Part shown: piece after piece, positions 1-64,000 of the stretch
How positions within the stretch are numbered: the first letter of the stretch is position 1
Layout of the letters: each line of letters opens with the position of its first letter
DNA from: Fimbriimonadaceae bacterium
GTDB taxonomy: Bacteria > Armatimonadota > UBA10988
DNA: 64,000 nucleotides
Direction of reading: 5' to 3'
NCBI GenBank assembly: GCA_020850355.1
Contig: JADZEX010000050.1
Location: 186,001 to 250,000, forward strand
Notes under the pieces: model-generated
The model's database searches: none
The model's input: the letters and a program-made list of their open reading frames with translations, nothing else
What the model was told of the DNA's origin: nothing
Program-made: the position numbers and the translations under genes

Positions 1-140
1 GCGTTGGGCTCCAGGCTGTTCCACGGGTGCGCCGAGTCCAGCCACAGCACCAGGCCGCCGTTGGTCCGCTGCTCATCGCTACCCGCCGGTGGCTGGTCAG
101 CCCACCGCAACTCGAATCCGAACCTGGTGGTGCCGGTCAT
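1..140 (-). CDS. Unknown protein, N-terminal fragment cut by window edge
   Basis: Reading leftwards from an ATG at 140-138, an open frame of 46 codons runs off the window edge without a stop. The start overlaps the stop of the gene upstream as ATGA (137-140), so the two are translationally coupled and probably act together. The fragment starts MTGTTRFGFELRWAD and includes GGLVLWLDSAHPW. No family can be assigned with confidence. It vaguely resembles N-termini of proteins found beside ImmA/IrrE peptidases, but that is only an impression. Confidence 0.5.
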   Translation of the reverse strand, partial: MTGTTRFGFELRWADQPPAGSDEQRTNGGLVLWLDSAHPWNSLEPN

Positions 141-556
141 TGGCGGGACCTCTGCTCCAGCCAGCGCTTGCTGGCACGCCGACAGCCAAGCTTGTCGGCA
201 CGCTCCACCACGATGCTGAGAGCGATGCCTTTGCGATCCAAGTCCCTTCTCAAGATTGGGTAGCCGTGGTAGTCATCGGCCTCGGTCGGGACTGCCAGAT
301 AGACCACCCCATCGGCGTCGTCGATGCACACCAGGCACCGCGGCCAGGCGTCCTCGTCGTCTGACTCGTAGAAGGCCATTCCAGCGTTGATCAGCTCGCG
401 GGCCCGGCCAAGTGTCATGCCAGCGGGGCACTTACCAATGACCACGACTCCTTCGGTGACCACTTCGGCACAGGGCTGGTGCCCGACGTGTTTGTGTCGG
501 TTGGTCCCCTTGTTGTAGCCCAGCCGGCACCGCAGGTCGCCCAGTCGCAGCGCCAT
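137..556 (-). CDS. Small conserved-looking hypothetical protein (139 aa)
   Basis: A 139-residue soluble protein with no signal peptide or membrane segment. The ATG at 556 is chosen because GGAG lies nine bases upstream and a good promoter (579-607) precedes it. The N-terminal third is basic with a His/Cys cluster (GTNRHKHVGHQPC), then GKCPAGMTLGRARELI, then an acidic stretch and the segment YLAVPTEADDYHGYP. The motif order looks like a genuine family, but I cannot name it or give a function. Its last bases overlap the start of the next gene as ATGA, so the pair is one transcription and translation unit. Confidence 0.6.
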   Translation of the reverse strand: MALRLGDLRCRLGYNKGTNRHKHVGHQPCAEVVTEGVVVIGKCPAGMTLGRARELINAGMAFYESDDEDAWPRCLVCIDDADGVVYLAVPTEADDYHGYPILRRDLDRKGIALSIVVERADKLGCRRASKRWLEQRSRQ

Positions 557-578
557 CCAACCATGCTCCGACGTGGCG

Positions 579-607
579 ATGCTAACAGCGCGGGGCGCCG
601 CGGTCAA
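579..607 (-). promoter_or_regulatory. Sigma70-type promoter for the 137-556 gene
   Basis: On the minus strand, TTGACC (607-602) and TAGCAT (584-579) are separated by exactly 17 bases. Transcription would start near 572, just upstream of the GGAG and ATG of the small gene. The promoter lies in the 92-base gap after the S55 peptidase gene, so the small pair appears separately transcribed. Confidence 0.55.
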
Positions 608-648
608 TCCGCTGCGCCCCGCACTGCCGCCGATCGGGTTGCCGGCCG

Positions 649-3600
649 CTACTTCTCTTCGACCGTCCAGACCCACTGGAACTTGGCCACGTTGCCGACC
701 GCGTCGCGGACGCGGAGGGTGAGGGTGTACTCACCCGGCTCGGCGGGCAGGTCGGGGCAAGCGACGGTTTCGAAGCGGCTGTCGAAGATACCGTCGACCG
801 GCTGGATGGCCTTCCACTCGCCGTCGTCGAGGCGCCACTCGGCGCTGCTGAGGTAGGTGCCGTCCTCGCCGAGCTTGATCTGCTTCGGCGGCCGCCCCTC
901 ACCGGCGCGTTGGGCCGCCAGGTAGGGGCCGGTGTTGTCGACCAGGAACGGCTTCGAGACGCGCTCGGCGGACTTCGGGTCCTCGGGGTTGCGGAGGTCG
1001 TCGTGGGCGACCACCTTCACCTGATAGAACCCGTCGGCCAGCTCGCTGGTGTCCCAGGTCAGGCTGTCCTCGGACAACTTCTCTTCGGAGTCGTCGCTCT
1101 TCTTGGGCTCTTCCTTGTCCTTCGGCGGCTTGTCGCCGCTCGCTTCGGCCTTCGCGGCGCTGGCCTCGTCGGCGACCAGGCGCAGACCGCGCGGCTGGTT
1201 GGCCGCGGCGCGGGCGCCCGTGCGGTTCGGCAGAGCGACCGGCGCGTTGATCCCGGCCATCGTCTTGGCGCCGGTCCGGTTCAGCGCGGCGGCGTCATCC
1301 GAGGCGGGTGGGTCGTCGCTGGCCGGCTCGTCGTCGGTCGGCTCGGAGTCGTCCGGCTCTTCCTCGTCCACCGGCGCCTCGATCTTGGTCCACTCGGCCG
1401 ACCCGGCCTTGGCATAGTAGACGTCGAAGTGTAGTTCGTCCTCGTCCGGGTCCTCAGCCTCCCAGGAGATCTCGACCTCCTTGTTGGCCACCGCCCCTGG
1501 CTCCGGAGCGACGATGGTCACCGTCGGCGGGCGGTTGAAGGTGCGGTAGAAGACGTCAACGCGGTCGAGCCGACAGCCGTCGGCCGGCCCTTCGTTGACC
1601 AGCGTGGCGCGGAACTGCAGGTAGCGGGCCGCCGGCGAGGCGATCTGCAGGCCGCCCGCGGCGCCGCTGACCGCCGCCCAGGGGCTCCAGCCGCGGTCGG
1701 GGTAGGAGGTGTTGCCGCTCCGGGTCTCCATCACCACCCGCTGTTGCGGCGTGGTCAGCGCGCGGTACTGCAAGACGCCCCAGCGCGCGCGCATCTCGGC
1801 GTCGTGGATGGGTGAGTAGAAGTAGCCGCGCTTGTTGTTCTTCAGGTTCAGCTCGACGACTTCGCCGCTGCCGGCAATCGAGGCCACCAGCACGTCCTCG
1901 CTGCGGGCCGCGACGTCCAACATGAACGGCTCGTCGGTCCCGTAGAGCTGTGCCGTGACGTCTTCATCGTCGATCCGCAACAACTGCCCCGGCCCGGCGG
2001 TGGCCGCGTAGACCGTGTTCTTGACGCTGGTCAGCGCGTAGATCAGGCCGTCCTCGAGCTCGGCCACGGTGGTGACCTCGCCGGTCGGGTCGATCTTCAG
2101 GATCTCGCCGCTGCTGTCGGTGCCGACGTAGACGTTGCCGTTGGCGGTCGCCGTGAGGCCCAGCACCCCGGAGTCTTTGGCCTGGAAGACGGTCTCGACC
2201 TTGTCACCGCTGACCAGGTAGACCTTCCCCTGCGGCCACGACCCGACGTAGACCCCGCCCTTCGGCGCGGCGCACATCGCCAGCAGGTGGCGCTCCGCCT
2301 GCAGCACCACCTTGGCGTGGCCCTTGGCGTCGATGTGGTAGAGCCGACCGCGGTTGCCAGTGGCGGCATAGAGCCCGCCCTGACCGTCAGCGACGAGCTT
2401 CCAGATGTAGGACTCGTCGAGGTCGGCCAGGACCTTCGACTGGCCCTTGCCGGTGACCTGGTAGATCTTGCCCGACGGGATGCCGCCCGCGACGAAGCTG
2501 TCTTTGCCGTAGGGCGCCAAAGCGACGAGGCCGTAGTCGTCGGTCTGCAGCCAGACCTCCGGCTTGCCGCCGGCGGCGATCCGGTAGACCTTGGCCTCCG
2601 GCGCCCAGCAGCCAACCAACGTCGCGCCGCCCCACGGCAGGACGGTCCAAACGCGCTCCGCCTCGGGCTTGCCGAGCGTCTTGATGGCTGGCGCCAGCCC
2701 GACCTGTCCATCGGACAGTGGGAAGGTCCCTTCGAACCGCCCGCCCTGGAAGTCCTCGGCGCTGTTCAGCGTCCAGACCCCGACCGGCCGGGCGATCGGA
2801 TCGCCGTCCTCGTCCTCCTCGTCGGCCGCCGGCTCCTCGTCCGGACCGGGCTCCTCGTCGGGAGTCTCGGCCGCGTTCAGGTTGCCCTTCTCGAGCTCGT
2901 CGAGCTCGCCGTAGGCCGGCATTTTGGGGGGCTTCTTGAGGTCCAGCGAGTCGGTGATGTCGGGCGGCGGGTCGGCTCCGGCCGGCGTCTCGGCGGGCGG
3001 CGGGCTATCGGCAGCCGGCAGGTCGGCGACCGGCGCCGGCCGCACGCGAGCGGTCGTCACCGGCCGCGCTGGCACCTTCGGCGCGGCAGCCCGCGCTGCC
3101 GCGCGCCGGACCAGGTAGGACTCCCGCAGGCTGTGCAGCCGGTGCTGATACTGCTGCAACCAACCGTCGACCACCTGCGGCTGCACCGAGGCCGGCCGCG
3201 GCGGGCGCACGGCCCAGGAGAACTCCGGCCCGCTGGGCAGCCCGGCGGTCAGCTCGCGCGCGGCGTTCTCGGCCGCCATCGTCATCTGGTTCGGCATCTC
3301 CATGCCGCCGCCGCCGCCCATGCCGCCCCGGATGCTGCCGATGTCGGGCTTGTCCTCGGACTTCTTGCCTTCCTCACCGACTACCTCAACCATCACGGCC
3401 GCGGCGCCGGTCAGGACTTCGTCCAGCGGCACGACGGTCTCGATCACGTCGTTGGTGGTCTCGCCGCCCTCGGGCAGACTGGCGACCAGCGGCTCGACCA
3501 TCGGTTCGGGCAAGTCCTGCACCTGCCAGCCCGACATCATCACGCCCGTCGTCGGGAGGATCACCTCGACCAGCACGCTGTCGTTGCGGACCGTGTTGTT

Positions 3601-5256
3601 GAGGTACTTGATCAGCCCCGGCACATCGGTCGGCTCGGGGGTCGGGTTGACCCGCGGGCGCAGCGCGAAGGCGTCGTTGCCGCCGATCAGGACGACCAGC
3701 ATCGGCCCCAGCGGGGCGTTGTCGGGGACTTTGACCGGAATGCTGAGCGGCCGGCTGGCGCCGCCGTAGGGCTTCAGGTGGGCCAACACATCGAAGGTCT
3801 CACCCGGCCGCACGGCCTGCTGGCCGGCCTGGGCGCGTTCGATGTTGGCGAACCGCCGCGAGCCCTCGAAGGTCATGTCGACCCGCATCCGGTTGACCTT
3901 GGCTTCGCCAAACGGATTCTGCCGCAGCAGGGTCAGCGTCATGAAGACGTCCCACAACGGATTGACGCCGAAACTGCTGGTCGCCTTGCTGTCGAAGCTG
4001 TTGTTGCGGACGATCCGCTGCGGCGCCGCAGAGGCGCTCAACGGCCGCAGGTCCACCTCGAGGTGGGTGTTGGTGACGCCGTCGAAGAAGCCGCCAGCGA
4101 CGTTCTGCATTGCCGCCTGCATCAGGCTGACCGCGAACATCTCGCTCATCTGGGGCTGTCGGAACAGCTCCAGGTCGAACTCCCGCTGCACCCCGCGGTC
4201 CTGCTCGGTGAGCGTGAACCGGATCGGCATCAGGTCGGCCTTGCCGCCGATGGTGCCGCCGATGCAGGTCGGGCGGTCCTGCGAGATCTTGCCGATGGTG
4301 GCAATCGCGCCGCCCATCTTGTTGGACGAAGCGGCGCTGTTGATCACGGTGGTGATGTAGGCGGTGGCCATCGGCAGGTCGACGCGGCCGAGGCCGAACA
4401 TCGGGTGGCCGAAGCCGAGCACCATGTCGCCATCACGATAGGTCATTGTGCCGACGCCGGTCATCTCGATATCGCCGAGGGCGATTGGCACCGCAATCGC
4501 CGCACCGGGCGAGAAGTCGACCGGCGTGTCGGCCGGGGCGCCACTGCCACCGGTCTGCAGCGGGCGCAGGTTGTAGGGCTCCAGCAGCCGCTCCAACATG
4601 CGCATCCCGGCGGCGCCGACGCCGGAGACGAGCAGCGGCGTGGCGACCGGCGTCAGCAGTCCGGCGGTCGGGTGCGTCCGGCGGAGGGTCTCGGCGTTGC
4701 GGGTGTTGCCGGTGACCAGCACCTGCTCGTAGTTGCGGCCAGCCACTTCGACCGTGCCGCCGACGGGCTTCAGCAGGCCATCGGGCAACGCCAGCCCGGC
4801 GGGCTGCGCCCGGCGGGTTTCACGGGCCGCCCGGCGCGCCTTGGCGGCGACGGCATCGGGGTGCGTCGGGTCGTATTGCGCCAGCATCTGCTCGATCGGC
4901 GTGACCCCCGCGATGGGCTCCTGCTGGAACTCCCAGCCGTAGGCCAGGGCGCCGATCATCTTGCCATCGATGTAGATCGGGCTGCCGCTCATGCCGGCCA
5001 CGATGCCGTAGTTGCGCGTCACCACCGGGCCGGAGTCGACCCGGATCAGGATCATGTCCATCTCGAACTCGAAGGCTTCGAGCACCCCAATCACGGTGAC
5101 ATCGAACTGTTCGATCTGGGTGCCCTGGAAGACGGTGCGGCCGTAGCCCTTCATACCGGGCTTGACGTCGTCCAGCGACATGATCGGCACGGCGGCCCAA
5201 CTCGGGGCGGCCAGCAGGGCGCTCACGACGAGCAACGCGCGAGTCCAACGCGACAT
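649..5256 (-). CDS. Secreted SpoIVB-type (S55) serine peptidase with beta-propeller and Ig-like domains
   Basis: About 1535 aa from the ATG at 5256, which has an AAGGGA-like ribosome site and is followed directly by a signal peptide (basic n-region, hydrophobic core, cut near SWA). An upstream GTG at 5304 would add 16 Arg-rich residues and is less likely. Residues about 25-420 match the SpoIVB/S55 family, with the nucleophile motif GMSGSPIYIDGK (Ser about 90). A Pro/Asp/Glu-rich linker follows. Residues about 820-1140 are repeated blades ending in GxVYVGT or GGLYAATG-like strands, a beta-propeller. A jelly-roll-like segment, an acidic low-complexity tract and a C-terminal Ig-like domain complete it. 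Known S55 members are short sporulation signalling proteases. This one is large and extracellular, so its role may be surface processing or assembly. Confidence 0.8.
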   Translation of the reverse strand: MSRWTRALLVVSALLAAPSWAAVPIMSLDDVKPGMKGYGRTVFQGTQIEQFDVTVIGVLEAFEFEMDMILIRVDSGPVVTRNYGIVAGMSGSPIYIDGKMIGALAYGWEFQQEPIAGVTPIEQMLAQYDPTHPDAVAAKARRAARETRRAQPAGLALPDGLLKPVGGTVEVAGRNYEQVLVTGNTRNAETLRRTHPTAGLLTPVATPLLVSGVGAAGMRMLERLLEPYNLRPLQTGGSGAPADTPVDFSPGAAIAVPIALGDIEMTGVGTMTYRDGDMVLGFGHPMFGLGRVDLPMATAYITTVINSAASSNKMGGAIATIGKISQDRPTCIGGTIGGKADLMPIRFTLTEQDRGVQREFDLELFRQPQMSEMFAVSLMQAAMQNVAGGFFDGVTNTHLEVDLRPLSASAAPQRIVRNNSFDSKATSSFGVNPLWDVFMTLTLLRQNPFGEAKVNRMRVDMTFEGSRRFANIERAQAGQQAVRPGETFDVLAHLKPYGGASRPLSIPVKVPDNAPLGPMLVVLIGGNDAFALRPRVNPTPEPTDVPGLIKYLNNTVRNDSVLVEVILPTTGVMMSGWQVQDLPEPMVEPLVASLPEGGETTNDVIETVVPLDEVLTGAAAVMVEVVGEEGKKSEDKPDIGSIRGGMGGGGGMEMPNQMTMAAENAARELTAGLPSGPEFSWAVRPPRPASVQPQVVDGWLQQYQHRLHSLRESYLVRRAAARAAAPKVPARPVTTARVRPAPVADLPAADSPPPAETPAGADPPPDITDSLDLKKPPKMPAYGELDELEKGNLNAAETPDEEPGPDEEPAADEEDEDGDPIARPVGVWTLNSAEDFQGGRFEGTFPLSDGQVGLAPAIKTLGKPEAERVWTVLPWGGATLVGCWAPEAKVYRIAAGGKPEVWLQTDDYGLVALAPYGKDSFVAGGIPSGKIYQVTGKGQSKVLADLDESYIWKLVADGQGGLYAATGNRGRLYHIDAKGHAKVVLQAERHLLAMCAAPKGGVYVGSWPQGKVYLVSGDKVETVFQAKDSGVLGLTATANGNVYVGTDSSGEILKIDPTGEVTTVAELEDGLIYALTSVKNTVYAATAGPGQLLRIDDEDVTAQLYGTDEPFMLDVAARSEDVLVASIAGSGEVVELNLKNNKRGYFYSPIHDAEMRARWGVLQYRALTTPQQRVVMETRSGNTSYPDRGWSPWAAVSGAAGGLQIASPAARYLQFRATLVNEGPADGCRLDRVDVFYRTFNRPPTVTIVAPEPGAVANKEVEISWEAEDPDEDELHFDVYYAKAGSAEWTKIEAPVDEEEPDDSEPTDDEPASDDPPASDDAAALNRTGAKTMAGINAPVALPNRTGARAAANQPRGLRLVADEASAAKAEASGDKPPKDKEEPKKSDDSEEKLSEDSLTWDTSELADGFYQVKVVAHDDLRNPEDPKSAERVSKPFLVDNTGPYLAAQRAGEGRPPKQIKLGEDGTYLSSAEWRLDDGEWKAIQPVDGIFDSRFETVACPDLPAEPGEYTLTLRVRDAVGNVAKFQWVWTVEEK

Positions 5257-5316
5257 CAGCAGGATCCCTTCGGGGCGACGCCGGCGGCGCCGCGGTGTGT
5301 TCACAGTATGACCCGC

Positions 5317-6159
5317 CTACTCACCACGGGTCAGTGCGATCCCCATCGTGAGGTCAAACTTCGCCTTGGCCGGGTCGGTGGTCAGCCCCAGCAGCCACAA
5401 CTGCAGGTCCACAGCGCCGCTCCCGGTGGTGTAGTGCGCCCGCCCCTGCTGCAGGTCCCAGACCGTGGTGGTGGTGCCGCTCGACTTGCCGGCCAGCCGG
5501 ATCGGCAAGGTGATGCCAGCCATCGCCATGGTGCCCTCGGTGTTTGGGATCGGCACTTCGTAGCGCGACTGGATGTCGGCCATCGGCCGGCCGTCGACCG
5601 TGCGCAGCCGCAGCAGCGTGTTGCTGACGCGCCCGGTGACCCGCTTGCCGTCGCTGGTGCGGATCGGGATCTCTTTGTCCCAGGTGCCCCCAACCTGCAC
5701 GTCCCCGGGCGGGAACGCCGCCAGCCGCGCCGCCTGCAACAACGAATCGAGCCGCAGGTCCAACTCAGCGCCCTTTTCACCGGCCAACTGCCGGGTTTCC
5801 AGGACATCGCCCAGGGTGGTCATCCGCACCTGGTAGTTGACCTCCGGGATGTCCTGCTGTTGGGTCTGCCCCTCGTAGGTGTAGCTGGCCTTGCCGCCGA
5901 GGCTGCGACTCTCCAGCCAGAACGCTTCGCCGGCCTGCGAGATGGTCTTGAGGGTGCGCTCCTCGCTGGCCTTGAGGCTCAGCGGAATGGCCTGCTCCCC
6001 GAGCGCGGAGTCGATCACCAGGGAGCCCTTGGCGTCGAGCGTCTCGCGGTAGCGCAGCTCCTGCCCGACCTGCAGCCCGTAGCGCAGTTGCACGGCGCCA
6101 GCGGCCAGGGGCAACGCCAGCAAGATGGTCCATGCCAGGTACTTGATCCGGTTCGGCAT
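5317..6159 (-). CDS. Secreted DUF6263-like protein, paralogue 1
   Basis: A 280-aa protein with an N-terminal signal peptide (IKYLAWTILLALPLAAGA) followed by RYGLQVGQELRYRETLDA, a beta-rich pattern also seen in the next two genes upstream. A GAGGCGG-type ribosome site precedes the ATG. It is the last of three tandem paralogues, 14 bases after the second, in one transcription unit downstream of uvrA. The (L/V)RY-x-xxxGxxxRYR start and the later GGTW and TTTVWDL segments suggest the DUF6263 type of exported beta protein. Function unknown. No Cys lipobox is visible, so it is probably periplasmic or surface-exposed. Confidence 0.65.
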   Translation of the reverse strand: MPNRIKYLAWTILLALPLAAGAVQLRYGLQVGQELRYRETLDAKGSLVIDSALGEQAIPLSLKASEERTLKTISQAGEAFWLESRSLGGKASYTYEGQTQQQDIPEVNYQVRMTTLGDVLETRQLAGEKGAELDLRLDSLLQAARLAAFPPGDVQVGGTWDKEIPIRTSDGKRVTGRVSNTLLRLRTVDGRPMADIQSRYEVPIPNTEGTMAMAGITLPIRLAGKSSGTTTTVWDLQQGRAHYTTGSGAVDLQLWLLGLTTDPAKAKFDLTMGIALTRGE

Positions 6160-6173
6160 CTCGCACCGCCTCT

Positions 6174-6989
6174 CTACTTCGTCTCGCGGGTGGTTTCCAG
6201 GTCCAGCTTCAGGAGCACCGTCCCGACCGCGGCAGCCTGGCCGCGGCGGTAGTTCAGGCGCAGCTCCACGGGACCACGGGCGGCCAGCACCCGGCCGGCG
6301 GTGAGATCGAAGCGCAGCGTCACCAGGCCGCTCAGTTCACCGTCGACCGTAACGTCGCGCACGGGCGTCGGCTGGCGCTCGATAGCGGCGCGCCAGCGGG
6401 TCTCCAACTCGGCGATCGGCGCCGCGTCGGCACTGACCCGCAGCAAGGTCCCCTCGACCTTCAGCCGCTGGTTGGCCGCCGGCGACTGCCAGCTCTCGCC
6501 GACCCGCAACGGTCCCGGGGGGAGCATACCCAGTTCGAGCAGCACCAGAAACTCGGACAGGTCGAGGTCGAACGGCAGCGGATCGGTGGGCTCCGGGGCG
6601 TCGACAGCCTCGGCCAAGGCGGACTCGACGACCTGCCCGGACGGGCTGACCAGCAGCCGGTAGCCGCGCCATGGTCGCCCGTCAGCGTAGCTGCTGCCGG
6701 GCATCGTCAGCGTCAGCTTGCCAGCGGTTGAGGCCGCCGCCAGCCGGGCGCCCTGCTCGCCCACTTCCTCGACGGTCCACCGCCGCAGACCGTCGCCGGT
6801 GGCGTCCAGCTTCAGCGTGTCCTGCGTCTCGCCCCGCTGCCGGACCAGGTCACCGCGTCCGCGGAAGCTCTCGCGGAAGGTGCAGACCTCCCCCGGTTGC
6901 CACTGCAGCCGCAGGGTGTACGGCTCCTGCGCCGCGGCCGCCGCCACGGTCATCCAGGCCGCCAGGAGCCAGCGTCCGGCGCCTCGCAC
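6174..6989 (-). CDS. Secreted DUF6263-like protein, paralogue 2
   Basis: About 271 aa from a GTG at 6989, two bases after the upstream gene's stop, with GGTGGA ahead of it. An in-frame TTG two codons earlier is an alternative. The N-terminus is a signal peptide (AGRWLLAAWMTVAAAAAQ). The mature part begins TLRLQWQPGEVCTFRESFRG, parallel to its neighbours. It contains VGESWQSP, equivalent to GGTWDKE in paralogue 1, and ends in a strand-rich region. It has the same inferred location and unknown role as its neighbours. The copies are divergent, so the duplication is old. Confidence 0.6.
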   Translation of the reverse strand: MRGAGRWLLAAWMTVAAAAAQEPYTLRLQWQPGEVCTFRESFRGRGDLVRQRGETQDTLKLDATGDGLRRWTVEEVGEQGARLAAASTAGKLTLTMPGSSYADGRPWRGYRLLVSPSGQVVESALAEAVDAPEPTDPLPFDLDLSEFLVLLELGMLPPGPLRVGESWQSPAANQRLKVEGTLLRVSADAAPIAELETRWRAAIERQPTPVRDVTVDGELSGLVTLRFDLTAGRVLAARGPVELRLNYRRGQAAAVGTVLLKLDLETTRETK

Positions 6990-6991
6990 CG

Positions 6992-7852
6992 TCAATCCAC
7001 CAACACGGTCTTGATGTTCACCTTGAGCTTGCCGCCGACGGTCAGCTTCTGCCCGCCCGACGGCGCCATGGTCATTTTGCCGAGCGCGCCGAGGGTCGCC
7101 AGCTCGACCACCGACTGCCCGCCCTCGATATCGAAGTAGGTCGTCAGGTGGCCCAGGATGGTGCCCTCCAGGGACAGCCCCAACTCGCTGCTCTCCTTGT
7201 CCTTCGGCGTGCGCAGCGGCACCTCGAAGTCGGTCACCAGCTCGGCGCAGACCTTGCCGTTGATGGTCACCAGCCGCTCCAAGCGGGTCACCGCGGTGAT
7301 CTCCTCGAAGGTCCGCACCTTTGGGTCGTCCGGCGTCAGGTCGACCTTGATGTGCTCTTCCCACTTGTCGCCGGCGTTGACGTCGCGCTCGGGGAACTCC
7401 AGGTGGTCGAAGATCTGCTGCACAATCGCGAACTCGTCGAGCTTGGTGGTGTAGCCCATCCCCGGCTCGCTGTCGTCGTCCTTGGCGAGGGTCTTGCGCT
7501 CGAGCACGCGCCCCCGGCTGGTCATCTTGATCCGCTCGGGATCGCCGAGATGTTCACTCTTCTCGGCCTTGCCGTCCTCGGGCTGCATCGCCGAGCTGTT
7601 TTCGAGCGTCTGGTAGTGGATCTGGTAGCGCTCGCCGTCGACCTTCTCAACCTTCTGTTCGAGCAGGCTCTCGCTGCGGAACTGCCAGCGCACCGGGTCC
7701 TCACCCTTGGTCTCGGCGGCGAAGGCCATCGCCACCTGGTCGCGGTAGCGGTTCTTCTCCCCGCTCTCGTACTTGTAGCGCAGCACCACCGCCGCCGCCG
7801 GCGAGTGCGCCAGTGCGACGGTCAACAGCATACCCAGCCAGACGCGTTTCAC
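6992..7852 (-). CDS. Secreted DUF6263-like protein, paralogue 3, coupled to uvrA
   Basis: About 286 aa from a GTG at 7852, preceded by a strong GGGAGG site seven bases away. The start overlaps the uvrA stop codon as GTGA (7849-7852), so translation is coupled. Signal peptide KRVWLGMLLTVALAHSPAAA is followed by LRYKYESGEKNRYRDQVAM, the family start. The middle holds NAGDKWEEHIKVDL, equivalent to the GGTW segment of the paralogues. Transcription with a DNA-repair gene is probably a shared promoter rather than a shared function, though the 4-base overlap shows a stable arrangement. Function unknown. Confidence 0.65.
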   Translation of the reverse strand: MKRVWLGMLLTVALAHSPAAAVVLRYKYESGEKNRYRDQVAMAFAAETKGEDPVRWQFRSESLLEQKVEKVDGERYQIHYQTLENSSAMQPEDGKAEKSEHLGDPERIKMTSRGRVLERKTLAKDDDSEPGMGYTTKLDEFAIVQQIFDHLEFPERDVNAGDKWEEHIKVDLTPDDPKVRTFEEITAVTRLERLVTINGKVCAELVTDFEVPLRTPKDKESSELGLSLEGTILGHLTTYFDIEGGQSVVELATLGALGKMTMAPSGGQKLTVGGKLKVNIKTVLVD

Positions 7853-10800
7853 CGTTCTGCCTCCCAAGACGCCCGCAACAGGTCCGCCAGCCAATCGCGG
7901 AACGGCGCAGCCGTGAACTCCGCGGGGGCTACGAAATCGAACCGAAACTCCTCACCGCCGTCCCAGCGACGCCAACTGACCCGCGGTCCCGTCCGCTCCA
8001 GCGGTGGATCCAACTCGTGCCATGGACGCAGGTTGGCGCGCTCCGCGACATACCGCAACCCGAAGCGGTTGAATGGTGCCCGCAGCAGCAGCCGCAGGCT
8101 CTCCGGGCGACTGGTCCGGATCCGCGCCCACCACCGCCGCGAACCGGTTAAGCTGAGCGCCACGAACTCCGGGTTTCGCCAATCGGGCGGCCCCACCTGC
8201 TCTCCCAACGCGCTCAGCACGGCCAGCAATTCCGTCAGGTCATCGCCCCGCCACACCGCCTCGGTGCGCTGGCTGAAGGCCAGTTGGAGCCGGTGCCAGC
8301 GCTCGTCGGGATCGTCGATCAGCTCCGCGGGCGCCGCCGCGGCGACCGTCGCCACGGTGCGTTGCGGGTCGAGCACCGCCCGCAGCGCGACGCCGGTGTG
8401 GCTGCCGGCCGCCCGCGCAATCTGCTCCGGCGGGCCGACCGCCACCAGCTCACCGCCCCGTTCACCACCCTCGGGCCCCAGGTCGATCACATGGTCGGCG
8501 TGCTTGATGACCTCCAGGTTGTGCTCGATCACGAGCACCGTGTTGCCCTCGTCGACCAGCCGGTCGAGCACCTGCAACAGCCGGCGCACGTCCTCGAAGT
8601 GCAGCCCGGTGGTGGGCTCGTCGAGCAGATAGAGCGTCTGCCCGGTGCTCGGCCGCGAGAGCTCCTTGGCCAACTTGACGCGCTGCGCCTCGCCGCCGGA
8701 GAGGGTCAGGGCGCTCTGTCCCAGAGTCAGGTAGCCCAGACCCACTTCCCGCAGCATCCGCAGCGCCGGGCGCACCGTCGGGATGCTGCTGAAGTGGCTC
8801 ACCGCCTCGTCGACCGTGGCGCGCAGCACATCGGCGATGGACCAGCCCTTGAACTGCACTTCCAGGGTTTCGGCGGTGTAGCGCCGTCCCTCGCACTCCT
8901 CGCAGGGCAACCAGACGTCGGCCAGGAAGTGCATCTCGATGCGCCGCGAGCCGAGTCCCCAACAGGCCTCGCAGCGGCCGCCGGGGCGGTTGAAGCTGAA
9001 GCGGTCCATGTTGTAGCCGCGCAGCCTGGCCGCCGGCAAGGTCGCATAGAGGGCCCGCAAGTGGTCGAAGGCCCCGACGTAGATCACCGGGTTGGAGCGC
9101 GGATTGTCGCCGATCGGGTGCTGGTCGATGCTGATCACTTTGTCGATCCAGCGCAGCCCCTCCAAGCCGTCGTGGGCCCCCACCGGGAGCTGCGCGCGGT
9201 GCAACTCGCGGGCCAGGGCCGGGTAGATGATGTCGGTCACCAGCGACGACTTGCCGGAGCCGCTGACCCCGGTGACCACCGTCAACGTCCCAAGCGGGAG
9301 ATGGACATCGAGCCCCTTGAGGTTGTGGTGGCGGGCGTTGAGGACGGTCAGCGTGCCGCCGTTGCCGGTCCGGCGCCGGCTCGGTAGCGGCACGCTGGTC
9401 TGCCCGGCGAGGTACTGCCCGGTCAACGAAGCTGGCTGTTGCTGCAACTCGGTCGGGGTGCCGCTGGCGACGATCTGGCCGCCCTGCACCCCGGCGCCGG
9501 GCCCGAAGTCGAGCACGTAGTCGGCGCTGCGAATGGCGTCCGGGTCGTGCTCGACCAGCAGCACGGTGTTGCCAAGGTCGCGCAGATTGGCCAGCGCGCG
9601 CAGCAGCCGGGCGTTGTCACGTTGATGCAGCCCGATGGTCGGCTCGTCGAGAATGTAGAGCACCCCGGTCAGACCGCCGCCGATCTGGCTGGCCAGCCGG
9701 ATCCGCTGCGCCTCACCGCCCGAGAGCGAGCCGGAGCCGCGGCCGAGGGTCAGGTACTCGAGCCCGACGTCGAGCAGGAACCCCAACCGGCGGCGGATCT
9801 CGCGCAACGGTTCGGCCCCGACCGGCAACTCGCGCGGGCTCAGCTCCAGGCTCTCGAAGAGGCGGGCCACCGCGCTGAGCGGCAGGCCGCTGAGCGCCGG
9901 CAAGGTCTGTTCCCGGAAGCGGACCACCGCGGCCTCGGGGCGCAGCCGGCCGCCCTGGCACTCGCGGCACGGCACATCGCGGCGCAACGGCGCGATCTCG
10001 GTGCGGTACATCCCGGAGTCGTACAACTCGGTCAGCAACGGCACCACCCCACGCCAGCTCTGTCGCGACTGGCCGCCACCGTCGTTCGGCACGGCCACCT
10101 CCCAGTCCGTGCCCCACAACAGCGCCTGGCGGTCGTCGGCCGGCCAGCGGCCGAGCGCCTCTTCGAGCGGCCAGCCCAGGTCGCGGGCGGTCTGCTCGAA
10201 GAGCACCTTCAGCGGGCGCCGGCGCAACAGCAGCGCGAGGCACTCGACGCCACCCTCGCGGACGGTGCGGTGCCGCTCGCCGAGCACCAGGTCGGGGTCG
10301 ACCCCGTGCTGGAAGCCGAGGCCCTGACAGGCGGGGCACCAGCCCAGGGGGGCGTTGAAACTGAAGTGCTGCGGGCCCAACTCCTCGTAGGCCCGGCCAC
10401 ACTGGGTGCAGCTCCAACGCCGACTGAAGAGCACCTCGCCCGGCCGCACGCCCTGCGACTCGGTGCCGGGCAGCACCTCAACCAGCATCTCGCCGTCGCC
10501 CCGGTCAAGTGCCAGCTCGACGGCCTCGGCGGTGCGTCCCCGTCGGTCGGGCCGGACCACCAGCCGGTCGACCACCACCTCGACGCGGTAGACGCGGCGG
10601 CGGTCGATCTGAATCTGCTCCTCGAGTTCGCGCACCGCGCCGTCGATCCGGACCCGCAGGAAGCCGTCGCGCCGCAGTCGGTCGAAGGCCTCGTCGTAGC
10701 TCTCGTTGCGCGCCAGCAGCAGCGGCGCCAGCAGGTTCAGGCGGGTCCCCTCGGGGAAGGCCTGGATCCGGTCGACCATCTCGTCGACGGTCTGGCGCCC

Positions 10801-13800
10801 CACGCGGGCCCCGTCATCGAGGCAGTGGCGGTCGCCCAGCCGTGACCAGAGCAGGCGCAGGTAGTCGTGAATCTCGGTCACGGTGCCGACGGTCGACCGC
10901 GGGTTGCGGCTGCCAGCGCGCTGTTCGATGCTGATCGCCGGCGAGAGCCCCGAGACGAAGTCCACCGGCGGCTTCTCGAGCTGGTTGATGAACTGCCGCG
11001 CGTAGCTCGACAGGCTCTCGACGTAGCGCCGCTGCCCTTCGGCGTAGATGGTGTCGAGCGCCAGCGAGGTCTTGCCCGATCCGCTCAGCCCAGTCAACAC
11101 GGTCAGCTTGTCGCGGGGGATCGTCGCATTGACGTTGCGCAGGTTGTTGGCCCGCGCGCCTTGCACGACAATCGCCGAGAGCGGCGCCCAGGGCGACGGC
11201 CGGGCCGCCTGCTGCCCGAACCGCCCGCCGCGCTCGACGGTCGTGTCACCGGCCAGGCCGAGCACCGGACGGAGACAGACGCCGGTCGGGCTGGCGTCGC
11301 AGCCGGCTACCGTTTCGGGGGTGCCCTCGGCGATCACCAGGCCGCCGCCGGCGCCGCCCTCGGGCCCCAGGTCGATCAACCAGTCGGCCGTCTTGATGAC
11401 GTCCAGGTTGTGCTCGATCACGACCACCGTATTGCCCTCGTTGACCAGCCGCTGCAGCACCTCCAGCAGCTTGCGGATGTCTTCGAAGTGCAGCCCGGTG
11501 GTCGGTTCGTCCAACAGGTAGATGGTCTTGCCGGTGCTCCGCTTGCTCAGCTCGCGGCTCAGCTTGATGCGCTGCGCCTCGCCTCCCGACAAGGTCGGCG
11601 CGGGCTGCCCGAGCTGAATGTAGTCGAGCCCGACATCGACCAGCGTGCGCAGCGTGCGGGCGATGCTCGGGATGTCGGCGAAGTGCTCCGCCGCCTCGGC
11701 GACGCTCATCTGCAAGACATCGGCGATGTGCCGGCTCTTGTAGCGGACCTGCAGCACGTCCTGCTTGAAACGCGCTCCGGCGCAGATGTCGCACTCCACC
11801 CAGACGTCGTCCAGGAAGTCCATCTCGACTTTCTGGTAGCCCAGCCCGTCGCACGCTTCGCAGCGGCCGGCGGCGACGTTGAAGCTGAAGTGGCCTGGGC
11901 CGTAGCCCCGCACCAACGCCTCGGGCAGCTTCGCGAAGAGCTGCCGAATCGGGTCGAGCACCTTGGTGTAGGTGGCCGGATTGCTGCGCGGCGTGCGCCC
12001 GATCGGCGCCTGATCGATGTTGATCACCTTGTCGAGTTGGGCCAGGCCGTCGATCCCATCGTGCTCGCCTGGCTGCGTCTCGGCGCCGTTCAGGTCGCGG
12101 GCCAGCGCCAGGTGCAGGATGTCGTTGATCAGCGAGGACTTCCCCGAGCCCGACACGCCGGTCACGCCGACGAACACCCCCAGCGGCAGCCGGACATCGA
12201 TCCCGCGCAGGTTGTTGTGGCGCGCGCCGCGGATTGCCAGGCTGCGCTCGATGTCGACTGCGCGCCGGGCGGCCGGCACCGCGATCTGCCGGCGGCCGGT
12301 GAGGTAGTCGGCGGTCAGGCTGTCGGACGCCGCGACCGCCGCCGGTTGTCCCGCGGCGACGATCTGGCCGCCCAGCCGCCCCGGGCCGGGGCCGATGTCT
12401 ACCAGGAAGTCGGCGGCCTGCATCGTCTCCTCGTCGTGCTCCACCACAATCACGGTGTTGCCGAGATCGCGCAGCCGCTTCAAGGTCGCCAGGAGATGCC
12501 GGTTGTCGCGCTGATGCAGCCCGATGCTGGGCTCGTCCAGGACGTAGGTCACGCCCACCAGACCAGCGCCGATCTGGCTGGCCAGGCGGATCCGCTGGCC
12601 CTCGCCACCGGACAGGCTGGGCGCGCTGCGGTCGAGGCTGAGGTAATGCAGGCCGACGTCCAGCAGGAAGTTCAGCCGCCCGCGGATCTCGCGGACCAGG
12701 TCGCCACCTATCAGCTCCTGCCGCTCCGTGAAGCGCAGGTCGTCGAAGAAGCCGACCGCGTCGGCGATGCTGCGGGCGCACAGCGCGCTGATGTTGAGGC
12801 CGCCGATCTGCACCTTGCGCGCTTCGGGGTTGAGCCGCTGCCCGTCGCAGTCGTGACATGGCGCGAGGTGGACCCACCGGTTGAGGTGGTGCTCCTCATC
12901 GACCGCCTGCACCTCGCCGGCGCCCTGTCCGAAGTAGGCCAGGAGCCCTTCGTAGGTGCCCTGATAGGCCATCCGGTGGCCACCGTGGCTGACATAGGTG
13001 TAGCCGATCCGCTCGGCGGTGCCGTTCAGGATGACCCCGCGGACGGCCTCGGGCAAGTCCCGCCAGGGCTTGTCGAGGCTGAACTTGAAGTGCTTCGCGA
13101 GACCCTGCAGGATGTGCTGCAGCCGCAGGGTCTTGAGGTGGTTGGCCCACGGCGCCACCGCGCCCTGGTTGATGCTCAGGGCGTCGTCCGGGATCACCCG
13201 CGGCAGGTCCAGCTCGGTGCGCACCCCCAGCCCGTGGCAGGTGGAGCACATGCCCTGCAGGCTGTTGAAGCTGAAGCGCTGCGGCGAAGGCTCGACGTAG
13301 CTGGTGCCGCAGACCGGGCAGGAGTAATCGCGGCTGAAGAAGATGTCGCGCGCCGCCGCTTCGTCGTCGGGCGGCATCACGTTGACGATCAGCTTGCCTT
13401 CGCCGTGCCGCAAAGTTAGCTCGATGCTGTCGGACAGCCGGCTGCCGAGGTCGGACTTGATCACCAGCCGGTCGACCACCAGTTCCAGATCGTGGCGGCG
13501 CTGGCGGTCCAGCCGGATCTCCTGCGCCAGCTCCATCACCGTGCCGTCGACCCGTACGCGCAGGAAGCCAGCCTTGCGGGCGTCCTCGAAGACTTCACGA
13601 AACTCGCCCCGGCGTTGCCGCGCCAGCGGTGCCAGGAGCTGGATCCGCGAGCGGTCGGGCAGGGCTCGAATGCGGTCGATGATCTCCTGGGTGGTCTGCC
13701 GCCCAACGAGCTGGCCGCAACACTCGATTTGCCCCAGCCGGGCATACAGCACGCGCAGGTAATCGTAGATCTCGGTGACCGTGGCGACCGTCGAGCGCGG

Positions 13801-14085
13801 GTTGGAGTCGGTCGACTTCTGCTGGATCGCGATGGCCGGCGAGAGGCCTTCGATGCGCTCGACGTCCGGCCGCTTGAGCGAGCCGAGGTGCTGCCGCGCG
13901 CCGGCCGACAGGCTCTCGATGTACCGCCGCTGCCCCTCGGCGTAGATCGTGTCGAACGCCAGCGACGACTTGCCCGACCCCGAGACCCCGGTCAGCACGA
14001 TCAACTTGTCGCGCGGCAACTCCAAGTCGATGCCCCGCAGGTTGTGCTCCCGCGCACCGGTGATACAGATCCGAGGTTCCGCCAT
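7849..14085 (-). CDS. uvrA: Double-length excinuclease ABC subunit A (two UvrA units fused)
   Basis: About 2078 aa, roughly twice a normal UvrA (about 940). It recognises DNA lesions and loads UvrB in nucleotide excision repair. Four ABC heads are visible: Walker A GVSGSGKSS (33-41), a second copy of the same motif, GLSGSGKTS (near 1001) and a last GVSGSGKSS. The signatures are LSGGEGQRI, LSGGEAQRI, LSGGEAQRI and LSGGEAQRV. Each half has CxxC zinc-binding modules (CPVC/CSTC, CEAC/CDIC, CTQC/CPAC, CEAC/CEEC). The second unit starts near residue 968. Residues about 1905-2078 form an extra C-terminal domain I do not recognise, rich in Trp and Arg. The ATG at 14085 is chosen over 14142 because AAGGCGG precedes it. 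Tandem UvrA is known from Chlamydiae and Planctomycetes. All motifs look intact. Confidence 0.95.
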   Translation of the reverse strand: MAEPRICITGAREHNLRGIDLELPRDKLIVLTGVSGSGKSSLAFDTIYAEGQRRYIESLSAGARQHLGSLKRPDVERIEGLSPAIAIQQKSTDSNPRSTVATVTEIYDYLRVLYARLGQIECCGQLVGRQTTQEIIDRIRALPDRSRIQLLAPLARQRRGEFREVFEDARKAGFLRVRVDGTVMELAQEIRLDRQRRHDLELVVDRLVIKSDLGSRLSDSIELTLRHGEGKLIVNVMPPDDEAAARDIFFSRDYSCPVCGTSYVEPSPQRFSFNSLQGMCSTCHGLGVRTELDLPRVIPDDALSINQGAVAPWANHLKTLRLQHILQGLAKHFKFSLDKPWRDLPEAVRGVILNGTAERIGYTYVSHGGHRMAYQGTYEGLLAYFGQGAGEVQAVDEEHHLNRWVHLAPCHDCDGQRLNPEARKVQIGGLNISALCARSIADAVGFFDDLRFTERQELIGGDLVREIRGRLNFLLDVGLHYLSLDRSAPSLSGGEGQRIRLASQIGAGLVGVTYVLDEPSIGLHQRDNRHLLATLKRLRDLGNTVIVVEHDEETMQAADFLVDIGPGPGRLGGQIVAAGQPAAVAASDSLTADYLTGRRQIAVPAARRAVDIERSLAIRGARHNNLRGIDVRLPLGVFVGVTGVSGSGKSSLINDILHLALARDLNGAETQPGEHDGIDGLAQLDKVINIDQAPIGRTPRSNPATYTKVLDPIRQLFAKLPEALVRGYGPGHFSFNVAAGRCEACDGLGYQKVEMDFLDDVWVECDICAGARFKQDVLQVRYKSRHIADVLQMSVAEAAEHFADIPSIARTLRTLVDVGLDYIQLGQPAPTLSGGEAQRIKLSRELSKRSTGKTIYLLDEPTTGLHFEDIRKLLEVLQRLVNEGNTVVVIEHNLDVIKTADWLIDLGPEGGAGGGLVIAEGTPETVAGCDASPTGVCLRPVLGLAGDTTVERGGRFGQQAARPSPWAPLSAIVVQGARANNLRNVNATIPRDKLTVLTGLSGSGKTSLALDTIYAEGQRRYVESLSSYARQFINQLEKPPVDFVSGLSPAISIEQRAGSRNPRSTVGTVTEIHDYLRLLWSRLGDRHCLDDGARVGRQTVDEMVDRIQAFPEGTRLNLLAPLLLARNESYDEAFDRLRRDGFLRVRIDGAVRELEEQIQIDRRRVYRVEVVVDRLVVRPDRRGRTAEAVELALDRGDGEMLVEVLPGTESQGVRPGEVLFSRRWSCTQCGRAYEELGPQHFSFNAPLGWCPACQGLGFQHGVDPDLVLGERHRTVREGGVECLALLLRRRPLKVLFEQTARDLGWPLEEALGRWPADDRQALLWGTDWEVAVPNDGGGQSRQSWRGVVPLLTELYDSGMYRTEIAPLRRDVPCRECQGGRLRPEAAVVRFREQTLPALSGLPLSAVARLFESLELSPRELPVGAEPLREIRRRLGFLLDVGLEYLTLGRGSGSLSGGEAQRIRLASQIGGGLTGVLYILDEPTIGLHQRDNARLLRALANLRDLGNTVLLVEHDPDAIRSADYVLDFGPGAGVQGGQIVASGTPTELQQQPASLTGQYLAGQTSVPLPSRRRTGNGGTLTVLNARHHNLKGLDVHLPLGTLTVVTGVSGSGKSSLVTDIIYPALARELHRAQLPVGAHDGLEGLRWIDKVISIDQHPIGDNPRSNPVIYVGAFDHLRALYATLPAARLRGYNMDRFSFNRPGGRCEACWGLGSRRIEMHFLADVWLPCEECEGRRYTAETLEVQFKGWSIADVLRATVDEAVSHFSSIPTVRPALRMLREVGLGYLTLGQSALTLSGGEAQRVKLAKELSRPSTGQTLYLLDEPTTGLHFEDVRRLLQVLDRLVDEGNTVLVIEHNLEVIKHADHVIDLGPEGGERGGELVAVGPPEQIARAAGSHTGVALRAVLDPQRTVATVAAAAPAELIDDPDERWHRLQLAFSQRTEAVWRGDDLTELLAVLSALGEQVGPPDWRNPEFVALSLTGSRRWWARIRTSRPESLRLLLRAPFNRFGLRYVAERANLRPWHELDPPLERTGPRVSWRRWDGGEEFRFDFVAPAEFTAAPFRDWLADLLRASWEAER

Positions 14086-14156
14086 CGTACGCCGCCGCCT
14101 TGCCCGCGCCGCCGGGCCGATCCAGAAAGTCTGACGCGCCACGGGCCGAGCCGGAA

Positions 14157-14170
14157 CAAACTAATGTTTG
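14157..14170. promoter_or_regulatory. Candidate LexA (SOS) box over the uvrA -10
   Basis: CAAACTAATGTTTG has perfect five-base arms (CAAAC/GTTTG) around four bases. It resembles the Gram-positive-type LexA operator CGAAC-N4-GTTYC and lies exactly over the putative uvrA -10. uvrA is a classic SOS gene, so position and target agree. It differs from that consensus in a few bases, so this is a suggestion rather than an assignment. Confidence 0.4.
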
Positions 14171-14186
14171 CGGCCGCTGGTGTCAA
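14158..14186 (-). promoter_or_regulatory. uvrA promoter
   Basis: Minus-strand TTGACA (14186-14181), a 17-base spacer, then TAGTTT (14163-14158). The -35 is perfect and the -10 is weak. The predicted start near 14151 gives a leader of about 65 bases before the ATG at 14085. A weak -10 is common in promoters controlled by a repressor. Confidence 0.5.
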
Positions 14187-14228
14187 TAGGGTGGTGGGGG
14201 CGGTTGGGGGTGCGGGCCGGCCTGGCCG

Positions 14229-15242
14229 TCAGCCCCTCCCCGGTGCACCGGCCGGCGGGCCGGGACGGAGGCGGCGTGGGAGATCCGAGTGATCGAGGCC
14301 TGACTCATCGACCTGCTCGGACAGCGCGTCCACCTCAGTGTTGGATCGAGCTGCCTCCCAGCGGATCTCCCTCATGGCGCGAGCCAGCGCGGCATGGCAG
14401 CCGTCGGGCCGGAGCGGGAGGTCCGGGTCGCCGTCGATGAACGGCTCCGTGAGGGCGTGCGTGTGCTCGAAGAAACGACGACAGAAGCCCTCAACCTCGC
14501 GCGGTCGGGGGCGGGCGGGGGCCTCGGCCAGAGCCCGTCCGAGCACGCGTTCGGCGTCGTCGACCGGGTGACCGATGGGCACGGCGAACACCGGGTAGGC
14601 GTTGCCATCCAGGATGCCTGGCAGGACCTGGCCGCCGCAGTAGGCCAAGCGGAGGCCGCTCTGTCTGACGCGCCGGATCCCGATGGCAAGCACCAGTGCC
14701 AGGCCTGCGTCGATGGTGATGCGGTCTCGTCTGGCCAATCGCGCCAGGCGGAACCCGAGGTCGATTTCTGGTCCGATCAGATCGGCGGGCCGGCCCTCGC
14801 TGTCCTTCGTCCGGATGTTCCGCACCGGGAACCCCGCGACCCAGGCGGCCGCCTTGAGGTCCATTGGGAACGGCCGGTCGGCAGCGACTTCATGTGGCGC
14901 GGCCTCCTTCCAGCGCGTCCGGAACTCACGCAGCAACCGGCGTAGCACTTGGAGGTGACCGACGGCATCCGTGCATCGCCGTAGTGGGGCTTCGAGCAGC
15001 ACCTCGTCGCCGTTGAGTTTCCAGGTCGCCAGGGGCGCCAGCGCGACGTTGGCGCCAGCGGCGTAAGCCTCGTCGAGCCAGCCCTCGACGCCGCGGTAGA
15101 ACACCTCGAACCAGACCGGCCAAGGGACGCTGTCAAAACGGCCGGTGCCGCCGTGCTGCTTCAGCTGGGTTGAGCCGACCAGGTCAATGCTGACCAGCAG
15201 CCGCAAGCACCACGGGGAGTCTGAGCCAGGCCTCTCAAGCAC
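14229..15242 (-). CDS. Class III nucleotidyl cyclase-like protein
   Basis: 337 aa from a GTG at 15242 that overlaps the end of the peptidase gene by eight bases, with GGAG seven bases upstream. The N-terminal half carries class III cyclase hallmarks: the first metal-Asp motif SIDLVGST (Asp20), then WKLNGDEVLLEA (Lys75 base-recognition position, Asp79 second metal), and EIDLGFRLA (Arg165). The last corresponds to the transition-state helix VNxAxR, but the usual Asn is Asp161. No membrane or sensor domain is visible. The C-terminal 110 or so residues are unassigned and end in a Pro/Gly-rich tail. Cytosolic production of a cyclic nucleotide, possibly a pyrimidine one as in Pycsar systems, is the inferred role. 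Confidence 0.6.
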   Translation of the reverse strand: MLERPGSDSPWCLRLLVSIDLVGSTQLKQHGGTGRFDSVPWPVWFEVFYRGVEGWLDEAYAAGANVALAPLATWKLNGDEVLLEAPLRRCTDAVGHLQVLRRLLREFRTRWKEAAPHEVAADRPFPMDLKAAAWVAGFPVRNIRTKDSEGRPADLIGPEIDLGFRLARLARRDRITIDAGLALVLAIGIRRVRQSGLRLAYCGGQVLPGILDGNAYPVFAVPIGHPVDDAERVLGRALAEAPARPRPREVEGFCRRFFEHTHALTEPFIDGDPDLPLRPDGCHAALARAMREIRWEAARSNTEVDALSEQVDESGLDHSDLPRRLRPGPPAGAPGRG

Positions 15243-15762
15243 CCGGCAACTCCAGCGCCTTGGCCCGGGTGCGGGCGGCCGCCGGCGATACGCCGAAGGT
15301 CTGGGCCACGCGGCGGGCGCTCTGTGAGGACTCCCGCCACGCGCGCTGGAAGCGGTCGGCGGGCATCAGCAACTCGGCTGCAAACCAGTTGGCTTCCCAC
15401 TCCAGCCGGGCCGGCGCACCACTCCGTTGGCAGCGGCCCGGGCGCTCGCCCTGGCGGGCGTGCAACACGTAATGCGCCAGCTCATGCGCCAGCGTGAAGC
15501 GATCGCGGAGGCCATTGGTCTGCCGCGGCAGGTACACGGTGAACTCGCTCGGCCCGCGGACTTCGATGCTGCCATGGTCGTCACTGCCGAGGAGATCGTA
15601 GTAACACAACTCGCCACCCAGCCACTGCACCACGCGGTACAGGTCGCCCGCGTCCCGGTAGTCCAGTTCGCTCTCGAGTTGGGCGCGAATCTCCCTGGCC
15701 ACTTCCTCGATCGCGTGTCTGGAAAGCCCGCTCTCCGGCAGTTCAGTCTGGATGCCGATCAC
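15235..15762 (-). CDS. ImmA/IrrE-family metallopeptidase
   Basis: About 175 aa from a GTG at 15762, chosen for the GGGAGG site seven bases upstream. A further upstream start would precede the predicted transcription start. The zinc motif HELAH (93-97) in RFTLAHELAHYVLH and the downstream EWEANWFAAELLMP (Glu123 as third ligand) are diagnostic of ImmA/IrrE (COG2856) peptidases. These typically cleave an XRE-type repressor after a stress or DNA-damage cue. No XRE gene is adjacent here. The only partner is the overlapping cyclase-like gene, so the peptidase may be controlled by, or act on, that product. It is single-domain and soluble. Confidence 0.85.
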   Translation of the reverse strand: MIGIQTELPESGLSRHAIEEVAREIRAQLESELDYRDAGDLYRVVQWLGGELCYYDLLGSDDHGSIEVRGPSEFTVYLPRQTNGLRDRFTLAHELAHYVLHARQGERPGRCQRSGAPARLEWEANWFAAELLMPADRFQRAWRESSQSARRVAQTFGVSPAAARTRAKALELPGA

Positions 15763-15808
15763 GGCAGTCCTCCCTGACGCAGGCACCGCGGCACCCGCTG
15801 CGAACTGC

Positions 15809-15814
15809 ATTGTA
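15809..15814 (-). promoter_or_regulatory. -10 element for the peptidase-cyclase operon
   Basis: Minus-strand TACAAT, 46 bases upstream of the GTG at 15762, with no convincing -35. The same hexamer occurs upstream of the PQQ-propeller and RRM genes in this window. Confidence 0.35.
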
Positions 15815-15938
15815 CAGCGGCCAGGGTTCGGCGGCATGACGATTCGGCAACGACGGCCCGGCGGGCCAGTGCGGGTCGGCGGTCGGCGCTCCGGGCGGGT
15901 CGTGGAGCCCTGGGGCACCGCGCACGCCGGCATCCGCT

Positions 15939-18900
15939 CTACCCCTTCACCTCCTCCAGCCGCAGGTCATCGAACCAGGCGCTGCCGGTGCCGCCGCGGT
16001 TGTAGAGGTAGACCGCCGAACTGCGTGGGCCGGGGTGGCTGGTGAACTCGGCGCTGAACTCCTCCCAGCGGTCCTGCTGGCCACGTGAGCCGACATCGCA
16101 GGCGACGCGGAGCTGACTGCCCTCCTCGTACTCGACCAGCGCCAGGCTGACGTGGGCGGCCGGGCTGCCGCGGCGCTTGATCCAGCCGCTCAGCCGGTAG
16201 CGGGTGGCTGGCTTGAGCGGCGTCAGGGCCATGGTGTAGAGGAAGCGGCCGTCGTTGTTGTCGAGCCGCAGGCTGGCCTGTCCGGCGTGCCGCTCGGCCC
16301 GGTCGGGCTCGCAGCCCCAGCCGATCAACGTGCCGTCCTCGAGCGTTTCGTAGTCGCCGTTGATCAGCGGCGGGGCGGCGCTGCACCAGGCGCTGGCCTG
16401 CTGCTGGCCCCAACGCACGACGGCGGTGACGCGGGTCCAGTCGGTCAACGCCGCGAGCCCCCCAGCCGGGGTGAAGCGCTGCCGTTGCAGGCCCGGTGTC
16501 GGCGCGGTGGGCGGCGCGGCGGCAGTCCAGGTCGGACCGGCGCCGCGCACCTCCACCGCCGTCGCGGGCAGCGTCCCGAGCGGTGCCCAGAGGGTCAGCT
16601 CCAGGGCGTCGCTGCCCGGTGTGAACACCTGACGGAGCTGTGGCAAGACGGTCAACTCGGGCCCCAGCCGCTCGACGATCAGGAACCCCGAGAGGGTGTC
16701 GGCGGCGACCGGCAGCCGCAGCCGTCCCGGCGCCGCGAACTCGACCGCCAGCGGCTCCAACCGGCCGTCCAGACCGGCTCGCCAGACCGCGGCCGGGCGG
16801 GTCAGCGGGGCGGCGTCCAAGGTCAAGGTGGCGTCCGTCAGCCCGGCTTCGTTGAGCACCGTGACCGCCGCGGCGCGGTGCAGTCCATCGTCCCGTAGGA
16901 ACCAGCGAGCCTCGACCCGCGGGTCGCTGGCGGTCAGGCCGACGGTGTCGCGGAACAGCGCGGGCGGGTCGGTGAAGGCGCGCAGTTGCTCGCGCAGTTG
17001 GATCATCGGCTTGACCCGCGCGTCGTAGCCGTGCAGATCGAACCGCTCGCCCGCCAGGTAGACCCGACGGGCTTTCTCCAAGTGGGTCCACTTCCAAGTG
17101 TGGTTGCTGAAGCCGTCGACCAGCAGCACGTCGGGCAGGGTGTAGCGGAAGACCTCCGGCTGCTGCGTGGCGCCCGACATCAGGTGGAACCCGACCCACG
17201 GCCGCAGCGCCGCGGAACAGCCCTCGATCGACGCGGAGTAATCGGGGTTGATCGCTCGACCGTCGCGGATCAGGCGCTCCAGCAGGGCGGCGCAGCCCTG
17301 GGCCCAGGCGTTCTCACCGTGCTGCCCGGCGGCGGCGTTGAAGCAGCGGAAGGGGCCGTTGCGGCCCATCACGTCCCAGTACATCCCCTCGGTGCCCAGC
17401 CGGCGGGCATAGACCTCGACGCCCCAGTAGTGCATCCAGTCCTGCCAGCCGCGACTGGCCAGGCTCATCATCCGTTGCATCGCCACGCCGTGGTCGGTCG
17501 GCGGCCGCTCGCCAGGTCGCTGCAGGAGGGCGTTCTCGGGGAAGAAGCTCGGCGGGGGCAGGCGCCAGGTTGGTCCAACCTGCGTCCGCGTCCCACCGCC
17601 GAGGTGCTCGGCGGTGAGCAGTGCGGGGCAGAAGCGGTCGTACAGGAAGTAGCCCATCACCTTGCCGCCGCGCTGGTGGATCCGGCGCACCGCGGCGGTG
17701 AAGCCGGCGGCACCACCGAGGGCGGGGTTCGGCAGCGGCAGGCTGTAACCGGCCGGGCCGCGTTGGCCGGCCTGGTCGTACCAGAGCCCGTCGATGTGCT
17801 GCCCCTGCACGTGCAGATAGTCGCAGCCCATCCACTCGGCGCTGCGGTAGATGTCGGGCAGCCGTCGGAAGGCGATGCCGTTCTGGCAGCCGGTCAGCAC
17901 CCAGCCATTGCAGTGACGCAGCCACTCCGGCAGATCGGGCGCCGGCTGCCAGGAGGTCAGCCAGGCGCGGTAGCGGTCGGCGGCGGCGTGCCAGTCGCCG
18001 GCATGAAGCTGCACCACCATGGTGGCCGAGGTCCAGGTGGCGCCCTGGGAGATCACCACTTCCGGGGTCAGGCTCAGATCGAACGTCCGCTCGCCCGCCG
18101 GCAACGCGGTCAGGCGAGTGCCGGTCCAGGTGCGGTCCTCGCAGTGCAGCGCCACGCCGCCACGCTCGCCGGAGAGGTCCAGCCAGCCCATCACGCCGCG
18201 GCCAGGGAAGGCCGTCTCGCAACCGCCGCGGAGCGCCTGGCGGGTGATCCGGCCGCAGAGGTACGGGTCGACCAGCACCAGGTTGGCCGGATCGCTGGCG
18301 GGCGCGACCTCCTGGACCAGCGGAAAGGTCACCGCCAGGACCGGCGCGGCAGCCCGGTTGGTGACGCTGATTTGCCCGCGCAACTCGGCCGCGACGACCT
18401 CCCAGCGACACTCCACGGCAAGCTGGTCGGCAGGCAGGTCGTACCGTAGGACCAGCCGCTCGGCAGCCGGTTGCAGCAGTTGCCGGAGCTGCGCCCGCTC
18501 GAAACCCAGGGGCTCATAGCTCCGACCGTCGGCCGCCAGGCGCTCCAAGGCAAAGGTCGGCTGGGCCGCACCGTCGGCCAGCAGGGACTCGCCCGTGGTC
18601 AGGTTCCGCAGCCCGCAGAGCGCCCCGTTGCGGCGGTCGAACTGCACCTGCAGACCGGCGCTGGTGAGGCTGAGGCGGTGCTCGGCGGGCGTCGCGGGCA
18701 ACCGCAGCCGATGGCTCCGGTCGACGCTGAGGTCGTCGACCAGGAACTCGGCGGGGGCATCCATCTGGCTGATCCAGACGCGGTGCTCCCCAGCCACCGT
18801 GCAACGGAAGTCGCAGACCGCCTCGAACCAGTCGCTGTCGGTGAACTGCCAGACGCCTTCGAAGGAAGTCCGGCCGATGGCGATCAGCACGGCGCTGCCG

Positions 18901-19184
18901 GCCTGCGGCCGCAGCCAGACCCGCAGGCGCAGGCGCTCGCCGACCTCCAGCCGCCCGAGGTTGCGGCTGACGCCCTCGTACTTGTACATCACCTGCTGGT
19001 TGTCGGTGACCACCCGCAAGGCGCGCTGCCCGGAGCGCGGGGTGGCGACCTTCTCGACGGCCGTCGGCGTGCCGTAGAGCTGCCACGGCCCGCGGTCGGG
19101 CAGTTCGCAGTCGGCGTCCGGCAGGCTGAGGGGCACCGCCGGCAGGGCGGTCAGCGCCACGAACAGCAGCAGCAGGGCCCGCAT
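15939..19184 (-). CDS. Large secreted glycoside-hydrolase-like protein (DUF6259 type) with carbohydrate-binding-like domains
   Basis: About 1081 aa from the ATG at 19184 (GGAG eight bases upstream, then signal peptide RALLLLFVALTALPAVPLS). Residues about 25-170 look like a CBM4/9-type jelly roll (GQRALRVVTDN, FEAVCDFRC, FLVDDLSVD). A beta-rich domain follows, then a TIM-barrel-like core (about 450-770) with CDYLHVQGQHIDGLWYD and EGMYWDVMGRNGP, then C-terminal beta domains. A second jelly roll ends with SAWFDDLRLEE. The pattern fits the uncharacterised DUF6259 group of exported glycosidase-like proteins. Catalytic residues cannot be fixed by eye. It is monocistronic, divergent from the phosphotransferase, with a parS site just upstream of its start. 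Confidence 0.7.
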   Translation of the reverse strand: MRALLLLFVALTALPAVPLSLPDADCELPDRGPWQLYGTPTAVEKVATPRSGQRALRVVTDNQQVMYKYEGVSRNLGRLEVGERLRLRVWLRPQAGSAVLIAIGRTSFEGVWQFTDSDWFEAVCDFRCTVAGEHRVWISQMDAPAEFLVDDLSVDRSHRLRLPATPAEHRLSLTSAGLQVQFDRRNGALCGLRNLTTGESLLADGAAQPTFALERLAADGRSYEPLGFERAQLRQLLQPAAERLVLRYDLPADQLAVECRWEVVAAELRGQISVTNRAAAPVLAVTFPLVQEVAPASDPANLVLVDPYLCGRITRQALRGGCETAFPGRGVMGWLDLSGERGGVALHCEDRTWTGTRLTALPAGERTFDLSLTPEVVISQGATWTSATMVVQLHAGDWHAAADRYRAWLTSWQPAPDLPEWLRHCNGWVLTGCQNGIAFRRLPDIYRSAEWMGCDYLHVQGQHIDGLWYDQAGQRGPAGYSLPLPNPALGGAAGFTAAVRRIHQRGGKVMGYFLYDRFCPALLTAEHLGGGTRTQVGPTWRLPPPSFFPENALLQRPGERPPTDHGVAMQRMMSLASRGWQDWMHYWGVEVYARRLGTEGMYWDVMGRNGPFRCFNAAAGQHGENAWAQGCAALLERLIRDGRAINPDYSASIEGCSAALRPWVGFHLMSGATQQPEVFRYTLPDVLLVDGFSNHTWKWTHLEKARRVYLAGERFDLHGYDARVKPMIQLREQLRAFTDPPALFRDTVGLTASDPRVEARWFLRDDGLHRAAAVTVLNEAGLTDATLTLDAAPLTRPAAVWRAGLDGRLEPLAVEFAAPGRLRLPVAADTLSGFLIVERLGPELTVLPQLRQVFTPGSDALELTLWAPLGTLPATAVEVRGAGPTWTAAAPPTAPTPGLQRQRFTPAGGLAALTDWTRVTAVVRWGQQQASAWCSAAPPLINGDYETLEDGTLIGWGCEPDRAERHAGQASLRLDNNDGRFLYTMALTPLKPATRYRLSGWIKRRGSPAAHVSLALVEYEEGSQLRVACDVGSRGQQDRWEEFSAEFTSHPGPRSSAVYLYNRGGTGSAWFDDLRLEEVKG

Positions 19185-19203
19185 GGCTGTCGCTCCGCGG
19201 CCG

Positions 19204-19219
19204 TGTTTCACGTGAAACA
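19204..19219. other. parS site 1 (ParB-binding centromere)
   Basis: TGTTTCACGTGAAACA is a perfect 16-bp palindrome identical to the canonical chromosomal parS consensus. It lies in the gap between divergent genes, 20 bases upstream of the glycosidase-like ATG. A second identical copy is at 57097-57112. ParB nucleates here and, with ParA and SMC, drives origin segregation. Confidence 0.9.
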
Positions 19220-19321
19220 GCGACCGCCGCCGCGGCATTCGCGGCCCGGCCGCCGGAATCCTCGGCCGGGCGCCAGGAGGAGCTCCGCCCCCCGCGGGCA
19301 ACGCGCCACCCGTCGATTGTC

Positions 19322-20290
19322 GTGCCCGGACTACTTGTGGACCAACTTGGCAGTGACATCCAGGCCATCCTGGCCGATCTGGCGGCGGCGCAGCAGCCGC
19401 GGCCGCCGCGCTTCATGCCCACGGCGCTGCCGCACATTTGGCTCGGCCAGCGGGCCGGCGGTGGACGCGCGGTGCTCAAGCGCAGCCGCGACGCCGGCGA
19501 GGAGCGGGCCTACCGCGAGCTCGTGCTGCCCCACAGCCTGCCGGCGCCCGACCTCTACCACGCCGCGCCGGATCTCAGCGGGGCCGGGCACTGGCTGCTC
19601 CTGGAGCCGGTCGACGTCTCTCCGCCCGGCCTCGAACCGAGCTCAGCGACCCACTTCTGGCAACATGCCCGGCGGCGCGACCGGGCGGTGGTGATGGTCG
19701 CGGCGCTGCACGCCCGGTTCTGGAACCGCCCGGCCGAGCTGGCCGACTGCCCCTGGCTGCGCCGCTACGAGGCGGCCGACTACTGGCGCTGCTTGGAGGC
19801 CCTGCAGCAGCCCCCGCCGGGCTGGCCGGTGCTGGGCCCGGGGTTGCTGGGCCAGTTGGCCAGCGGCGCGGAGATGCTGGCCGCCGGCCCGCAGACGTTG
19901 ATTCACGGCAGCCTGCACGCCAACAACCTGGCCTGGCGGGGCGAAGTGCCGGTGCTGGTGGACTGGCAGACCGTCGCCTGGGCGCCGCCGTTCTGCGACC
20001 TCGGGCGGCTCTTCACGCGGGTCGACCGCAGCGCCAGCGCCCCGCGGTTGGAAACGCCGGTCGCCTGGCAGGTGCCCTTGCTGCGGATCTACCAGGCCAC
20101 CATCGAGGCCTCTGGCATCAGCCTCGACGCTGCGGCGCTGGCCCACGACCTGCGCCACGCGATGCTCTGGGAACTGGCGGTCGACCTGTGGCTGGAGAGC
20201 CGCCAGGCCGACCCCGCGCGGCGGCCGGTCTACGAGCGCTCGTTGCACCTGGCGACGCAGCTCGCGGCGGACCCGCCGCTGCGGCTGTGA
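19322..20290 (+). CDS. Phosphotransferase family protein (APH/choline-kinase fold)
   Basis: 322 aa from a GTG at 19322 with only a weak ribosome site, so the start is uncertain. The catalytic loop LIHGSLHANNLAW followed by VLVDWQTVAWAPPFCDLGRL matches the HGDxxxxN and DW-type motifs of aminoglycoside phosphotransferase/choline-kinase-like enzymes. In the loop the usual catalytic Asp position reads Ser (HGSLH), an odd substitution worth noting. The N-terminus (GGGRAVLKRS, ERAYRELVLPHSLPAP) supplies the Lys and Glu of the ATP site. Cytosolic. Its substrate is unknown, and antibiotic resistance should not be assumed. It is not in an operon. Confidence 0.75.
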   Translation: MPGLLVDQLGSDIQAILADLAAAQQPRPPRFMPTALPHIWLGQRAGGGRAVLKRSRDAGEERAYRELVLPHSLPAPDLYHAAPDLSGAGHWLLLEPVDVSPPGLEPSSATHFWQHARRRDRAVVMVAALHARFWNRPAELADCPWLRRYEAADYWRCLEALQQPPPGWPVLGPGLLGQLASGAEMLAAGPQTLIHGSLHANNLAWRGEVPVLVDWQTVAWAPPFCDLGRLFTRVDRSASAPRLETPVAWQVPLLRIYQATIEASGISLDAAALAHDLRHAMLWELAVDLWLESRQADPARRPVYERSLHLATQLAADPPLRL

Positions 20291-20454
20291 CCGCGGGGCC
20301 TGCGCGGCCCGTGAGCCGGGGCAAGCCTGGCGTCGCGGGCACCACCCGACCGAGCACATTGGACAAGAGCGCGACCGAACAGCCGACCGTCGTCGTCTCG
20401 CCGTCGGCCTGCCGGCACGACGTTGGTGGCATCGCCGGTCGCTACCGTTCGCGG

Positions 20455-20483
20455 CAGACAAGTGGCCCAAGATCTGCTACCAT
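20455..20483 (+). promoter_or_regulatory. Promoter of the methyltransferase gene (near-leaderless)
   Basis: CAGACA (20455-20460), a 17-base spacer, then TACCAT (20478-20483). The -10 ends nine bases before the ATG at 20493, so the transcript would have a leader of only a few bases. No Shine-Dalgarno sequence is present, which is consistent with that. Confidence 0.35.
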
Positions 20484-20492
20484 CGGGCTGCC

Positions 20493-21569
20493 ATGGACGA
20501 CCAACCCGCGCTGCCTCTCGACACGATCCACCTCGGCGACTGCCTCGACTGGCTGCGCTCTCTGCCAACCGGATCGGTTGACCTGGTGGTCTCCTCGCCG
20601 CCCTACAATCTGGGCAAGGAGTACGAGGCGCGGGTCGCGCTGGACCACTACCTGCAGCAACAGCGCGCCGTCTTGGCCGAGTGCGTCCGGGTCTTGCGCC
20701 ACACCGGTTCGCTGGTCTGGCAGGTCGGCGCCTTTGCGGATGCCGGCCTGCTGATCCCGCTCGACATCCGCTTTTTCCCGATCCTAGAGGACCTGGGGCT
20801 GCTGCCACGCAGTCGCGTTGTCTGGGCTCGGACGCACGGACTGCACGGCCGGCGGAAGTTCTCCTGTCGGCACGAAACGCTGCTCTGGTTCACCAAGTCC
20901 GACAACTATGCCTTCGACCTGGACGCGGTCCGGGTGCCGCAGAAGTACCAGAACAAGCGCCACTACCGGGGAGACCGTCGAGGCGAGCTGTCGTGCAACC
21001 CCGCGGGGAAGAACCCCGGAGATATCTGGGTGTTCCGAAATGTGAAGCACAACCACGAGGAGCAAACCGTCCACCCCTGCCAGTTCCCGGAAGACCTGAT
21101 CGCCCGGGTGCTGCTGGCACTGACCACCGATGGTGCGGTGGTGTTGGATCCCTACATGGGCTCCGGTACGGTGGCCGTGGTGGCACAGGAGCTAGGCAGG
21201 CATTACCTTGGCGCCGAGACCGACCCGCTCTACCACGAGGTGGCACTTCGCCGACTGGCTGGGACACCGGATCAGGGCGGGCGATTCCCGAACCTCAAGA
21301 CCCTGCGGGCCTTTGTGGCACTCCGCGGCGGCGGCGCTGAGGGCTACAGCTTCGACGTGCAGGTCGGCGCCAGGCCAACCGAGCAAGAGCGCTCTCGCAT
21401 CTACCCCGAGGAGCACCATCGCCAGGAACTGGAGGAGCGCCTGACGTACGAGGAAGAGCACTTCACTGCCCGCTGGCGAGGGGTACCGGCCCCGCCACCT
21501 CCGCACGGCCAGCACGACCGGCCGGCCAACACCCAGCACAACGGTCAGGCGTCCTTGTTCGATGACTAG
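20493..21569 (+). CDS. Type II DNA methyltransferase, beta class
   Basis: 358 aa. The catalytic motif SPPYNLG is near the N-terminus and the AdoMet motif DPYMGSGT near residue 215, the order of beta-class amino-methyltransferases (N6-adenine or N4-cytosine). SPPY is compatible with either base. The start has no ribosome site and lies next to a promoter. The C-terminal 100 residues, including an acidic stretch and a Pro/His-rich tail, are probably target-recognition and accessory parts. The gene converges on the nuclease gene and their ends overlap by four bases. It protects the host against that nuclease. Confidence 0.9.
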   Translation: MDDQPALPLDTIHLGDCLDWLRSLPTGSVDLVVSSPPYNLGKEYEARVALDHYLQQQRAVLAECVRVLRHTGSLVWQVGAFADAGLLIPLDIRFFPILEDLGLLPRSRVVWARTHGLHGRRKFSCRHETLLWFTKSDNYAFDLDAVRVPQKYQNKRHYRGDRRGELSCNPAGKNPGDIWVFRNVKHNHEEQTVHPCQFPEDLIARVLLALTTDGAVVLDPYMGSGTVAVVAQELGRHYLGAETDPLYHEVALRRLAGTPDQGGRFPNLKTLRAFVALRGGGAEGYSFDVQVGARPTEQERSRIYPEEHHRQELEERLTYEEEHFTARWRGVPAPPPPHGQHDRPANTQHNGQASLFDD

Positions 21570-22210
21570 GCCCGGTCGATGCGGAAGCCGCGCTGCACCG
21601 CTGTGACCCGGCACCGGACCTGCTCCGATCGATGTAGGGTGCGCGATCGAGCATCGGCGTACGTCGAGAGGATCGCCGTCGTCTCGCCTACCGCCCATCC
21701 CAGCCCGACCAGCCGCACAGGTACGGTTACAATGCCCTGGTCGACGAGCAACGCGAGTTGCCGGTTGGCCTGCTCGTAGTACAAGCTGCTGTTGGCGCTT
21801 GGCAGGTCACCGCGAGCCGCCAGGACGAGCAGCCCCGCGACCGGGTGGTCGGCCACGGTCCCGCGCGCACGCCACAGCGCTGCTGCGCGGATGACGTTGT
21901 TCGCGAAGAACGGGTAGTTCGAGAACTGGACTTCCAGGACTATTCCGCCCAGGGCGAAGTCAACCGCTGTGCCGAAGGGGCCGACCAAGGCCGGCAACTG
22001 CACGCGGTCTTGCCAGCCAAGACCGGACAGCCCCGCGACCAAGTGCCGATTCGTCGCGACCGGATCAAACCTCAGCCGCCCTTGCTGCCCGGCTTGCTGC
22101 GACGCCTTGACAAACAGCGGCGTGGCGGCGATTAGGTGCGCCAACTGCGGCCAGGCGACGCCGAACGGGGCGCCGGCAATCTCGTTGAAGTCGCGGTACT
22201 CACAGAGCAT
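21566..22210 (-). CDS. BglII-type type II restriction endonuclease
   Basis: 214 aa from the ATG at 22210, which overlaps the controller gene by 11 bases. The segment VDFALGGIVLEVQFSNYPF gives Asp-x8-Glu-x-Gln, the exact spacing of the BglII catalytic residues (Asp84, Glu93, Gln95 in that enzyme). Size and context (controller upstream, methyltransferase converging) agree. It should cut unmodified DNA as a homodimer. The recognition sequence cannot be read from the gene. AGATCT, the BglII site, is present several times in this window and so is not avoided here. Confidence 0.75.
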   Translation of the reverse strand: MLCEYRDFNEIAGAPFGVAWPQLAHLIAATPLFVKASQQAGQQGRLRFDPVATNRHLVAGLSGLGWQDRVQLPALVGPFGTAVDFALGGIVLEVQFSNYPFFANNVIRAAALWRARGTVADHPVAGLLVLAARGDLPSANSSLYYEQANRQLALLVDQGIVTVPVRLVGLGWAVGETTAILSTYADARSRTLHRSEQVRCRVTAVQRGFRIDRA

Positions 22211-22457
22211 CCGCTGACTCCGGCGGATGCAGCAGCCGAGTAAGGAGCGCAGCCGGGTCGCCGCCAAGCGCGTTGGCAACCGCCACAAACTCGATGACGT
22301 CGAGTCGTCGTTCGCCGGTCTCGTACTTGGAAACGAAGGACTGCGGGCGATCCAACAGGGCAGCAAGCGCTGCTTGCGTCAGACCGGCGGCCTGGCGGCT
22401 GGCTACCAGGAGCTGGCATAGCTGGCGGAACTGCGCCGATCCTGAGGTGCGGGACAC
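22200..22457 (-). CDS. XRE-family controller (C) protein of the restriction-modification system
   Basis: 85 aa from a GTG at 22457, with GGAG ten bases upstream. A compact helix-turn-helix is visible: LCQLLVASRQAAGLTQAALA, then DRPQSFVSKYETGERRLDV, as in Cro/C.BclI-type regulators. Its size and its overlap with the nuclease gene fit a controller protein that delays nuclease expression after entry into a new host. No clear C-box repeat was found in the short upstream region. Confidence 0.8.
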   Translation of the reverse strand: MSRTSGSAQFRQLCQLLVASRQAAGLTQAALAALLDRPQSFVSKYETGERRLDVIEFVAVANALGGDPAALLTRLLHPPESADAL

Positions 22458-22539
22458 GCCGGTCTAACTCCAAGCGTAAGGCTAGCAAGCTCGGTGTCAT
22501 AACCCCAAACGGGATACACAGCTCCGCTCGCCCGACCCG

Positions 22540-22684
22540 CCGTTGGCGCTTCCATTGCCCACGGCGTAGAGGTAGCCGTCGTCGAAGGCAGCGTAGAGCG
22601 TGCCGTGGGCCCCGTTGGCCGGGAGGTGGACGCGGCCGCCGGGGCTCAGCGACCAGATCTCTTAGCCGTCGGCGTCGACCGCGG
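22540..22684 (-). pseudogene. Truncated remnant of a PQQ-propeller gene (3' end)
   Basis: Read on the minus strand, this encodes EIWSLSPGGRVHLP, then HGTLYAAFDDGYLYAVGNG and SANGG. It closely parallels the last 45 residues of the intact propeller protein ending at 28805 (SLSTGGRVHSP, YAASDDGYLYAVGNE, SANGG). An in-frame TAA lies after VDADG, the original stop is lost, and everything upstream is missing. It is therefore a decayed partial duplicate. Confidence 0.7.
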
Positions 22685-22685
22685 C

Positions 22686-22958
22686 GAGCCTGGCGAGCGC
22701 GAGCCGCTGGTGCCGACGCTGCAGCCCCTGGTCTACGCCAACCGCTTCCGCGGCGGCGGGGTGACCATCTGGGCGCTGCACAACGCCACCGGCCACACGG
22801 TCGACGGCCCGCTGCTGGCGGTCCGCCCGGCCGCCGGCCAGCAGCTACGCGAGCTGCTGGGCGACCGACCCCTGGCCGCCCCCGACGGCCGGCTGCGGCT
22901 GTTGTTGCGGCGCGACGAGACCGTGCTGGTCGGGCTGTTGCCGAGCCGCGCGGAATGA
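22686..22958 (+). pseudogene. C-terminal remnant of a glycosidase-like gene
   Basis: The last 90 or so codons before the TGA at 22956-22958 read TLQPLVYANRFRGGGVTIWALHN-type sequence, then GHTVDGPLLAVRP and end in LLPSRAE. This looks like the C-terminal beta domain of exported glycosidase-like proteins. The frame upstream of about 22686 is antisense to the propeller remnant and no plausible start is present. I call it a truncated 3' fragment fused tail-on to unrelated sequence. It could be expressed as a short peptide, but nothing supports that. Confidence 0.5.
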
Positions 22959-23021
22959 GTCCCCGACGCAGCACGTTCTGACTCTACGGGCGCCGGACTG
23001 GCCCGCCAGCGAGGTGACCCG

Positions 23022-25370
23022 ATGCTGTGCCGGCGTCTCTTGACGGGTTGTTGGCCGCTCCTGGCCGTCTGGCCCGTGGCCGCGGCGATTACCCTGCAGC
23101 CGGCCGACTGGCAGAGCGACCGGATGGCGGGCGCGGAGGTCCGCTTCGAGCCGCCGGCGGTGACGCTGGGCGTCGCCGAGGAGCAGCCGGCGACCGCCAT
23201 GATCACCTCGCGTCAGGCACCGCCAGCCGATTGCGAGGCGACGGTCGACTACCAGTTGCTGACCTGGCCGGGCGATGAGGACTACGGCATCAGCCTGCAG
23301 TTTGGCCTGGCGTCGCCGCCCGAGACGCCGCTCGAGCGGCAGCGCCTGGTGCGGGTCGGCCGGGTCTGGCGGGGGCCACTCGACGAGCATCGCGCGGCGG
23401 CGCTGGCCGACGGCCGCTGGCGCGGGCGGGCCGGGGCGTTGACCGCCAGCCCCCGCGGCAGTCTGCGGCTGACGCGCGTCAATGGTCTGGTCAGCGTGGC
23501 CTGCCGCACCACCGGCGGCTGGCAGACGCTTGGGCAGTACGACACCGCGCGGGCCGACTTACGGCTCTACCTCAGCGTCGGCAACACCGCCGACCAGGCT
23601 CTCGGCCTGCCCGCGGTGCGGGTGCGCTTCGAGAACTTGCAGGTGCTGGCGCTGCCCCCACGGCGGCGGCCGCAGACCGTCGACGGGCAGACGGTCCGCC
23701 CGTCCGGGCCGGACTGGGTGATCTACGCCACCGGACCCGGCTGGCTGCGCCTCGGCAGCCGCGCCGAGTTCGCCGCCGCGGCCAGGCTGCGCGATGAGAT
23801 CTGGGGCGGCAACAGCGCAGAGCCGCTGCCGAAGACGCTGCTCCACGAAGGGTTCGAGAACCGCGACGCGGCGCAGCGGTTCCTGCTGGCCCACCTCACC
23901 AAGGTGCGGTACGCCTTCAACGCCACGGCGACACCCAAAGAGATTGTGCGGGGGCAACTCGATGGCCACGACTACGCCCTGCGGCTCGACCGCGGCAACG
24001 ACCCCGAGGCGGTGCTGGCGATTGGCCAGACCTACGACCTGGCCGCGGAGCTGGCCCTCCTGACCACGGGCGGACTGACGCCACGGGCGGTGTTTGCGAA
24101 GTCCTGGCTGGTCCATGCGACGGGCCACGGCACCACCGACGGGCCGGTCAAGGACGACCGCTGGATGCTGATCGGCAGCCCGCCGACGCCCGACCCGAAG
24201 GTCGCCGGGCAGGCGCTGTTCCGGATCTCCGACGGCTGGGGCGGTACCTTCGGCTACTCCTGCGACCGCTGGGAAGGCCCCTATCGTGACAACTACGGCC
24301 TGGCCCGCGCGCTCCGCCGGCTGGGGGTCGAGCGGGTCGACCTCGGACCGCCGGCCGGTGGCTACCAACGCCAGATCGTGGCCGCGCAGGTGCCCGACGA
24401 CGCCCGTGACCACGGGTCCGAGGTGCTCGGCGTGCAGACCTTCCGGGACCCGCCCGAACTGCGCGACTGGGTGATCTACCTGACGGCCGACCGCTGGCTG
24501 CACATCGGCACCCGCACGGAGTACCTGGCGCCGGTCAAGCAGCGTGAGACGGTCTGGGGCGGCCAGGGCGACGAGTTGGTGAAGAAGGAGCTGCTCTACC
24601 CGGAACGGCGCTTCCTGGCTTACGACCAGGCCCGGGAGTTCCTCGTCAAGGAGCTGCTCGACCCGCGCGTGGCGTTCCACCCGAATGCCGACCCGCGCGA
24701 GACCGTGGTCTGCGCCCTGGGCGGTGTGGACCGCCAGGTGCAGATTGCGCGCGACCCCGACAGCCTCTTGGCCGGCTACGGCGGCTACAGCCTGGGGGCC
24801 GAGATCGCCGCGCTGGCGGCGGCCGGCAAGCTCCCGCGGAAGGTCTTCGGCAAGCAGTGGCTGGTCCACGCCACCGGGCACGGGACCTACTACGGGCCGG
24901 TCAAGGACGACCTCTGGATGATGGTCGGCAGCGAGCCGAAGAACGGCGGGGTGACCATCCCCGACGGCGACGGCGGCACCTTCGGCTACTCGGTCGACCA
25001 GGTTGCCGGGCCGTTCAGCGACAGCCTGACGCTCAGCGGGGCCCTGCGGCAGTTCAACCTGACCAGCGTCCGGCTGGTCGCCGAGGACCGCTACGTTAGT
25101 GCCGACGAGGGGCTGGTCACCGCGCCAGCCCCGACCGTGCCGCGGGCGCCGCGGATCCTCAGCCTGACCCCCAGCCGCGGCGAGCCGGGGCAGAGCTTCT
25201 ACGTGACGGTCCGCACCGAGGGCATGAAGCCGTGGTGGGGCTTCCGCTTCGGCGACGGCGTGACCGTCAGCGACGAGCTGTGGCTGGGCCGCGACCCGGA
25301 CCAGCCGACCGCCGACCGCTGGCTGGCGACTCTTACCCTGAGTGACCAGGCGCGCCTGCGACTGCCTTGA
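23022..25370 (+). CDS. Secreted protein with jelly-roll domain and two copies of an unknown ~230-aa domain
   Basis: 782 aa with signal peptide (RRLLTGCWPLLAVWPVAAA) and a GAGGTG ribosome site. Residues about 25-210 look like a LamG/3-keto-disaccharide-hydrolase-type jelly roll. An internal duplication follows. Copy one starts DWVIYATGPGWLRLGSRAEF and ends WLVHATGHGTTDGPVKDDRW. Copy two starts DWVIYLTADRWLHIGTRTEY and ends WLVHATGHGTYYGPVKDDLW. Both contain an EIWGG or TVWGG motif. A short IPT-like strand region closes the protein. I do not know the duplicated domain; the conserved HATGHGT-x5-KDD core may be a binding or active site. The next gene starts 12 bases later, so they form one operon. 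Confidence 0.65.
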   Translation: MLCRRLLTGCWPLLAVWPVAAAITLQPADWQSDRMAGAEVRFEPPAVTLGVAEEQPATAMITSRQAPPADCEATVDYQLLTWPGDEDYGISLQFGLASPPETPLERQRLVRVGRVWRGPLDEHRAAALADGRWRGRAGALTASPRGSLRLTRVNGLVSVACRTTGGWQTLGQYDTARADLRLYLSVGNTADQALGLPAVRVRFENLQVLALPPRRRPQTVDGQTVRPSGPDWVIYATGPGWLRLGSRAEFAAAARLRDEIWGGNSAEPLPKTLLHEGFENRDAAQRFLLAHLTKVRYAFNATATPKEIVRGQLDGHDYALRLDRGNDPEAVLAIGQTYDLAAELALLTTGGLTPRAVFAKSWLVHATGHGTTDGPVKDDRWMLIGSPPTPDPKVAGQALFRISDGWGGTFGYSCDRWEGPYRDNYGLARALRRLGVERVDLGPPAGGYQRQIVAAQVPDDARDHGSEVLGVQTFRDPPELRDWVIYLTADRWLHIGTRTEYLAPVKQRETVWGGQGDELVKKELLYPERRFLAYDQAREFLVKELLDPRVAFHPNADPRETVVCALGGVDRQVQIARDPDSLLAGYGGYSLGAEIAALAAAGKLPRKVFGKQWLVHATGHGTYYGPVKDDLWMMVGSEPKNGGVTIPDGDGGTFGYSVDQVAGPFSDSLTLSGALRQFNLTSVRLVAEDRYVSADEGLVTAPAPTVPRAPRILSLTPSRGEPGQSFYVTVRTEGMKPWWGFRFGDGVTVSDELWLGRDPDQPTADRWLATLTLSDQARLRLP

Positions 25371-25382
25371 CCGGGAGCGACC

Positions 25383-28300
25383 ATGAACCACCTGCAACGA
25401 GGTTGGGGGCTGTTTCTGCTGACGCTGCCCGGCCTGGCCGCGGCCGCCGAGCCGCCGGTGCTGGGCAGCCGACCCAGCGGAATCGTCGACGAGGGCGGCA
25501 AACAGGTCGGGCAGGGCCCACCGCTGGGCCTGGTCGGCCCGGCGCCAAAGGACGATCCGCGGGAGCGCTACGCCGGGGCGGTGCAGTGGCTGCGCGGCTT
25601 CCTGACCAACCTGGCGACGCTCGAAAAGGACCTCGTCGCGATCAAGATGGCGCTGCGGGCCGGGTCGGTGGAGATCAAAGAGCTGCGCGACGCGATGCGC
25701 AGTCTGCGGGTGACGCGGGACAAGGCCTACACCGCCAGCCTGCGCGAGGCCTGCGACGGGTGGATCAGCTCGAAAGACGCCGAGAGCTTCAAGCTGGTCT
25801 CCGAACAGGAAGCGCTGCTGGCCGGCGCCCGGCGCCGCTGGGACGACCTCACCGCCAGCCTGGCCGACCAGGTCGCCGCCAGCGCCGAGTTCCCCGAGTT
25901 CCAGCAGGCGCTGCAGGCGCTCGGCCGGACCGTCGCGCAGAAGCAGCAGTTGAGCACGCTCGAACTCACCCTGGCCGCCGGCCGGCGACAGGAGTTCGAC
26001 AAGCTGGCGGTGGCCGCCGAGCAGAACGCCGCGCTGCAGATGCCGGTCCTGCTGCTCCGCTGCGCCGACTACCTGGAAGCGGGCGAAGGCCGCCTGGCGC
26101 TCTACGCGGCGCGCCTGGGCGCTGAACGGTACCCCGACAACCCGGCCTTCCGCGTCTTCGGGCAGGGCCTCGACGTCTCGTACCTGCGGGCCATCTCACA
26201 GAAGACGGTCGGCGACGGCGCCGAGGTTCATGCGCTCTGGAACCGCTACGCTGGCGACGTCAGCGACAGCGTCGTGAAGCAGTTCTTCTTCGGCAGCCTC
26301 CGCCACACCAGCGACCTCGCCACCGGCCAGGCCTACAACCTGGAGCTGGTCCAGAAGGACGCGATGGTCCGTGCCACCGCCGAGCACAACGGCCTGGAGG
26401 TGCTCTGGCGGCTCCGCGACAAGGGGCTCAGCTTCGAGCAGATCCAGGCCCTCAACGCCGACGAGATGCAGCAGCGGTTGGGGCTCAGTCAGCCGCTCTG
26501 GGACGACAGCGTGCAGATGCTGCACGTCTCGCTGCAGGCCGCCTTCGCCAACCCCGATGTGAAGCGCCTGCTGCACCGCAGCAAGGAGCAGTTCGACCTC
26601 GACACCGGCAAGTCGTACTACGGCGCCGGCGAGTTCGACACCGGGCTGCTGGAGTACGCGGTCGACGCTGTCAACGTCAAGAACGTACTGCTCTTCATGG
26701 GCCCCGGCGCGGTGGTCAAGTATGGCCAGGCCGAAGCCGGGCTGCTGACCCGCCTGTCGCGGCTGGGCGTGGCCGAACGCGAAGTGGCGACCAGCTTCGA
26801 AGGCGCCGTGACGGTGCGCGATTGGCTGCTGGCGCGGCCGTCGATGCAGGAAGCCCTTGGCTATCTCGCCAAGACCCGCGCCGGGGCCGGGCTGGAGGCG
26901 CTCCGGGCGGCCCGTTACGACGCCGCGCTGCCGGTGCGGGCCGGCCTGGCGGTCGCGGAGCTGGGAGCGCAGTTCCTGCTGTTTGAGGCCGGCGGCCGGG
27001 TCGGCCAGGCCCTGGGCGGCGACTTCGGCGAGTTCATCGGCCAGGCCCTGGCGATGCTGGCGGGCAACCCGGTCGCCGACCTGGAGGCGCGCGAGGCCAA
27101 AGCGATGCGGCAGACGGCCGCCGAGATGGCCACCCGGCGCGCCAAGTGGGAGGCCTTCAACGGGGTCCTCAAGGAAGTCCGCCTGCCGCTCCGCCAGGCG
27201 GTCGACAGCCTCGAGGCCGGCACGGCCCTCTCGGCGGCGCAGGCCACTGCCCTCGAAGCGGTCGCCGGCCGCGCCGGGCAGGTCGCCAGCGAGGCGCGGG
27301 CCGGCGCCAGCGCTTTGGAGCAGGCCGCCGCCGACGAGGCCGAGGCCTTGGCCAACGCGGCCCAGGCGGCCCAACGCGGCGACGCCGCGGCCGCCGGCAA
27401 CGCCAGCGCCGTGGCCGACGACCTGGCGCGCCGCGCCGCGGAGGGCGCCGACGAGCTGCAGCGGGCCCGCCAGGCGCTGGAACAGGCCGCCGCGCAGGCT
27501 CCGCCGCCGGTGCTGCCGCCGCCGCCGACCAAAGCCGAGCTGGCCCGGACCTTCCGCGCTGGCGACCCGATCCCCCCGCGCCCCGCGCCGCCGCCGGTGG
27601 CTCCGGAGCCGACCGGCAAGTCCGCCCGCGAGTGTGTCGACCTGGCCAACCGGGCGATGCAAGAGGGCCGCTTCGCCGAGGCGCAGCGCCATTACCGGGC
27701 CGGGTACGAACTGGAACAACTCGACAAGCGCCTCGACGCCTTCGAGGAAGGCATCTGGCGCAGCCGCTTCCGGGAAGCACGGCAGGCCGAGCGGTACGCC
27801 GAGGTGGTCACCCAGCGCGGCAGCAACCAGGTCCTGGCGAAGCAGATCGACCAGGCGATGACCCCCTTCAGCGACGCCGTGCGCTCCCAACTACGGCAGG
27901 CCGAGGGCACCCTCACGGTGGCCATTCCCGGGACCACTGGCGGCCCACGGAAGGTCTTCCTGCGCCAGGCCGACGGCACCCGCGGCGAGCTGGTCGGGAT
28001 CTGGAAACCCGCCGCGCCACCGAACGGCCGCAACCTGAACCAGATGCAGCAAGACGGCCAACTGGTCGCCGAGGTGCTCTACGCCCGGCTGGCGCAGCGC
28101 CTGGGCCTGCGCGTGCCCCACGCCGAGCCGCTGACGCTGCACGTGCCGAACGAGGCCGGCCTCGTCGAAGCCACGAGCGGCGTGATCATCCGCTACATCC
28201 CGCAGTCCCGCGAACTGCAGGGCCTGACGCCCGGCATGGTGGCGGTGCTGAAACAGCAGATGGCGCGCTTCCGGGTGCTGCAGGTGCTCACCGGCAACTA

Positions 28301-28808
28301 CGACATCCACCTCGGCAACTGGCGGATCGACGCCGCCGGCCGCGTCTGGTCGATCGACGCCGGCATGGCGACCCTGGAGTCGACGATTCCCGGCGGTTAC
28401 GGGATCGACGACGTGGCGCGCTGCTTCGGCGTCGACCTCAACGCCACCGGGATGGTCCGCAGCGGCAACCAGGCGCTCGACCTGACCCGCGTCTGGCGGG
28501 ACGCCTACCGCAACCACGCCGACCGCCACACGGCCCAGGTGATCCAGACGTTGGACCGGCTGATCGTCGGCCGTGACCTGACCGAGACGGCCCGCCAGGC
28601 GAAGCGGATCACGCCGGCGGAGTTCAACAAGCTTTTCGACGAACTGGCCCCCGGCCATACCGCGGGCCCGAACGTCAAAGACACCTGGCAGCAGCGCTGG
28701 GAGCACCTCGAGGCCCTGCTGAACGAACGCTGGCCGGGCACCACCCCACTCCGGACCGGCGCCGCCTGGCTCGACCTGCTCCCGGCGGTCTGGCGCCAGG
28801 CGGCCTAG
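25383..28808 (+). CDS. Secreted multidomain protein with C-terminal kinase-like (PI3/4K/HipA/FAM20-like) domain
   Basis: 1141 aa with signal peptide (LFLLTLPGLAAAAE) and a GGGAG site. Residues about 50-250 are helical or coiled. A helical domain and an Ala-rich stretch (about 600-700) lead to a TPR-like unit (RAMQEGRFAEAQRHY) near 755. Residues about 840-1090 look like an atypical kinase: GELVGIWKP (ATP-site Lys), VAEVLYARLAQRLGL (helix C Glu), VLTGNYDIHLGNWRID (catalytic Asp and Asn), and WSIDAGMA (metal-binding Asp-x-Gly). A kinase fold behind a signal peptide implies phosphorylation outside the cytoplasm, as in FAM20 or CotH kinases, or a non-kinase AMPylator-like reaction. It forms an operon with the duplicated-domain protein and overlaps tail-to-tail with the propeller gene. 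Confidence 0.6.
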   Translation: MNHLQRGWGLFLLTLPGLAAAAEPPVLGSRPSGIVDEGGKQVGQGPPLGLVGPAPKDDPRERYAGAVQWLRGFLTNLATLEKDLVAIKMALRAGSVEIKELRDAMRSLRVTRDKAYTASLREACDGWISSKDAESFKLVSEQEALLAGARRRWDDLTASLADQVAASAEFPEFQQALQALGRTVAQKQQLSTLELTLAAGRRQEFDKLAVAAEQNAALQMPVLLLRCADYLEAGEGRLALYAARLGAERYPDNPAFRVFGQGLDVSYLRAISQKTVGDGAEVHALWNRYAGDVSDSVVKQFFFGSLRHTSDLATGQAYNLELVQKDAMVRATAEHNGLEVLWRLRDKGLSFEQIQALNADEMQQRLGLSQPLWDDSVQMLHVSLQAAFANPDVKRLLHRSKEQFDLDTGKSYYGAGEFDTGLLEYAVDAVNVKNVLLFMGPGAVVKYGQAEAGLLTRLSRLGVAEREVATSFEGAVTVRDWLLARPSMQEALGYLAKTRAGAGLEALRAARYDAALPVRAGLAVAELGAQFLLFEAGGRVGQALGGDFGEFIGQALAMLAGNPVADLEAREAKAMRQTAAEMATRRAKWEAFNGVLKEVRLPLRQAVDSLEAGTALSAAQATALEAVAGRAGQVASEARAGASALEQAAADEAEALANAAQAAQRGDAAAAGNASAVADDLARRAAEGADELQRARQALEQAAAQAPPPVLPPPPTKAELARTFRAGDPIPPRPAPPPVAPEPTGKSARECVDLANRAMQEGRFAEAQRHYRAGYELEQLDKRLDAFEEGIWRSRFREARQAERYAEVVTQRGSNQVLAKQIDQAMTPFSDAVRSQLRQAEGTLTVAIPGTTGGPRKVFLRQADGTRGELVGIWKPAAPPNGRNLNQMQQDGQLVAEVLYARLAQRLGLRVPHAEPLTLHVPNEAGLVEATSGVIIRYIPQSRELQGLTPGMVAVLKQQMARFRVLQVLTGNYDIHLGNWRIDAAGRVWSIDAGMATLESTIPGGYGIDDVARCFGVDLNATGMVRSGNQALDLTRVWRDAYRNHADRHTAQVIQTLDRLIVGRDLTETARQAKRITPAEFNKLFDELAPGHTAGPNVKDTWQQRWEHLEALLNERWPGTTPLRTGAAWLDLLPAVWRQAA

Positions 28809-30115
28809 CCGCCGTTGGCGGATTCGTTGCCAACGGCGTAGAGGTAGCCGTCGTCCGAGGCGGCGTAGAGCGTGCCATGGGCGCCGATGGCCGGGCTATG
28901 GACGCGGCCGCCGGTCGAGAGCGACCAGATGGTCTCGCCGTCGGCGTCCACGGCGTAGAGCTTGCCGTCGCGGGAGCCGCTGTAGATGGTGCCGTCGCGG
29001 TCGACGGCGGGGGAACTGCGGACCATTTGGTTGGTCTGGTACTTCCACTGCAGCTCGCCCTCGGCGGTCCAGGTGTAGAGGTGGTGGTCGTCGCACCCGA
29101 CGATCACCACGCCCCCTTTGCCGAGGGCCGGGCTGGAGCCGATCCCGGCGCCGGTGTCATGGCCCCAGCGCAGGCTGCCGTCGGGGTTGAGGGCGTAGAA
29201 GCAGTGGTCGTGGCTGCCGCAGTAGATGGTCCCGTCGCGGCCGATGGTCGGGCAGCCGGAGATGCTGGAGCCGGTGACGTACTGCCAGAGCAGCTCCCCG
29301 CCTGGGGCGATGGCGCGGAGGCAACCGTCGCACGAGCCCGTGTAGACGGTCCCGTCGTCGGCCACCGCCGGCGTGCCGACGGTCTCGCGGCGCAGCTTGG
29401 TCTGCCAGCGCATCACCCCGTCGGGGCCGACCGCGGTGACCGCGGACGTGCCGACATAGACCGTGCCGTCCGGGCCGACCGCCGGGCTACCGACGACCGG
29501 GGCGCCGACCAGGAAGGTCCAGCGGCAGCGTCCGGTCGGGGCGATGGCGTAGAGGTGGCCGTCCTGCGAGCCGAGGTAGACGGTCCCGTCGGGCGCCAGC
29601 GCCGGGCTGCGCAGCGGGCCTTCAGTGGTGAACTCCCACTTGACCTCGCCCCGGCCATCGAGTGCCAGCAGCTTGCCGCTTTCGGTGCCCAGGTAGACTG
29701 TCTCGTCCGGCCCCACCGCGGGGCTGCCGGCGACCTCGTGGGGCAGTTCGTAGCGCCACTTGACGGCGCCCTGGCGGGGGCCCTGGTAGGGACTGCGCGC
29801 GGTCTGTTTGGCGTCGCAGCGGAAGGCTGGCCAGGGCGCCCTGGCGCGCAAGCGGTCGCCGTCGTCGCTGAGGTTGCTGACGGTGGGCACGACGACCTGC
29901 GCCGAGCAGTGGCGGCAGTTGCCCTTCAGCCCCGCCTTTTCGGCCGGCACGCTGATCGGCTTGCGGCAGGTCGGGCAGGCGAAGTGGATCGGCCGGCTGG
30001 GGTCCGGCACGCGCCAGACCGCACCGCACTGCTCACACTTGCCGCGTCGACCGGCCGCCTCGTCGGGCGCCGAAATCTTCGCCTGGCAACTCGGGCACCG
30101 AAAACGGATCGCCAT
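28805..30115 (-). CDS. Double zinc-ribbon protein with PQQ-type beta-propeller
   Basis: 436 aa without signal peptide. The N-terminal 80 residues hold two zinc ribbons (CPSC...CEQC and CPTC...CRHC). Residues about 110-430 are at least seven propeller blades with the repeated pattern SPAVGPDGTVYVGT and a Trp-containing strand (KWEF, RWTF, LWQY, RWGH, QWKY). PQQ-like blades here probably act as a scaffold. Nothing indicates an enzyme. Cytoplasmic zinc ribbons with a propeller suggest an RNA/DNA or protein-binding adaptor. A decayed copy of its 3' end lies at 22540-22684. Confidence 0.75.
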   Translation of the reverse strand: MAIRFRCPSCQAKISAPDEAAGRRGKCEQCGAVWRVPDPSRPIHFACPTCRKPISVPAEKAGLKGNCRHCSAQVVVPTVSNLSDDGDRLRARAPWPAFRCDAKQTARSPYQGPRQGAVKWRYELPHEVAGSPAVGPDETVYLGTESGKLLALDGRGEVKWEFTTEGPLRSPALAPDGTVYLGSQDGHLYAIAPTGRCRWTFLVGAPVVGSPAVGPDGTVYVGTSAVTAVGPDGVMRWQTKLRRETVGTPAVADDGTVYTGSCDGCLRAIAPGGELLWQYVTGSSISGCPTIGRDGTIYCGSHDHCFYALNPDGSLRWGHDTGAGIGSSPALGKGGVVIVGCDDHHLYTWTAEGELQWKYQTNQMVRSSPAVDRDGTIYSGSRDGKLYAVDADGETIWSLSTGGRVHSPAIGAHGTLYAASDDGYLYAVGNESANGG

Positions 30116-30166
30116 CGCTCACTCCCCGCGACGACAGTGCAGCATCCTCCGCGCGGCACGAGTCCT

Positions 30167-30172
30167 ATTGTA
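30167..30172 (-). promoter_or_regulatory. -10 element of the zinc-ribbon/propeller gene
   Basis: Minus-strand TACAAT with CTGGCG about 17 bases upstream as a partial -35. Transcription would start about 45 bases before the ATG at 30115. It is divergent from the hisS-operon promoter. Confidence 0.4.
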
Positions 30173-30335
30173 CCCGCTGGTGACGCCGCCGCCAGCGCAC
30201 CCCGGCCGTCACCGACACGGTTTCGCAACAGGCCGCGCCGCAGCCGCCCCGTCTTCCTCTTGGACGACTCCCAGGCCGTCTGGTTCGTTTCGCACAATCC
30301 CGCTTCCAGAGCGGATCGGCGTGGGGCGAGCGGCG

Positions 30336-30364
30336 TTGACAGGCGCCACCTGGATCCCTATACT
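30336..30364 (+). promoter_or_regulatory. Strong sigma70 promoter for the coiled-coil/hisS operon
   Basis: TTGACA (30336-30341), exactly 17 bases, then TATACT (30359-30364): a near-perfect housekeeping promoter in a very GC-rich background. Predicted start near 30371; GGAGAA and a GTG start codon (30394) follow. Confidence 0.8.
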
Positions 30365-30393
30365 TCCGATCAACACCGCGCGGAGAATCACCC

Positions 30394-30996
30394 GTGAGCA
30401 ATGACCAGGAAGCCTCGCCCGACCGCGGCGAGCAACTCGGCGAAGCGGTCGACAAGGCCAAGGCCGGGGCCAAGAAGCTGCTGGGCTGGCTGGGCCGCGG
30501 GATTGGCGCGGCCGCCGACGCCGCGAAGGCCAACCCGGCGCTGCGCGACAAGATCGAGCAGGTCGAGCAGTTTGTCGAGGACCGCGCCGAGAACCGTCTG
30601 TTCGGGGCGCTGGCGCGCGTCTACGACGACCACATCGCGGCGTTGGCGCGGGTGATCGAGTCGCTCAAGGAAGAGATCACCCGGCGCGAGGAGAGCATCG
30701 AGCACCTGCAGGTGAACATCAACGCGCTGCGCAACCAGGGCAAGCCCTCCAGCGACCCGGAGCTCGCCGAGTACAACCGCGCCGTGCGCGAGATGCGCCT
30801 CGAGCTGCGCGAGTATGAGCGCGCGCAGGAACCGTACAACGAAGAGATCGCCATGATGCAGCGCTTGCGGCGCGCCGCCCTGGCGCGTTTGCAGGCCGAC
30901 GCCAGCCTCGCCGAGCAGCTCCAGACCGAGGCCGACCGGCAGGTCGAGGAGTCGAAGGTCCGGCTCGAGCAGCTCGCCGACCAGGAGCAGCCTTGA
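30394..30996 (+). CDS. Coiled-coil protein upstream of hisS
   Basis: 200 aa from a GTG with GGAGAA seven bases upstream. Residues about 15-50 are Ala/Gly-rich (KAKAGAKKLLGWLGRGIGAA). From about 75 to the end the protein is almost continuous charged heptad sequence (IESLKEEITRREESIEHLQ, REMRLELREYERAQ), a long coiled coil. No signal peptide, membrane segment or catalytic motif is visible. Its TGA shares a base with the hisS ATG, so the two are co-translated from a strong promoter. The family is unknown to me; a structural or chaperone-like role is possible. Confidence 0.7.
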   Translation: MSNDQEASPDRGEQLGEAVDKAKAGAKKLLGWLGRGIGAAADAAKANPALRDKIEQVEQFVEDRAENRLFGALARVYDDHIAALARVIESLKEEITRREESIEHLQVNINALRNQGKPSSDPELAEYNRAVREMRLELREYERAQEPYNEEIAMMQRLRRAALARLQADASLAEQLQTEADRQVEESKVRLEQLADQEQP

Positions 30997-32291
30997 TGCA
31001 GTTCCAGGCCCCCCGCGGCACGCATGACGTTCTGCCCGGTGTCGCCGATCCGCAACAGCCGGCCGACGAGCGGATCTTCCGGACCGCCAAGTGGCTGCAC
31101 CTGGAGGCGACCTTCCGCGACCTCTGCGCGCGCTTCGGCGTCGAGGAGATCCGGACGCCGATCTTTGAAGACACGGAGCTGTTCCACCGCAGCGTCGGCA
31201 CCGAGACCGACATCGTCTCGAAAGAGACCTACGACTTCACCGACCGCAGCGACCGGCCGCTGACGCTGCGGCCGGAGGGCACCGCGCCGGTGATGCGGGC
31301 CATCGTCGAGCACGGCCTGGGCGCGGGCGGCGCGCAACTGCTGAAGCTGGCCTACGTCGCGCCGATCTTCCGCTACGAAGCGGTGCAGCGCGGACGGTAC
31401 CGGCAGCACCACCAGGTCGGCATCGAATACGTCGGCGGCACCAGCCCGGCCATCGATGTCGAGGTGATCGCCCTCGGCTGGACCTACCTGCACGCCTTGG
31501 GGCTGCGCGACCTGACCCTGCAGATCAACTCCGTCGGGACGCCCATCTCACGGCCGCGGCATCGCGACGCGCTGTTGGACTACCTGCGCCCGCACCTGGC
31601 GCGGCTGAGCCCGGACAGCCAGCGCCGCAGCGAGACCAATCCGTTGCGGGTGCTCGACAGCAAGGACGAACGCGACCAGGAGATCCTGGCCGGCGCACCG
31701 CTGCTGCTCGATTACCTCGAAGACGAGGCCCGCGCCCACTTCGAAGCGGTGCAGGCCGGCCTGACCAACCTCGGCATCCCCTTCGTGGTCAACGGTCGGC
31801 TGGTACGCGGGCTCGACTACTACCGCTACACCGCCTTCGAGGTCGTCAGCGCGGCGCTGGGCAGCCAAAATGTGGTACTCGGCGGTGGGCGCTACGACGG
31901 TTTGATCGAGCAGATCGGCGGACCCGCCACGCCCGGGGTCGGCTTTGGCTCGGGCCTCGAGCGGGCACTGCTGATCCTCGAACAGACCACCACGACGCCG
32001 GTCACGCCGCCCGCACCGCAGGTCTGGCTGGTGGCCCGCTCGGAGACCGAACGCAGTGCGGCGCAGCGGCTGGCGCTGCAGTTGCGGCTGGCCGGCGTGC
32101 GGGTCGACCTGGATCTGCAGGGCCGCAGCATGAAGGCCCAGATGCGGTCGGCGAACCACTCCGGCGCAAGCTACGCAGCCTTCCTGCGAGACGACCTGCC
32201 CGCCGCGACGGTCAGCCTCAAAGACCTCGGGTCGGGCGGGCAGCAGGAGTTGCCGTACGGCGAGCTGGCTGCCGCGGTCGGCACCGGCTGA
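30996..32291 (+). CDS. hisS: Histidyl-tRNA synthetase
   Basis: 431 aa, normal length. Class II aminoacyl-tRNA synthetase that charges tRNA-His in the cytosol. Visible motifs are APRGTHDVLP at the N-terminus, TLRPEGTAPVMRA (motif 2 region), RYEAVQRGRYRQHHQ, the histidine-specific RGLDYYRYTAFEV, and GGGRYDGL with GVGFGSGLERA (motif 3). The C-terminal 100 residues are the anticodon-binding domain. The ATG at 30996 overlaps the preceding stop (TGATG) with an AGGAG site; an in-frame TTG one codon upstream is less likely. Confidence 0.97.
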   Translation: MQFQAPRGTHDVLPGVADPQQPADERIFRTAKWLHLEATFRDLCARFGVEEIRTPIFEDTELFHRSVGTETDIVSKETYDFTDRSDRPLTLRPEGTAPVMRAIVEHGLGAGGAQLLKLAYVAPIFRYEAVQRGRYRQHHQVGIEYVGGTSPAIDVEVIALGWTYLHALGLRDLTLQINSVGTPISRPRHRDALLDYLRPHLARLSPDSQRRSETNPLRVLDSKDERDQEILAGAPLLLDYLEDEARAHFEAVQAGLTNLGIPFVVNGRLVRGLDYYRYTAFEVVSAALGSQNVVLGGGRYDGLIEQIGGPATPGVGFGSGLERALLILEQTTTTPVTPPAPQVWLVARSETERSAAQRLALQLRLAGVRVDLDLQGRSMKAQMRSANHSGASYAAFLRDDLPAATVSLKDLGSGGQQELPYGELAAAVGTG

Positions 32292-32325
32292 AACCACGAC
32301 CGGCGGGCCGACCGGGAGGGCAGGC

Positions 32326-33708
32326 ATGGCGCAGGGCGCGAGCAGCAGCGGAACCGAACACGGTGGGCTACTACGCACGATGGGCCTCGGGGCGCTGGCG
32401 ATCTACGGCATCGGCGACATGCTCGGAGCCGGCGTCTACGGCCTGATGGGCAAAGCCGCCGGGACGATGGGCAACGCCGTCTGGCTGGCCTTTGCCGTCA
32501 GCATGGTGGCGGCGCTGCTGACCGGCCTGTCCTACGCCTCGCTGGGCTCACGCTACCCGCGCGCCGCGGGCGCCGCCTACATCACCCAGCGCGCCTTCGG
32601 GTTCGCCTTCCTGAGCTACGTGATCGGCCTCGCCGTGATGGCCAGCGGGTTGACCAGCATGGCGACCCAGTCGCGGGTCTTCGCCGAGTACAGCGGCAAG
32701 CTCCTCGGCGAGCTGCCGCCGCATGCCTTCACGCCACTGGTGGTGGCCTTCATCGCGGCGATGACGCTGATCAACTTCTGGGGGATCAAGGAGTCGACCT
32801 GGCTCAACCTGGTCTGCACCGCGGTCGAGGTCAGCGGCCTGTTGATCGTGCTGCTGGTCGGCGTGCGTTACTGGGGCAGCGTCAATCTGCTGGAGGTCCC
32901 GCCCGCCGCAGACGGCACGCCGGGGCAGCTCGGCTTCACGCTGCTGCTGTCGGGCGCGGTGCTCACCTTCTACAGCTTCATCGGCTTCGAGGACATGCTG
33001 AACGTCGTCGAGGAGGTCAAGGACCCGGTCCGCACCTTCCCGCGGGCGGTGGTGCTGGCGCTCGCGGCGGTGACCGTGAGCTACATGGCGATCGCCGTGA
33101 CCGCGGTCAGTGTCGTGCCGTGGGCCGAGCTGCAGGAGAGCAAGCAGCCGCTGGTCGACGTCGTGACCCGCGCCGCGCCGTGGTTCCCGCCGCGGCTCTA
33201 CTCGCTGATTGCGCTCTTCGCGATCACCAACACGATGCTGCTGAACTACATCATGGGCAGCCGGCTGGCCTACGGGATGGCTCAGCAGGGCCTGCTGCCG
33301 CGCTGGATCGGCGCGATCCACCCGACCCGGCGGACGCCGCACCGGGCGATTCTGGTGCTGATGGCGATCGTCCTGGTGCTGGCGCTGGTGGGCGACATCA
33401 AGGACCTCGCGCGGGCCACCAGCATCTTGCTGCTGAGCGTCTTCATCTTGGTCAACACCGCGCTGTTGGTGCTGCAGCGGCGGCCCGGCGAACCGCGCGG
33501 CAGCTTCGAGGTACCGGCGGTGGTGCCGGCCGGCGGGATTCTGGTCTGCGCCACGATGCTCTACCACGCCAAGTGGCCGGAGGTGCGCATCGCGCTGTTC
33601 CTGCTGGCGGGCATCGCGCTGCTCTACCTGTGGGTCCGTCCCCGCCATCTGAGCGCCGCGACGCTGGCCGAACTCAGCGACGAGCTGCCCGGCGACCCGC
33701 GGTCGTGA
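32326..33708 (+). CDS. APC-superfamily amino acid permease
   Basis: 460 aa with about twelve hydrophobic segments and the APC start motif GLGALAIYGIGDMLGAGVYG, in which the unwound first helix binds substrate. GFEDMLNVVEEVKDPVRTFP is the typical helix 6 to loop 7 signature of the AA_permease_2 group, and SRLAYGMAQQGLLPRWIGAI is the helix 8 region. Inner-membrane uptake of an amino acid or related compound is the likely role; the substrate cannot be told. It follows hisS by 34 bases with its own GGGAGGG site and may be co-transcribed. No regulatory element was seen in between. Confidence 0.85.
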   Translation: MAQGASSSGTEHGGLLRTMGLGALAIYGIGDMLGAGVYGLMGKAAGTMGNAVWLAFAVSMVAALLTGLSYASLGSRYPRAAGAAYITQRAFGFAFLSYVIGLAVMASGLTSMATQSRVFAEYSGKLLGELPPHAFTPLVVAFIAAMTLINFWGIKESTWLNLVCTAVEVSGLLIVLLVGVRYWGSVNLLEVPPAADGTPGQLGFTLLLSGAVLTFYSFIGFEDMLNVVEEVKDPVRTFPRAVVLALAAVTVSYMAIAVTAVSVVPWAELQESKQPLVDVVTRAAPWFPPRLYSLIALFAITNTMLLNYIMGSRLAYGMAQQGLLPRWIGAIHPTRRTPHRAILVLMAIVLVLALVGDIKDLARATSILLLSVFILVNTALLVLQRRPGEPRGSFEVPAVVPAGGILVCATMLYHAKWPEVRIALFLLAGIALLYLWVRPRHLSAATLAELSDELPGDPRS

Positions 33709-33718
33709 GCCGTGCCCA

Positions 33719-33748
33719 TTGCCGGCAGCGGCGCGCCTGTGCTATCGT
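33719..33748 (+). promoter_or_regulatory. Promoter of the DUF6785-like gene (candidate leaderless start)
   Basis: TTGCCG (33719-33724), an 18-base spacer, then TATCGT (33743-33748). The expected transcription start, about seven bases on, coincides with the ATG at 33755. No Shine-Dalgarno sequence precedes that ATG. Confidence 0.4.
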
Positions 33749-33754
33749 CCGGGC

Positions 33755-35677
33755 ATGACGGATCGCCCCACCCCGCCGCGACCGAACCCCGGTGTGACCT
33801 GGCGCTCGCTGCTGCTCGCGGCAGTGCTGGTGCCGCTCAACATCCACTGGGTGACCGTCGTCGAGGTCCGCTGGTATAGCCTCGACGGCGCCGAGTTGCC
33901 GCTCTTTGTGACGCCGGTCTTCATGCTCTTCGTGCTGGTGCTGCTGAACCTGGCCGTCGGCCGGCTGCGGCGCTCCTGGGCGCTGACGCAGGGCGAGTTG
34001 CTGGCGACCTACATCGCGGTGGTGATCAGTTGCACCATCGCCGGGCACGACTGGTGGCAGAACTTCTTCGGGGCGGCTTCCCACCCGTTCTACTTCGCGA
34101 CCGCCGAGAACGGCTGGGAGGCGCGCTTCTTCCAGTACCTGCCGGAGTGGTCCGCGGTCCGCAACCAGGACGTGCTGAAGGGCTTCTACCAGGGCAACAC
34201 CCCGCTCAGCGCGGAGATCTGGCAGGCCTGGGCAATACCGTTGCTGGTCTGGGGCTGGCTGACCGTGGTGGTGGTGGCGATGATGCTCTGCATCAACGTG
34301 ATCCTGCGCCGGCAGTGGACCGAGAACGAGCGGCTGACCTACCCGATCGTGCAGTTGCCGCTGGCGCTGACGGAAGAGTCGGGCCGGCTGCTGCTGCGCA
34401 CGCCGGCGCTCTGGTACGGCTTCACGGTGGCCTTCGGCATCGGGCTGCTAGCCGGCGCCAATCTCTTGCTGCCGTCGCTGCCGTACCTCAATGTCAAGCA
34501 GTTCGACCTCCACATCTGGCTGACCGGCCGGCCCTGGGACTACGTCGGCACGGCCAACATCTCGTTCTACCCGTTCATGATCGGCCTGGCCTACTTCCTG
34601 CCGCTCGACCTGGCCTTCTCGTGCTGGTTCTTCTATGTCGTGCGGATGGCCGAGCAGATGATCGGCGGCCTCGCCGGAGGTGACACCGGCCGGTTCTTCC
34701 CGCGGCTGCCCGAGCAGAGCGCCGGCGGCTGGCTGGCCCTGGCCTTCATTGCCCTGTGGGGTTCGCGCGACTACTTGCGCGGCGTCTGGCAGCAGGTCGT
34801 CAGCGGGCGGATGCTCTCGGAGGAGCCGCTGACCTACCGTACCGCGGTGGTCGGCTTCCTGCTCGGCCTGGCCTTCCTGGTCTGGTGGACCGGCCTGTTC
34901 GGCGTCGGCCTCGGCACGGCGCTGTTCTTCTGGCTGCTGTTCTTCGCGCTCAGCCTGGCGATGACCCGCGTCCGGGCCGAGCTCGGCTCGCCGCACGAGA
35001 TCTACTTCGTCAACCCGCGCCGGATCATGATGAACTTCTGCGGCACCTCGGGCTTCACGCCGCAGGAGCTGACCTTCCTGAGCGTCAGTTACTGGTTCAA
35101 CCGCTGCTACCGCTGCCACCCGATGCCGCCGCAGCTCGAGGCCTTCAAGATGGCCGAGAACGACCGCCTCAACGCCCGGCGGCTGCTGTGGGTGATCCTC
35201 GCGGTGACCGCCCTGGCGCTGGTGGCGGCGAGCTATAGCAACCTGGCGGTCTGCTACGCCGACGGCGCCGCGGCGCAGTGCCGGGGCTTCAAGCGCTGGG
35301 TCGGGCAGGAGAGCTACCAGGACCTCAGCCGCTGGCTGGAGATCCCCGAACGCTGGGATGTGCGCGGGACCTTCTGGCTGCTGGGCAGCTTCGCGTCGAC
35401 GGTTTGGTGCAACGCGATGCGGCGGCAGTTCCTGTGGTGGCCGTTCCACCCCGCCGGCTACCCGCTGGCCGTCAGCTTCGCGATGGACTACTTCTGGTTC
35501 GCGGTCTTCGTGGCCTGGCTGCTGAAGTGGACGGTCCTCAAGATCGGCGGGATGCGGCTCTACCGGCAGGGCATTCCGTTCGCCCTGGGCCTGATCCTGG
35601 GTGACTACACGATCGGCTCGATCTGGGCCATCGTCGGGCCGGCGCTGAAGATTCTGACCTACAAGATCTTCATCTGA
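33755..35677 (+). CDS. DUF6785/DUF6784-type polytopic membrane protein
   Basis: About 640 aa with a dozen or so hydrophobic segments, a periplasmic loop with many aromatic residues, and the segment RVRAELGSPHEIYFVNPRR followed by CGTSGFTPQEL. The pattern (N-terminal LVPLNIHWVTVVEVRWYS, QGELLATYIAVVISCTIAG) matches the DUF6785/6784 family common in Armatimonadota and related phyla. That family is distantly reminiscent of oligopeptide transporters. Substrate and direction are unknown. The ATG at 33755 is preferred over an upstream start because of the promoter position. It converges on the small genes at 35679-36425. Confidence 0.7.
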   Translation: MTDRPTPPRPNPGVTWRSLLLAAVLVPLNIHWVTVVEVRWYSLDGAELPLFVTPVFMLFVLVLLNLAVGRLRRSWALTQGELLATYIAVVISCTIAGHDWWQNFFGAASHPFYFATAENGWEARFFQYLPEWSAVRNQDVLKGFYQGNTPLSAEIWQAWAIPLLVWGWLTVVVVAMMLCINVILRRQWTENERLTYPIVQLPLALTEESGRLLLRTPALWYGFTVAFGIGLLAGANLLLPSLPYLNVKQFDLHIWLTGRPWDYVGTANISFYPFMIGLAYFLPLDLAFSCWFFYVVRMAEQMIGGLAGGDTGRFFPRLPEQSAGGWLALAFIALWGSRDYLRGVWQQVVSGRMLSEEPLTYRTAVVGFLLGLAFLVWWTGLFGVGLGTALFFWLLFFALSLAMTRVRAELGSPHEIYFVNPRRIMMNFCGTSGFTPQELTFLSVSYWFNRCYRCHPMPPQLEAFKMAENDRLNARRLLWVILAVTALALVAASYSNLAVCYADGAAAQCRGFKRWVGQESYQDLSRWLEIPERWDVRGTFWLLGSFASTVWCNAMRRQFLWWPFHPAGYPLAVSFAMDYFWFAVFVAWLLKWTVLKIGGMRLYRQGIPFALGLILGDYTIGSIWAIVGPALKILTYKIFI

Positions 35678-35678
35678 C

Positions 35679-35861
35679 CTACTCCTGCAACTCCCGCGAC
35701 GGCGCCTGGCACTCGCTTGGAGGCGTGCCTGTCTCAGAACGGAGCGGCCTGTCACGGTTTGCCTCGGCCGTCGACAGCACGAACCGGATGTACTGCTGCC
35801 GGACCGGTTCGTAGGTGGCGGCGGTGATCGGTGGCTGAGACTTCGGCGCCTGCTCACGCAT
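35679..35861 (-). CDS. Small hypothetical protein (60 aa)
   Basis: A 60-residue hydrophilic protein starting MREQAPKSQPPITAATYEPV and continuing RQQYIRFVLSTAEANRDRPL. The ATG at 35861 follows an AGAGAG stretch. A longer version from a GTG at 35909 is possible. It sits 48 bases after the 35910-36425 gene on the same strand. Local base composition is less GC-rich than the flanks, which fits acquired DNA. No family recognised; it could be spurious. Confidence 0.35.
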   Translation of the reverse strand: MREQAPKSQPPITAATYEPVRQQYIRFVLSTAEANRDRPLRSETGTPPSECQAPSRELQE

Positions 35862-35909
35862 CTCTCTGCTTCGTTGCGGGAATCCCTTCCAGTGTGTGAC
35901 AGTTCGCAC

Positions 35910-36425
35910 TCACGGCGTGTCGCCCTCCTCGGGACTGCGGAGTAACGGCCCCATGATCTTCGTCGCCTCTACGTCGACCTGGAGGTACGAGTACGGCACG
36001 AGCGGGGTGCGCAGGCGCGCGTGTTGCGAAGCGGTCCACGGCAGCAGGTCGCCGCCCTCTTGGCGCTTGAGCTTGTAGCCCGAGCCCAGCCCGAGACTGA
36101 ACAAGTCGAGGAAGCGCCGCGGGCCGACGCCTACGAAGGGCCGAAACACCACCTTCCGCGGGGTTCCGGATGAGATCGTGTCCAAGGCAGGTGTGCCCGC
36201 CTCGATCAGCTCAACTGAATCGTCATGCAGATCAGGGTGGTCAGCCCTGTTCTCAAGGTCCATCGAGCCGATGATGGCCTCGGAGACCCGGACCGGCTGG
36301 AGCGCATATCCGTGGTCCTCCAGAGCGGAGCGGAGGATCTCCTCGAGCCACTCCAAAGGCGTGCCCACTGGGGCCACAAGTCCCAGCACCAGTTCGGAGT
36401 TGGCGTATGACTCGTCGCGGCGCAT
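35910..36425 (-). CDS. Unknown protein; N-terminus resembles antiphage dCTP deaminase-type P-loop domain
   Basis: 171 aa with GAGGA just upstream of the ATG. Residues about 11-50 (ELVLGLVAPVGTPLEWLEEI, then GYALQPVRVSE) resemble the N-terminal P-loop-like domain of antiphage dCMP/dCTP deaminases, which begin ELVxGLVGPVGTDL. The deaminase zinc motifs (HxE, PCxxC) are absent and the protein is far too short. It is either a truncated relative or a distinct small protein. The C-terminal half (VVFRPFVGVGPRRFLDLFSL, YSYLQVDVEATKI) is unassigned. It lies in a convergent gap with lower GC, an insertion-tolerant spot. Confidence 0.45.
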   Translation of the reverse strand: MRRDESYANSELVLGLVAPVGTPLEWLEEILRSALEDHGYALQPVRVSEAIIGSMDLENRADHPDLHDDSVELIEAGTPALDTISSGTPRKVVFRPFVGVGPRRFLDLFSLGLGSGYKLKRQEGGDLLPWTASQHARLRTPLVPYSYLQVDVEATKIMGPLLRSPEEGDTP

Positions 36426-36574
36426 CCATTCCTCGCAAGGTCGGGAGGTCGCTCCTGCGGCTCCTTACATCCTACGACACATTCCCTGGCTTCCAGTTTC
36501 GCAGCGTTCATGCCTTGCGATACGGCGTTGCCCTGGCTTGGTAATCGCGCATTGGGGAAAGTCGGGTCCAGCCC
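36426..36574. other. Intergenic gap
   Basis: 149 bases of lower GC content between the unknown gene and the end of the redox operon. No tRNA, hairpin with T-tract or repeat was found. Confidence 0.5.
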
Positions 36575-37117
36575 TCACACCATCCGGTTGGCGCCGCGCT
36601 TGCGGTACCACCACCACGCCAGCATCGCCAGCAGGCCGGCGATCTGCAGCGCGTAGGTCACTTTGGCGCGCTTGCTGATCAGCACCGGCAGCTCGCCCAC
36701 CGGCACCGCCAGCGCCGCGTTGAGCCGCTGCGCCCCGGCCGGCGTGAGCGGCAGCTCCAGCTCGAGCGTGCGCGGGGCCGCCAGCTCGCGCGCGGCGAAC
36801 TCCAGGCGCACCGTCGCCGTGTCGCCGCTGGCCGTCGCCGTGCGGCGCAGGCTCAGCGGCAGCTCGCGCAGGACCGTCGGCTCCAGCGCGTCGACCGTCA
36901 CCGCGCGCTCGCCGGTGAGCGCGCCGGGCAACGCCCGCACGGTCAGCTCATGCAACGACTCCGGGTAGCTGTGGTAGACCAGCAAGGTCAGCTCGCCGGC
37001 CGGCGCCAGTACGACCAGCGGCGCCGCGGGCTTCACGAAGAACTGGTCCCAGGCCGGGAACTGCGTCACGGGCGGGGCCAGCAGCAGCAGCGTGGTCAGC
37101 GTCTCAAGCAGCCCCAC
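36575..37117 (-). CDS. Small bitopic membrane protein, last gene of the redox operon
   Basis: About 180 aa from a GTG at 37117 that lies inside the end of the activator gene, with GGAG upstream. The N-terminus is hydrophobic (LLETLTTLLLLAPPV), and the middle is a beta-rich extracytoplasmic region that reads like an Ig-like domain. A C-terminal membrane helix (YALQIAGLLAMLAWWWY) is followed by basic RKRG. No cysteines suggest that it carries no cofactor. Co-translation with the ATP-dependent activator implies a part in the same membrane-linked process, perhaps as an assembly or anchoring subunit. No family recognised. Confidence 0.6.
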   Translation of the reverse strand: MGLLETLTTLLLLAPPVTQFPAWDQFFVKPAAPLVVLAPAGELTLLVYHSYPESLHELTVRALPGALTGERAVTVDALEPTVLRELPLSLRRTATASGDTATVRLEFAARELAAPRTLELELPLTPAGAQRLNAALAVPVGELPVLISKRAKVTYALQIAGLLAMLAWWWYRKRGANRMV

Positions 37118-37892
37118 GGTGGTTCTCCAGCCCGAGCAGCGCCGCGCCATAGGCGCCGACCAGTTGCGGCTCGGCCGGCACGTTGGCGGTCACTCCCAGC
37201 AACCGCTCGATCGCCCGGACCAGGCCGCTGTTGAGGGCGCCACCGCCGGTGCAGGTCACCTCCGGCGCCACGCCGACGCGTTGCGCCAGCGACCGGACCC
37301 GCTCGGCCGCCGCGCTGCAGAGGCCGGCCGCGATGTTGGCGACCGGTTCCTCCCGAGCGACCAGCGAGACCACCTCGCTCTCAGCGAAGACGGTACACAT
37401 GTTGCTCAGACCAACGGCCCGCTGCGCCTCCAGGGCGAGCGGCCCAAGATCGTCGAGATCGATCTCCAGGGCGCGCGCCATCACTTCGAAGAACCGCCCG
37501 GTGCCGGCGGCGCACTTGTCGTTCATCGCGAAGTCGATCACCTTGCCGCCCGGCGCCAGGCGAATCGCCTTGCAGTCCTGCCCCCCGACATCGAGCACGA
37601 GCTGGGTCTGCGGAAACAGCGCCACCGCACCGCGGGCGTGGCAGGTGATCTCGGTCACCGCGCTGGTCCGCCCGTCGACGCGCTCGCGGCCGTAGCCGGT
37701 CGCCACGATGGCTGTCAGGTCGGCGGCGTTGAGGCCCGCCTTGCCGATCACCTGCAACAGCGCCCGTTCCGAGGCCAGCCGCGACCGGGCACCGGTCAGC
37801 ACGACCTCGCTGTGGCACAGCGCGCCGCGGTCGTTGATCAGCACCGCGGCGCAGGTCAGTGAGCCGCTGTCGATTCCGGCGTACCAGCCCAT
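37104..37892 (-). CDS. ATP-dependent activator of a 2-hydroxyacyl-CoA dehydratase/double-cubane-cluster protein
   Basis: About 262 aa from the ATG at 37892 (GAGGGAG site). An ASKHA-fold ATPase of the BadF/BcrAD/HgdC group: phosphate-1 motif GIDSGSLTCAAV at the N-terminus, LVLDVGGQDCKAI, the cluster-binding NDKCAAGTGRFFEV, the second cysteine in NMCTVFAESEV, and CTGGGALNSGLV near the C-terminus. A homodimer holds one [4Fe-4S] cluster between subunits. ATP hydrolysis drives low-potential electron transfer to the partner. The partner gene lies directly upstream (37912-39048), the usual enzyme-reductase pairing. Oxygen-sensitive and cytoplasmic by family precedent. Confidence 0.9.
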   Translation of the reverse strand: MGWYAGIDSGSLTCAAVLINDRGALCHSEVVLTGARSRLASERALLQVIGKAGLNAADLTAIVATGYGRERVDGRTSAVTEITCHARGAVALFPQTQLVLDVGGQDCKAIRLAPGGKVIDFAMNDKCAAGTGRFFEVMARALEIDLDDLGPLALEAQRAVGLSNMCTVFAESEVVSLVAREEPVANIAAGLCSAAAERVRSLAQRVGVAPEVTCTGGGALNSGLVRAIERLLGVTANVPAEPQLVGAYGAALLGLENHRGAA

Positions 37893-37911
37893 GCGCGCTC
37901 CCTCGCGGCGG

Positions 37912-39048
37912 TCAGCCGCGCAGCATCTCCACAAACGCCTCGACGCGGGTCTGCAACTGCCCGCGGTCTTCGGCACTGAAGTCGGTCGAAACGCTCAACA
38001 TCGGCAGGCCCCGCGCGCGCAGCGTCTGCTGCATCGCCTGGGCTTCCATCTCAAACAGCGCGCAGAGCCGCAGGCAGTGGTAGACCACGCCGTCGACGCG
38101 GTGCGTCGTCGCCAGCTCCTGCACGCGGTTGAGCCGGTCGGTGCCATCCACGAAACAGGGACAGGTGGTCGGCAGCAGGCACTTCTCGGCGACCGCGTCG
38201 AGGAGCGCCGGGAGGCTCGTCTCGCGCAGTTCGACCGGCTGGTAGACGCGCTGCGTGCCGGAGCAGAACTCGTCGATCACCACCCGCGCGCCGTCCGCTT
38301 CGGCCAGCTCAATCAACTTGTGGTTCGGCCAGATCAGCGGCGCGCCGGTCAGCAGCAGCCGCACCGGCCGGACCGCCGGCGCCGGCGGCGGGGACTGCTC
38401 CAGCCGCTCGCAGAGCGCCTCGAGCTGCGTGGTCCAGCGGCCGACGTCGTCGGTGAACGAGGCCTGGGTCACGAACAGGGCGTCCTGCCCGGTGATCCGC
38501 GGCGGGTCGGCGGCGCGCAGGGCCAGGAAGCGGCGGAACACGCGGTGCCGGCGGTTGATCAGGTCCATCGCCTGGCGTAGCGCGGCGCGGGTCAGCGGGG
38601 TGCCGGTCAGCCGTTCGATCACCGGCACCAGGTCGCGGATCTGGGTCTTCCAGAAGGCCTGCGCGCTGGGGCTCTCTTTGCGCGGCGGCAGGTCCAGCAC
38701 ATGGACCGGCTTGAACTGCCCCAGCACCGGGCCGAGCTTCTTCTTGGCGTCGCAGGGCGTCGGCAAGATCAGCAGGTCGGCCCGCCCGCACAGCCCGTCG
38801 CCGCGCTGCACGCGACCGGCCGCCGACTTGGCCACCGCGCACAGGTCGCGGGGCAGGATCGCCTCGGCCGCGCGCTCGGCCGCGGCGTCGCCCGAACACA
38901 GCCGCACGGGCACCGCGCCGCAGGCCAGCAGCAGCTCCTCGGGCACAAAGTTGCAGTAGCAGCCGACGACGCGGCCGTGGTAGCCCGCCAGCTCACGCTC
39001 GCGGCGGTCGGTGGTGACGATCTCCCGGAAGTACTGCAGCTCGTCCAT
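37912..39048 (-). CDS. HgdB/double-cubane-cluster-type iron-sulfur protein
   Basis: About 378 aa from the ATG at 39048 (GGGAG site; a GTG four codons upstream is the alternative). It belongs to the 2-hydroxyacyl-CoA dehydratase D-component family (HgdB, FldB/C, YjiM). Cysteines lie where clusters are bound: CYCNFVPEELLLACGA (residues about 30-45), LPTPCDAKKKLGP, TTCPCFVDG and VVYHCLRLCALFEMEAQ. A single catalytic-type subunit beside one activator, rather than an alpha/beta pair with CoA-transferase, is the arrangement of double-cubane [8Fe-9S] cluster proteins. Those reduce small molecules such as acetylene. No CoA-transferase or fermentation gene is nearby, so I favour the double-cubane reading. 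The physiological substrate is unknown. Confidence 0.8.
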   Translation of the reverse strand: MDELQYFREIVTTDRRERELAGYHGRVVGCYCNFVPEELLLACGAVPVRLCSGDAAAERAAEAILPRDLCAVAKSAAGRVQRGDGLCGRADLLILPTPCDAKKKLGPVLGQFKPVHVLDLPPRKESPSAQAFWKTQIRDLVPVIERLTGTPLTRAALRQAMDLINRRHRVFRRFLALRAADPPRITGQDALFVTQASFTDDVGRWTTQLEALCERLEQSPPPAPAVRPVRLLLTGAPLIWPNHKLIELAEADGARVVIDEFCSGTQRVYQPVELRETSLPALLDAVAEKCLLPTTCPCFVDGTDRLNRVQELATTHRVDGVVYHCLRLCALFEMEAQAMQQTLRARGLPMLSVSTDFSAEDRGQLQTRVEAFVEMLRG

Positions 39049-39060
39049 CGAATCTCCCAC

Positions 39061-40050
39061 TTACGACCGCAGGATCCGCCGGCCAAGGAACTTCAACTCC
39101 AGGCAGCCGGGCTCGGGGCAGTCCTCCAAGCAGGTCAGGCAGAGCTGGCACTCTGGCGCCGTGACCACCGGCCGGCGGCGCTCCAGGTAGACGTCGTCCA
39201 GGTCGAGCACACAACTTCGGCGGCAGGTACCGCACGAGGTACACTTCTGCGCCGACTTCTCCAGCGTCAGCAGCGCCCCGCGGTTGAAGTACCCGACCAG
39301 CGCCCCGATGGCGCAGATCCGGCACCAGAAGCGCGGGATGGCGAAGCTTAGGAAAAACAGCCCGAAGCAGAACCAGCCGAGCACCGTCAGAAACATCGTG
39401 ATGCTGTTGGTGTTGTCGGTCCAGCAGGGGTTGACCAGACCGAGCGGCGGGTAGCCCAACCGGGCCGGGCAGATCTGGCAGTAGATCAGGAACAGCGCGT
39501 CGTTGGCGCCCTGCCCCAGCCAGGGGTAACCGATCAGCACGGAGACGACCACCGTGAACCAGACCAGGAAGTGGCGCAGGTAGAACAGGAAGCGCTCCCA
39601 CCGTGGGGTGAGGTGGATCTGTCTCCAACGGGTCAGCTTCCGCAGCCAGGTCATCGCGTCCATCAGGGCGCCCATCGGACAGATCCAGCCGCACCAGAAG
39701 CGTCCTAGCAGGAGGCATAGCACGACCAGCCAGACGATGTGCGGCAGCATGATCTGCAGCGACGTGCGCCAGGTGAAGTTCTCGCTGAAGAAGTGCAGGA
39801 TGCAGGACTTGAAGAGCCCGCCCTTGGCGGTGAAGCGGCAGGCCAGCGCCGGCAGGTAGAGGTCGACCACGGACTCCTTGCCGGAGACCCAGAGGATCCG
39901 GTTGCGGTTGTAGAGCGTCGTGCGCGGCACGCCGGCCGGGACCTTCGGCAGCGGCGTCTCGTAGTGCCGCGGCCAGATGAAGGCGCCGTACATCAGCAGG
40001 ATGAAGAACACGACTTGCACGGCCCGCCGGGTCACCGTGATGCGGTTCAT
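39061..40050 (-). CDS. Membrane polyferredoxin (NapH/NosR/CcoG-like 4Fe-4S protein)
   Basis: About 329 aa from the ATG at 40050 (GAGGTGG site). Around five hydrophobic segments carry CxxxCP-type motifs at their ends (CGWICPMGALMDA, CRICAIGALVGYF). The C-terminus holds two ferredoxin-like [4Fe-4S] motifs (CTSCGTCRRSCVLDLDD and CQLCLTCLEDCPEPGC). The architecture is that of NapH, NosR and related quinol-linked electron-transfer proteins. Its place directly upstream of the double-cubane gene suggests that it passes electrons between membrane quinone or periplasmic donors and the cytoplasmic iron-sulfur partners. A long periplasmic loop (PRHYETPLPKVPAG) follows the first helix. Confidence 0.85.
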   Translation of the reverse strand: MNRITVTRRAVQVVFFILLMYGAFIWPRHYETPLPKVPAGVPRTTLYNRNRILWVSGKESVVDLYLPALACRFTAKGGLFKSCILHFFSENFTWRTSLQIMLPHIVWLVVLCLLLGRFWCGWICPMGALMDAMTWLRKLTRWRQIHLTPRWERFLFYLRHFLVWFTVVVSVLIGYPWLGQGANDALFLIYCQICPARLGYPPLGLVNPCWTDNTNSITMFLTVLGWFCFGLFFLSFAIPRFWCRICAIGALVGYFNRGALLTLEKSAQKCTSCGTCRRSCVLDLDDVYLERRRPVVTAPECQLCLTCLEDCPEPGCLELKFLGRRILRS

Positions 40051-40069
40051 CGCCACCTCGCGTCCCGTC

Positions 40070-40972
40070 TCAGCCCGCCGCGGCACTCGTCGCCAGCAGC
40101 GCCAACGCCTCCTGACAGGCCTGCAACGTGCTGGCCTCCAGCGCCAACCCCAGCCGCGGCTGGCCGGCCGGGCCACGGATCGGCCGGACGCCGCTCCAGA
40201 AGCCCGGGTCGAGCTCCTCAAAGGTCCCCGCGGCGCCCCGTGCGGTCGCCTTTTCCGACAGCACCTTGGCGCGATAGGCGGTCAGGGCCTGATCTCGCAG
40301 AGCCTCGCTGGGGTACTCCACCAGCAGCACCCGCAGCGGCCGCGCCGCCAGCTCGCCGGCGGCCAGCAGGGCACTGGTCTCCGGGCCCAGCCCCAGGACG
40401 TTCTCGGTCGAAATGTAGAACAACGCGTCGAGGTTGCTCTGCTGGTGGAAGTACTGCAGCTCGCGCAGCTTCAGCGGCTCCCGCGGCAACGCCGCGGCCA
40501 GCGGCGGGAACGGCTCGCCCGCCGGCAGACAGGTGGCCAGATGCTGCGCGGCTGCCACTGCGAACTGCCGGACCGCCGGTTGGTCGCCCTCCGCCTCCAC
40601 CTTCAGGAAGACCTGCCCCTGCCAGCCGCGCAGCACGCCGTCCTGGTAGCGCGCCGCCTGCAGGCCGGGCACCGCTTCGCCAGCCAGCAGGTTGGAGTCG
40701 ATTCCAAAGGCCTCGGCCGCCGTGGTCATGTCGAACAGATGCACCTGCACCTGCTGCTCGCCAACCTGGTAGGGCGCCACGACCAGCCGGCGGAAGGCGT
40801 ACGTCAGGTAGATCTCGGCCTTGCCATCCATGTAGTCGAAGACCGTCACCGGGTCGTAGATCGAGACTCCGGCGATCCGCCGGGCCCCGCCGATGGTCTC
40901 CGGCAGCCAGGCCGCCGGGACCGGCTCCGCGGCCAGGGCGCAGACGGCTCCCAGCAGGGCGCAGGCCAGCAT
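40070..40972 (-). CDS. Secreted DUF6599-like protein of the redox operon
   Basis: About 300 aa from the ATG at 40972 (GGGAGGG site), which shares one base with the preceding stop. Signal peptide LACALLGAVCALAAEP; the mature protein starts WLPETIGGARRIAGVSIYDP. Features include VFDYMDGKAEIYLTYAFRRL and DMTTAAEAFGIDSN, which resemble the DUF6599 family of exported proteins. Few cysteines are present (one near residue 166 and one near the C-terminus), so a heme or cluster role is not indicated. Operon context implies a periplasmic partner of the polyferredoxin protein. Function not established. Confidence 0.6.
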   Translation of the reverse strand: MLACALLGAVCALAAEPVPAAWLPETIGGARRIAGVSIYDPVTVFDYMDGKAEIYLTYAFRRLVVAPYQVGEQQVQVHLFDMTTAAEAFGIDSNLLAGEAVPGLQAARYQDGVLRGWQGQVFLKVEAEGDQPAVRQFAVAAAQHLATCLPAGEPFPPLAAALPREPLKLRELQYFHQQSNLDALFYISTENVLGLGPETSALLAAGELAARPLRVLLVEYPSEALRDQALTAYRAKVLSEKATARGAAGTFEELDPGFWSGVRPIRGPAGQPRLGLALEASTLQACQEALALLATSAAAG

Positions 40973-41598
40973 CAGTTCCCTCCCAACAGCGCCGCAGCGC
41001 CGCGCAGGCCGAACCACAGCGCGCTCAGCAGCATGGCCACTTCCGAGAGCCCGCGCAGGTGCTCGCGGCGACCCAGGCTGCTGGCGCCCAGCAGCGGCAG
41101 CAGCCAGACCGTGGTGCCGGCGAAGAGCGCCAGCAGCAGCGCCACGGCCTCGGCCGGGCGACCGTCGCCGAGCAGCCGCGCCAGCGCCAGCAACAGCGGC
41201 GGACACGGGCTGAGGCCGAGCAGCAGCCCCGCCAAGAGGGGTACCCGGCGCCAGGCCGGCCGGCCACAGAGCGCGGCGCAGGGCCGCCACTCGGGAAAGC
41301 TGTGGCGCACGGCATGGACCGCCAGCAGCACCGCCAGCGCCAGGGTCAACAGCCCGCTGAAGCGCGCCAGGCCAGGCGAGCCGGCGAACCGCTGCCCGAC
41401 CGCCGCCACCGCCAGGCCACACAGCAGGTAAGCGGTCAGACGGCCGGCCAGGAACTCGCCGAGCTGCCACCAGCGCTGTCCCCAGGGCTGCGGCCCCTGC
41501 ACCACCAGCCAGGGCAGCAGCAACGGCGCGCACAGGCCGAGGCAGGCCGCGCCGCTGGAGAGGCCCAGCAACCAGCCTTCCCAGAGCGCGCCGATCAT
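40972..41598 (-). CDS. CcdA/DsbD-TM or sulfite-exporter (SafE/TauE)-like membrane protein
   Basis: 208 aa with six hydrophobic segments. The N-terminal SSGAACLGLCAPLLLPWLV has two close cysteines. A second pair region, FPEWRPCAALCGRP with LLGLSPCPPLLLALA, follows a short loop. The GLxPCPP motif in the second half-repeat is typical of CcdA/DsbD transmembrane thiol carriers and of the SafE group. By analogy it may move reducing equivalents or a small sulfur species across the membrane to the secreted partners. It starts 23 bases after the HEAT-repeat gene. Confidence 0.75.
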   Translation of the reverse strand: MIGALWEGWLLGLSSGAACLGLCAPLLLPWLVVQGPQPWGQRWWQLGEFLAGRLTAYLLCGLAVAAVGQRFAGSPGLARFSGLLTLALAVLLAVHAVRHSFPEWRPCAALCGRPAWRRVPLLAGLLLGLSPCPPLLLALARLLGDGRPAEAVALLLALFAGTTVWLLPLLGASSLGRREHLRGLSEVAMLLSALWFGLRGAAALLGGN

Positions 41599-41620
41599 CG
41601 GCTACCCTCCGTGGGGCGGC

Positions 41621-42589
41621 TCACTCCGCCACGGTCGGGCGGTTCGCGACGTCCACCAGCGCATCGCCGGCGGTGGTGCGCTGCTGCGGGTCGTTGGTCC
41701 GGAAGGCCGCGTCGAGCGCCGCGACGCCGGTCTTGTCGCGCTGCGCCGCCAGGGCCCAGCCGCAGGCAATCCGGACGTAGACGTTCGGGTCGCTCAATCC
41801 ACCGCGCAGCGCCTCGTCGAGTTGCGGTCCGGAGTAGCCGGCCAGCGCCAGCCCGGCCTGCGCCGCCGCCTTCACGAAGGCGTCGCGGTCGGCGGTGTTG
41901 CTTAGGAAGGTGGTCGGCTCGTCCTTCAGCAGCCCCAGCGCCAGCAGCGCGTTGCCACGGATCCAGCCGTTGCGTTCCGCCAGCAACGTCCGCAGGAACT
42001 CGATGTGTTCTTTGTTGCCGGCCTTGCCAAGCGCCCGGATCGAACGCCCGCGGTAGTCGGGATTGTCCTGCCGGGCCCAACTGCTGAGTTTCTCGAAGCC
42101 GCTCGGATCACCCCGCCGGATCAGCGACTCGGCCGCCATGATGGCCGGCGAGTGGTTGCCGTTCTGGGAAGCGCTACGCAGCTCCTCAACCGACGGCTCG
42201 GCCAGGGGTTTGAAGCCGATCTCGTTGGCCGAAATCGCGAACACCAGGCGCCGCCCGCCCTTCGGGGTGCCGGGCGCCACGGTCAGCTTGACGTTGAACG
42301 AGACCCGCTGCCCGGCGGTCATCTCGGCGACCGCCGCGGGCTGGATGTCGACCTGCACCCCATCGCCGCCCTCGATCTGGGCCGCCAGCCGGACGTTGTG
42401 CAGGTAGGTGTGGTAGTTGTTCTGACAGAACACCCGAAACTCGTCGGACTGATCGACGATCGCGACGGGCTTCTCGGCCTTCACGATCACCCGGTCGGGC
42501 GTCCGGTAGATGTTGTTGCAGAGGTGTGCCGAGGCGCTCAGGGAGCCCAGGCACAGACCGACGACCAACCACCGACGCAGACGCAGCAT
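41621..42589 (-). CDS. Secreted HEAT-repeat protein, first gene of the redox operon
   Basis: About 322 aa from the ATG at 42589 (GGGAG site, then a signal peptide ending near SASA). The N-terminal 120 residues form a beta domain (VIVKAEKPVAIVDQSDEFRV, FCQNNYHTYLHNVRL). From about 145 the sequence is helical repeats of HEAT type: AAESLIRRGDPSGFEKLSSW, YRGRSIRALGKAGN and IRGNALLALGLLKD. Two Cys residues, including LCNNIYRTP just after the signal, could form a disulfide. It probably acts as a periplasmic scaffold for the following redox proteins. Named from repeats, not from a known orthologue. Confidence 0.7.
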   Translation of the reverse strand: MLRLRRWLVVGLCLGSLSASAHLCNNIYRTPDRVIVKAEKPVAIVDQSDEFRVFCQNNYHTYLHNVRLAAQIEGGDGVQVDIQPAAVAEMTAGQRVSFNVKLTVAPGTPKGGRRLVFAISANEIGFKPLAEPSVEELRSASQNGNHSPAIMAAESLIRRGDPSGFEKLSSWARQDNPDYRGRSIRALGKAGNKEHIEFLRTLLAERNGWIRGNALLALGLLKDEPTTFLSNTADRDAFVKAAAQAGLALAGYSGPQLDEALRGGLSDPNVYVRIACGWALAAQRDKTGVAALDAAFRTNDPQQRTTAGDALVDVANRPTVAE

Positions 42590-42679
42590 GGCCGTCTCCC
42601 AGGGGGCACCTGCCCCCGGCAGGCGAGTTCGACACCCTTCCGACGTCTCCTGCCGCGGTCTGGTTGCACCCCAGACGCA

Positions 42680-42711
42680 GTTCAGCCGACCGGCGAACCG
42701 GTCGGCTGAAC
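42680..42711 (-). terminator. Perfect 14-bp hairpin between the RRM gene and the redox operon
   Basis: Arms 42680-42693 and 42698-42711 (GTTCAGCCGACCGG and its complement) are perfectly paired around the tetraloop CGAA. It lies 64 bases after the RRM gene stop and before the HEAT gene. No T-tract follows on either strand, so it may be a Rho-aided terminator or RNA-stabilising element. Confidence 0.6.
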
Positions 42712-42775
42712 AAGTCACGAGCACGCCCTGTCTCGCGGTACGGCTGCTACTGCAGAGCGCTGGCTGAGGCGAAGC

Positions 42776-43198
42776 TCACCAGCGGTCGCGGCTGCCGCCG
42801 CCGCCGCCGCCGTAGCCGCCGCCCCGGCCGCCGCCGCCGCTGCCGCCGTAGCCGCCGCCGCTGCCGCCGCCGTAGCCGCCGCCGCGGCTGCCGCCGCTGC
42901 CGCCACCGTAGCCGCCGCCGCGGCTGCCGCCGCCGCCGCCACTGCCGCCGCGGTCGCCCTTCGGCTGGGCCTCATTGATGTTGAGGGACCGGCCGTCGCA
43001 GTTCTTGCCGTTCAGCGCCTCGATCGCCGCCTTGCCGGCAGCCTCGTCGGTCATCGTCACGAACCCGAAACCGCGCGAGCGGCCCGTTTCCCGATCGGTG
43101 ATCACCGCCACTTCACTGACGTCGCCATGCTCCTCGAACAACTCGCGGAGGGTGTCCTCGGTGGTGCGGTAGTTGAGGTTTCCCACGTAGATCTTCAT
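42776..43198 (-). CDS. Glycine-rich RRM RNA-binding protein
   Basis: 140 aa from the ATG at 43198 (GGGGAG site). A single RRM covers residues 1-80: RNP2 is KIYVGNLNY, RNP1 is RSRGFGFVTM, with AIEALNGKNCDGRSLNINEA at the end. The C-terminal 55 residues are Gly/Arg/Ser/Tyr repeats (GGGYGGGSGG type), ending SRDRW. This is the cyanobacterial Rbp/plant GRP layout, which is usually cold-induced and binds single-stranded RNA. The long leader with an initial hairpin fits post-transcriptional control. It is separated from neighbours by its own promoter and a hairpin. Confidence 0.9.
   Translation of the reverse strand: MKIYVGNLNYRTTEDTLRELFEEHGDVSEVAVITDRETGRSRGFGFVTMTDEAAGKAAIEALNGKNCDGRSLNINEAQPKGDRGGSGGGGGSRGGGYGGGSGGSRGGGYGGGSGGGYGGSGGGGRGGGYGGGGGGSRDRW
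42782..42957. repeat. GCC/CCG-rich triplet repeats encoding the glycine-rich tail
   Basis: Short imperfect units of CCGCCGCCGTAGCCGCCGC type, coding GGGYGGG on the minus strand. It is coding low complexity, expected to be prone to slippage, and not a CRISPR array. Confidence 0.7.
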
Positions 43199-43279
43199 CG
43201 AACTCCCCAGGCTGGTGACTCTCACGACCGGCCTGGACAAGGCTGCGTGCGCGTCACGGTCAGGTCTCCGAACGTACGT

Positions 43280-43311
43280 CCCGCCCCTTCGGCGGGGGTT
43301 GCGGGATTGTA
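43280..43311 (-). promoter_or_regulatory. RRM gene promoter -10 and 5'-leader hairpin
   Basis: Minus-strand extended -10 TGGTACAAT (TACAAT at 43311-43306). The transcript would begin near 43299 and its first bases form a GC hairpin (43296-43291 pairs with 43285-43280, five-base loop). About 80 more leader bases follow before the ATG. The same hairpin could also terminate transcripts from the upstream iron-sulfur gene. Confidence 0.5.
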
Positions 43312-43377
43312 CCACAGCGGCGCGCCTTTCGCGCAAGCGGCTTTTGGGGAACTGCTCGCGCCGGCGCCACCTTCGCG

Positions 43378-45651
43378 CTAACCTGCCACCGGCGCGGCCA
43401 CCGGGCGGGTCAACGGGCAGGCCAACCAGCAGCTCTCGAAGTTGCACGGCCGGTACTTCGGAATCGCCGGCTGCTGCCGCAGCGCCGTCCCCAGGTGCTC
43501 CGAGGTGATCAGCTCGGGCGCCTCGACATGCAGGTCCCAGCCCAGGTAGTTGACGCCCTCCTCGCCGATCAGCGAGTACCGCTTGGCCCAGTCGCAGCGT
43601 GTCCGCTCGATCGGGTGGAAGCGCTCCAGCAGGCCGTCCAGCGGCAGCTCCAGCGGCTCGTTGAAGGCACTCGTCGAGCAGGCTTGCAGGCACCGCTCAC
43701 AGCCGTCGCAGGCCGCCGCCAGCGGCGCGGTCACGACCGCGTCGGGCCGCAGCGGGGCGTCGGTCACCAGCGCCATGAAGCGGACGTGCGGGCCATATTC
43801 GGCGGTCGTCACAAAGCCGGCCTTGGTGAGCCGGCCGAGCCCCGCCGCGACGGCCTCGAAGCGGTTGCAGAAGGCGTCGGGCTGCGCCCCGCGCGGATTG
43901 CCGACCACCGAGCCGGTCCCCGTCAGGTCGTTGCTCAGCACGCCCTGGTAGCCTGCGTCCTCGACCAGCCGTTGCGCCAGGAAGCCCATCCGGTAGAGCG
44001 CATTGGCGGACTCGTACTGTGCGAAGGCGTACGGCCCGACCGCTTCGGCCGGCGGCTCGGCACAGCGCTCGATCGCCGCCGCCGGGAGTCGGATTCCGAA
44101 CACGAGCACGCTCTGCGCGCCGTGCAGGTGGTCGTCCGGCGTGCGCACGGTCAAGCGCCGCTCGGCGACCTGCGGCTCGTAGGGCTCGAACGGTGCCGAC
44201 TGGTCGACCGCGTCGAGGCAGCGCATCCCTTCGAACGCCGCGAGGTGCGGCTTCAGGGCCGCGATCCGCGCCGCGGGCGCCACGCCCACCAGGTCGGCGC
44301 CGTGTTCGCGCAGCAGCAGCTCCAGTTGCTGCCGCAGGTCGCCCCGCGGGGCGGCCGGGACCGGCAACTCAAGGCTGGTCGCGGGCAGCGGCGCCGTGGT
44401 GACCACCGTCGCCGTCTCGACCCGCCGTCCCGGCAGCACGCCCGTGAGCGCGGCCTGCAGTCGCTCCTCCGGGAAGGCGCTGCAGCACACCGCGTCGTAG
44501 CCGCGCCGCTCGATCAGCCGGGTGATGTCGTAGGCCGCGCCTTCGCGCTGGTACTTGCGCATCCAGGCCGCCGGATCGGCGCCGGCGGGCTGCTTCAGAT
44601 GGTAGCCGACGGTGACCGTGTGGGTGCCGCCCGGCAGGAATGGCTCCAGCTCGAGGCCCAGCGCCCGCAACTCGGCCGGGCCTTGGACGATCACGAAGTC
44701 CACGCCCTGGCGCTGCGCGATGGCCTGCACCTGCTGGTCGAAACAGCGGTTCGGCTCGTCGTCGGTCGGCGCGTTGCGCTTGCGACGCGGCGCGTTGGTG
44801 TACGACTGCTCCCAGTAGCGCCGCTCCTCGGGCATGCAGTAACGCAGACAGCAGCCCATCTCGCCGCCCCGGCGGCCGTGCTTCCGGACCATGTCCAAGA
44901 TCACCGCCTCGTCGACCTGCTCGGGGATCGGCAGGTCCAGGTCGAGGTCGAAGTGCTCGCCCCACGAACAGCGCCAGAGGTTCTTGTCCGCGTAGGTGTA
45001 CTCCCGGCCCTCGATCCGCACGACACTGGTGCCGCGAAGCTCCTTGGTCAGCGCTCCCGAGGGGCAGGTGTCGGCGCACAGCCGGCAGTCGTCACAGACG
45101 CTGTGGGGGTCCAGCAGCGGGTCGGGCTGCAGCTCGGCGTCGGTGATCACGGTCACGAAGCGCTGCCGGGCGCCGAACTCCGGGGTGATCGCCAGGGCGC
45201 TGTACCCGAAATCGGCGAGGCCGGCCGCGACCGCGGCATGGCGGTGGCTGACGTCCGGGGCGAAGTGCTCGGTGAGGTTGCGGTAGCCCTTGTACCGCCA
45301 GATGTTGCTGCTGACGATGGGCACGGCCTGGTGGCCACGGGCCTGCAACCAGAGGCCGAGCCGGTAGCTGATCTCGTCGAGCCGCTGGTTCATCAGGTAC
45401 TGCACCCGGTACGGCCCGATCTCCTGCGGATGCGTCAACCCGCCCAGCTCAATGCAGGCATCGGGATGGTGGATCGCCATCACCACCACCGACCGCGCCG
45501 TCGGCAAAATGCCCTGCGGCGACATCAGCAGGGGCGCGTGCTCGAACCGCTCGATGTTGGCGACGCCGACCAGGTCGGCCCCCAACTCCTCCAAGGCAAA
45601 GGCCTTGACGCGTGCCGTCAGGGCGCTGTCCACCCGTCGTTCGCTGCTCAT
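43378..45651 (-). CDS. Tandem QueG/reductive-dehalogenase-like iron-sulfur protein
   Basis: About 757 aa from the ATG at 45651 (GGAGGT site five to six bases upstream). Two homologous halves each begin with EELGADLVGVANI or REHGADLVGVAPA, and each carries an RSVVVMAI/AQSVLVFGI strand and a later ferredoxin-like cluster. Half one has CDDCRLCADTCPSGAL plus a second set (CCLRYC). Half two has CDGCERCLQACSTSAF plus CNFESCWLACP. The fold resembles epoxyqueuosine reductase QueG and the cobamide domain of RdhA. A normal QueG has one unit of about 350-400 aa. No Tat signal is seen, so it is cytoplasmic. Coupling to an IclR regulator suggests a catabolic reductase more than tRNA modification. Confidence 0.7.
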   Translation of the reverse strand: MSSERRVDSALTARVKAFALEELGADLVGVANIERFEHAPLLMSPQGILPTARSVVVMAIHHPDACIELGGLTHPQEIGPYRVQYLMNQRLDEISYRLGLWLQARGHQAVPIVSSNIWRYKGYRNLTEHFAPDVSHRHAAVAAGLADFGYSALAITPEFGARQRFVTVITDAELQPDPLLDPHSVCDDCRLCADTCPSGALTKELRGTSVVRIEGREYTYADKNLWRCSWGEHFDLDLDLPIPEQVDEAVILDMVRKHGRRGGEMGCCLRYCMPEERRYWEQSYTNAPRRKRNAPTDDEPNRCFDQQVQAIAQRQGVDFVIVQGPAELRALGLELEPFLPGGTHTVTVGYHLKQPAGADPAAWMRKYQREGAAYDITRLIERRGYDAVCCSAFPEERLQAALTGVLPGRRVETATVVTTAPLPATSLELPVPAAPRGDLRQQLELLLREHGADLVGVAPAARIAALKPHLAAFEGMRCLDAVDQSAPFEPYEPQVAERRLTVRTPDDHLHGAQSVLVFGIRLPAAAIERCAEPPAEAVGPYAFAQYESANALYRMGFLAQRLVEDAGYQGVLSNDLTGTGSVVGNPRGAQPDAFCNRFEAVAAGLGRLTKAGFVTTAEYGPHVRFMALVTDAPLRPDAVVTAPLAAACDGCERCLQACSTSAFNEPLELPLDGLLERFHPIERTRCDWAKRYSLIGEEGVNYLGWDLHVEAPELITSEHLGTALRQQPAIPKYRPCNFESCWLACPLTRPVAAPVAG

Positions 45652-45676
45652 CGCTACCTCCGCGTTCGCGTTGCCC

Positions 45677-46429
45677 TCACAGTCGTGCGGTGACCCGTGC
45701 AGCGGTCGCCAGGAGCTCCGCCCGCAGGCCGGCGGACGCCTCGCTGGTCGCCCGAAAGGCCGGCAGGTAGAGCCCCAGCGCGGCCAGCAACTGGCCCTGC
45801 CGGTCCAGGATCGGCGCCGCCATCGAAACCACTTCCTGCTGCCCGGTGATCGCCTCGGCCAGCCCCGCGGCGCGGATCGCCGCCAGCGCCGGCTCCAGGT
45901 CGCTGGCCCGGTGCAGCTCCGGCCAGGCCGCGCTCGGCGGACCCAGCGCCAGCACCGCCTGCAGCTCGGCCGGCGTCGCGAAGGCCGCCAGGACGCGGCC
46001 CGTGACCATCGCCCAGAGCGGCGCCTGGTCGTCAAAGGCCGCATTGACCCGCACCACGGCCGAGCCCTCGAACCGCCGCAGGACCTGCCGCCGCCCATGC
46101 ACCAGCGTCGTCACGACGACGGACTCGCCGGTCCGCTCGGCCAGCTCGGCGGCCTCGGCCGCCGCCGCTGCCAGCCCGCCAGCGCTCAACCGCGCCGCCC
46201 TCGCCAGGTCCAGCGCCCGCGGCCCGAGCGTGTAACGGCGCTGCTCACCCCGCCCGGCGTAGCCGCACGCGACCAGCGACTTCAACAGATTGTGGGCCGT
46301 CGTGACCGGCACGCCCAACGCCTCGGCCACCACCTGCAGCCCAACCCCCTCGCCCCGCGCCGCCGCCTCCGCCAGTTGATCGAGCACCGCGCAGGAGCGT
46401 TGAATCGACTGGATCGGCGCTTCACTCAT
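45677..46429 (-). CDS. IclR-family transcriptional regulator
   Basis: About 250 aa from the ATG at 46429. A winged HTH spans residues 5-65 (IQSIQRSCAVLDQLAEAA, then AEALGVPVTTAHNLLKSLVA and YTLGPRALDLA), followed by the IclR effector domain (VVVTTLVHGRRQVLRRFEGS, GRVLAAFATP, GQQEVVSMAAPILDRQGQ). Typically it binds a small aromatic or central metabolite and represses or activates adjacent catabolic genes. It sits 25 bases upstream of the tandem iron-sulfur protein, its probable target. A palindrome overlapping its own start region suggests autoregulation. Confidence 0.9.
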   Translation of the reverse strand: MSEAPIQSIQRSCAVLDQLAEAAARGEGVGLQVVAEALGVPVTTAHNLLKSLVACGYAGRGEQRRYTLGPRALDLARAARLSAGGLAAAAAEAAELAERTGESVVVTTLVHGRRQVLRRFEGSAVVRVNAAFDDQAPLWAMVTGRVLAAFATPAELQAVLALGPPSAAWPELHRASDLEPALAAIRAAGLAEAITGQQEVVSMAAPILDRQGQLLAALGLYLPAFRATSEASAGLRAELLATAARVTARL

Positions 46430-46430
46430 T

Positions 46431-46445
46431 TTCCATTTCCTGGAA
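46431..46445. promoter_or_regulatory. Candidate IclR operator
   Basis: TTCCATTTCCTGGAA, inverted arms TTCCA/TGGAA around five bases, immediately before the IclR start codon. IclR-family operators often contain TGGAA/TTCCA half-sites, here in everted order. Binding would block translation-proximal transcription. Confidence 0.4.
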
Positions 46446-46520
46446 CCAGCTCCCACCATATCGAAAGACGCGCCCCGTTGTCAAGGGGGTGGCGTGGTTT
46501 GCTGGGGGCGCCCAAACCAG

Positions 46521-46550
46521 CCCGGCCCGCGGCGTGGGCCGCGGGCCGGG
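46521..46550 (-). terminator. Perfect 12-bp GC hairpin after the pilin-like gene
   Basis: Arms CCCGGCCCGCGG (46521-46532) and CCGCGGGCCGGG (46539-46550), six-base loop, 24 bases after the pilin-like stop on the minus strand. CTGGTTTGG follows rather than a full T-tract. It separates the pilin gene from the IclR promoter region. Confidence 0.65.
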
Positions 46551-46574
46551 ATTCTCACAGACGATCCGCACTGC

Positions 46575-47258
<684 letters not shown>

Positions 47259-47376
47259 GACATACTCCTTGTTCCGAGCGGCGACCGACCGGCTACGATC
47301 GCGGTCGAGTCAGGGCGGGCCGCAGCCCGCTGACCAGACCTCGCGCGGCCGACCAGCAGCCCGTCAGAACCCCCTT

Positions 47377-47406
47377 AGTATCGTCGGTCTGACCAGCCGA
47401 TTGCAA
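47377..47406 (-). promoter_or_regulatory. Candidate promoter of the pilin-like gene
   Basis: Minus-strand TTGCAA (47406-47401), an 18-base spacer, then GATACT (47382-47377). The leader would be about 110 bases. The surrounding gap (47259-47504) is less GC-rich than coding DNA and holds nothing else recognisable. Confidence 0.35.
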
Positions 47407-47504
47407 GAGCCTCGAACAACCCCAAGTCAACTTCAGTTCAACTCCGCAGCGACTGCTGGCGGCTCGCCCGCAGCCGGCTCCTGGAGCCGCGCCGGCGGGT
47501 CTGG

Positions 47505-49313
47505 TTAACGGCGCAGGCGGCTCCAGTCGAGGGCCACCAGGGGGGCCGGTTCGTTGCTGAAGCCACCAATCCGGACGGCCGTCCAGCCGCCCTCGGAGGG
47601 GATCGTCACGGCCGGTGTGGCGGTGGCGTCGGGACTGGTTTCGACGAGTCGCGCCGCGAACGGGCCGTGCTGCACCGTGAGGGCGCCCGGCCGCGTGGTC
47701 AGCAGGCGCAGTTGCCAGTCGCCGGGCTCCAGCCAGACCTGGTACTCGACCTGCTGGGTCTCGCCCAGCAAGAGGCCCTCGTCGTTGGCGACCGCCGGCG
47801 GATCGCCGATGTTGCGCGGCGGCGGGGCGGCGTTCAGGCGGAAGCTGCGCAGCTCTTTGAGGCGGTTGCGGTAGGCGGTCTGCAACGCTTCGGCGCTGTA
47901 CTGGGCATTGCTGGCGAGCGGCCGCCAGAGGTCGTAGAGGAACCGCGGCGGGTGGCGCTCGGCGACGTCCAGCAGCCAGCCGATCAGCCAGGCCGCCCCG
48001 CGGTCGTCGAGCGTCGTCCGCAGCGAGCTGCTGGGGCCGGCCTGCAGCGCCACCTGGCGGAGCGGCTCCCAGTCGGTGCGGCGGTAGGCCGTGAAGAAGT
48101 CAGTCTTCTTCAGCTCGGCCATCCAGGCCCCCAGCTCCTCAGGCGCCGCGCCCGCCAACTGCCTGGCCAGCGCCCCGAGCAGCAGCCGTTCGCCGAGGGG
48201 ACCGTCCAGCCACACCTCGAACTGCTGCGTGTTGGTGTACCGCCCGATCCGCGGCAGGACCAGGTGGCCGAACTCGTGGGCCGTCTCACGGACCCACTCG
48301 ACCGGCTGGCGCGGCGCGGCGGCCTGGTAGAAATAGAGGTTGTTGAGCCACCGCTCGCCCCCGGCGTGGAGCGCTTCGGTGGCCAGGTTTGGGGTCAGCC
48401 AGACGTCGACCACCTGGTCGGCGCGCTGGCCGTCCCAGGGCTCGCGTCCGAGGGTCTCGACCGCCAGCCAGTGGACCCGCAGCAGCGTGTCGAGGAGCTG
48501 CTCGGCGGTCGCCTGCAGGTCGACCCCGGCCAGCTCAGGGGAGGGATAGAAGAGCCGGAAGCGCTGTTGCCAGACGGCCTGCTGCCAATCGTACCAGGGC
48601 GTGATCGGCGAGCTGACCCGCCGGCCCAGGTCGTCGAGGTAGGTCACCAGCGGCTCGTAGGTGTAGCCGACCAGGCAGCGGTCGAACTGCCACTTGCGCT
48701 GCTCCGGCAAGGGCAGCCGCTTCGCCGCCTCACGCGGCTCGACGACGCTCCAGCGCCCGCCGCCGAGTTCCAGGCGGTCGACCGGCAGACAGTCCGGATC
48801 GCGCTGCACCAGCTCGTCGTCGAGACGGTACTGGTCGACCGGCGGCGGCAGCCGCGAGAGCTGCACCATCCAGTAGTGGCGCTTGCCGACGAAGCCGAGT
48901 CCGGTCGGCAAGCTGGTGAAGCTGACGGCCCGCGAGCCGAGCTGCTCGAGCTGCGCCCGCGGCAGCCCGTCGGGTGGCTGAACGATGCTCTGCGCGACGA
49001 TCCGGCGACCTTCGTCGCTCAGCCAGCGCGGCGGGGTGGCTTCGAACCAGCCGAGCAGCAACCCGACGGTGCTGGCGCGCTCGCGACTGCCCAGCGGGCT
49101 GTTGGTGGCCAGCCGGGCGAGGGCCTCGATCGAAAGGTAGTTGCTGTTGGCCAGGCCGTAGCCCAGGTTCCACTCGTAGAACGCCCGCTCCAGGCCTCTG
49201 GCCTGCAGCGCCAGATCGCCGGCGACCAGCTTCTCAATCGCCTGCGCGTCGTCGGCGCGGCAGGCGCCGCCGGCCAGCAGGAGCAGTAGCAGCAGGCCAA
49301 TCCGCCGCAGCAT
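47505..49313 (-). CDS. Secreted putative metallopeptidase (HExxH)
   Basis: About 602 aa from the ATG at 49313 (GGGAG within the tatD end), with signal peptide LRRIGLLLLLLLAGGAC. The signal ends GGAC, a possible lipobox, so it may be a lipoprotein. The motif VRETAHEFGHLVLP (near residue 340) has HEFGH, a zincin-type site. A downstream third ligand cannot be fixed by eye (a Glu in FEVWLDGPLGERLL is possible). The C-terminal region is beta-rich (WLEPGDWQLRLLTTRPG). It starts two bases after tatD and is probably co-transcribed with it. Peptidase activity is inferred only from this motif. Confidence 0.6.
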   Translation of the reverse strand: MLRRIGLLLLLLLAGGACRADDAQAIEKLVAGDLALQARGLERAFYEWNLGYGLANSNYLSIEALARLATNSPLGSRERASTVGLLLGWFEATPPRWLSDEGRRIVAQSIVQPPDGLPRAQLEQLGSRAVSFTSLPTGLGFVGKRHYWMVQLSRLPPPVDQYRLDDELVQRDPDCLPVDRLELGGGRWSVVEPREAAKRLPLPEQRKWQFDRCLVGYTYEPLVTYLDDLGRRVSSPITPWYDWQQAVWQQRFRLFYPSPELAGVDLQATAEQLLDTLLRVHWLAVETLGREPWDGQRADQVVDVWLTPNLATEALHAGGERWLNNLYFYQAAAPRQPVEWVRETAHEFGHLVLPRIGRYTNTQQFEVWLDGPLGERLLLGALARQLAGAAPEELGAWMAELKKTDFFTAYRRTDWEPLRQVALQAGPSSSLRTTLDDRGAAWLIGWLLDVAERHPPRFLYDLWRPLASNAQYSAEALQTAYRNRLKELRSFRLNAAPPPRNIGDPPAVANDEGLLLGETQQVEYQVWLEPGDWQLRLLTTRPGALTVQHGPFAARLVETSPDATATPAVTIPSEGGWTAVRIGGFSNEPAPLVALDWSRLRR

Positions 49314-49315
49314 GG

Positions 49316-50086
49316 TCACTCCCATCCGAAGAACGCGGCCGCGTTGGCGGTGGTCTGCGCCGCGGCAGCCGCTTCATCACAACCCCAGACCGTCGCCAGC
49401 GCGGCGTTGACCGCCACCAGATGGGCCGGCTCGCAGCGCTGCCCGCGGTACGGCTGCGGAGCCAGGAACGGGCAGTCGGTTTCGAGCAGCAGCCGGTCCC
49501 GCGGGACCAGCCGCACCACCTCGCGCGCGTCCTCGGCCCGCGGGTAGGTCAACGGCCCGTCGGTACCGACGTAGCAGCCGGCGTCGACGAACCTCGCCAC
49601 GGTCTGCGGCCGGGTCGTGTAGCAGTGCAGCACGACCCGCGTAGCGAATCCGTTCCCAGCGCGGAGGGCTGCATAAACGTCATCATGCGCCTCGCGGCAG
49701 TGCACCACCAGCGGCAAGCCCAGCTCGACCGCCAACTGCTGCTGCGCGGTGAACGCGGCGAGCTGCGCCGGGCGTGGGCAACGGTCGCGGAACCAGTCCA
49801 GACCGCACTCCCCAATCGCCACCACCCCAGGCCGCTGGGCCAGTTCGCGGAGCGCGGTGAGGGCGGCGGCATCGAGGCTGGCGGCCTCGTGCGGATGGAC
49901 CCCCACGGCGGCCCAGACGGTGCCAGGCCAGGCTGCCGCCAGCTCGACGGCCAAGGCCGAACTGGCGAGGTCGCAGCCGATCACGACCAGCCGGCCGACG
50001 CCGGCCGCGACGGCGCGCTGCACCACTGCGGCGCGGTCGGCGGCGTAGGCCTCAAACTGCAGATGGGTGTGGGTGTCGACCAGCAT
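49316..50086 (-). CDS. tatD: TatD-family metal-dependent DNase
   Basis: 256 aa. Metal site motifs: DTHTHLQF at the N-terminus, AVGVHPHEA, AIGECGLDWFRD, VVHCREAHDD, VLHCYTT and LLLETDCPFLAPQPYRG. A cytosolic Mg-dependent 3'-5' exonuclease/D-aminoacyl hydrolase-like enzyme with roles in DNA repair and degradation. Length and motifs are normal. The ATG at 50086 lies six bases after a strong -10, so the message is probably leaderless. It is followed at once by the secreted HExxH gene. Confidence 0.93.
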   Translation of the reverse strand: MLVDTHTHLQFEAYAADRAAVVQRAVAAGVGRLVVIGCDLASSALAVELAAAWPGTVWAAVGVHPHEAASLDAAALTALRELAQRPGVVAIGECGLDWFRDRCPRPAQLAAFTAQQQLAVELGLPLVVHCREAHDDVYAALRAGNGFATRVVLHCYTTRPQTVARFVDAGCYVGTDGPLTYPRAEDAREVVRLVPRDRLLLETDCPFLAPQPYRGQRCEPAHLVAVNAALATVWGCDEAAAAAQTTANAAAFFGWE

Positions 50087-50092
50087 GGCGGC

Positions 50093-50120
50093 AGTATACC
50101 CACCGCCCGGTAGCGCGCAA
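50093..50120 (-). promoter_or_regulatory. tatD promoter (leaderless)
   Basis: Minus-strand TTGCGC (50120-50115), a 16-base spacer, TATACT (50098-50093), then six bases to the ATG. Transcription is expected to start at or next to that ATG. No Shine-Dalgarno sequence is present. Confidence 0.6.
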
Positions 50121-50125
50121 GCTGC

Positions 50126-50869
50126 CTAGCCTTCGCGCCGTGGCGCCAGGATCCGGCGGTCGCCGACCGGCTCGTCGTGCTCGATGTGCCCGTCGCGGAA
50201 GCGCACGATGCGGCGGCAGTGGCGGGCGATGTCCTCTTCGTGGGTGACCATCGCAATCGTCACGCCCTGGTCGTTGAGTTGCTGCAGCAGCCCCATGATC
50301 TCCTCGCTGGTGCGGGTGTCGAGGTTGCCGGTCGGCTCGTCGGCCAAGATGATCGCCGCGTTGTTGACCAGCGCCCGGGCGACCGCCACGCGCTGCTGCT
50401 GCCCGCCTGACATCTCGTTGGGCTTGTGGTGCGCGCGGTCGCTCAAGCCGACCAGCGCCAACGCCGCGCTGGCGCGGCGGAGCTGCTCGTCATGGGCGAC
50501 GCCAGCATACTTCAACGGCACGGTCACATTCTGCAGCGCGGTGGTCCGCGGCAGCAGGTTGTAGCTCTGAAAGACGAACCCAATCTTGCGGTTGCGGACC
50601 CGCGCCAGAGCATCGTCCTCGAAGGTCGCGACGTCCTCGCCGTCCAGGAAGTACTGCCCGTCGGTCGGGCGGTCGAGACAGCCGAGGATGTTCATCAGGG
50701 TCGACTTGCCCGACCCCGACGGCCCCATCACGCTGACAAACTCGCCGCGCTGCACGGTCAGGTCGATCCCGCCGAGGGCCGCCACGCGTTCGGCCCCGGT
50801 GTCGTAAATCTTGCTGATGCCGCGCAGCTCCAGCGTGGCCCGGGCCGCGGTGACAGGGCTCTCACTCAT
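50126..50869 (-). CDS. ABC exporter ATPase (MacB/LolD type)
   Basis: 247 aa. Walker A GPSGSGKST, Q-loop FVFQSYNLLP, signature MSGGQQQRVAVARAL, Walker B IILADEPTGNLD and H-switch MVTHEED. The wording is typical of the LolD/MacB/YknY group, in which the ATPase powers a periplasmic-facing mechanotransmission permease. Its start overlaps the permease stop (50862-50869). It is the last gene of the exporter operon; tatD begins 40 bases later with its own promoter. Confidence 0.95.
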   Translation of the reverse strand: MSESPVTAARATLELRGISKIYDTGAERVAALGGIDLTVQRGEFVSVMGPSGSGKSTLMNILGCLDRPTDGQYFLDGEDVATFEDDALARVRNRKIGFVFQSYNLLPRTTALQNVTVPLKYAGVAHDEQLRRASAALALVGLSDRAHHKPNEMSGGQQQRVAVARALVNNAAIILADEPTGNLDTRTSEEIMGLLQQLNDQGVTIAMVTHEEDIARHCRRIVRFRDGHIEHDEPVGDRRILAPRREG

Positions 50870-52070
50870 AGCGCAACGCCTGAATCGGGTCGAGCTTGCC
50901 GGCCTGGCTGGCCGGGTAGTAACCGAAGAAGATGCCGATGCCGGCCGCGCAGCCGAAGGCCAGCAGCACCGAACTGGTCGAGACGTAGGCGTTCAGCCCG
51001 AAGCTCTTGACGAGGTTCGCCAACCAGACGCCGAGAGCGACCCCCAGCCCGCCGCCGAAGACGCTCAGGACCACGCTTTCGGTCAGGAACTGCAACTGGA
51101 TGTCCCGCCGCCGCGCGCCGAGCGCCTTGCGGATGCCGATCTCGCGGGTCCGCTCGGTGACCGTCACCAGCATGATGTTCATGATGCCGATGCCGCCGAC
51201 GACCAGCGAGATGCTGGCGATGCCGGCCAGCAGGAGGGTGAAGATCCGCGAGCTCTCCTGCACGGTATTGAGAATGTCCTGCTGGCTGGCGAAGCTGAAG
51301 TCGTCGGGCTCGCCCGGCCGCAGGCGGTGCTGCCGCCGCAGCCACTTGCGGAGCGCCGCTTCGGCCGCGGCGTTGTCGACGCCCTCGCGCGCGGTGACCG
51401 CAATCAGCCGCACGTAGCGCGAGTTGTCGAGCCGCTGGCGGTAGGTGCTCAGCGGCATCACGATCACCTCGTCCTCGCGCCCGTAGCCGCCGCGTTCGGT
51501 CAGCACGCCGAGCACCGTGAAGGGGATGCTCTTGATCTTGATGCGCTTGCCGACCGCCCAGCCACCGTTCGGGAAGAGCCGTTCCCAGACGGCGTAACCC
51601 AGCACGCAGACCCGCCGGCGACCCTCTTCATCGAGACGTGTGAAGAACTTGCCCTGCTCGAACTTGGCACTCCGCACGAAGTTGTAATCGGGCAGCGTGC
51701 CGACGATCCGGAAGTCGCCGTTCAGTGAGCCGTACTTGACCTGCGCGTTGCGGTTGAGCTCCGGTGCGACGCCGGCCACCTCGGGCACTTCGGCGCGGAT
51801 CCGCATCGCTTCGGACACGGGCAGCGTCTCGGCCGAGCCGAAGGCGCGCCAGATCTGCCCGCGTTCGGCCTGGCCCGGCGCCACGAACAGCAGGTTGCTG
51901 CCGAGCTTCGCGATGTTGGCCTGAATATCGCGCTGCGCGCCGGTGCCGAGGGCGACCATCGCGATCACCGCCGCCACGCCGATCACCACGCCGAGCGTGG
52001 TCAGCACCGACCGCATCGTGTTGGCCGCCAACGCCGTTAGCGCGATCCGCAACCCTTCGACGAGGTTCAT
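50862..52070 (-). CDS. MacB-like ABC permease
   Basis: 402 aa with the four-helix MacB layout: an N-terminal helix (AANTMRSVLTTLGVVIGVAA), a large periplasmic core domain (about 40-270), then three C-terminal helices (LLLAGIASISLVVGGIGIMN, RTREIGIRKALGARRRDI, VLLAFGCAAGIGIFFGYYPA). RTREIGIRKALGARR is the coupling-helix signature. It works with the downstream ATPase and the upstream adaptor and TolC proteins to expel a substrate such as a macrolide, peptide or lipid. The substrate is unknown. Confidence 0.95.
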   Translation of the reverse strand: MNLVEGLRIALTALAANTMRSVLTTLGVVIGVAAVIAMVALGTGAQRDIQANIAKLGSNLLFVAPGQAERGQIWRAFGSAETLPVSEAMRIRAEVPEVAGVAPELNRNAQVKYGSLNGDFRIVGTLPDYNFVRSAKFEQGKFFTRLDEEGRRRVCVLGYAVWERLFPNGGWAVGKRIKIKSIPFTVLGVLTERGGYGREDEVIVMPLSTYRQRLDNSRYVRLIAVTAREGVDNAAAEAALRKWLRRQHRLRPGEPDDFSFASQQDILNTVQESSRIFTLLLAGIASISLVVGGIGIMNIMLVTVTERTREIGIRKALGARRRDIQLQFLTESVVLSVFGGGLGVALGVWLANLVKSFGLNAYVSTSSVLLAFGCAAGIGIFFGYYPASQAGKLDPIQALRYE

Positions 52071-52082
52071 GGGGTTCTCCGG

Positions 52083-54377
52083 CTACCGCGAGCGCGGCAT
52101 GCCTTTCATCCCGCCCTGTCCGGTCATGCCCTTCATGCCGCGCATCACCGACTTGTTGAAGTCCTTCTGTTTGTCGCCCTTGCCGCCACCGTCACCCTCA
52201 TCGCTCGGCGCCGCGGCGATCACCACCTCGTCGGCCTCGCTCAAACCGTCGGTGACCTCGATCTGGTCGGTCGACTGGATCCCGGTCTTGACTTCCACCT
52301 CGGTCGGGGTCTCGCCGCGCATCACCTCGACCACGAAGCCCTTGGGACCTTCCTTGACCGCCTCGGCGGGCACCAGCAGGACATCTTTGCGGACCGCCGT
52401 GAGGATCTCGATCTCGGCGGTCATCCCCGGCCGCAGCAGCGTCTTGGACGGCGCCACGGCCAGCTCGACGGTGAACAGCGTGACGTCCGACTCGACTTTG
52501 CCCTGCGGGTAGACCTTCCGCACGGTCGCCGCGAACTTGGCCTCGGGGAAGGCCTCCACCGTCAGCTCCGCCGCCTGCCCCGTGGCGACGTCGGCGACAT
52601 CGCTCTCATCGACCTCGGCCAGGCAGTAGAGCTGGGTGACGTCGGCCAGGGTGACGATCTTGGTGCCCTCGGAAATCGATGAGCGGCCGGAGGTGATGAT
52701 GGTGCCTTCTTCGACGAACCGCTCGATCACCACGCCGTTGCGGGGGGCCCGGATGATGGTGTCGGCGTACTGCTCCTGCGCGTTCCGCAGCTCGGCGCTG
52801 CGGCGGGCGATGGCGGCCTGTGAACCGCGTACCGCGCTGCGTCGCTCGGCCACCTGCAGCGGCAGCACCGCCGCCTGCAGCAGCGCCGCCTCGGCCTGCT
52901 TCAACTGCGCCCGGGCGGCCTCCACATCGTCCTGTCGGAGAGCCACCTGCCGACGGTTGGCTTCGGCCTGCGACCTGGCCGCGCGGGCCTGCTCGCGGGC
53001 CGCGGCGGCCTCTTCTTCGTCGCGCTGCCGCAGGTCACCGGTGGCGGTCCGCGCCTGCGCCGCCCGCGTGCTGGACTCGGCGCGCGCCAAGGCGGATCGA
53101 GCGGCTGCCAGCTCCTGCTGGCGCAAGTCGACCTGCTTGGCCTGGGCCTTGGCAGCCTCAAGGTCGGCGTCGGCCTGCGCCAGCGTCGCCTGCGCCGCAG
53201 TGACGTCGTAGCCGGCGGTGCCCGCTTCACGCTCGCTGCTGCGGGCCCGCTGCAGGGCCGCCTCGGACTGTGCGACCGCCGACCTGGCTTCGTTCAGATC
53301 GGCCTGCTGCGAGGTCTGCAGCGACTCCCAGTTGCGCCGGGCGACCTCGAAGCGGCCCTCGGCGGCGGCCAGGTCAACCTGTTTGGTCTCGACCGCCTGC
53401 TGTGCCACGAAGCCCTTTTCGAGCAGCTCCTGTTGCCGCTTGAGGTCGCTCTGGGCATTGCGCAGGGTGACTTTGGCGGCTTCATAGTCGCCCTGGGCCT
53501 GGGCGGCGCCCGCCGGCAGGGTGGTGGCCTGCAACCGCGTCAGCCGCTCGCGCGCGCTGACCAGCGCCGCCTCGGCCTCGCGGACCTGCGCGCCGGCGGT
53601 CACCGGGCGAGTCTCCGCTTGCAGCTTGGCCGACTGCAAGCGCGCTTCGGCCGCGGCGCGGGCTTCCTTGGCGCGGGTCAGGCCGGTCTCGTAGGTGCGT
53701 TGTTGCAGCTCCAGGCTGGATTGCGCCTGGCCGACCCGCGAGGCGGCCTCGGCCTGCGCCTGCTGCGCCCCCACCAGGTCGGTGCCGCTGACCGTGGTGT
53801 CGATCTGGCGGGTCGTGCCGGCCTTCGAGAGCCGCGCCCCGGCGGCGGCGTACGAGGCCTGCGCCGAGACCACCTCGGCGGCGGTGGTGCTGCGGGCCAG
53901 GGCGTAGTTCTGCTCGGCCTGCCGCAGCCGTGCTCGCGCCAGCTTGACGGCTTCAATCGCATCCTGGTAGCGGGCCGGCGCGGTGCTGGCCTCGTAGGCG
54001 GCTGAGGCGCTGGCCTGCGCCACATTGGCTCGCGCGGCGTCGAGGTCGGCGGCGGCGGTGCGCACCGCGGTCTGACTGTCCTCGGGGTCGATCATCGCAA
54101 TCAGGTCGCCCGCCTTGACGGCGTCGCCGACGTCCACCAGCAGCGACATGACCTCACCGCCGGCGTTGGCCTTGACCTCCACCTTGGTCTCGGGTTCGAT
54201 ACTGCCGGTGGCGACCACGGTGGCGCGGATCTCGCCGCGCGTCACCTTGGCGGTTTCGGGCTTGGCAGCCTCGCCACCCGCGCCTTCCGCGTCGCCCCGG
54301 CTGCGGCCGAAGAAGTACCAGACCACAGCGACCGCCAGCAGAGTGCCGATCGCGGCATTACGTCGGGCCTTGGTCAT
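52083..54377 (-). CDS. MacA-like periplasmic adaptor with greatly extended coiled coil
   Basis: 764 aa, against about 370-450 for usual MacA/HlyD adaptors. One N-terminal membrane anchor (AIGTLLAVAVVWYFFGRSRG), then the lipoyl half GSIEPETKVEVKANAGGEVM. A very long Ala/Gln/Arg/Glu helical region (about 90-555) follows with repeated RAAEARLQSAK-like heptads. The second lipoyl half, DTIIRAPRNGVVIERFVEEG, and beta-barrel and membrane-proximal domains come next. The C-terminus is a short Gly/Lys/Met-rich tail. It overlaps tolC as ATGA. The lengthened hairpin could span an unusually wide periplasm or contact TolC in a different way. Confidence 0.85.
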   Translation of the reverse strand: MTKARRNAAIGTLLAVAVVWYFFGRSRGDAEGAGGEAAKPETAKVTRGEIRATVVATGSIEPETKVEVKANAGGEVMSLLVDVGDAVKAGDLIAMIDPEDSQTAVRTAAADLDAARANVAQASASAAYEASTAPARYQDAIEAVKLARARLRQAEQNYALARSTTAAEVVSAQASYAAAGARLSKAGTTRQIDTTVSGTDLVGAQQAQAEAASRVGQAQSSLELQQRTYETGLTRAKEARAAAEARLQSAKLQAETRPVTAGAQVREAEAALVSARERLTRLQATTLPAGAAQAQGDYEAAKVTLRNAQSDLKRQQELLEKGFVAQQAVETKQVDLAAAEGRFEVARRNWESLQTSQQADLNEARSAVAQSEAALQRARSSEREAGTAGYDVTAAQATLAQADADLEAAKAQAKQVDLRQQELAAARSALARAESSTRAAQARTATGDLRQRDEEEAAAAREQARAARSQAEANRRQVALRQDDVEAARAQLKQAEAALLQAAVLPLQVAERRSAVRGSQAAIARRSAELRNAQEQYADTIIRAPRNGVVIERFVEEGTIITSGRSSISEGTKIVTLADVTQLYCLAEVDESDVADVATGQAAELTVEAFPEAKFAATVRKVYPQGKVESDVTLFTVELAVAPSKTLLRPGMTAEIEILTAVRKDVLLVPAEAVKEGPKGFVVEVMRGETPTEVEVKTGIQSTDQIEVTDGLSEADEVVIAAAPSDEGDGGGKGDKQKDFNKSVMRGMKGMTGQGGMKGMPRSR

Positions 54378-55735
54378 CGACTCTCTCCCTGGTTGGCGGT
54401 TGGCAGCGGCAGGCGCCCGACGGCGACCCGCAGGTTGATGCTGGCGAGGTCGCGATCGACCTTGGCCTGAATGCGATTCGATTCGGCGCGGCTGTACTCG
54501 GTCCGGCTGGCGGCCAGCTCCAACAAGCTGGCGACGCCCAGGCGGTAGCTCTCTTCGGTCTGGCTGAGCGTCGCGGCGGCCAGCCGGGCGGCGGCCTCGG
54601 CGGCCACCAGGCGCTCGCTGGCGGTGGTCCAGGAGAGATGCGCCTGCTCGACTTCCAGCGAGGCGGTCTCGAGCTGCTGCTGGAACTGCTCGCCAGCCCG
54701 CAGGTAGGCTGCCTCGGCGGCGGTCTCCGCGGCTTCGCCGGCCTGGCCGTCAAACAGCGGAATGGTCACCGCCGCGGTGATCTGGTACTCGCTGGTGACG
54801 TCGCGGCTGGACTCGAAGAACTTCTGGTAGTTGGCATTGACGTTGACGGTCGCCCAGCGGCGCAGCCGCGCCGCCGTCAAGGCGTGCTGGCGGGCCCGGC
54901 TGGTGGCCTGCGCGGCGGCAATCTGCGGGCGGTCGGCGCGGGCCGCGACCAGTGCCTCGGCGAGCGACTCCTCGACGGCCGGGACCAGCCAGGCATCGCT
55001 CACATCGAGTGGCGTGCCGGGCGGCAGCAACAGGTCGTAACGCAGTTTGCTGAGCGCCGTGCGGCGGTCGCCGCCGGCGCTGCTCAGCTCGACCTGCGAG
55101 TTGGCCACCGCCACCTCGGCGCGGGTCACGTCGAGCCGCGCGCCGCTGCCTTGCGCCGCGCGCGCCCGCGCCAATTCCAGCTCCCGCCGCGACTGCGCCA
55201 GGACCTGTTCCGCGAGGCGCTCCAGCGAGCCGGTGCGGAGCACCTCGTAGAAGTCGGCGGCGATCCGTTTGGCCGCGGTAAGCTGCGCCTCCAGCTCGCG
55301 CTGCTCGGCGGCGCGGGCCTCCTGCCGGGTGCGGTAGATGCCGTAGAGCGCCTGCGCCGTGTCGAAGATCATCTGCTCGACCCGCACGCTGACGTTGTGG
55401 CTGATGCTGGCCCCGGCGGCGCCGCTGGCGAACCCGGCGCTGGCGGAGTCGAAGGTCGAGTAGTTGCCGAGCAGGTCGATGCTCGGCTGGTAGGCCGCGT
55501 AAGCCTGCGTCTCGGCCGCCCGCGCGGTGACCGCGTCGAGCTGGCCGATGCGCACCGCGCGGTCGCGCGCCAGGCCCAGCTTCAGGGCATCCGGCAGTGT
55601 CAACACCAGCGGCGCCGGCGCGGCGGTGACCGGCCCCTCGGCGCCAACGCTGATCGCAGACGGCAGCGCCGCGGCGGTCGGCGGCAAGGGCCCCAGCACC
55701 GGCGCGAGCAGGCAGCACCACGTCACCCAGCCCAT
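54374..55735 (-). CDS. TolC-family outer-membrane efflux protein
   Basis: About 453 aa from the ATG at 55735 (GGGAGG site, signal peptide ending near AAA). Two OEP repeats of alternating helix and strand: LPDALKLGLARDRAVRIGQL and a second half with RARQHALTAARLRRWATVNV. Typical endings such as ARAAQGSGARLDVTRAEVAV and SYRLGVASLLELAASRTEYS are present. It forms the outer-membrane and periplasmic tunnel of the exporter. Its presence shows that the organism has a diderm envelope. Confidence 0.93.
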   Translation of the reverse strand: MGWVTWCCLLAPVLGPLPPTAAALPSAISVGAEGPVTAAPAPLVLTLPDALKLGLARDRAVRIGQLDAVTARAAETQAYAAYQPSIDLLGNYSTFDSASAGFASGAAGASISHNVSVRVEQMIFDTAQALYGIYRTRQEARAAEQRELEAQLTAAKRIAADFYEVLRTGSLERLAEQVLAQSRRELELARARAAQGSGARLDVTRAEVAVANSQVELSSAGGDRRTALSKLRYDLLLPPGTPLDVSDAWLVPAVEESLAEALVAARADRPQIAAAQATSRARQHALTAARLRRWATVNVNANYQKFFESSRDVTSEYQITAAVTIPLFDGQAGEAAETAAEAAYLRAGEQFQQQLETASLEVEQAHLSWTTASERLVAAEAAARLAAATLSQTEESYRLGVASLLELAASRTEYSRAESNRIQAKVDRDLASINLRVAVGRLPLPTANQGESR

Positions 55736-55757
55736 CGCACCCTCCCGGTCACTGCCA

Positions 55758-56219
55758 TCAGAGACACTCCGCGGCCGGCTCCAGCCGCAACATCGCCTGC
55801 AGACGTCCCGCCAGGTGGCCCAACGCCGCCCGCTCGGCCTCGTCCAGCTCGGCCAACAGCTCGGCGAAGTGGTCGTGGACGACCTCGAAGTGCGCCGCCA
55901 GAACCGCGGCACCGCCGGCGGTCAGCCGGACCACCACCCGCCGGCGATCGGCGGCATCACCCTCGCGGACCACCAGCCCGCGGCTCGCCAGGGCGTCTAC
56001 CAGATGCGAGACCGACGGCGGCGTCAGGTCGAGCCGCTCGGCCAAGGCCGACATGCTCAACTCACCCTTGCGCTTGAGCGTCATCAGCAGCTTGAACTGC
56101 GGCATTGACAAGCCCGACTCGACCCGCCGCAGCCGATGCAAATGCCGCATCGCCGCGATCACCAGATCGAGCAGTTGCCGCGCTGCGTCGTCCGCCGCTG
56201 CCTCACTCAACCGTTGCAC
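55758..56219 (-). CDS. MarR-family regulator of the exporter operon
   Basis: About 153 aa from a GTG at 56219; a TTG at 56210, three codons on, has GAGGTG seven bases upstream and may be the true start. The winged HTH is LSMSALAERLDLTPPSVSHL with VREGDAADRRRVVVRLTAGG as the wing. N- and C-terminal helices give the dimer interface. MarR proteins are usually repressors released by phenolic or toxic ligands. As first gene of the marR-tolC-macA-macB-ATPase operon it most likely autoregulates the pump. An ATTCGAAT palindrome (56229-56236) lies upstream. Confidence 0.88.
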   Translation of the reverse strand: MQRLSEAAADDAARQLLDLVIAAMRHLHRLRRVESGLSMPQFKLLMTLKRKGELSMSALAERLDLTPPSVSHLVDALASRGLVVREGDAADRRRVVVRLTAGGAAVLAAHFEVVHDHFAELLAELDEAERAALGHLAGRLQAMLRLEPAAECL

Positions 56220-56348
56220 CTCGCAACCATTCGAATATCTAAAGACTGCCACGACAGGGAGGTGGTTGTCAAGACCGAATCGCGGGCGGGCGGGGTTGGT
56301 AGCAGGTGTCGGCGAGCGGCCTGCCGAAACGCCTGCCGGGAGCCGCTG

Positions 56349-57089
56349 ATGACGACTCACGAGCGCTATCTGTTCGACCTGCGCGGGTACATCACGATCC
56401 CGCAGGCCCTCGACGCGACGCAACTGGCGACGCTCAACGCGGCGGTTGACCAGCGTTTCGCCGCGGAGCCGGCCGACCTGACCACGAAGCGCTGGGGCGG
56501 GCTGCTGGACTGGGGGCCGACCTTCCGCGCGCTGCTCGACAACCCGCCGGTGGTGCCCTACCTGGAGGCCCTGCTGGGCGATCGCTTCCGGCTCGACCAC
56601 GACTACCTGGACGTGATCCGCCGCGGGCTGGGGCCGATTGGCGCCACCCTGCACGGCGGCGCGACGCCTTTCGATCCGGCACAGTACTACCGCTTCGCCG
56701 ATGGCCGAAGCTACAACGGACTCTGCGTCGTGGCCTACAACCTGCGCGATGTGCCGCCCGGCGACGGCGGCTTCGGGTGCGTCCCGGGCAGCCACAAGTC
56801 GAACTACCCGTACCCTGCCGAGTGGCGCGATCTGGAGCAGGCGCAGCCGTTCGTCGAACGTGTCACCGGACCGGCGGGCACGGCGGTGCTGTTCACCGAG
56901 GCGCTGACCCACGGCACGCTGCCCTGGACCGGCGCCGACGAGCGGCGGACGCTCTTCATGAAGTACAGCCCGCATCCCCTGAGCTGGTCGGCGCGCTACT
57001 ACGACGCGACGCGCTGGCCCGACCTCAGCGAGCGGCAGCGCGCGATCCTGGAACCGCCGAACGCCCGCTACGGCAGCCGCCCCCGCTGA
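56349..57089 (+). CDS. Phytanoyl-CoA dioxygenase (PhyH) family protein
   Basis: About 246 aa from the ATG at 56349 (GGGAG seven bases upstream). The pattern LFDLRGYITIPQAL, then the VAYNLRDVPPGDGGFGCVPG segment, and THGTLPWTGADERRTLFMKY matches PhyH-type Fe(II)/2-oxoglutarate oxygenases. The last His and Arg fit the distal iron ligand and the oxoglutarate contact. The proximal HxD is not obvious (LHGGATPFD is the best candidate), so activity is uncertain. Cytosolic; divergent from marR. Substrate unknown; such proteins are abundant in Armatimonadota and Planctomycetes. Confidence 0.8.
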   Translation: MTTHERYLFDLRGYITIPQALDATQLATLNAAVDQRFAAEPADLTTKRWGGLLDWGPTFRALLDNPPVVPYLEALLGDRFRLDHDYLDVIRRGLGPIGATLHGGATPFDPAQYYRFADGRSYNGLCVVAYNLRDVPPGDGGFGCVPGSHKSNYPYPAEWRDLEQAQPFVERVTGPAGTAVLFTEALTHGTLPWTGADERRTLFMKYSPHPLSWSARYYDATRWPDLSERQRAILEPPNARYGSRPR

Positions 57090-57096
57090 CGGTGGC

Positions 57097-57112
57097 TGTT
57101 TCACGTGAAACA
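57097..57112. other. parS site 2 (ParB-binding centromere)
   Basis: A second perfect TGTTTCACGTGAAACA, here extended by a flanking C/G pair to an 18-bp palindrome (57096-57113). It lies in the 43-base gap between the dioxygenase and glycosidase-like genes, about 37.9 kb from the first site. Confidence 0.9.
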
Positions 57113-57132
57113 GCGGCATGTGGGAGACAACG

Positions 57133-59907
57133 ATGCGATGGTCTGTGGCGGTCTGCGGTCTGCTGCTGCTGCCGGCGGCCGGGCAGGAGGTGGTGCTGGA
57201 GACCACCGCAGCGCGGCTACGCTGTGACGCCAGCGGCCGGGTCCTGAGCCTGCGCGACCGGCGCGACGACCGCGAGCTGGTGGCCACCGGCCGCCCCCTG
57301 GCGACGGTGCGACAGGGGACGGTGACGCAACCGGTGACGACCCTGACGCGGACTGCCGCCGGCCTGCGGCTGGTCTTCGGCGCCGCCGGCCCGACCGTCG
57401 ACCTGCGCGTCACCAGCCAGCCGCGGCACTGGGTCTGGGAGGTCACCGCGGTCAGCGGTCCAGCGCCCGACGAACTGACACTGGTCGACCTGCTCCCGCT
57501 GCCGCCGCCCGCCACGGCCGACCCGCCGGCGACCTGTGCGCTGGCGCTCAACCTGCAGACGCGGGTCCAGGAGCTGCCCGGTCTGGGCGGCCCGCTGCGC
57601 GCGGTGGCTTACCAGCGGACCGGCCTGGTCGGCGCCGCGGTGGCGTTGTTCGTCGGCCCACGGTCGCAACTGCGCGACGAGCTGAAGGCCATGATCACCG
57701 CGGCGCCAGCGGTTCCGCGGACCGCGGTCGGCGGGCCCTGGGCGCTCGACAGCCCGGCCAACCGGGGCTCTTACCTGTTCAACTTCAGCGACCTGACGCC
57801 GGCCACGGTCGACCAGTGGATCGCCGTGGCGCAGTCGATCGGCGCGACGCAGATAGACTTCCACGGCGGCACCTCGTTCCGCTTTGGCGACTGCCGGCCC
57901 AACCCGAAGCTGTACCCGAACGGCGTCGCCGACGTCAAGCTGGTGCTCGACAAGCTGCACGCCGCGGGCATCCTGGCCGGACTGCACACCTACGCCTTCT
58001 TCATCGACAAGACCAGCCCCTGGGTGACTCCCCGCCCCGACCCGCGGTTGGGCAAGGACCGCACCCTGACCCTGGCCGCGGCGCTACCCGCCGACGCCAC
58101 CACCGTGCCGGTCGCCGAAAGCACGCAGGGCATGTCGTCCACCACCGGCTTCTTCGTCCGCAACAGCGCCACGGTGCAGATCGACGACGAGTTGGTTGTC
58201 TACACAACCGTCGCCCAGCAGGCCCCGTTCGGCTTCAGCGGCTGTCGGCGCGGGGCCTACGGCACGACCCCAGCCGGGCACGCGGCGGGCGCGCCGGTGC
58301 ATCACCTGCGCGAGTGCTTCGGCCTGTTCCTGCCCGACGGTGACTCGACGCTGTTGACCGAGGTGGCCGCCAAGACCGCGGAGTTCTACAACGCCGCCGG
58401 CTTCGACATGATCTACCTCGACGCGCTCGACGGCGAGGACGCCATCGCCGGTCGCGAATGGGGCTGGCATTACGGCGGCAAGTTCGCCTGGGCGATTGCC
58501 GAGCGGCTGCAGCGACCGGCGATCTTCGAGATGAGCACGTTCCACCACCATCTCTGGCCGCTGCGCTCGCGGATGGGCGCCTGGGATCACCCGAACCGCG
58601 GACACCAGCCGTTCATCGACCGCCACCTCGCCAGCAACGCCAACTGCGCCGCGATGTTTCTGCCGACCCAGCTCGGCTGGTGGGCCTTCAAGACCTGGCA
58701 GGCCCCGCAGGGCGAGCCGACTTTCGCCGAGGACATCGAGTACCTCTGTGTGAAGGCCCTGGCCACCGACAGTGGGCTGTCGATCATGGGCATCGACCCG
58801 ACCACGGCGCCGACGATTGCCGCCCTGCCGCGCCTGGCGGCGATCGTGCGGCGCTACGAGGAACTGCGGCGGGCCGGCACGGTCAGCCCCACAGTGCGGC
58901 AGGTACTGGCGCAGCCGGGGCGCGAGTTCGCCCTGGAACCCGCCGACCACGGCCCGCCGCAGTTCCGCGAGTGGCACCGCGCCCGGCAGGTGGTCAGCCC
59001 GGCGGTGCCTCCGTCGGCGGCCTGGCAGATCACCAATCCCGCCGCGGCGCAGGCGCCGACGTTGCGCCTCGAGGCACTGTCGGCGACCGGCCCGTACGAG
59101 GCGCCCCAGAACCCCGTGCTGGCGGCCTTCGACCGCCCCGACGAGTTCGCCGCGCCGGCTGCCGCGGCCGGTGTCACCGTCAGCCTGGCGCCCTCGACCG
59201 CCCAGCTTCATGGCACCGCGAGCAGCGGCTGGCTGCAAGCCCGGAGCACGCGACCCGCGGCCGCGGGCGCCTGGGCCCGGCTGACCAAGACCTACGACCC
59301 GCCGCTCAACCTCACGGCCGCCCCGGCGATGGGCCTCTGGGTCCACGGCGATGGCTCGGGAGTGCTGCTCAACGTGCAGCGCACCAGCCCGCCCCATCTG
59401 TCGCACGCCATCAACGACCACTACCAGGTGATCGACTTCCAGGGCTGGCGCTACGTCGAGCTCGCGGAGCCCGAGGCCGCCCGGTACGGCGACTATCGCT
59501 GGCCCTACGGCGACATCTACTCGATCTACCGCGAAGCCCTGCGCTACGACCAGGTCGCCACGCTGACCCTCTACCTCAACAACCTGCCGCCGAACCAACC
59601 AGTCAACCTCTACCTTTCCCCGATCCGCGCCCTGCCCTGGGACCAGGCGGCGGTGGTCAACCCATCGCTGACTATCGACGACCGCACCACCGACTACCCG
59701 GTGACGCTGACCCCCGGCCAGTACCTGGAGCACGACGCCAGCGGCGCCACCCAGTACGGCCCCCGTGGTGAGGTGCTGGCGAAGATCGCCCCAACCGGCA
59801 CCCCACTGCGCTGCGACCCCGGCGCAAACGCCCTGCGCTGGCACCAGACCGGCGCCGGCCGCGCGCGGGTGACGGTGGGTATGCGGGGGGAGGCGGTGGA
59901 GGAGTAA
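57133..59907 (+). CDS. Secreted TIM-barrel glycosidase-like protein
   Basis: About 924 aa from the ATG at 57133 (GGGAG six bases upstream; signal peptide RWSVAVCGLLLLPAAG). An N-terminal beta domain (about 20-210) leads to a TIM-barrel-like region (about 220-590) with IGATQIDFHGGTSFRFGD, LHAAGILAGLHTYAFFID and GFDMIYLDALDGED. The last is a plausible catalytic-Asp strand. A small beta insertion (about 310-390) interrupts the barrel, and the C-terminal 300 residues are beta domains. It probably acts on a polysaccharide outside the cell. The GH family cannot be named. Not evidently in an operon. Confidence 0.7.
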   Translation: MRWSVAVCGLLLLPAAGQEVVLETTAARLRCDASGRVLSLRDRRDDRELVATGRPLATVRQGTVTQPVTTLTRTAAGLRLVFGAAGPTVDLRVTSQPRHWVWEVTAVSGPAPDELTLVDLLPLPPPATADPPATCALALNLQTRVQELPGLGGPLRAVAYQRTGLVGAAVALFVGPRSQLRDELKAMITAAPAVPRTAVGGPWALDSPANRGSYLFNFSDLTPATVDQWIAVAQSIGATQIDFHGGTSFRFGDCRPNPKLYPNGVADVKLVLDKLHAAGILAGLHTYAFFIDKTSPWVTPRPDPRLGKDRTLTLAAALPADATTVPVAESTQGMSSTTGFFVRNSATVQIDDELVVYTTVAQQAPFGFSGCRRGAYGTTPAGHAAGAPVHHLRECFGLFLPDGDSTLLTEVAAKTAEFYNAAGFDMIYLDALDGEDAIAGREWGWHYGGKFAWAIAERLQRPAIFEMSTFHHHLWPLRSRMGAWDHPNRGHQPFIDRHLASNANCAAMFLPTQLGWWAFKTWQAPQGEPTFAEDIEYLCVKALATDSGLSIMGIDPTTAPTIAALPRLAAIVRRYEELRRAGTVSPTVRQVLAQPGREFALEPADHGPPQFREWHRARQVVSPAVPPSAAWQITNPAAAQAPTLRLEALSATGPYEAPQNPVLAAFDRPDEFAAPAAAAGVTVSLAPSTAQLHGTASSGWLQARSTRPAAAGAWARLTKTYDPPLNLTAAPAMGLWVHGDGSGVLLNVQRTSPPHLSHAINDHYQVIDFQGWRYVELAEPEAARYGDYRWPYGDIYSIYREALRYDQVATLTLYLNNLPPNQPVNLYLSPIRALPWDQAAVVNPSLTIDDRTTDYPVTLTPGQYLEHDASGATQYGPRGEVLAKIAPTGTPLRCDPGANALRWHQTGAGRARVTVGMRGEAVEE

Positions 59908-59932
59908 AGTAGGGCGACTCGCCAGGCCAACC

Positions 59933-59961
59933 TTGACATTTTGACCCAAGTTGGTCACGAT
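59933..59961 (+). promoter_or_regulatory. Candidate promoter of the RloA/RloB pair
   Basis: A perfect TTGACA (59933-59938), 17 bases, then a weak CACGAT (59956-59961). An inverted repeat TGACC/GGTCA overlaps the spacer (TGACCCAAGTTGGTCA) and could be an operator. AGGAGG at 59971-59976 lies well upstream of the chosen ATG. Confidence 0.4.
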
Positions 59962-60012
59962 GGGGCCATTAGGAGGCGCGCCGTACTGGCGTGCACCCGA
60001 TGGAGCGGATCC

Positions 60013-61275
60013 ATGCTGTTGGAGTTCTCGGTCACCAACTTCCGCTCATTCGATGAGCGTCAGACCATCAGCATGGTGGCCTCCAAGGACAACACCAGCC
60101 CCGGGAGTGTCCTGGCGACGGAGCTTCACCGTCCGACCCAGGCGCTGAAGAGCGCGGCGATCTTCGGTCCCAATGCGTCGGGCAAGACCAACCTCCTAGG
60201 GGCTTTGGCCTGGATGCGCCGGTTCGTGCTGGATTCGGCTCGCGGGCAGATGGGTGATGCCATTACGGTTGATCCGTTCCTCCTGGGCCGCGGGCCAACC
60301 GGCTCGCCTTCGACCTTCGAGGTATCGCTGGCGATCGGCCCAGAGCGGTACGACTATGGGTTCAGCGTCAACGGCGAGCAGGTGGTTGAGGAGTGGCTTG
60401 ACGCGGTGCGGGTCCGGACCCGAAGGCTATTCGAGCGACGGGAGGGCAACATCCAGGTCGGTCCGTCGTGGGACGGTGACGAGGGTTTGGCTGGCCGGAC
60501 CAGGGAGAACGCCCTGTTCCTGTCACGGTCAGGTCAGGACAACGCGCCGGGGGCCCGCCCGTTGCTGAAGTGGTTCCGAGACATGCTTGCCGTGGGTGTG
60601 CTGCACTCCATCGAAGCGCCAGGGAGTTACCTGGCACGCCAGGTCCACGGCGACGCTGTGCTGGCGGCGACGCTAGCACAGATCGCCCGCCTGGCGGATC
60701 TCGGCATCGAGCGGATCGCCGCAACCACACTCCCCGAAGCCCAAGAGGTCCAGCGCCGCGCGATCGAGGACGCGCTGCGGCCGGTGCTAGGCGCGGAGGC
60801 CGAGCTCAGTGTTGGGCCAGCGCTGCGGCTGGTGATCAGCCGCTGGAGGGCGGATGGCGTGCTAGTCGACTTCTCGGAGTCGGCGGAGTCCAAGGGCACG
60901 CTGAAGTTCCTGGCACTGGTTGCCGCGTGCTTGCAGCAACGCCAGGCGGGCGGTGGCCTCTTGCTGGTTGATGAGTTCGACTCGCAGCTCCACCCAGTGC
61001 TGGTGGAGGAACTGCTCGGGCTGATCAACCGGCAACCTGGCCACTCGCAGGTGATCCTGGCGACGCACCACCCGGCCGTGTTGGACCAGCAACTGCTCCG
61101 GCGAGACCAGGTCTGGTTCGCGGAAAAGGGCCCTGATCAAGCGACCAGGCTGTACTCGCTCTGGGACTTCCGGAAGGACATTGTCCGGAAGGACGACCGT
61201 TTCGGCGCTGCCTACCTCCGTGGTCGCTATGGCGCGATCCCGGCCGTCGGCGATCTCGACAGTGGAGCGACCTGA
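60013..61275 (+). CDS. RloA/AbiLi-like AAA ATPase (defence)
   Basis: About 420 aa from the ATG at 60013 (GGAG seven bases upstream). SMC/ABC-like ATPase of the AAA_15/AAA_21 (COG1106) group: LLEFSVTNFRSFDERQTISM at the N-terminus, Walker A GPNASGKTN, signature-like SESAESKGTLKFLAL, Walker B LLLVDEFDSQLHP and switch ATHHPAVLDQ. The RloB-type gene begins three bases after its stop, which is the standard gene pair of AbiL-like phage defence. ATP-driven sensing or control of the partner nuclease-like protein is inferred from that pairing. Confidence 0.85.
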   Translation: MLLEFSVTNFRSFDERQTISMVASKDNTSPGSVLATELHRPTQALKSAAIFGPNASGKTNLLGALAWMRRFVLDSARGQMGDAITVDPFLLGRGPTGSPSTFEVSLAIGPERYDYGFSVNGEQVVEEWLDAVRVRTRRLFERREGNIQVGPSWDGDEGLAGRTRENALFLSRSGQDNAPGARPLLKWFRDMLAVGVLHSIEAPGSYLARQVHGDAVLAATLAQIARLADLGIERIAATTLPEAQEVQRRAIEDALRPVLGAEAELSVGPALRLVISRWRADGVLVDFSESAESKGTLKFLALVAACLQQRQAGGGLLLVDEFDSQLHPVLVEELLGLINRQPGHSQVILATHHPAVLDQQLLRRDQVWFAEKGPDQATRLYSLWDFRKDIVRKDDRFGAAYLRGRYGAIPAVGDLDSGAT

Positions 61276-61277
61276 CC

Positions 61278-61892
61278 ATGGCGGCTCGCCGACGCGCCAA
61301 GTCTGCGTCCCTGGGCCGGGCCAGCCGCGGCCTGCCGCCGCGGCCCCGGCTGCTGATCGTCTGCGAGGGCAGTCATACCGAGCCCGGCTACCTGCAGGCG
61401 CTCTGCCGCCAACTGCGCCTTGACCGCAGCACCGCGGTGATCCAGGCGGCGGGCGCGGGGCCGACCGCGGTGGTGCGCCACGCCAAGCGACACCGCCTGC
61501 GAGACGATCAGGTCTGGTGCGTGTTTGACCGCGACCAGCACGAGGACTACGCGACAGCCTACGCGCAGGCCGGCAAGCTCGGCTTCCGGTGCGCCGTCTC
61601 GAATCCGTGCTTCGAGTTCTGGCTGGTGTTGCACTACGAGTACACGAGCGCCCCGCTGTCCACCGCCGGGGCCTTTGCTCGACTCCGCACACACCTGGCG
61701 GGCTACGACACGGCCGGCCCGGTCTATGCAAGCTGCGGCGCTCAGCTCAAGGTGGCCCTGCACCACGCCCGAGTGCTGCGTCAGCACCACGACGACGTCG
61801 GCAACCAGCCGGACGCCAACCCGTCCACTACGGTCCCAGATCTCGTCATTGTCCTCCAGGACCGGCGGGATCAGCCGCCACGTGACACTTAG
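61278..61892 (+). CDS. RloB/AbiLii-like protein (defence effector)
   Basis: 204 aa. A basic N-terminus, then the Toprim-like LLIVCEGSHTEPGYLQAL (Glu) and WCVFDRDQHEDYATAYA (Asp-x-Asp), followed by SNPCFEFWLVLHYEY, the RloB signature. The family is found beside RloA ATPases in restriction islands and counts as the effector of AbiL-like systems, probably acting on nucleic acid. It is complete. Its stop overlaps the end of the converging glycosidase-like gene by four bases, showing tight insertion between two ordinary genes. Confidence 0.85.
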   Translation: MAARRRAKSASLGRASRGLPPRPRLLIVCEGSHTEPGYLQALCRQLRLDRSTAVIQAAGAGPTAVVRHAKRHRLRDDQVWCVFDRDQHEDYATAYAQAGKLGFRCAVSNPCFEFWLVLHYEYTSAPLSTAGAFARLRTHLAGYDTAGPVYASCGAQLKVALHHARVLRQHHDDVGNQPDANPSTTVPDLVIVLQDRRDQPPRDT

Positions 61893-64000
61893 CCGAGCTC
61901 CAGCCGCTCCAACTCCACCTCATCCACCACCACCGTCCCCGCCCCGCCCTCGATCCCGACGCCGACCGCCAGCTTGTCCGTCGCCGGCAGGTCAAACTCC
62001 CAGGTCTGCTGACTCCACTCCCCGCCGACGCCCTCCAAGGCGTGGTTGGCGACCTGTTCGTGCGCGATGTCGTAGGTGAAGAAGTAGGGCCGGGCAGGCG
62101 GGCCGCCGGCAGTGCGTTTGAGCCAGGCCGTCAGGCGGTAGCGGCCGGCGACATGGGCCTTGGTGTACTGGAACAGGTAGACCCGCCCGGCGCCGCTGGA
62201 GGTGACGGCGTAGGCCAGCTTGCCGTGGTGAGCGTCGTGGGTCAGCAGCACCTGCCCGGCCGGGTCGTAGCTCTTGTCGCGGAACAGCCAGTCGCGAGCC
62301 CGGCCGGCAGCCAGGCCAGCCATGCCGATGTCGCCGCTGGTCTCCTCGAAGCTGGGATTGGTCAGCAGCGGAGCCGCCGCGGTCAGCCGGCCGGCGCTGA
62401 GCTGGAGCGGTTGCGCCGAGACCAGATAGGCCAACTGCGGGATCGCCAGCACCCGTCCAGCAGCACCCGGCGTCAGCGGCAAGGGCTGCCCGAGCACGTC
62501 CCAGGCCGTCGCGTCGGGGTTCTGTACGACGACTTCACTGGCGCCGACCTCCGAGCCGAGGACGGTCAAGACTCGACCATCGCGACGGGCCAGGCGGTGG
62601 CGCAGGCCGAAAGCCGCGCTGCCAGGGAAGGTCTCCAGCGTCAGGTAGCGGTCACAGGCGCGAAGCTGCTGCTGCCACGCCGCCAGGCCCTGCAGGTCGG
62701 GCGTCGGGCTGCGGGTGTACTTGTCGAACCAGAGCTCGGTGGTGCCCATCTGGTAGAACCGCTCGTAGCCCGCCGCCAGGAAGTCGAGGCAGCTGGCGAC
62801 GTTGAGGTAGAGCCGCTTGCTGCCGTCCTCGACCTGGTGCCACATCTGCTCAGTCTGCCAGAGCGGGATTGTCGGCCGCTGGGCGCGGGCCTCGCGGACC
62901 CAGCTCGCCGCGCCCGCAGTGCCGCTGTAGCCGTGGACATTGAAGATGTCGCAATGCTCCAGGGCACCCAGGGCGAGCAGTCGGCTGGGCATCGCCTTGT
63001 TGACATCGGCCGAGAAGCCGCTGATGGCCAGCCGTGCCCGCGGGTTGGCGCGCCGCAGCTCGCGCCAGGCCGTCTGCAGCAGGGCCAGGTAGTCCTCGGG
63101 CGTGCCGCTGAAGGTGGCCGGCAGACCCGGCGGCGAGAAGTTGACCTCGTTGTAGATCTCCCAGACCGGCACTCGGTCGCCGTACCGCTTGACGGTCTCG
63201 TAGACGTACCGCCCCCAGGCCGCCAGATCGGCCGGTCGCCACCGCTCGGGGCGCTTCGCCAGGATATGCTGCGCCTGCAGTTCCGCTGGCGACTCGACCG
63301 CCGCCCAGCGGGACGGGTAGCCGAGCAGCCCGAGCACCTCCAGCCCGGCGGACTGGCAGGCGGCCACGTGAGCGTCGGCGCGGTCCCACTGGAACTGGCC
63401 GGGCAGCGGCTCGACATGGTGCCACAGAAACACCGACCCGCCGGCCCAACAGCGCGTTGCCGCCACGCCGAGTTGCTGCCAGGGTACGGTGCTCCAGTCC
63501 CAGTCCTGGTGCTGCCCATAGTAGCCCGCCAACGCCCCGGGTGTCGGGTCAAGCGGCGGCACCACGGCGATGGCGCTGCGGTACTCGGCGGTCTCGCCGG
63601 TGGGACTGCTGACCTGGGCGACCACGCGGTACCAGTTGGGGCGGCTCAACGGCAAGGGCAGCTCGACCAGATGGTGGCCGCCGTCGGCCGGGATGGTGAC
63701 CCGCTCGGGCGCCGTGGCGATGGTCTGGCCGGCCGGATTCTGGATGTCGAACCGGACACCCCAGGTCGCCGCCGCCGGGCCGGCGTTGAGGCCCACCAGC
63801 GGGTAGCTGACTGGCTGCCCCGCGGTGACCACCTGCGTCTCGGGTCGCCAGGCTGGCCGCAGGGCGCGGTAACCGCTCTCGCGTTGCCAGCGCGTGGTCT
63901 GCGTCTGCCGCCGCTGCAGGCCGTCGGTGGCCAGCAAGGCCGTGTCGGCATCCAGCGTCAGCGGACCGCGCGCCGCGGCCGCCAGCTCGTCAGCGCTACG
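61889..64000 (-). CDS. Clan GH-A glycosidase-like protein, 5' end beyond window
   Basis: At least 703 codons open to the window edge with no stop; the start is outside. A beta domain (YRVVAQVSSPTGETAEYRSA) precedes a TIM barrel with FLWHHVEPLPGQFQWDRADA. The acid/base Glu is in VPVWEIYNEVNF and the nucleophile Glu in IPLWQTEQMWHQ, as in clan GH-A (GH5/39/42-like) retaining glycosidases. The C-terminal 150 residues are a CBM4/9-type jelly roll (LTNPSFEETSGD, TVVVDEVELERLEL). Likely exported, though the signal peptide is not visible. Probable role: hydrolysis of a plant-type or microbial glycan. Confidence 0.75.
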   Translation of the reverse strand, partial: RSADELAAAARGPLTLDADTALLATDGLQRRQTQTTRWQRESGYRALRPAWRPETQVVTAGQPVSYPLVGLNAGPAAATWGVRFDIQNPAGQTIATAPERVTIPADGGHHLVELPLPLSRPNWYRVVAQVSSPTGETAEYRSAIAVVPPLDPTPGALAGYYGQHQDWDWSTVPWQQLGVAATRCWAGGSVFLWHHVEPLPGQFQWDRADAHVAACQSAGLEVLGLLGYPSRWAAVESPAELQAQHILAKRPERWRPADLAAWGRYVYETVKRYGDRVPVWEIYNEVNFSPPGLPATFSGTPEDYLALLQTAWRELRRANPRARLAISGFSADVNKAMPSRLLALGALEHCDIFNVHGYSGTAGAASWVREARAQRPTIPLWQTEQMWHQVEDGSKRLYLNVASCLDFLAAGYERFYQMGTTELWFDKYTRSPTPDLQGLAAWQQQLRACDRYLTLETFPGSAAFGLRHRLARRDGRVLTVLGSEVGASEVVVQNPDATAWDVLGQPLPLTPGAAGRVLAIPQLAYLVSAQPLQLSAGRLTAAAPLLTNPSFEETSGDIGMAGLAAGRARDWLFRDKSYDPAGQVLLTHDAHHGKLAYAVTSSGAGRVYLFQYTKAHVAGRYRLTAWLKRTAGGPPARPYFFTYDIAHEQVANHALEGVGGEWSQQTWEFDLPATDKLAVGVGIEGGAGTVVVDEVELERLELG

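Follow-up and report, generated by a model that had tools for sequence, protein, structure and literature searches.

A mobile two-gene module pairing a minimal ImmA/IrrE-type metallopeptidase with a predicted divergent class III nucleotidyl cyclase

In the 64,000-nucleotide stretch of DNA analysed here (the window), a gene for a metallopeptidase of the ImmA/IrrE type overlaps a gene whose product carries the metal-binding motifs of a nucleotidyl cyclase. This arrangement raises the question of whether the peptidase and the cyclase form a conserved functional unit and, if so, which of the two proteins acts on the other. The original prediction proposed a protease switch controlled by a nucleotide, with a possible link to the Pycsar immune system. 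The results described below establish that the pair recurs as a mobile module, and favour the cyclase, rather than the peptidase, as its output.

A peptidase gene overlaps a cyclase-like gene

The observation of this gene pair is confirmed, and the coordinates of the open reading frames (ORFs) agree with the eight-base overlap first noted (Table 1). The pair is flanked by a 2097-aa UvrA-like ORF 87 bp downstream and by a 1120-aa ORF upstream. Judged from the ORFs, neither was taken to be an HTH gene, in agreement with the claim that no regulator resides beside the pair. The downstream ORF (window 7849–14142, minus strand) resembles a head-to-tail fusion of two UvrA copies.

Table 1 Features of the peptidase–cyclase locus in the window
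Feature	Position	Strand	Basis or conservation
ImmA/IrrE-type (Peptidase_M78) minimal metallopeptidase, 175 aa	15235..15762	-	GTG start at 15762
Shine-Dalgarno-like AGGGAGGA ahead of the ImmA GTG start	15768..15775	-	Read from sequence
HELAH zinc-binding motif, ImmA residues 93-97	15472..15486	-	Translation
8-bp overlap, ImmA end and cyclase GTG start	15235..15242	-	ORF coordinates
Divergent class III nucleotidyl cyclase homologue, 337 aa	14229..15242	-	GTG start; AlphaFold, Foldseek, VIA
Predicted cyclase domain, about residues 1-226, then C-terminal helical tail	within 14229..15242	-	AlphaFold model
SIDLVGST, metal Asp D20 (codon 15183-15185)	15168..15191	-	D20 in 106/107 aligned, remaining one a gap
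WKLNGDE, K75 and metal Asp D79	15003..15023	-	K75 106/107; D79 107/107
DLIGPEIDLGFR: D154, D161, R165	14748..14783	-	D161 and R165 107/107; D154 101, six Glu
P208 in the window copy	14619..14621	-	Lys or Arg in 105/107 relatives

The peptidase is a minimal ImmA/IrrE protein

The window peptidase (hereafter ImmA) belongs to the Peptidase_M78 family, matching the Pfam profile PF06114 at 1.9e-19 and 70.1 bits, against a curated cut-off of 22, with its HELAH (HExxH) motif intact. Among 65 homologues, H93 and E94 are each conserved in more than 90% and H97 is invariant; this alignment holds 65 of 67 ImmA proteins, with those of L110 and L113 left out (loci carry numbers prefixed by L). An AlphaFold model built from the same 65 rows is confident nearly throughout (pLDDT 91.8). 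Both the model and the Pfam match indicate that the protein stops after the peptidase and a helical, HTH-like part, without a C-terminal sensor domain. ImmA proteins from paired loci range from 162 to 208 aa, close to the length of a PprI truncated before its GAF domain (residues 1–176), which, in the available text of PMC10904395, keeps basal cleavage and loses activation by single-stranded DNA.

The nearest relative of the window ImmA is CapP, both among PADLOC families (capP, 9.5e-23, covering CapP residues 19–150 of 242) and among solved chains searched with the ImmA profile (7t5t, 8.3e-18). However, the window locus differs from the CapP–CapH system of CBASS in that its peptidase is shorter by the C-terminal part, no repressor-like ORF (and thus no CapH) flanks the pair, and the partner is a class III cyclase rather than a CD-NTase operon. 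PprI/IrrE–DdrO and ImmA–ImmR likewise share an M78 peptidase with HExxH, but here a repressor gene is not adjacent. The GAF-like domain of PprI, as laid out in the available text of PMC10904395, is also missing.

The partner is predicted to be a divergent class III cyclase

Searches of Pfam, NCBIfam and PADLOC assigned the window cyclase to no family at E≤1, and a phmmer search of the PDB returned one chance-level match and nothing else. Across 74 family cyclases, a single protein matches Pfam PF00211, at only E 0.04. Profiles of the family reach the solved chain 1ybt weakly (E 1.4 with the first profile and 0.2 with a larger one), and therefore the evidence for the fold rests on the structural model. 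That AlphaFold model, built on 74 of the 101 cyclases in our collection, has a pLDDT of 86.4, and its top Foldseek matches are class III cyclases, including CyaB (3r5g, 1.1e-9). CyaB is also the best solved match by VIA (Z 16.4 over 188 residues at 3.4 Å). The assignment of a class III cyclase fold, on which the original prediction could have failed, thus stood. The uridylate cyclases 8jsz and 7r65 (BcPycC) appear in the Foldseek list at ranks 36 and 45, after adenylyl and guanylyl cyclases; they are absent among the 50 VIA matches listed, which excludes nothing. On the phage side the family already carries a label, phrog_18024, that is matched by both the window cyclase (5.1e-19) and Orf1 of Leptospira phage LE1 (7.3e-30) and to which no function is assigned.

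SIDLVGST and the NGDE within WKLNGDE, which had been proposed as metal motifs, hold the two class III metal Asp residues and are near-invariant in the family, as are W41, F48, K130 and a YP motif. Counts were made over 107 non-identical relatives, leaving out repeats (L001, L002, L005, L011, L117), identical sequences (L095, L101, L111, L112) and genes with no start (L068, L075, L078, L039). D154 and R165 align with an Asp and an Arg of Rv1900c. K75 we take to be the base-recognition position; the roles given to D154, to the transition-state Asn and to Lys-208 are likewise our assumptions, from knowledge of class III enzymes plus the Rv1900c alignment, as is the preference for ATP as substrate.

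Two features separate the family from canonical enzymes or the window copy from its relatives. First, the position of the canonical transition-state Asn is Asp (D161) in every member, where Rv1900c has His, and therefore activity is not assured. Second, the window copy carries Pro at position 208 where nearly all relatives have Lys or Arg, and thus the window cyclase may be weaker than its relatives. Compared with CyaB and Rv1900c, then, the family shares the predicted fold and, for Rv1900c, the aligned Asp and Arg positions, but differs by the Asp-for-Asn exchange, by an extra C-terminal tail and by its failure to match Pfam. The family cyclase is a putative producer of a cyclic mononucleotide.

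The pair recurs on chromosomes, plasmids and phages

A same-strand ImmA gene lies directly upstream of the cyclase gene in 45 of 80 genome loci and in 27 of 29 viral contigs, against a background of 87 ImmA matches among the 13,628 ORFs of all those loci; the pairing exceeds chance. The other two viral loci are L114, tallied as unpaired with 1.3 kb of upstream sequence present, and L099, which has almost none. Profile searches of other genomes later yielded 18 new loci with upstream sequence, 13 of them paired. This set omits L185 (the known L008 plasmid), L186 (the known L066), L197 (the second copy in the window's genome), and two cyclases for which upstream sequence is absent, that of L182 and the second one of L192. 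The pairing is therefore conserved elsewhere, and the prediction survives a comparison that could have refuted it. The genome loci were retrieved by one pattern (GPxIDxGFR-like), so that conservation of this stretch among them is by construction; viral and profile-found loci were retrieved without it, and the three cyclase motifs recur in the loci found by profile.

Several features indicate that the two genes travel as a unit. In most pairs the two genes either overlap or lie a few dozen bases apart. Beyond the pair, the next gene downstream has the same orientation in 29 cases and the opposite one in 38, and thus the two genes are the module. Distances between ImmA proteins correlate with those between cyclases (Mantel r 0.57, 0 of 2000 permutations, n=63), a correlation to which shared species history may contribute. 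The window's own genome holds a second pair, with a cyclase 40% identical to the first. The pair also occurs as Orf2–Orf1 of LE1 and on the plasmids p5 of Leptospira interrogans, pMYCCH.02 of Mycolicibacterium chubuense and pTM3 of Tistrella mobilis. Integrases and S24 repressors lie near viral copies, as judged from 94 of the 105 viral neighbours listed. Overall, the family occurs rarely and patchily: it is present in 2 of 291 genomes from the window's phylum and in 15 of 385, 3 of 288 and 3 of 294 genomes of three further groups, counts that in each case take in the genome around which the group was built. Fold, motifs, pairing and patchy spread, all computed, together show a mobile two-gene module carried by chromosomes, plasmids and temperate phages.

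Unpaired cyclases fall mostly into two clades from Caulobacterales, Sphingomonadales and relatives (13 and 17 rows), among 33 solos in the family tree, where L006 counts as paired. These clades sit in recurrent chromosomal neighbourhoods, and a copy on a Sphingomonas paeninsulae plasmid (L009) also falls among the solos. Solo cyclases retain the active site. Their tails are shorter (medians of 64 and 89 aa, versus 120 in paired cyclases), although tail length is confounded by phylogeny because the solos are mainly two clades. By eye, a RelA/SpoT-like gene lies near the solo cyclases of L019, L023, L025, L027 and L029, and likewise near those of L035, L055, L060, L071 and L085.

The module resembles Pycsar in places

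The proposed link to Pycsar held in part. In its favour, 4 of 72 paired loci carry a PycTM gene, scoring over the Pfam cut-off, as the adjacent member of the operon. This gene lies upstream of ImmA in L043, L069 and L119, and in L108 it shares 4 bp with the end of the cyclase gene. Because L043 and L069 are sisters, these additions look like three independent events. For comparison, 9 of 291 genomes from the window's phylum have a PycTM that exceeds the cut-off, as do 6 of 43 pair-bearing genomes, two of which are those of L043 and L069. No PycTM was found in the window's whole genome, and the window pair has no such effector adjacent. In L179, PycTM follows a 584-aa family cyclase, and the gene upstream is not recognizable as ImmA. 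In L119 (7962–9377), the family cyclase carries a fused NUDIX domain; PycTM lies upstream of it and another ImmA gene downstream.

Against the link, none of 74 family cyclases matches the PADLOC PycC models at E≤0.1, whereas a control cyclase (L128) matches 11 of them, the best at 8.4e-87; the family thus lies outside the PycC clade as modelled by PADLOC. The control comes from a PycTM and PycC operon (L128, 1300–2540) in a genome of the window's phylum. An hhalign comparison of the family with the single PycC sequence of L128 detected no similarity, which is weak evidence either way. In addition, the specificity residues of EaPycC and BcPycC, as given in the available text of PMC11224242, are unlike those of the family cyclase. 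The module and Pycsar therefore share a class III cyclase fold and, in a few loci, a PycTM-family operon gene, but differ in that ImmA is here the constant companion and most loci have no recognized adjacent effector. As tested, the pair works like Pycsar in places and is not a member of it.

The cyclase is favoured as the output

HExxH is kept in 70 of 72 paired ImmA proteins and lost in L082 and L090, where the cyclase is intact. The gene upstream of an intact cyclase in L052, tallied as unpaired, is an ImmA relative without HExxH (17.7 bits; hhalign 92%), and suspected ImmA remnants upstream of the cyclases in L031, L179, L184 and L196 were not significant. The catalytic residues of the family cyclase are essentially never lost. 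These HExxH losses, the persistence of solo clades and the PycTM additions favour the nucleotide as the output and ImmA as its dedicated partner, and leave the originally proposed nucleotide-controlled protease less well supported than the reverse.

We tentatively prefer, with confidence a little short of even, a reading in which a minimal ImmA regulates a divergent class III cyclase that serves as the output in a Pycsar-like role. Under stress, for example phage infection or damage to DNA, the cyclase would synthesize a cyclic mononucleotide, ATP being the most likely substrate given its Lys/Asp pair. The messenger would act on PycTM where this is encoded; in the other loci, its receptor would lie elsewhere in the cell. 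ImmA would be the dedicated regulator: it would bind the cyclase, probably by way of the long C-terminal tail, and would cleave either the cyclase or an inhibitor to set the cyclase on or off. Because ImmA lacks a sensor domain, we infer that sensing lies in the complex. Defence is a likely function, and the role of the module would most likely be defence or mobile-element conflict. The main weakness of this reading is the missing receptor, PycTM being unrecognized in the operon of 68 of 72 paired loci.

A more elaborate version makes the two proteins one self-contained complex, in which proteolysis and nucleotide synthesis gate each other, with PycTM or NUDIX as optional effectors. Such a system, combining a sensorless ImmA with a new cyclase clade, would constitute an unrecorded Pycsar-like branch; this is possible but doubtful. 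The target of ImmA may also be unlinked, as with PprI and ImmA.

Alternative functions

Among the rival explanations, the most durable remains a protease effector: the cyclase product, or the cyclase as a nucleotide sensor, would activate ImmA to cleave a repressor or an essential protein of host or phage. Because most operons lack a third gene, ImmA is the only candidate effector in them; it also lacks a sensor of its own, and its closest PADLOC family is CapP, described in the available text of PMC10904395 as the damage-responsive protease of CBASS. The loss of HExxH beside intact cyclases (L082, L090 and L052) and the persistence of solo cyclases nevertheless make this explanation unlikely, and the PycTM-bearing paired loci all retain ImmA, which is therefore not simply an interchangeable effector.

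A role in lysogeny or mobile-element control, with ImmA cleaving the element's repressor as in ImmA–ImmR and the cyclase coupling this to the nucleotide state of the host, would fit the near-universal pairing in viral loci. It would also fit the position of the LE1 pair, which adjoins a CI-like gene in an annotated immunity region, and the CI-like S24 repressor close upstream in three viral loci. We consider this quite unlikely, given that 45 of 80 genome loci are paired as well, in widely varying neighbourhoods mostly without an HTH gene alongside, and that conflict better explains the PycTM additions.

Still less probable is a host DNA-damage regulator, a cousin of PprI–DdrO in which the cyclase replaces the GAF domain. 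PprI logic (in the available text of PMC10904395) and the occurrence of uvrA or uvrB no more than three genes from the pair in L013, L026, L051 and L063 (4 of 70 paired loci), and in the window, speak for it. This neighbourhood was noticed post hoc, however, and neither gene is near any of the 13 later-set pairs; a further argument against is how patchily the family is distributed, with 2 of 291 genomes in the window's phylum carrying it. The names uvrA, uvrB and umuC are assignments made from characteristic motifs or by eye, except for two UvrB proteins identified by family scan. Downstream of the pair in L024, and convergent to it, lie genes that by eye resemble umuC and umuD.

That ImmA degrades or silences a toxic cyclase in a toxin–antitoxin-like pair is very improbable: the operon is short, mobile and often overlapping, and COG2856 proteins form many such pairs (available text of PMC2701414), but the two solo clades live without ImmA, and therefore the cyclase is not toxic there, and the COG2856 partners given in that text, which cites LE1 among phages with COG2856 operons, are Xre, PIN and RelE, with no cyclase.

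Implications and genomic surroundings

The literature as far as searched, at listing level, yielded no paper on an ImmA/IrrE–cyclase pair, and our results suggest that the pair is an undescribed switch for stress or anti-phage signalling. If so, an abundant protease family known for cutting repressors would gain a second, unrecognized class of partner, and the catalogue of cyclic-nucleotide immunity would be missing a clade that escapes the current PADLOC models. If the complex reading is true, ImmA proteins would have a use beyond cleaving HTH repressors. The pair is small and mobile and is present in cultivable hosts (LE1 with the saprophyte Leptospira biflexa, and cultured proteobacteria), and therefore the prediction is directly testable.

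Among 135 neighbours of 44 paired genome loci, PADLOC gave scattered matches to restriction–modification, RmrA, PycTM and other models, on which we base no claim of enrichment. In the window itself, a type II restriction–modification gene pair (20493–22366; MTase_II 1.6e-110, REase_II 5.3e-33) resides about 5 kb from the peptidase–cyclase pair.

Follow-up and report, generated by a model that had tools for sequence, protein, structure and literature searches.

Double-cubane-cluster proteins form a puzzling family whose biological role is described as unknown in recent work (PMC11971306). The locus analyzed here raises the question of which partners such a protein works with, and in which direction electrons would pass between them. 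It lies in a 64,000-nucleotide window from a Fimbriimonadaceae bacterium (Armatimonadota), where a seven-gene operon occupies positions 42589-36575 of the minus strand. All seven open reading frames were confirmed, as was the tight same-strand arrangement described in an earlier note on this DNA: the spacing, in gene order, is 22, -1, 19, 12, 19 and -14 bases (negative values are overlaps), i.e. gaps of 22 bases or less. Purine-rich, Shine-Dalgarno-like stretches can be read in the sequence upstream of several starts. The genes, in order, are:

41621..42589, minus strand: secreted HLC/Ig/HEAT protein, 322 aa (HEAT_2, 67.4 bits)
40972..41598, minus strand: DsbD_2 (PF13386) CcdA-like membrane protein, 208 aa (PF13386, 69.7 bits, 4e-19)
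40070..40972, minus strand: secreted DUF6599 protein, 300 aa (PF20244, 75.1 bits, 7e-21)
39061..40050, minus strand: NapH-like membrane polyferredoxin, 329 aa, 4 TM (Fer4_5, 40.8 bits)
37912..39048, minus strand: double-cubane-cluster-type protein (DCCP), 378 aa (HGD-D PF06050, 319.7 bits)
37104..37892, minus strand: BadF/HgdC-type ATPase activator, 262 aa (BcrAD_BadFG, 204.9 bits; TIGR00241, 244.2 bits)
36575..37117, minus strand: bitopic protein, 180 aa, GTG start, C-terminal TM anchor (no family match)

The family scores of the six matched proteins all exceed the curated cut-offs (24.9 for PF13386, 27 for PF20244 and 125.4 for TIGR00241), and the bitopic protein has no match in Pfam or NCBIfam.

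The double-cubane-type protein and its activase

The double-cubane-type identity proposed in the earlier note was borne out by the tree, in which the operon-linked DCCPs form their own clade (support 99/97), sister to the canonical YjiM/6ENO proteins and apart from BzdN and HadC. The operon DCCP matches PDB 7yyl/6eno with an E-value of about 1e-64, and all six predicted [8Fe-9S] ligands are present (C32, C70, C99, C262, C296 and C329). These ligands, mapped from BzdN and checked by alignment and tree, align with BzdN C36/73/100/263/293/327 and with 6ENO. Against the HadC, BzdN and BcrC equivalogs, the protein scores 84, 75 and 56 bits, below cut-offs of 700, 454 and 421. The tree, the ligands and the absence of a second PF06050 subunit rule out a true 2-hydroxyacyl-CoA dehydratase or benzoyl-CoA reductase. 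HadBC and BzdNOPQ share with the operon an ATP-dependent activase that drives a PF06050 protein, but the operon has neither a second subunit nor CoA-metabolism genes, and its protein is DCCP-like in tree and ligands.

The Carboxydothermus-type proteins (C. hydrogenoformans 6ENO/7YYL) and E. coli YjiM/YjiL have in common with the operon the fold family, the six cluster cysteines, a single subunit and an adjacent HgdC-type activase. They differ in that the operon DCCP falls in the separate clade and reaches 324 bits against the curated double-cubane model NF040772, below its cut-off of 350; most of the operon-linked clade scores lower than canonical members. Two genomes (G249 and G301) each hold one DCCP of the linked clade and one canonical DCCP, and in the source genome the operon DCCP is the only HGD-D protein.

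The TIGR00241 activase gene comes directly after the DCCP gene, giving the arrangement of a single-subunit enzyme with an adjacent activase. The activase matches PDB 9gai, 4eht and 1hux, and it has C127 and C166 at the positions where HgdC binds the [4Fe-4S] cluster that bridges its dimer. The DCCP would carry a putative [8Fe-9S] cluster with ATP-dependent reduction.

Membrane and secreted partners

Sixteen cysteines of the polyferredoxin are invariant in an alignment of 29 sequences. The predicted topology places C71, C83, C191 and C194 outside, and C120, C124, C243 and C246 inside together with the eight ferredoxin cysteines; this pattern suggests Fe-S clusters. Like NapH, NosR and CcoG, the protein has an Fe-S membrane core in which two pairs of cysteines occur, and it ends in a ferredoxin domain for two clusters. 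Of the 16 cysteines, 12 are also present in E. coli NapH; the four outside ones are absent there and are additional in the operon protein. The three relatives serve nitrate reductase, N2O reductase or cbb3 oxidase, whereas the operon polyferredoxin is tied to a DCCP. It scores 55.7 bits with the NapH/MauN model napH_ (TIGR02163), far under the cut-off of 213, and the CcoG/FixG model TIGR02745 does not match it; there is no fused C-terminal Ig domain, the Ig domains being on separate genes. A Foldseek search with the structure model (pLDDT 84.4) returned no matching membrane fold, and there is no solved NapH membrane part to compare. In Chloroflexi, polyferredoxins whose cysteines are similarly arranged adjoin a thioredoxin-like lipoprotein, which is counted as a precedent for outward electron flow.

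The secreted protein that the earlier note called a HEAT protein does match HEAT_2, and Foldseek returned HEAT-type proteins for it and no assignment for its Ig domain, but the HEAT part proved to be optional and the least conserved. A signal peptide extends through residue 21, so that the predicted mature protein starts H22-L23-C24-N-N-I-Y, followed by an Ig-like beta-sandwich (about 34-120) and the HEAT region (134-316; model pLDDT 87.8). Only H22, L23, C24, L68 and P84 are invariant among 14 homologues. The H-[LV]-C motif stands exactly at the predicted cleavage site in Armatimonadota, TA06, Planctomycetota, Omnitrophota, Auribacterota and Verrucomicrobiota, and it persists across phyla with the Ig domain. 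HEAT repeats are ruled out as the functional core, since in the last five of these groups the C-terminal part is other sequence or a TM anchor. A lipoprotein cysteine is likewise ruled out, as no lipobox is seen by eye. The mature H-x-C N-terminus is likely a metal or redox site.

The last gene does encode a bitopic membrane protein, as had been read, and hhalign (98.5%) shows homology between its outside domain and the Ig-like domain of the HLC protein. Homologues occur in four further loci (L023, L024, L025 and L143), and in L031/L144 the domain is fused to the HEAT protein. The membrane carrier, earlier described as CcdA/SafE-like, is better placed as a CcdA/DsbD-like PF13386 protein, with invariant C19 and C23 (CxxxCxP) and C132 in five homologues. 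A literature search on DUF6599 found nothing.

Recurrence of the operon

Other genomes besides the source also carry the gene set, and this recurrence puts it far above chance. In a second Armatimonadota family (G249) all seven families are contiguous, in a different order. Among 291 Armatimonadota genomes, the polyferredoxin is found in 7, all of which have a DCCP-type protein, against 20 of the 284 without it (Fisher p = 2.7e-8, uncorrected for ancestry). Related polyferredoxin-DCCP-activase sets with secreted Ig proteins occur in Myxococcota, Omnitrophota, Auribacterota, Verrucomicrobiota, TA06 and Bathyarchaeota, and outside Armatimonadota they often include a DsbD_2 protein. In Bathyarchaeota the set reads DsbD_2-NapH-DCCP-activase, with a DsbD_2 of the same family (PF13386). 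In several phyla, the polyferredoxin gene immediately precedes the DCCP gene, nearly without a gap. Recurrence and co-occurrence together rule out a chance neighbourhood. E. coli yjiM has none of these constant membrane and secreted partners. Overall, the coupling of the DCCP with them is well supported by the genome comparisons: conserved adjacency, co-occurrence and the clade split all point to a functional link. The earlier proposal that the partners feed or regulate the cluster centre is supported as to the link; electrons may run in either direction.

Direction of electron flow

We tentatively favour, with somewhat less than even confidence, a conserved membrane-spanning redox system that would send ATP-driven low-potential electrons to a partner outside. 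On the cytoplasmic side, the activase would spend ATP and push low-potential electrons into the DCCP; such charging is shown for known DCCP/activase pairs and presumed here. Electrons would pass between the DCCP or the activase and the ferredoxin domain on the cytoplasmic side of the polyferredoxin, whose predicted Fe-S sites would form a wire to the outside four-cysteine site. The partners outside would be the HLC/Ig protein, the anchored Ig protein and DUF6599, and the CcdA-like DsbD_2 protein would be a parallel source of thiol electrons. ATP would be spent on supplying a metal or thiol centre outside the cytoplasm with electrons of strong reducing power, and the system would be a low-potential counterpart to the accessory reductases of the CcoG or NosR type; CcoG, a cupric reductase (PMC8267372), is a precedent for outward flow. 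The literature search turned up no ATP-driven outward path for low-potential electrons. By analogy and membrane energetics alone, outward is the most likely direction, and any substrate assigned to the system is a putative one. A bolder version, possible but on the doubtful side, is transmembrane export of a super-reductant, the 16-cysteine wire leading to a putative N-terminal His-x-Cys metal site on the secreted protein, where reductions beyond the usual periplasmic redox range would take place. Against outward flow, an extracytoplasmic enzyme was not found as a constant partner in the compared loci, and the DCCP could itself be the terminal enzyme, as its relatives reduce small molecules. 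Also counted against it are a Bathyarchaeota locus (L176) whose NapH adjoins the DCCP but lacks the four outside cysteines, and two Armatimonadota genomes (G014 and G004) with the core away from the DCCP.

Electrons might instead run inward, the NapH-like ferredoxin taking them from quinol or an outside thiol to the activase, and the DCCP reducing a cytoplasmic small molecule. Ferredoxin is the usual electron donor to activases, and the operon has no soluble ferredoxin gene; the polyferredoxin gene abuts the DCCP gene almost gaplessly. DCCPs, moreover, reduce acetylene, hydrazine and azide (PMC11971306). We consider inward flow unlikely all the same: to reach a low potential against the membrane potential, the donor outside would have to be very strong, the four partners that are secreted or face outward are left without a clear role, and L176 itself encodes a small ferredoxin. 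Somewhat less likely again is maturation of a metallocentre, as in cco or nos systems: the NapH-like protein would reduce the metal, DsbD_2 would carry metal or thiols, HLC/Ig would act as a chaperone that binds metal at its N-terminal His, and the DCCP/activase pair would power a single difficult reduction. The ccoGHIS operon shares with ours a polyferredoxin, in some genomes a DsbD_2 protein, and a small anchored protein facing the periplasm, and five CcoG-type loci (L096, L097, L098, L102 and L103) likewise combine polyferredoxin and DsbD_2. A NosD gene follows one Bathyarchaeota polyferredoxin, WtpABC-like tungstate transporter genes lie within the Auribacter operon, and WtpBC-like genes adjoin the Myxococcota one. 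Unlike ccoGHIS, our operon has no P-type ATPase or oxidase genes, and it adds the DCCP, activase, HLC and DUF6599 proteins. Against maturation, the CcoG model TIGR02745 does not match the polyferredoxin, the compared loci contain no constant target metalloenzyme, the Armatimonadota operons have no tungstate-type transporter, and the metal at H-x-C is putative. Tungstate is rejected as the universal substrate because the Armatimonadota operons have no Wtp genes.

It is very improbable that the locus joins two independent units, an envelope operon of five genes (HEAT, bitopic, DsbD_2, DUF6599 and polyferredoxin) and a DCCP-activase pair that is its frequent but unrelated neighbour. The five-gene core does stand apart from the pair in G014 (about 13 kb) and G004 (a different contig). 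However, both genomes, like the other split-cluster genomes G291 and G293, still encode a DCCP of the linked clade; the co-occurrence (p = 2.7e-8, uncorrected for ancestry) and the linkage repeated in varying orders across several phyla and archaea likewise speak against separate units.

The comparisons describe two families that have no Pfam or NCBIfam model of their own in the libraries used. One is the polyferredoxin subfamily, in which an Fe-S or metal site is predicted on the outside; the other is the secreted family and its invariant H-[LV]-C N-terminus. By sequence, a distinct DCCP clade is defined, whose membrane and secreted partners recur in both bacteria and archaea. The DCCP family thereby gains a conserved cellular setting, and the question of function becomes testable, namely which outside centre the predicted wire would serve.

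The operon and its recurrence in Armatimonadota

The seven same-strand, tightly spaced genes described in the earlier note were recovered as such, with successive gaps of 22, -1, 19, 12, 19 and -14 bases. By Pfam and NCBIfam, they encode HEAT_2, DsbD_2 (PF13386), DUF6599, Fer4_5 with a two-cluster ferredoxin (the polyferredoxin), HGD-D/double_cubane (the double-cubane-cluster-type protein, DCCP) and a BadF/HgdC-type activase; no match was obtained in either database for the seventh gene, which encodes a bitopic protein. We found no description of such a composition in an open-access literature collection, which misses most subscription journals. The operon and its neighbors are:

43378-46098 (-), just upstream: apparent tandem of two epoxyqueuosine-reductase/reductive-dehalogenase-like Fe-S modules (by eye; Fer4 matches only weak)
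42776-43159, after the tandem protein: RRM glycine-rich protein
42589-36575 (-): the seven-gene operon
33719-35677 (+), ending near the operon: large DUF6785/DUF6784 membrane protein; one similar to it also flanks the operon at locus L023 (989-2953)

The nearest relatives of the window are labeled Armatimonadetes/Armatimonadota in public records. The host genome (6.67 Mb, 117 contigs) encodes a single HGD-D protein, and also haem-copper oxidase subunit I, so that the host is unlikely to be strictly anaerobic.

Of 291 Armatimonadota genomes, 7 encode a close homologue of the polyferredoxin and 27 encode a DCCP; the 7 are all among the 27 (Fisher p = 2.7e-8, counting genomes as independent and ignoring ancestry). 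All seven families are contiguous in genome G249, in the order activase-HEAT-bitopic-DsbD_2-DUF6599-polyferredoxin-DCCP, which differs from that of the operon described here. G002 carries 6/7 up to a contig end, the G001 locus lacks DUF6599, and in G250 (L031) the HEAT protein and the bitopic domain form one fused protein. The five-gene envelope core is kept in G004, whose DCCP is on a different contig, and in G014, whose DCCP lies ~13 kb off. A second module, pairing a larger polyferredoxin with a DUF6599 protein, was observed in the host and in related genomes, at L026 (3895-7667, on the host's own contig C31), L025 (14398-18962) and L027; at L025, an extra protein, which we take to be DUF362-like, lies between the two. 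The DUF6599 protein of L143 (10801-11814, -) has a cysteine-rich C-terminal tail (CQACGGCC...CCGG).

Related loci in other phyla and the double-cubane clade

One genome-wide scan returned related loci in TA06, Myxococcota (two), Omnitrophota, Auribacterota, Verrucomicrobiota, Planctomycetota and unclassified bacteria, and in most of them, the polyferredoxin immediately precedes the DCCP. The majority of loci stem from metagenome-assembled genomes, genes at related loci were called by a simple ORF script, and taxon labels may be wrong, above all the one reading Patescibacteria. A match to the double-cubane model (E <= 1e-30) is present in 16/16 further polyferredoxin-carrying genomes that were tested. 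Bathyarchaeota carry the orders secreted CARDB protein-DsbD_2-NapH-DCCP-activase-activase-ferredoxin (L176) and DsbD_2-DCCP-activase-activase (L177). DCCP operons at L050 (5496-11314), L036 (3974-6426) and L040 (12775-17661) include tungstate-type ABC transporter genes (WtpABC-like, under equivalog cut-offs), and those of L050 and L040 have an additional polyferredoxin along with a PQQ-type propeller.

Against the PDB (phmmer), the window DCCP matches the DCCP structures 7yyl/6eno at E ~1e-64; BzdN matches at 1e-20 and a 2-hydroxyacyl-CoA dehydratase beta subunit at 1e-14. The [8Fe-9S] ligands of BzdN, Cys36/73/100/263/293/327 (PMC11971306), correspond to C32, C70, C99, C262, C296 and C329, which are kept in every operon-linked DCCP compared except one L041 paralogue (4456-5661). 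This protein has lost two ligands, with G in place of C32 and H in place of C262; its operon also encodes an intact DCCP beside it, and it is a candidate natural single-sub-cluster form. In a tree leaving out long-branch rows, 15 linked DCCPs are separated from canonical ones, including E. coli YjiM and 6ENO, with support 99/97; with more rows, the Bathyarchaeota and split-cluster-genome DCCPs join the linked clade (99/98). One canonical and one linked copy coexist in each of G249 and G301, so the two groups are paralogues rather than a single drifting family. The activase is an ordinary TIGR00241 member keeping both bridging-cluster cysteines. The Dehalococcoidia genome G305, to which locus L056 belongs, has 13 double-cubane family matches in 2.1 Mb.

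Membrane and extracytoplasmic partners

Sixteen cysteines are invariant among 29 polyferredoxin homologues in one alignment, C83 being placed differently by others in Bathyarchaeota and two Deltaproteobacteria. The structural model (pLDDT 84.4) has four TM helices, and the cytoplasmic loop and C-terminus are positively charged; on these grounds C71, C83, C191 and C194 are predicted outside, and C120, C124, C243, C246 and the eight cysteines of the ferredoxin domain inside. The four outside cysteines, which may bind a cluster, are as a set absent from E. coli NapH and from NapH-like paralogues encoded in the same genomes. The NapH adjoining the L176 DCCP also lacks them; that genome encodes a second polyferredoxin, with a CxxCP motif, at a separate locus (L043). 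In Bathyarchaeota L039, L043 and L049, the gene after a polyferredoxin with an N-terminal extracytoplasmic extension encodes a NosD-type beta-helix protein (by Pfam match in L049, by similarity in L039 and L043). In four Chloroflexi records (L056, L058, L059, L060), a thioredoxin-like lipoprotein gene precedes a ~258-aa polyferredoxin with an equivalent outside set, suggesting thiols as partners of the outside site; this pair is possibly an Fe-S counterpart of DsbD.

The secreted HEAT-gene product (HLC protein) has only H22, L23, C24, L68 and P84 invariant among 14 homologues. Ala, Gly or Ser precedes the His in all but one, and position -3 is small or aliphatic, so that signal cleavage at this point would make His the first and Cys the third residue of the mature protein. 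Two more split-cluster genomes share this start (AHLC in L167, SHVC in L179). The C-terminal part is HEAT in Armatimonadota and other sequence elsewhere; in L042 and L179 it is a TM anchor. The outside domain of the bitopic protein is homologous to the HLC protein's Ig domain (hhalign, 98.5%), and the C-terminal anchors of bitopic proteins from different phyla are related to each other (95.6%).

Direction of electron flow

We regard the genes, cysteine patterns, conserved linkage and clade split as established. By analogy with its relatives, the double cubane would be charged by the ATP-driven activase; the polyferredoxin would act as an Fe-S wire through the membrane, and His1/Cys3 of the mature HLC protein may have a metal or redox role. 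Electrons could flow inward, the polyferredoxin then serving as the activase's ferredoxin. Another credible reading is that the system handles a metal or an oxyanion, as CcoG-type loci likewise combine a polyferredoxin with DsbD_2, and WtpABC-like or WtpBC-like genes are added in the Auribacterota and Myxococcota clusters. We favor outward flow, because CcoG reduces copper (PMC8267372), the membrane potential favors this direction and most partners face outside; electrons of the double-cubane system would then be delivered across the membrane.
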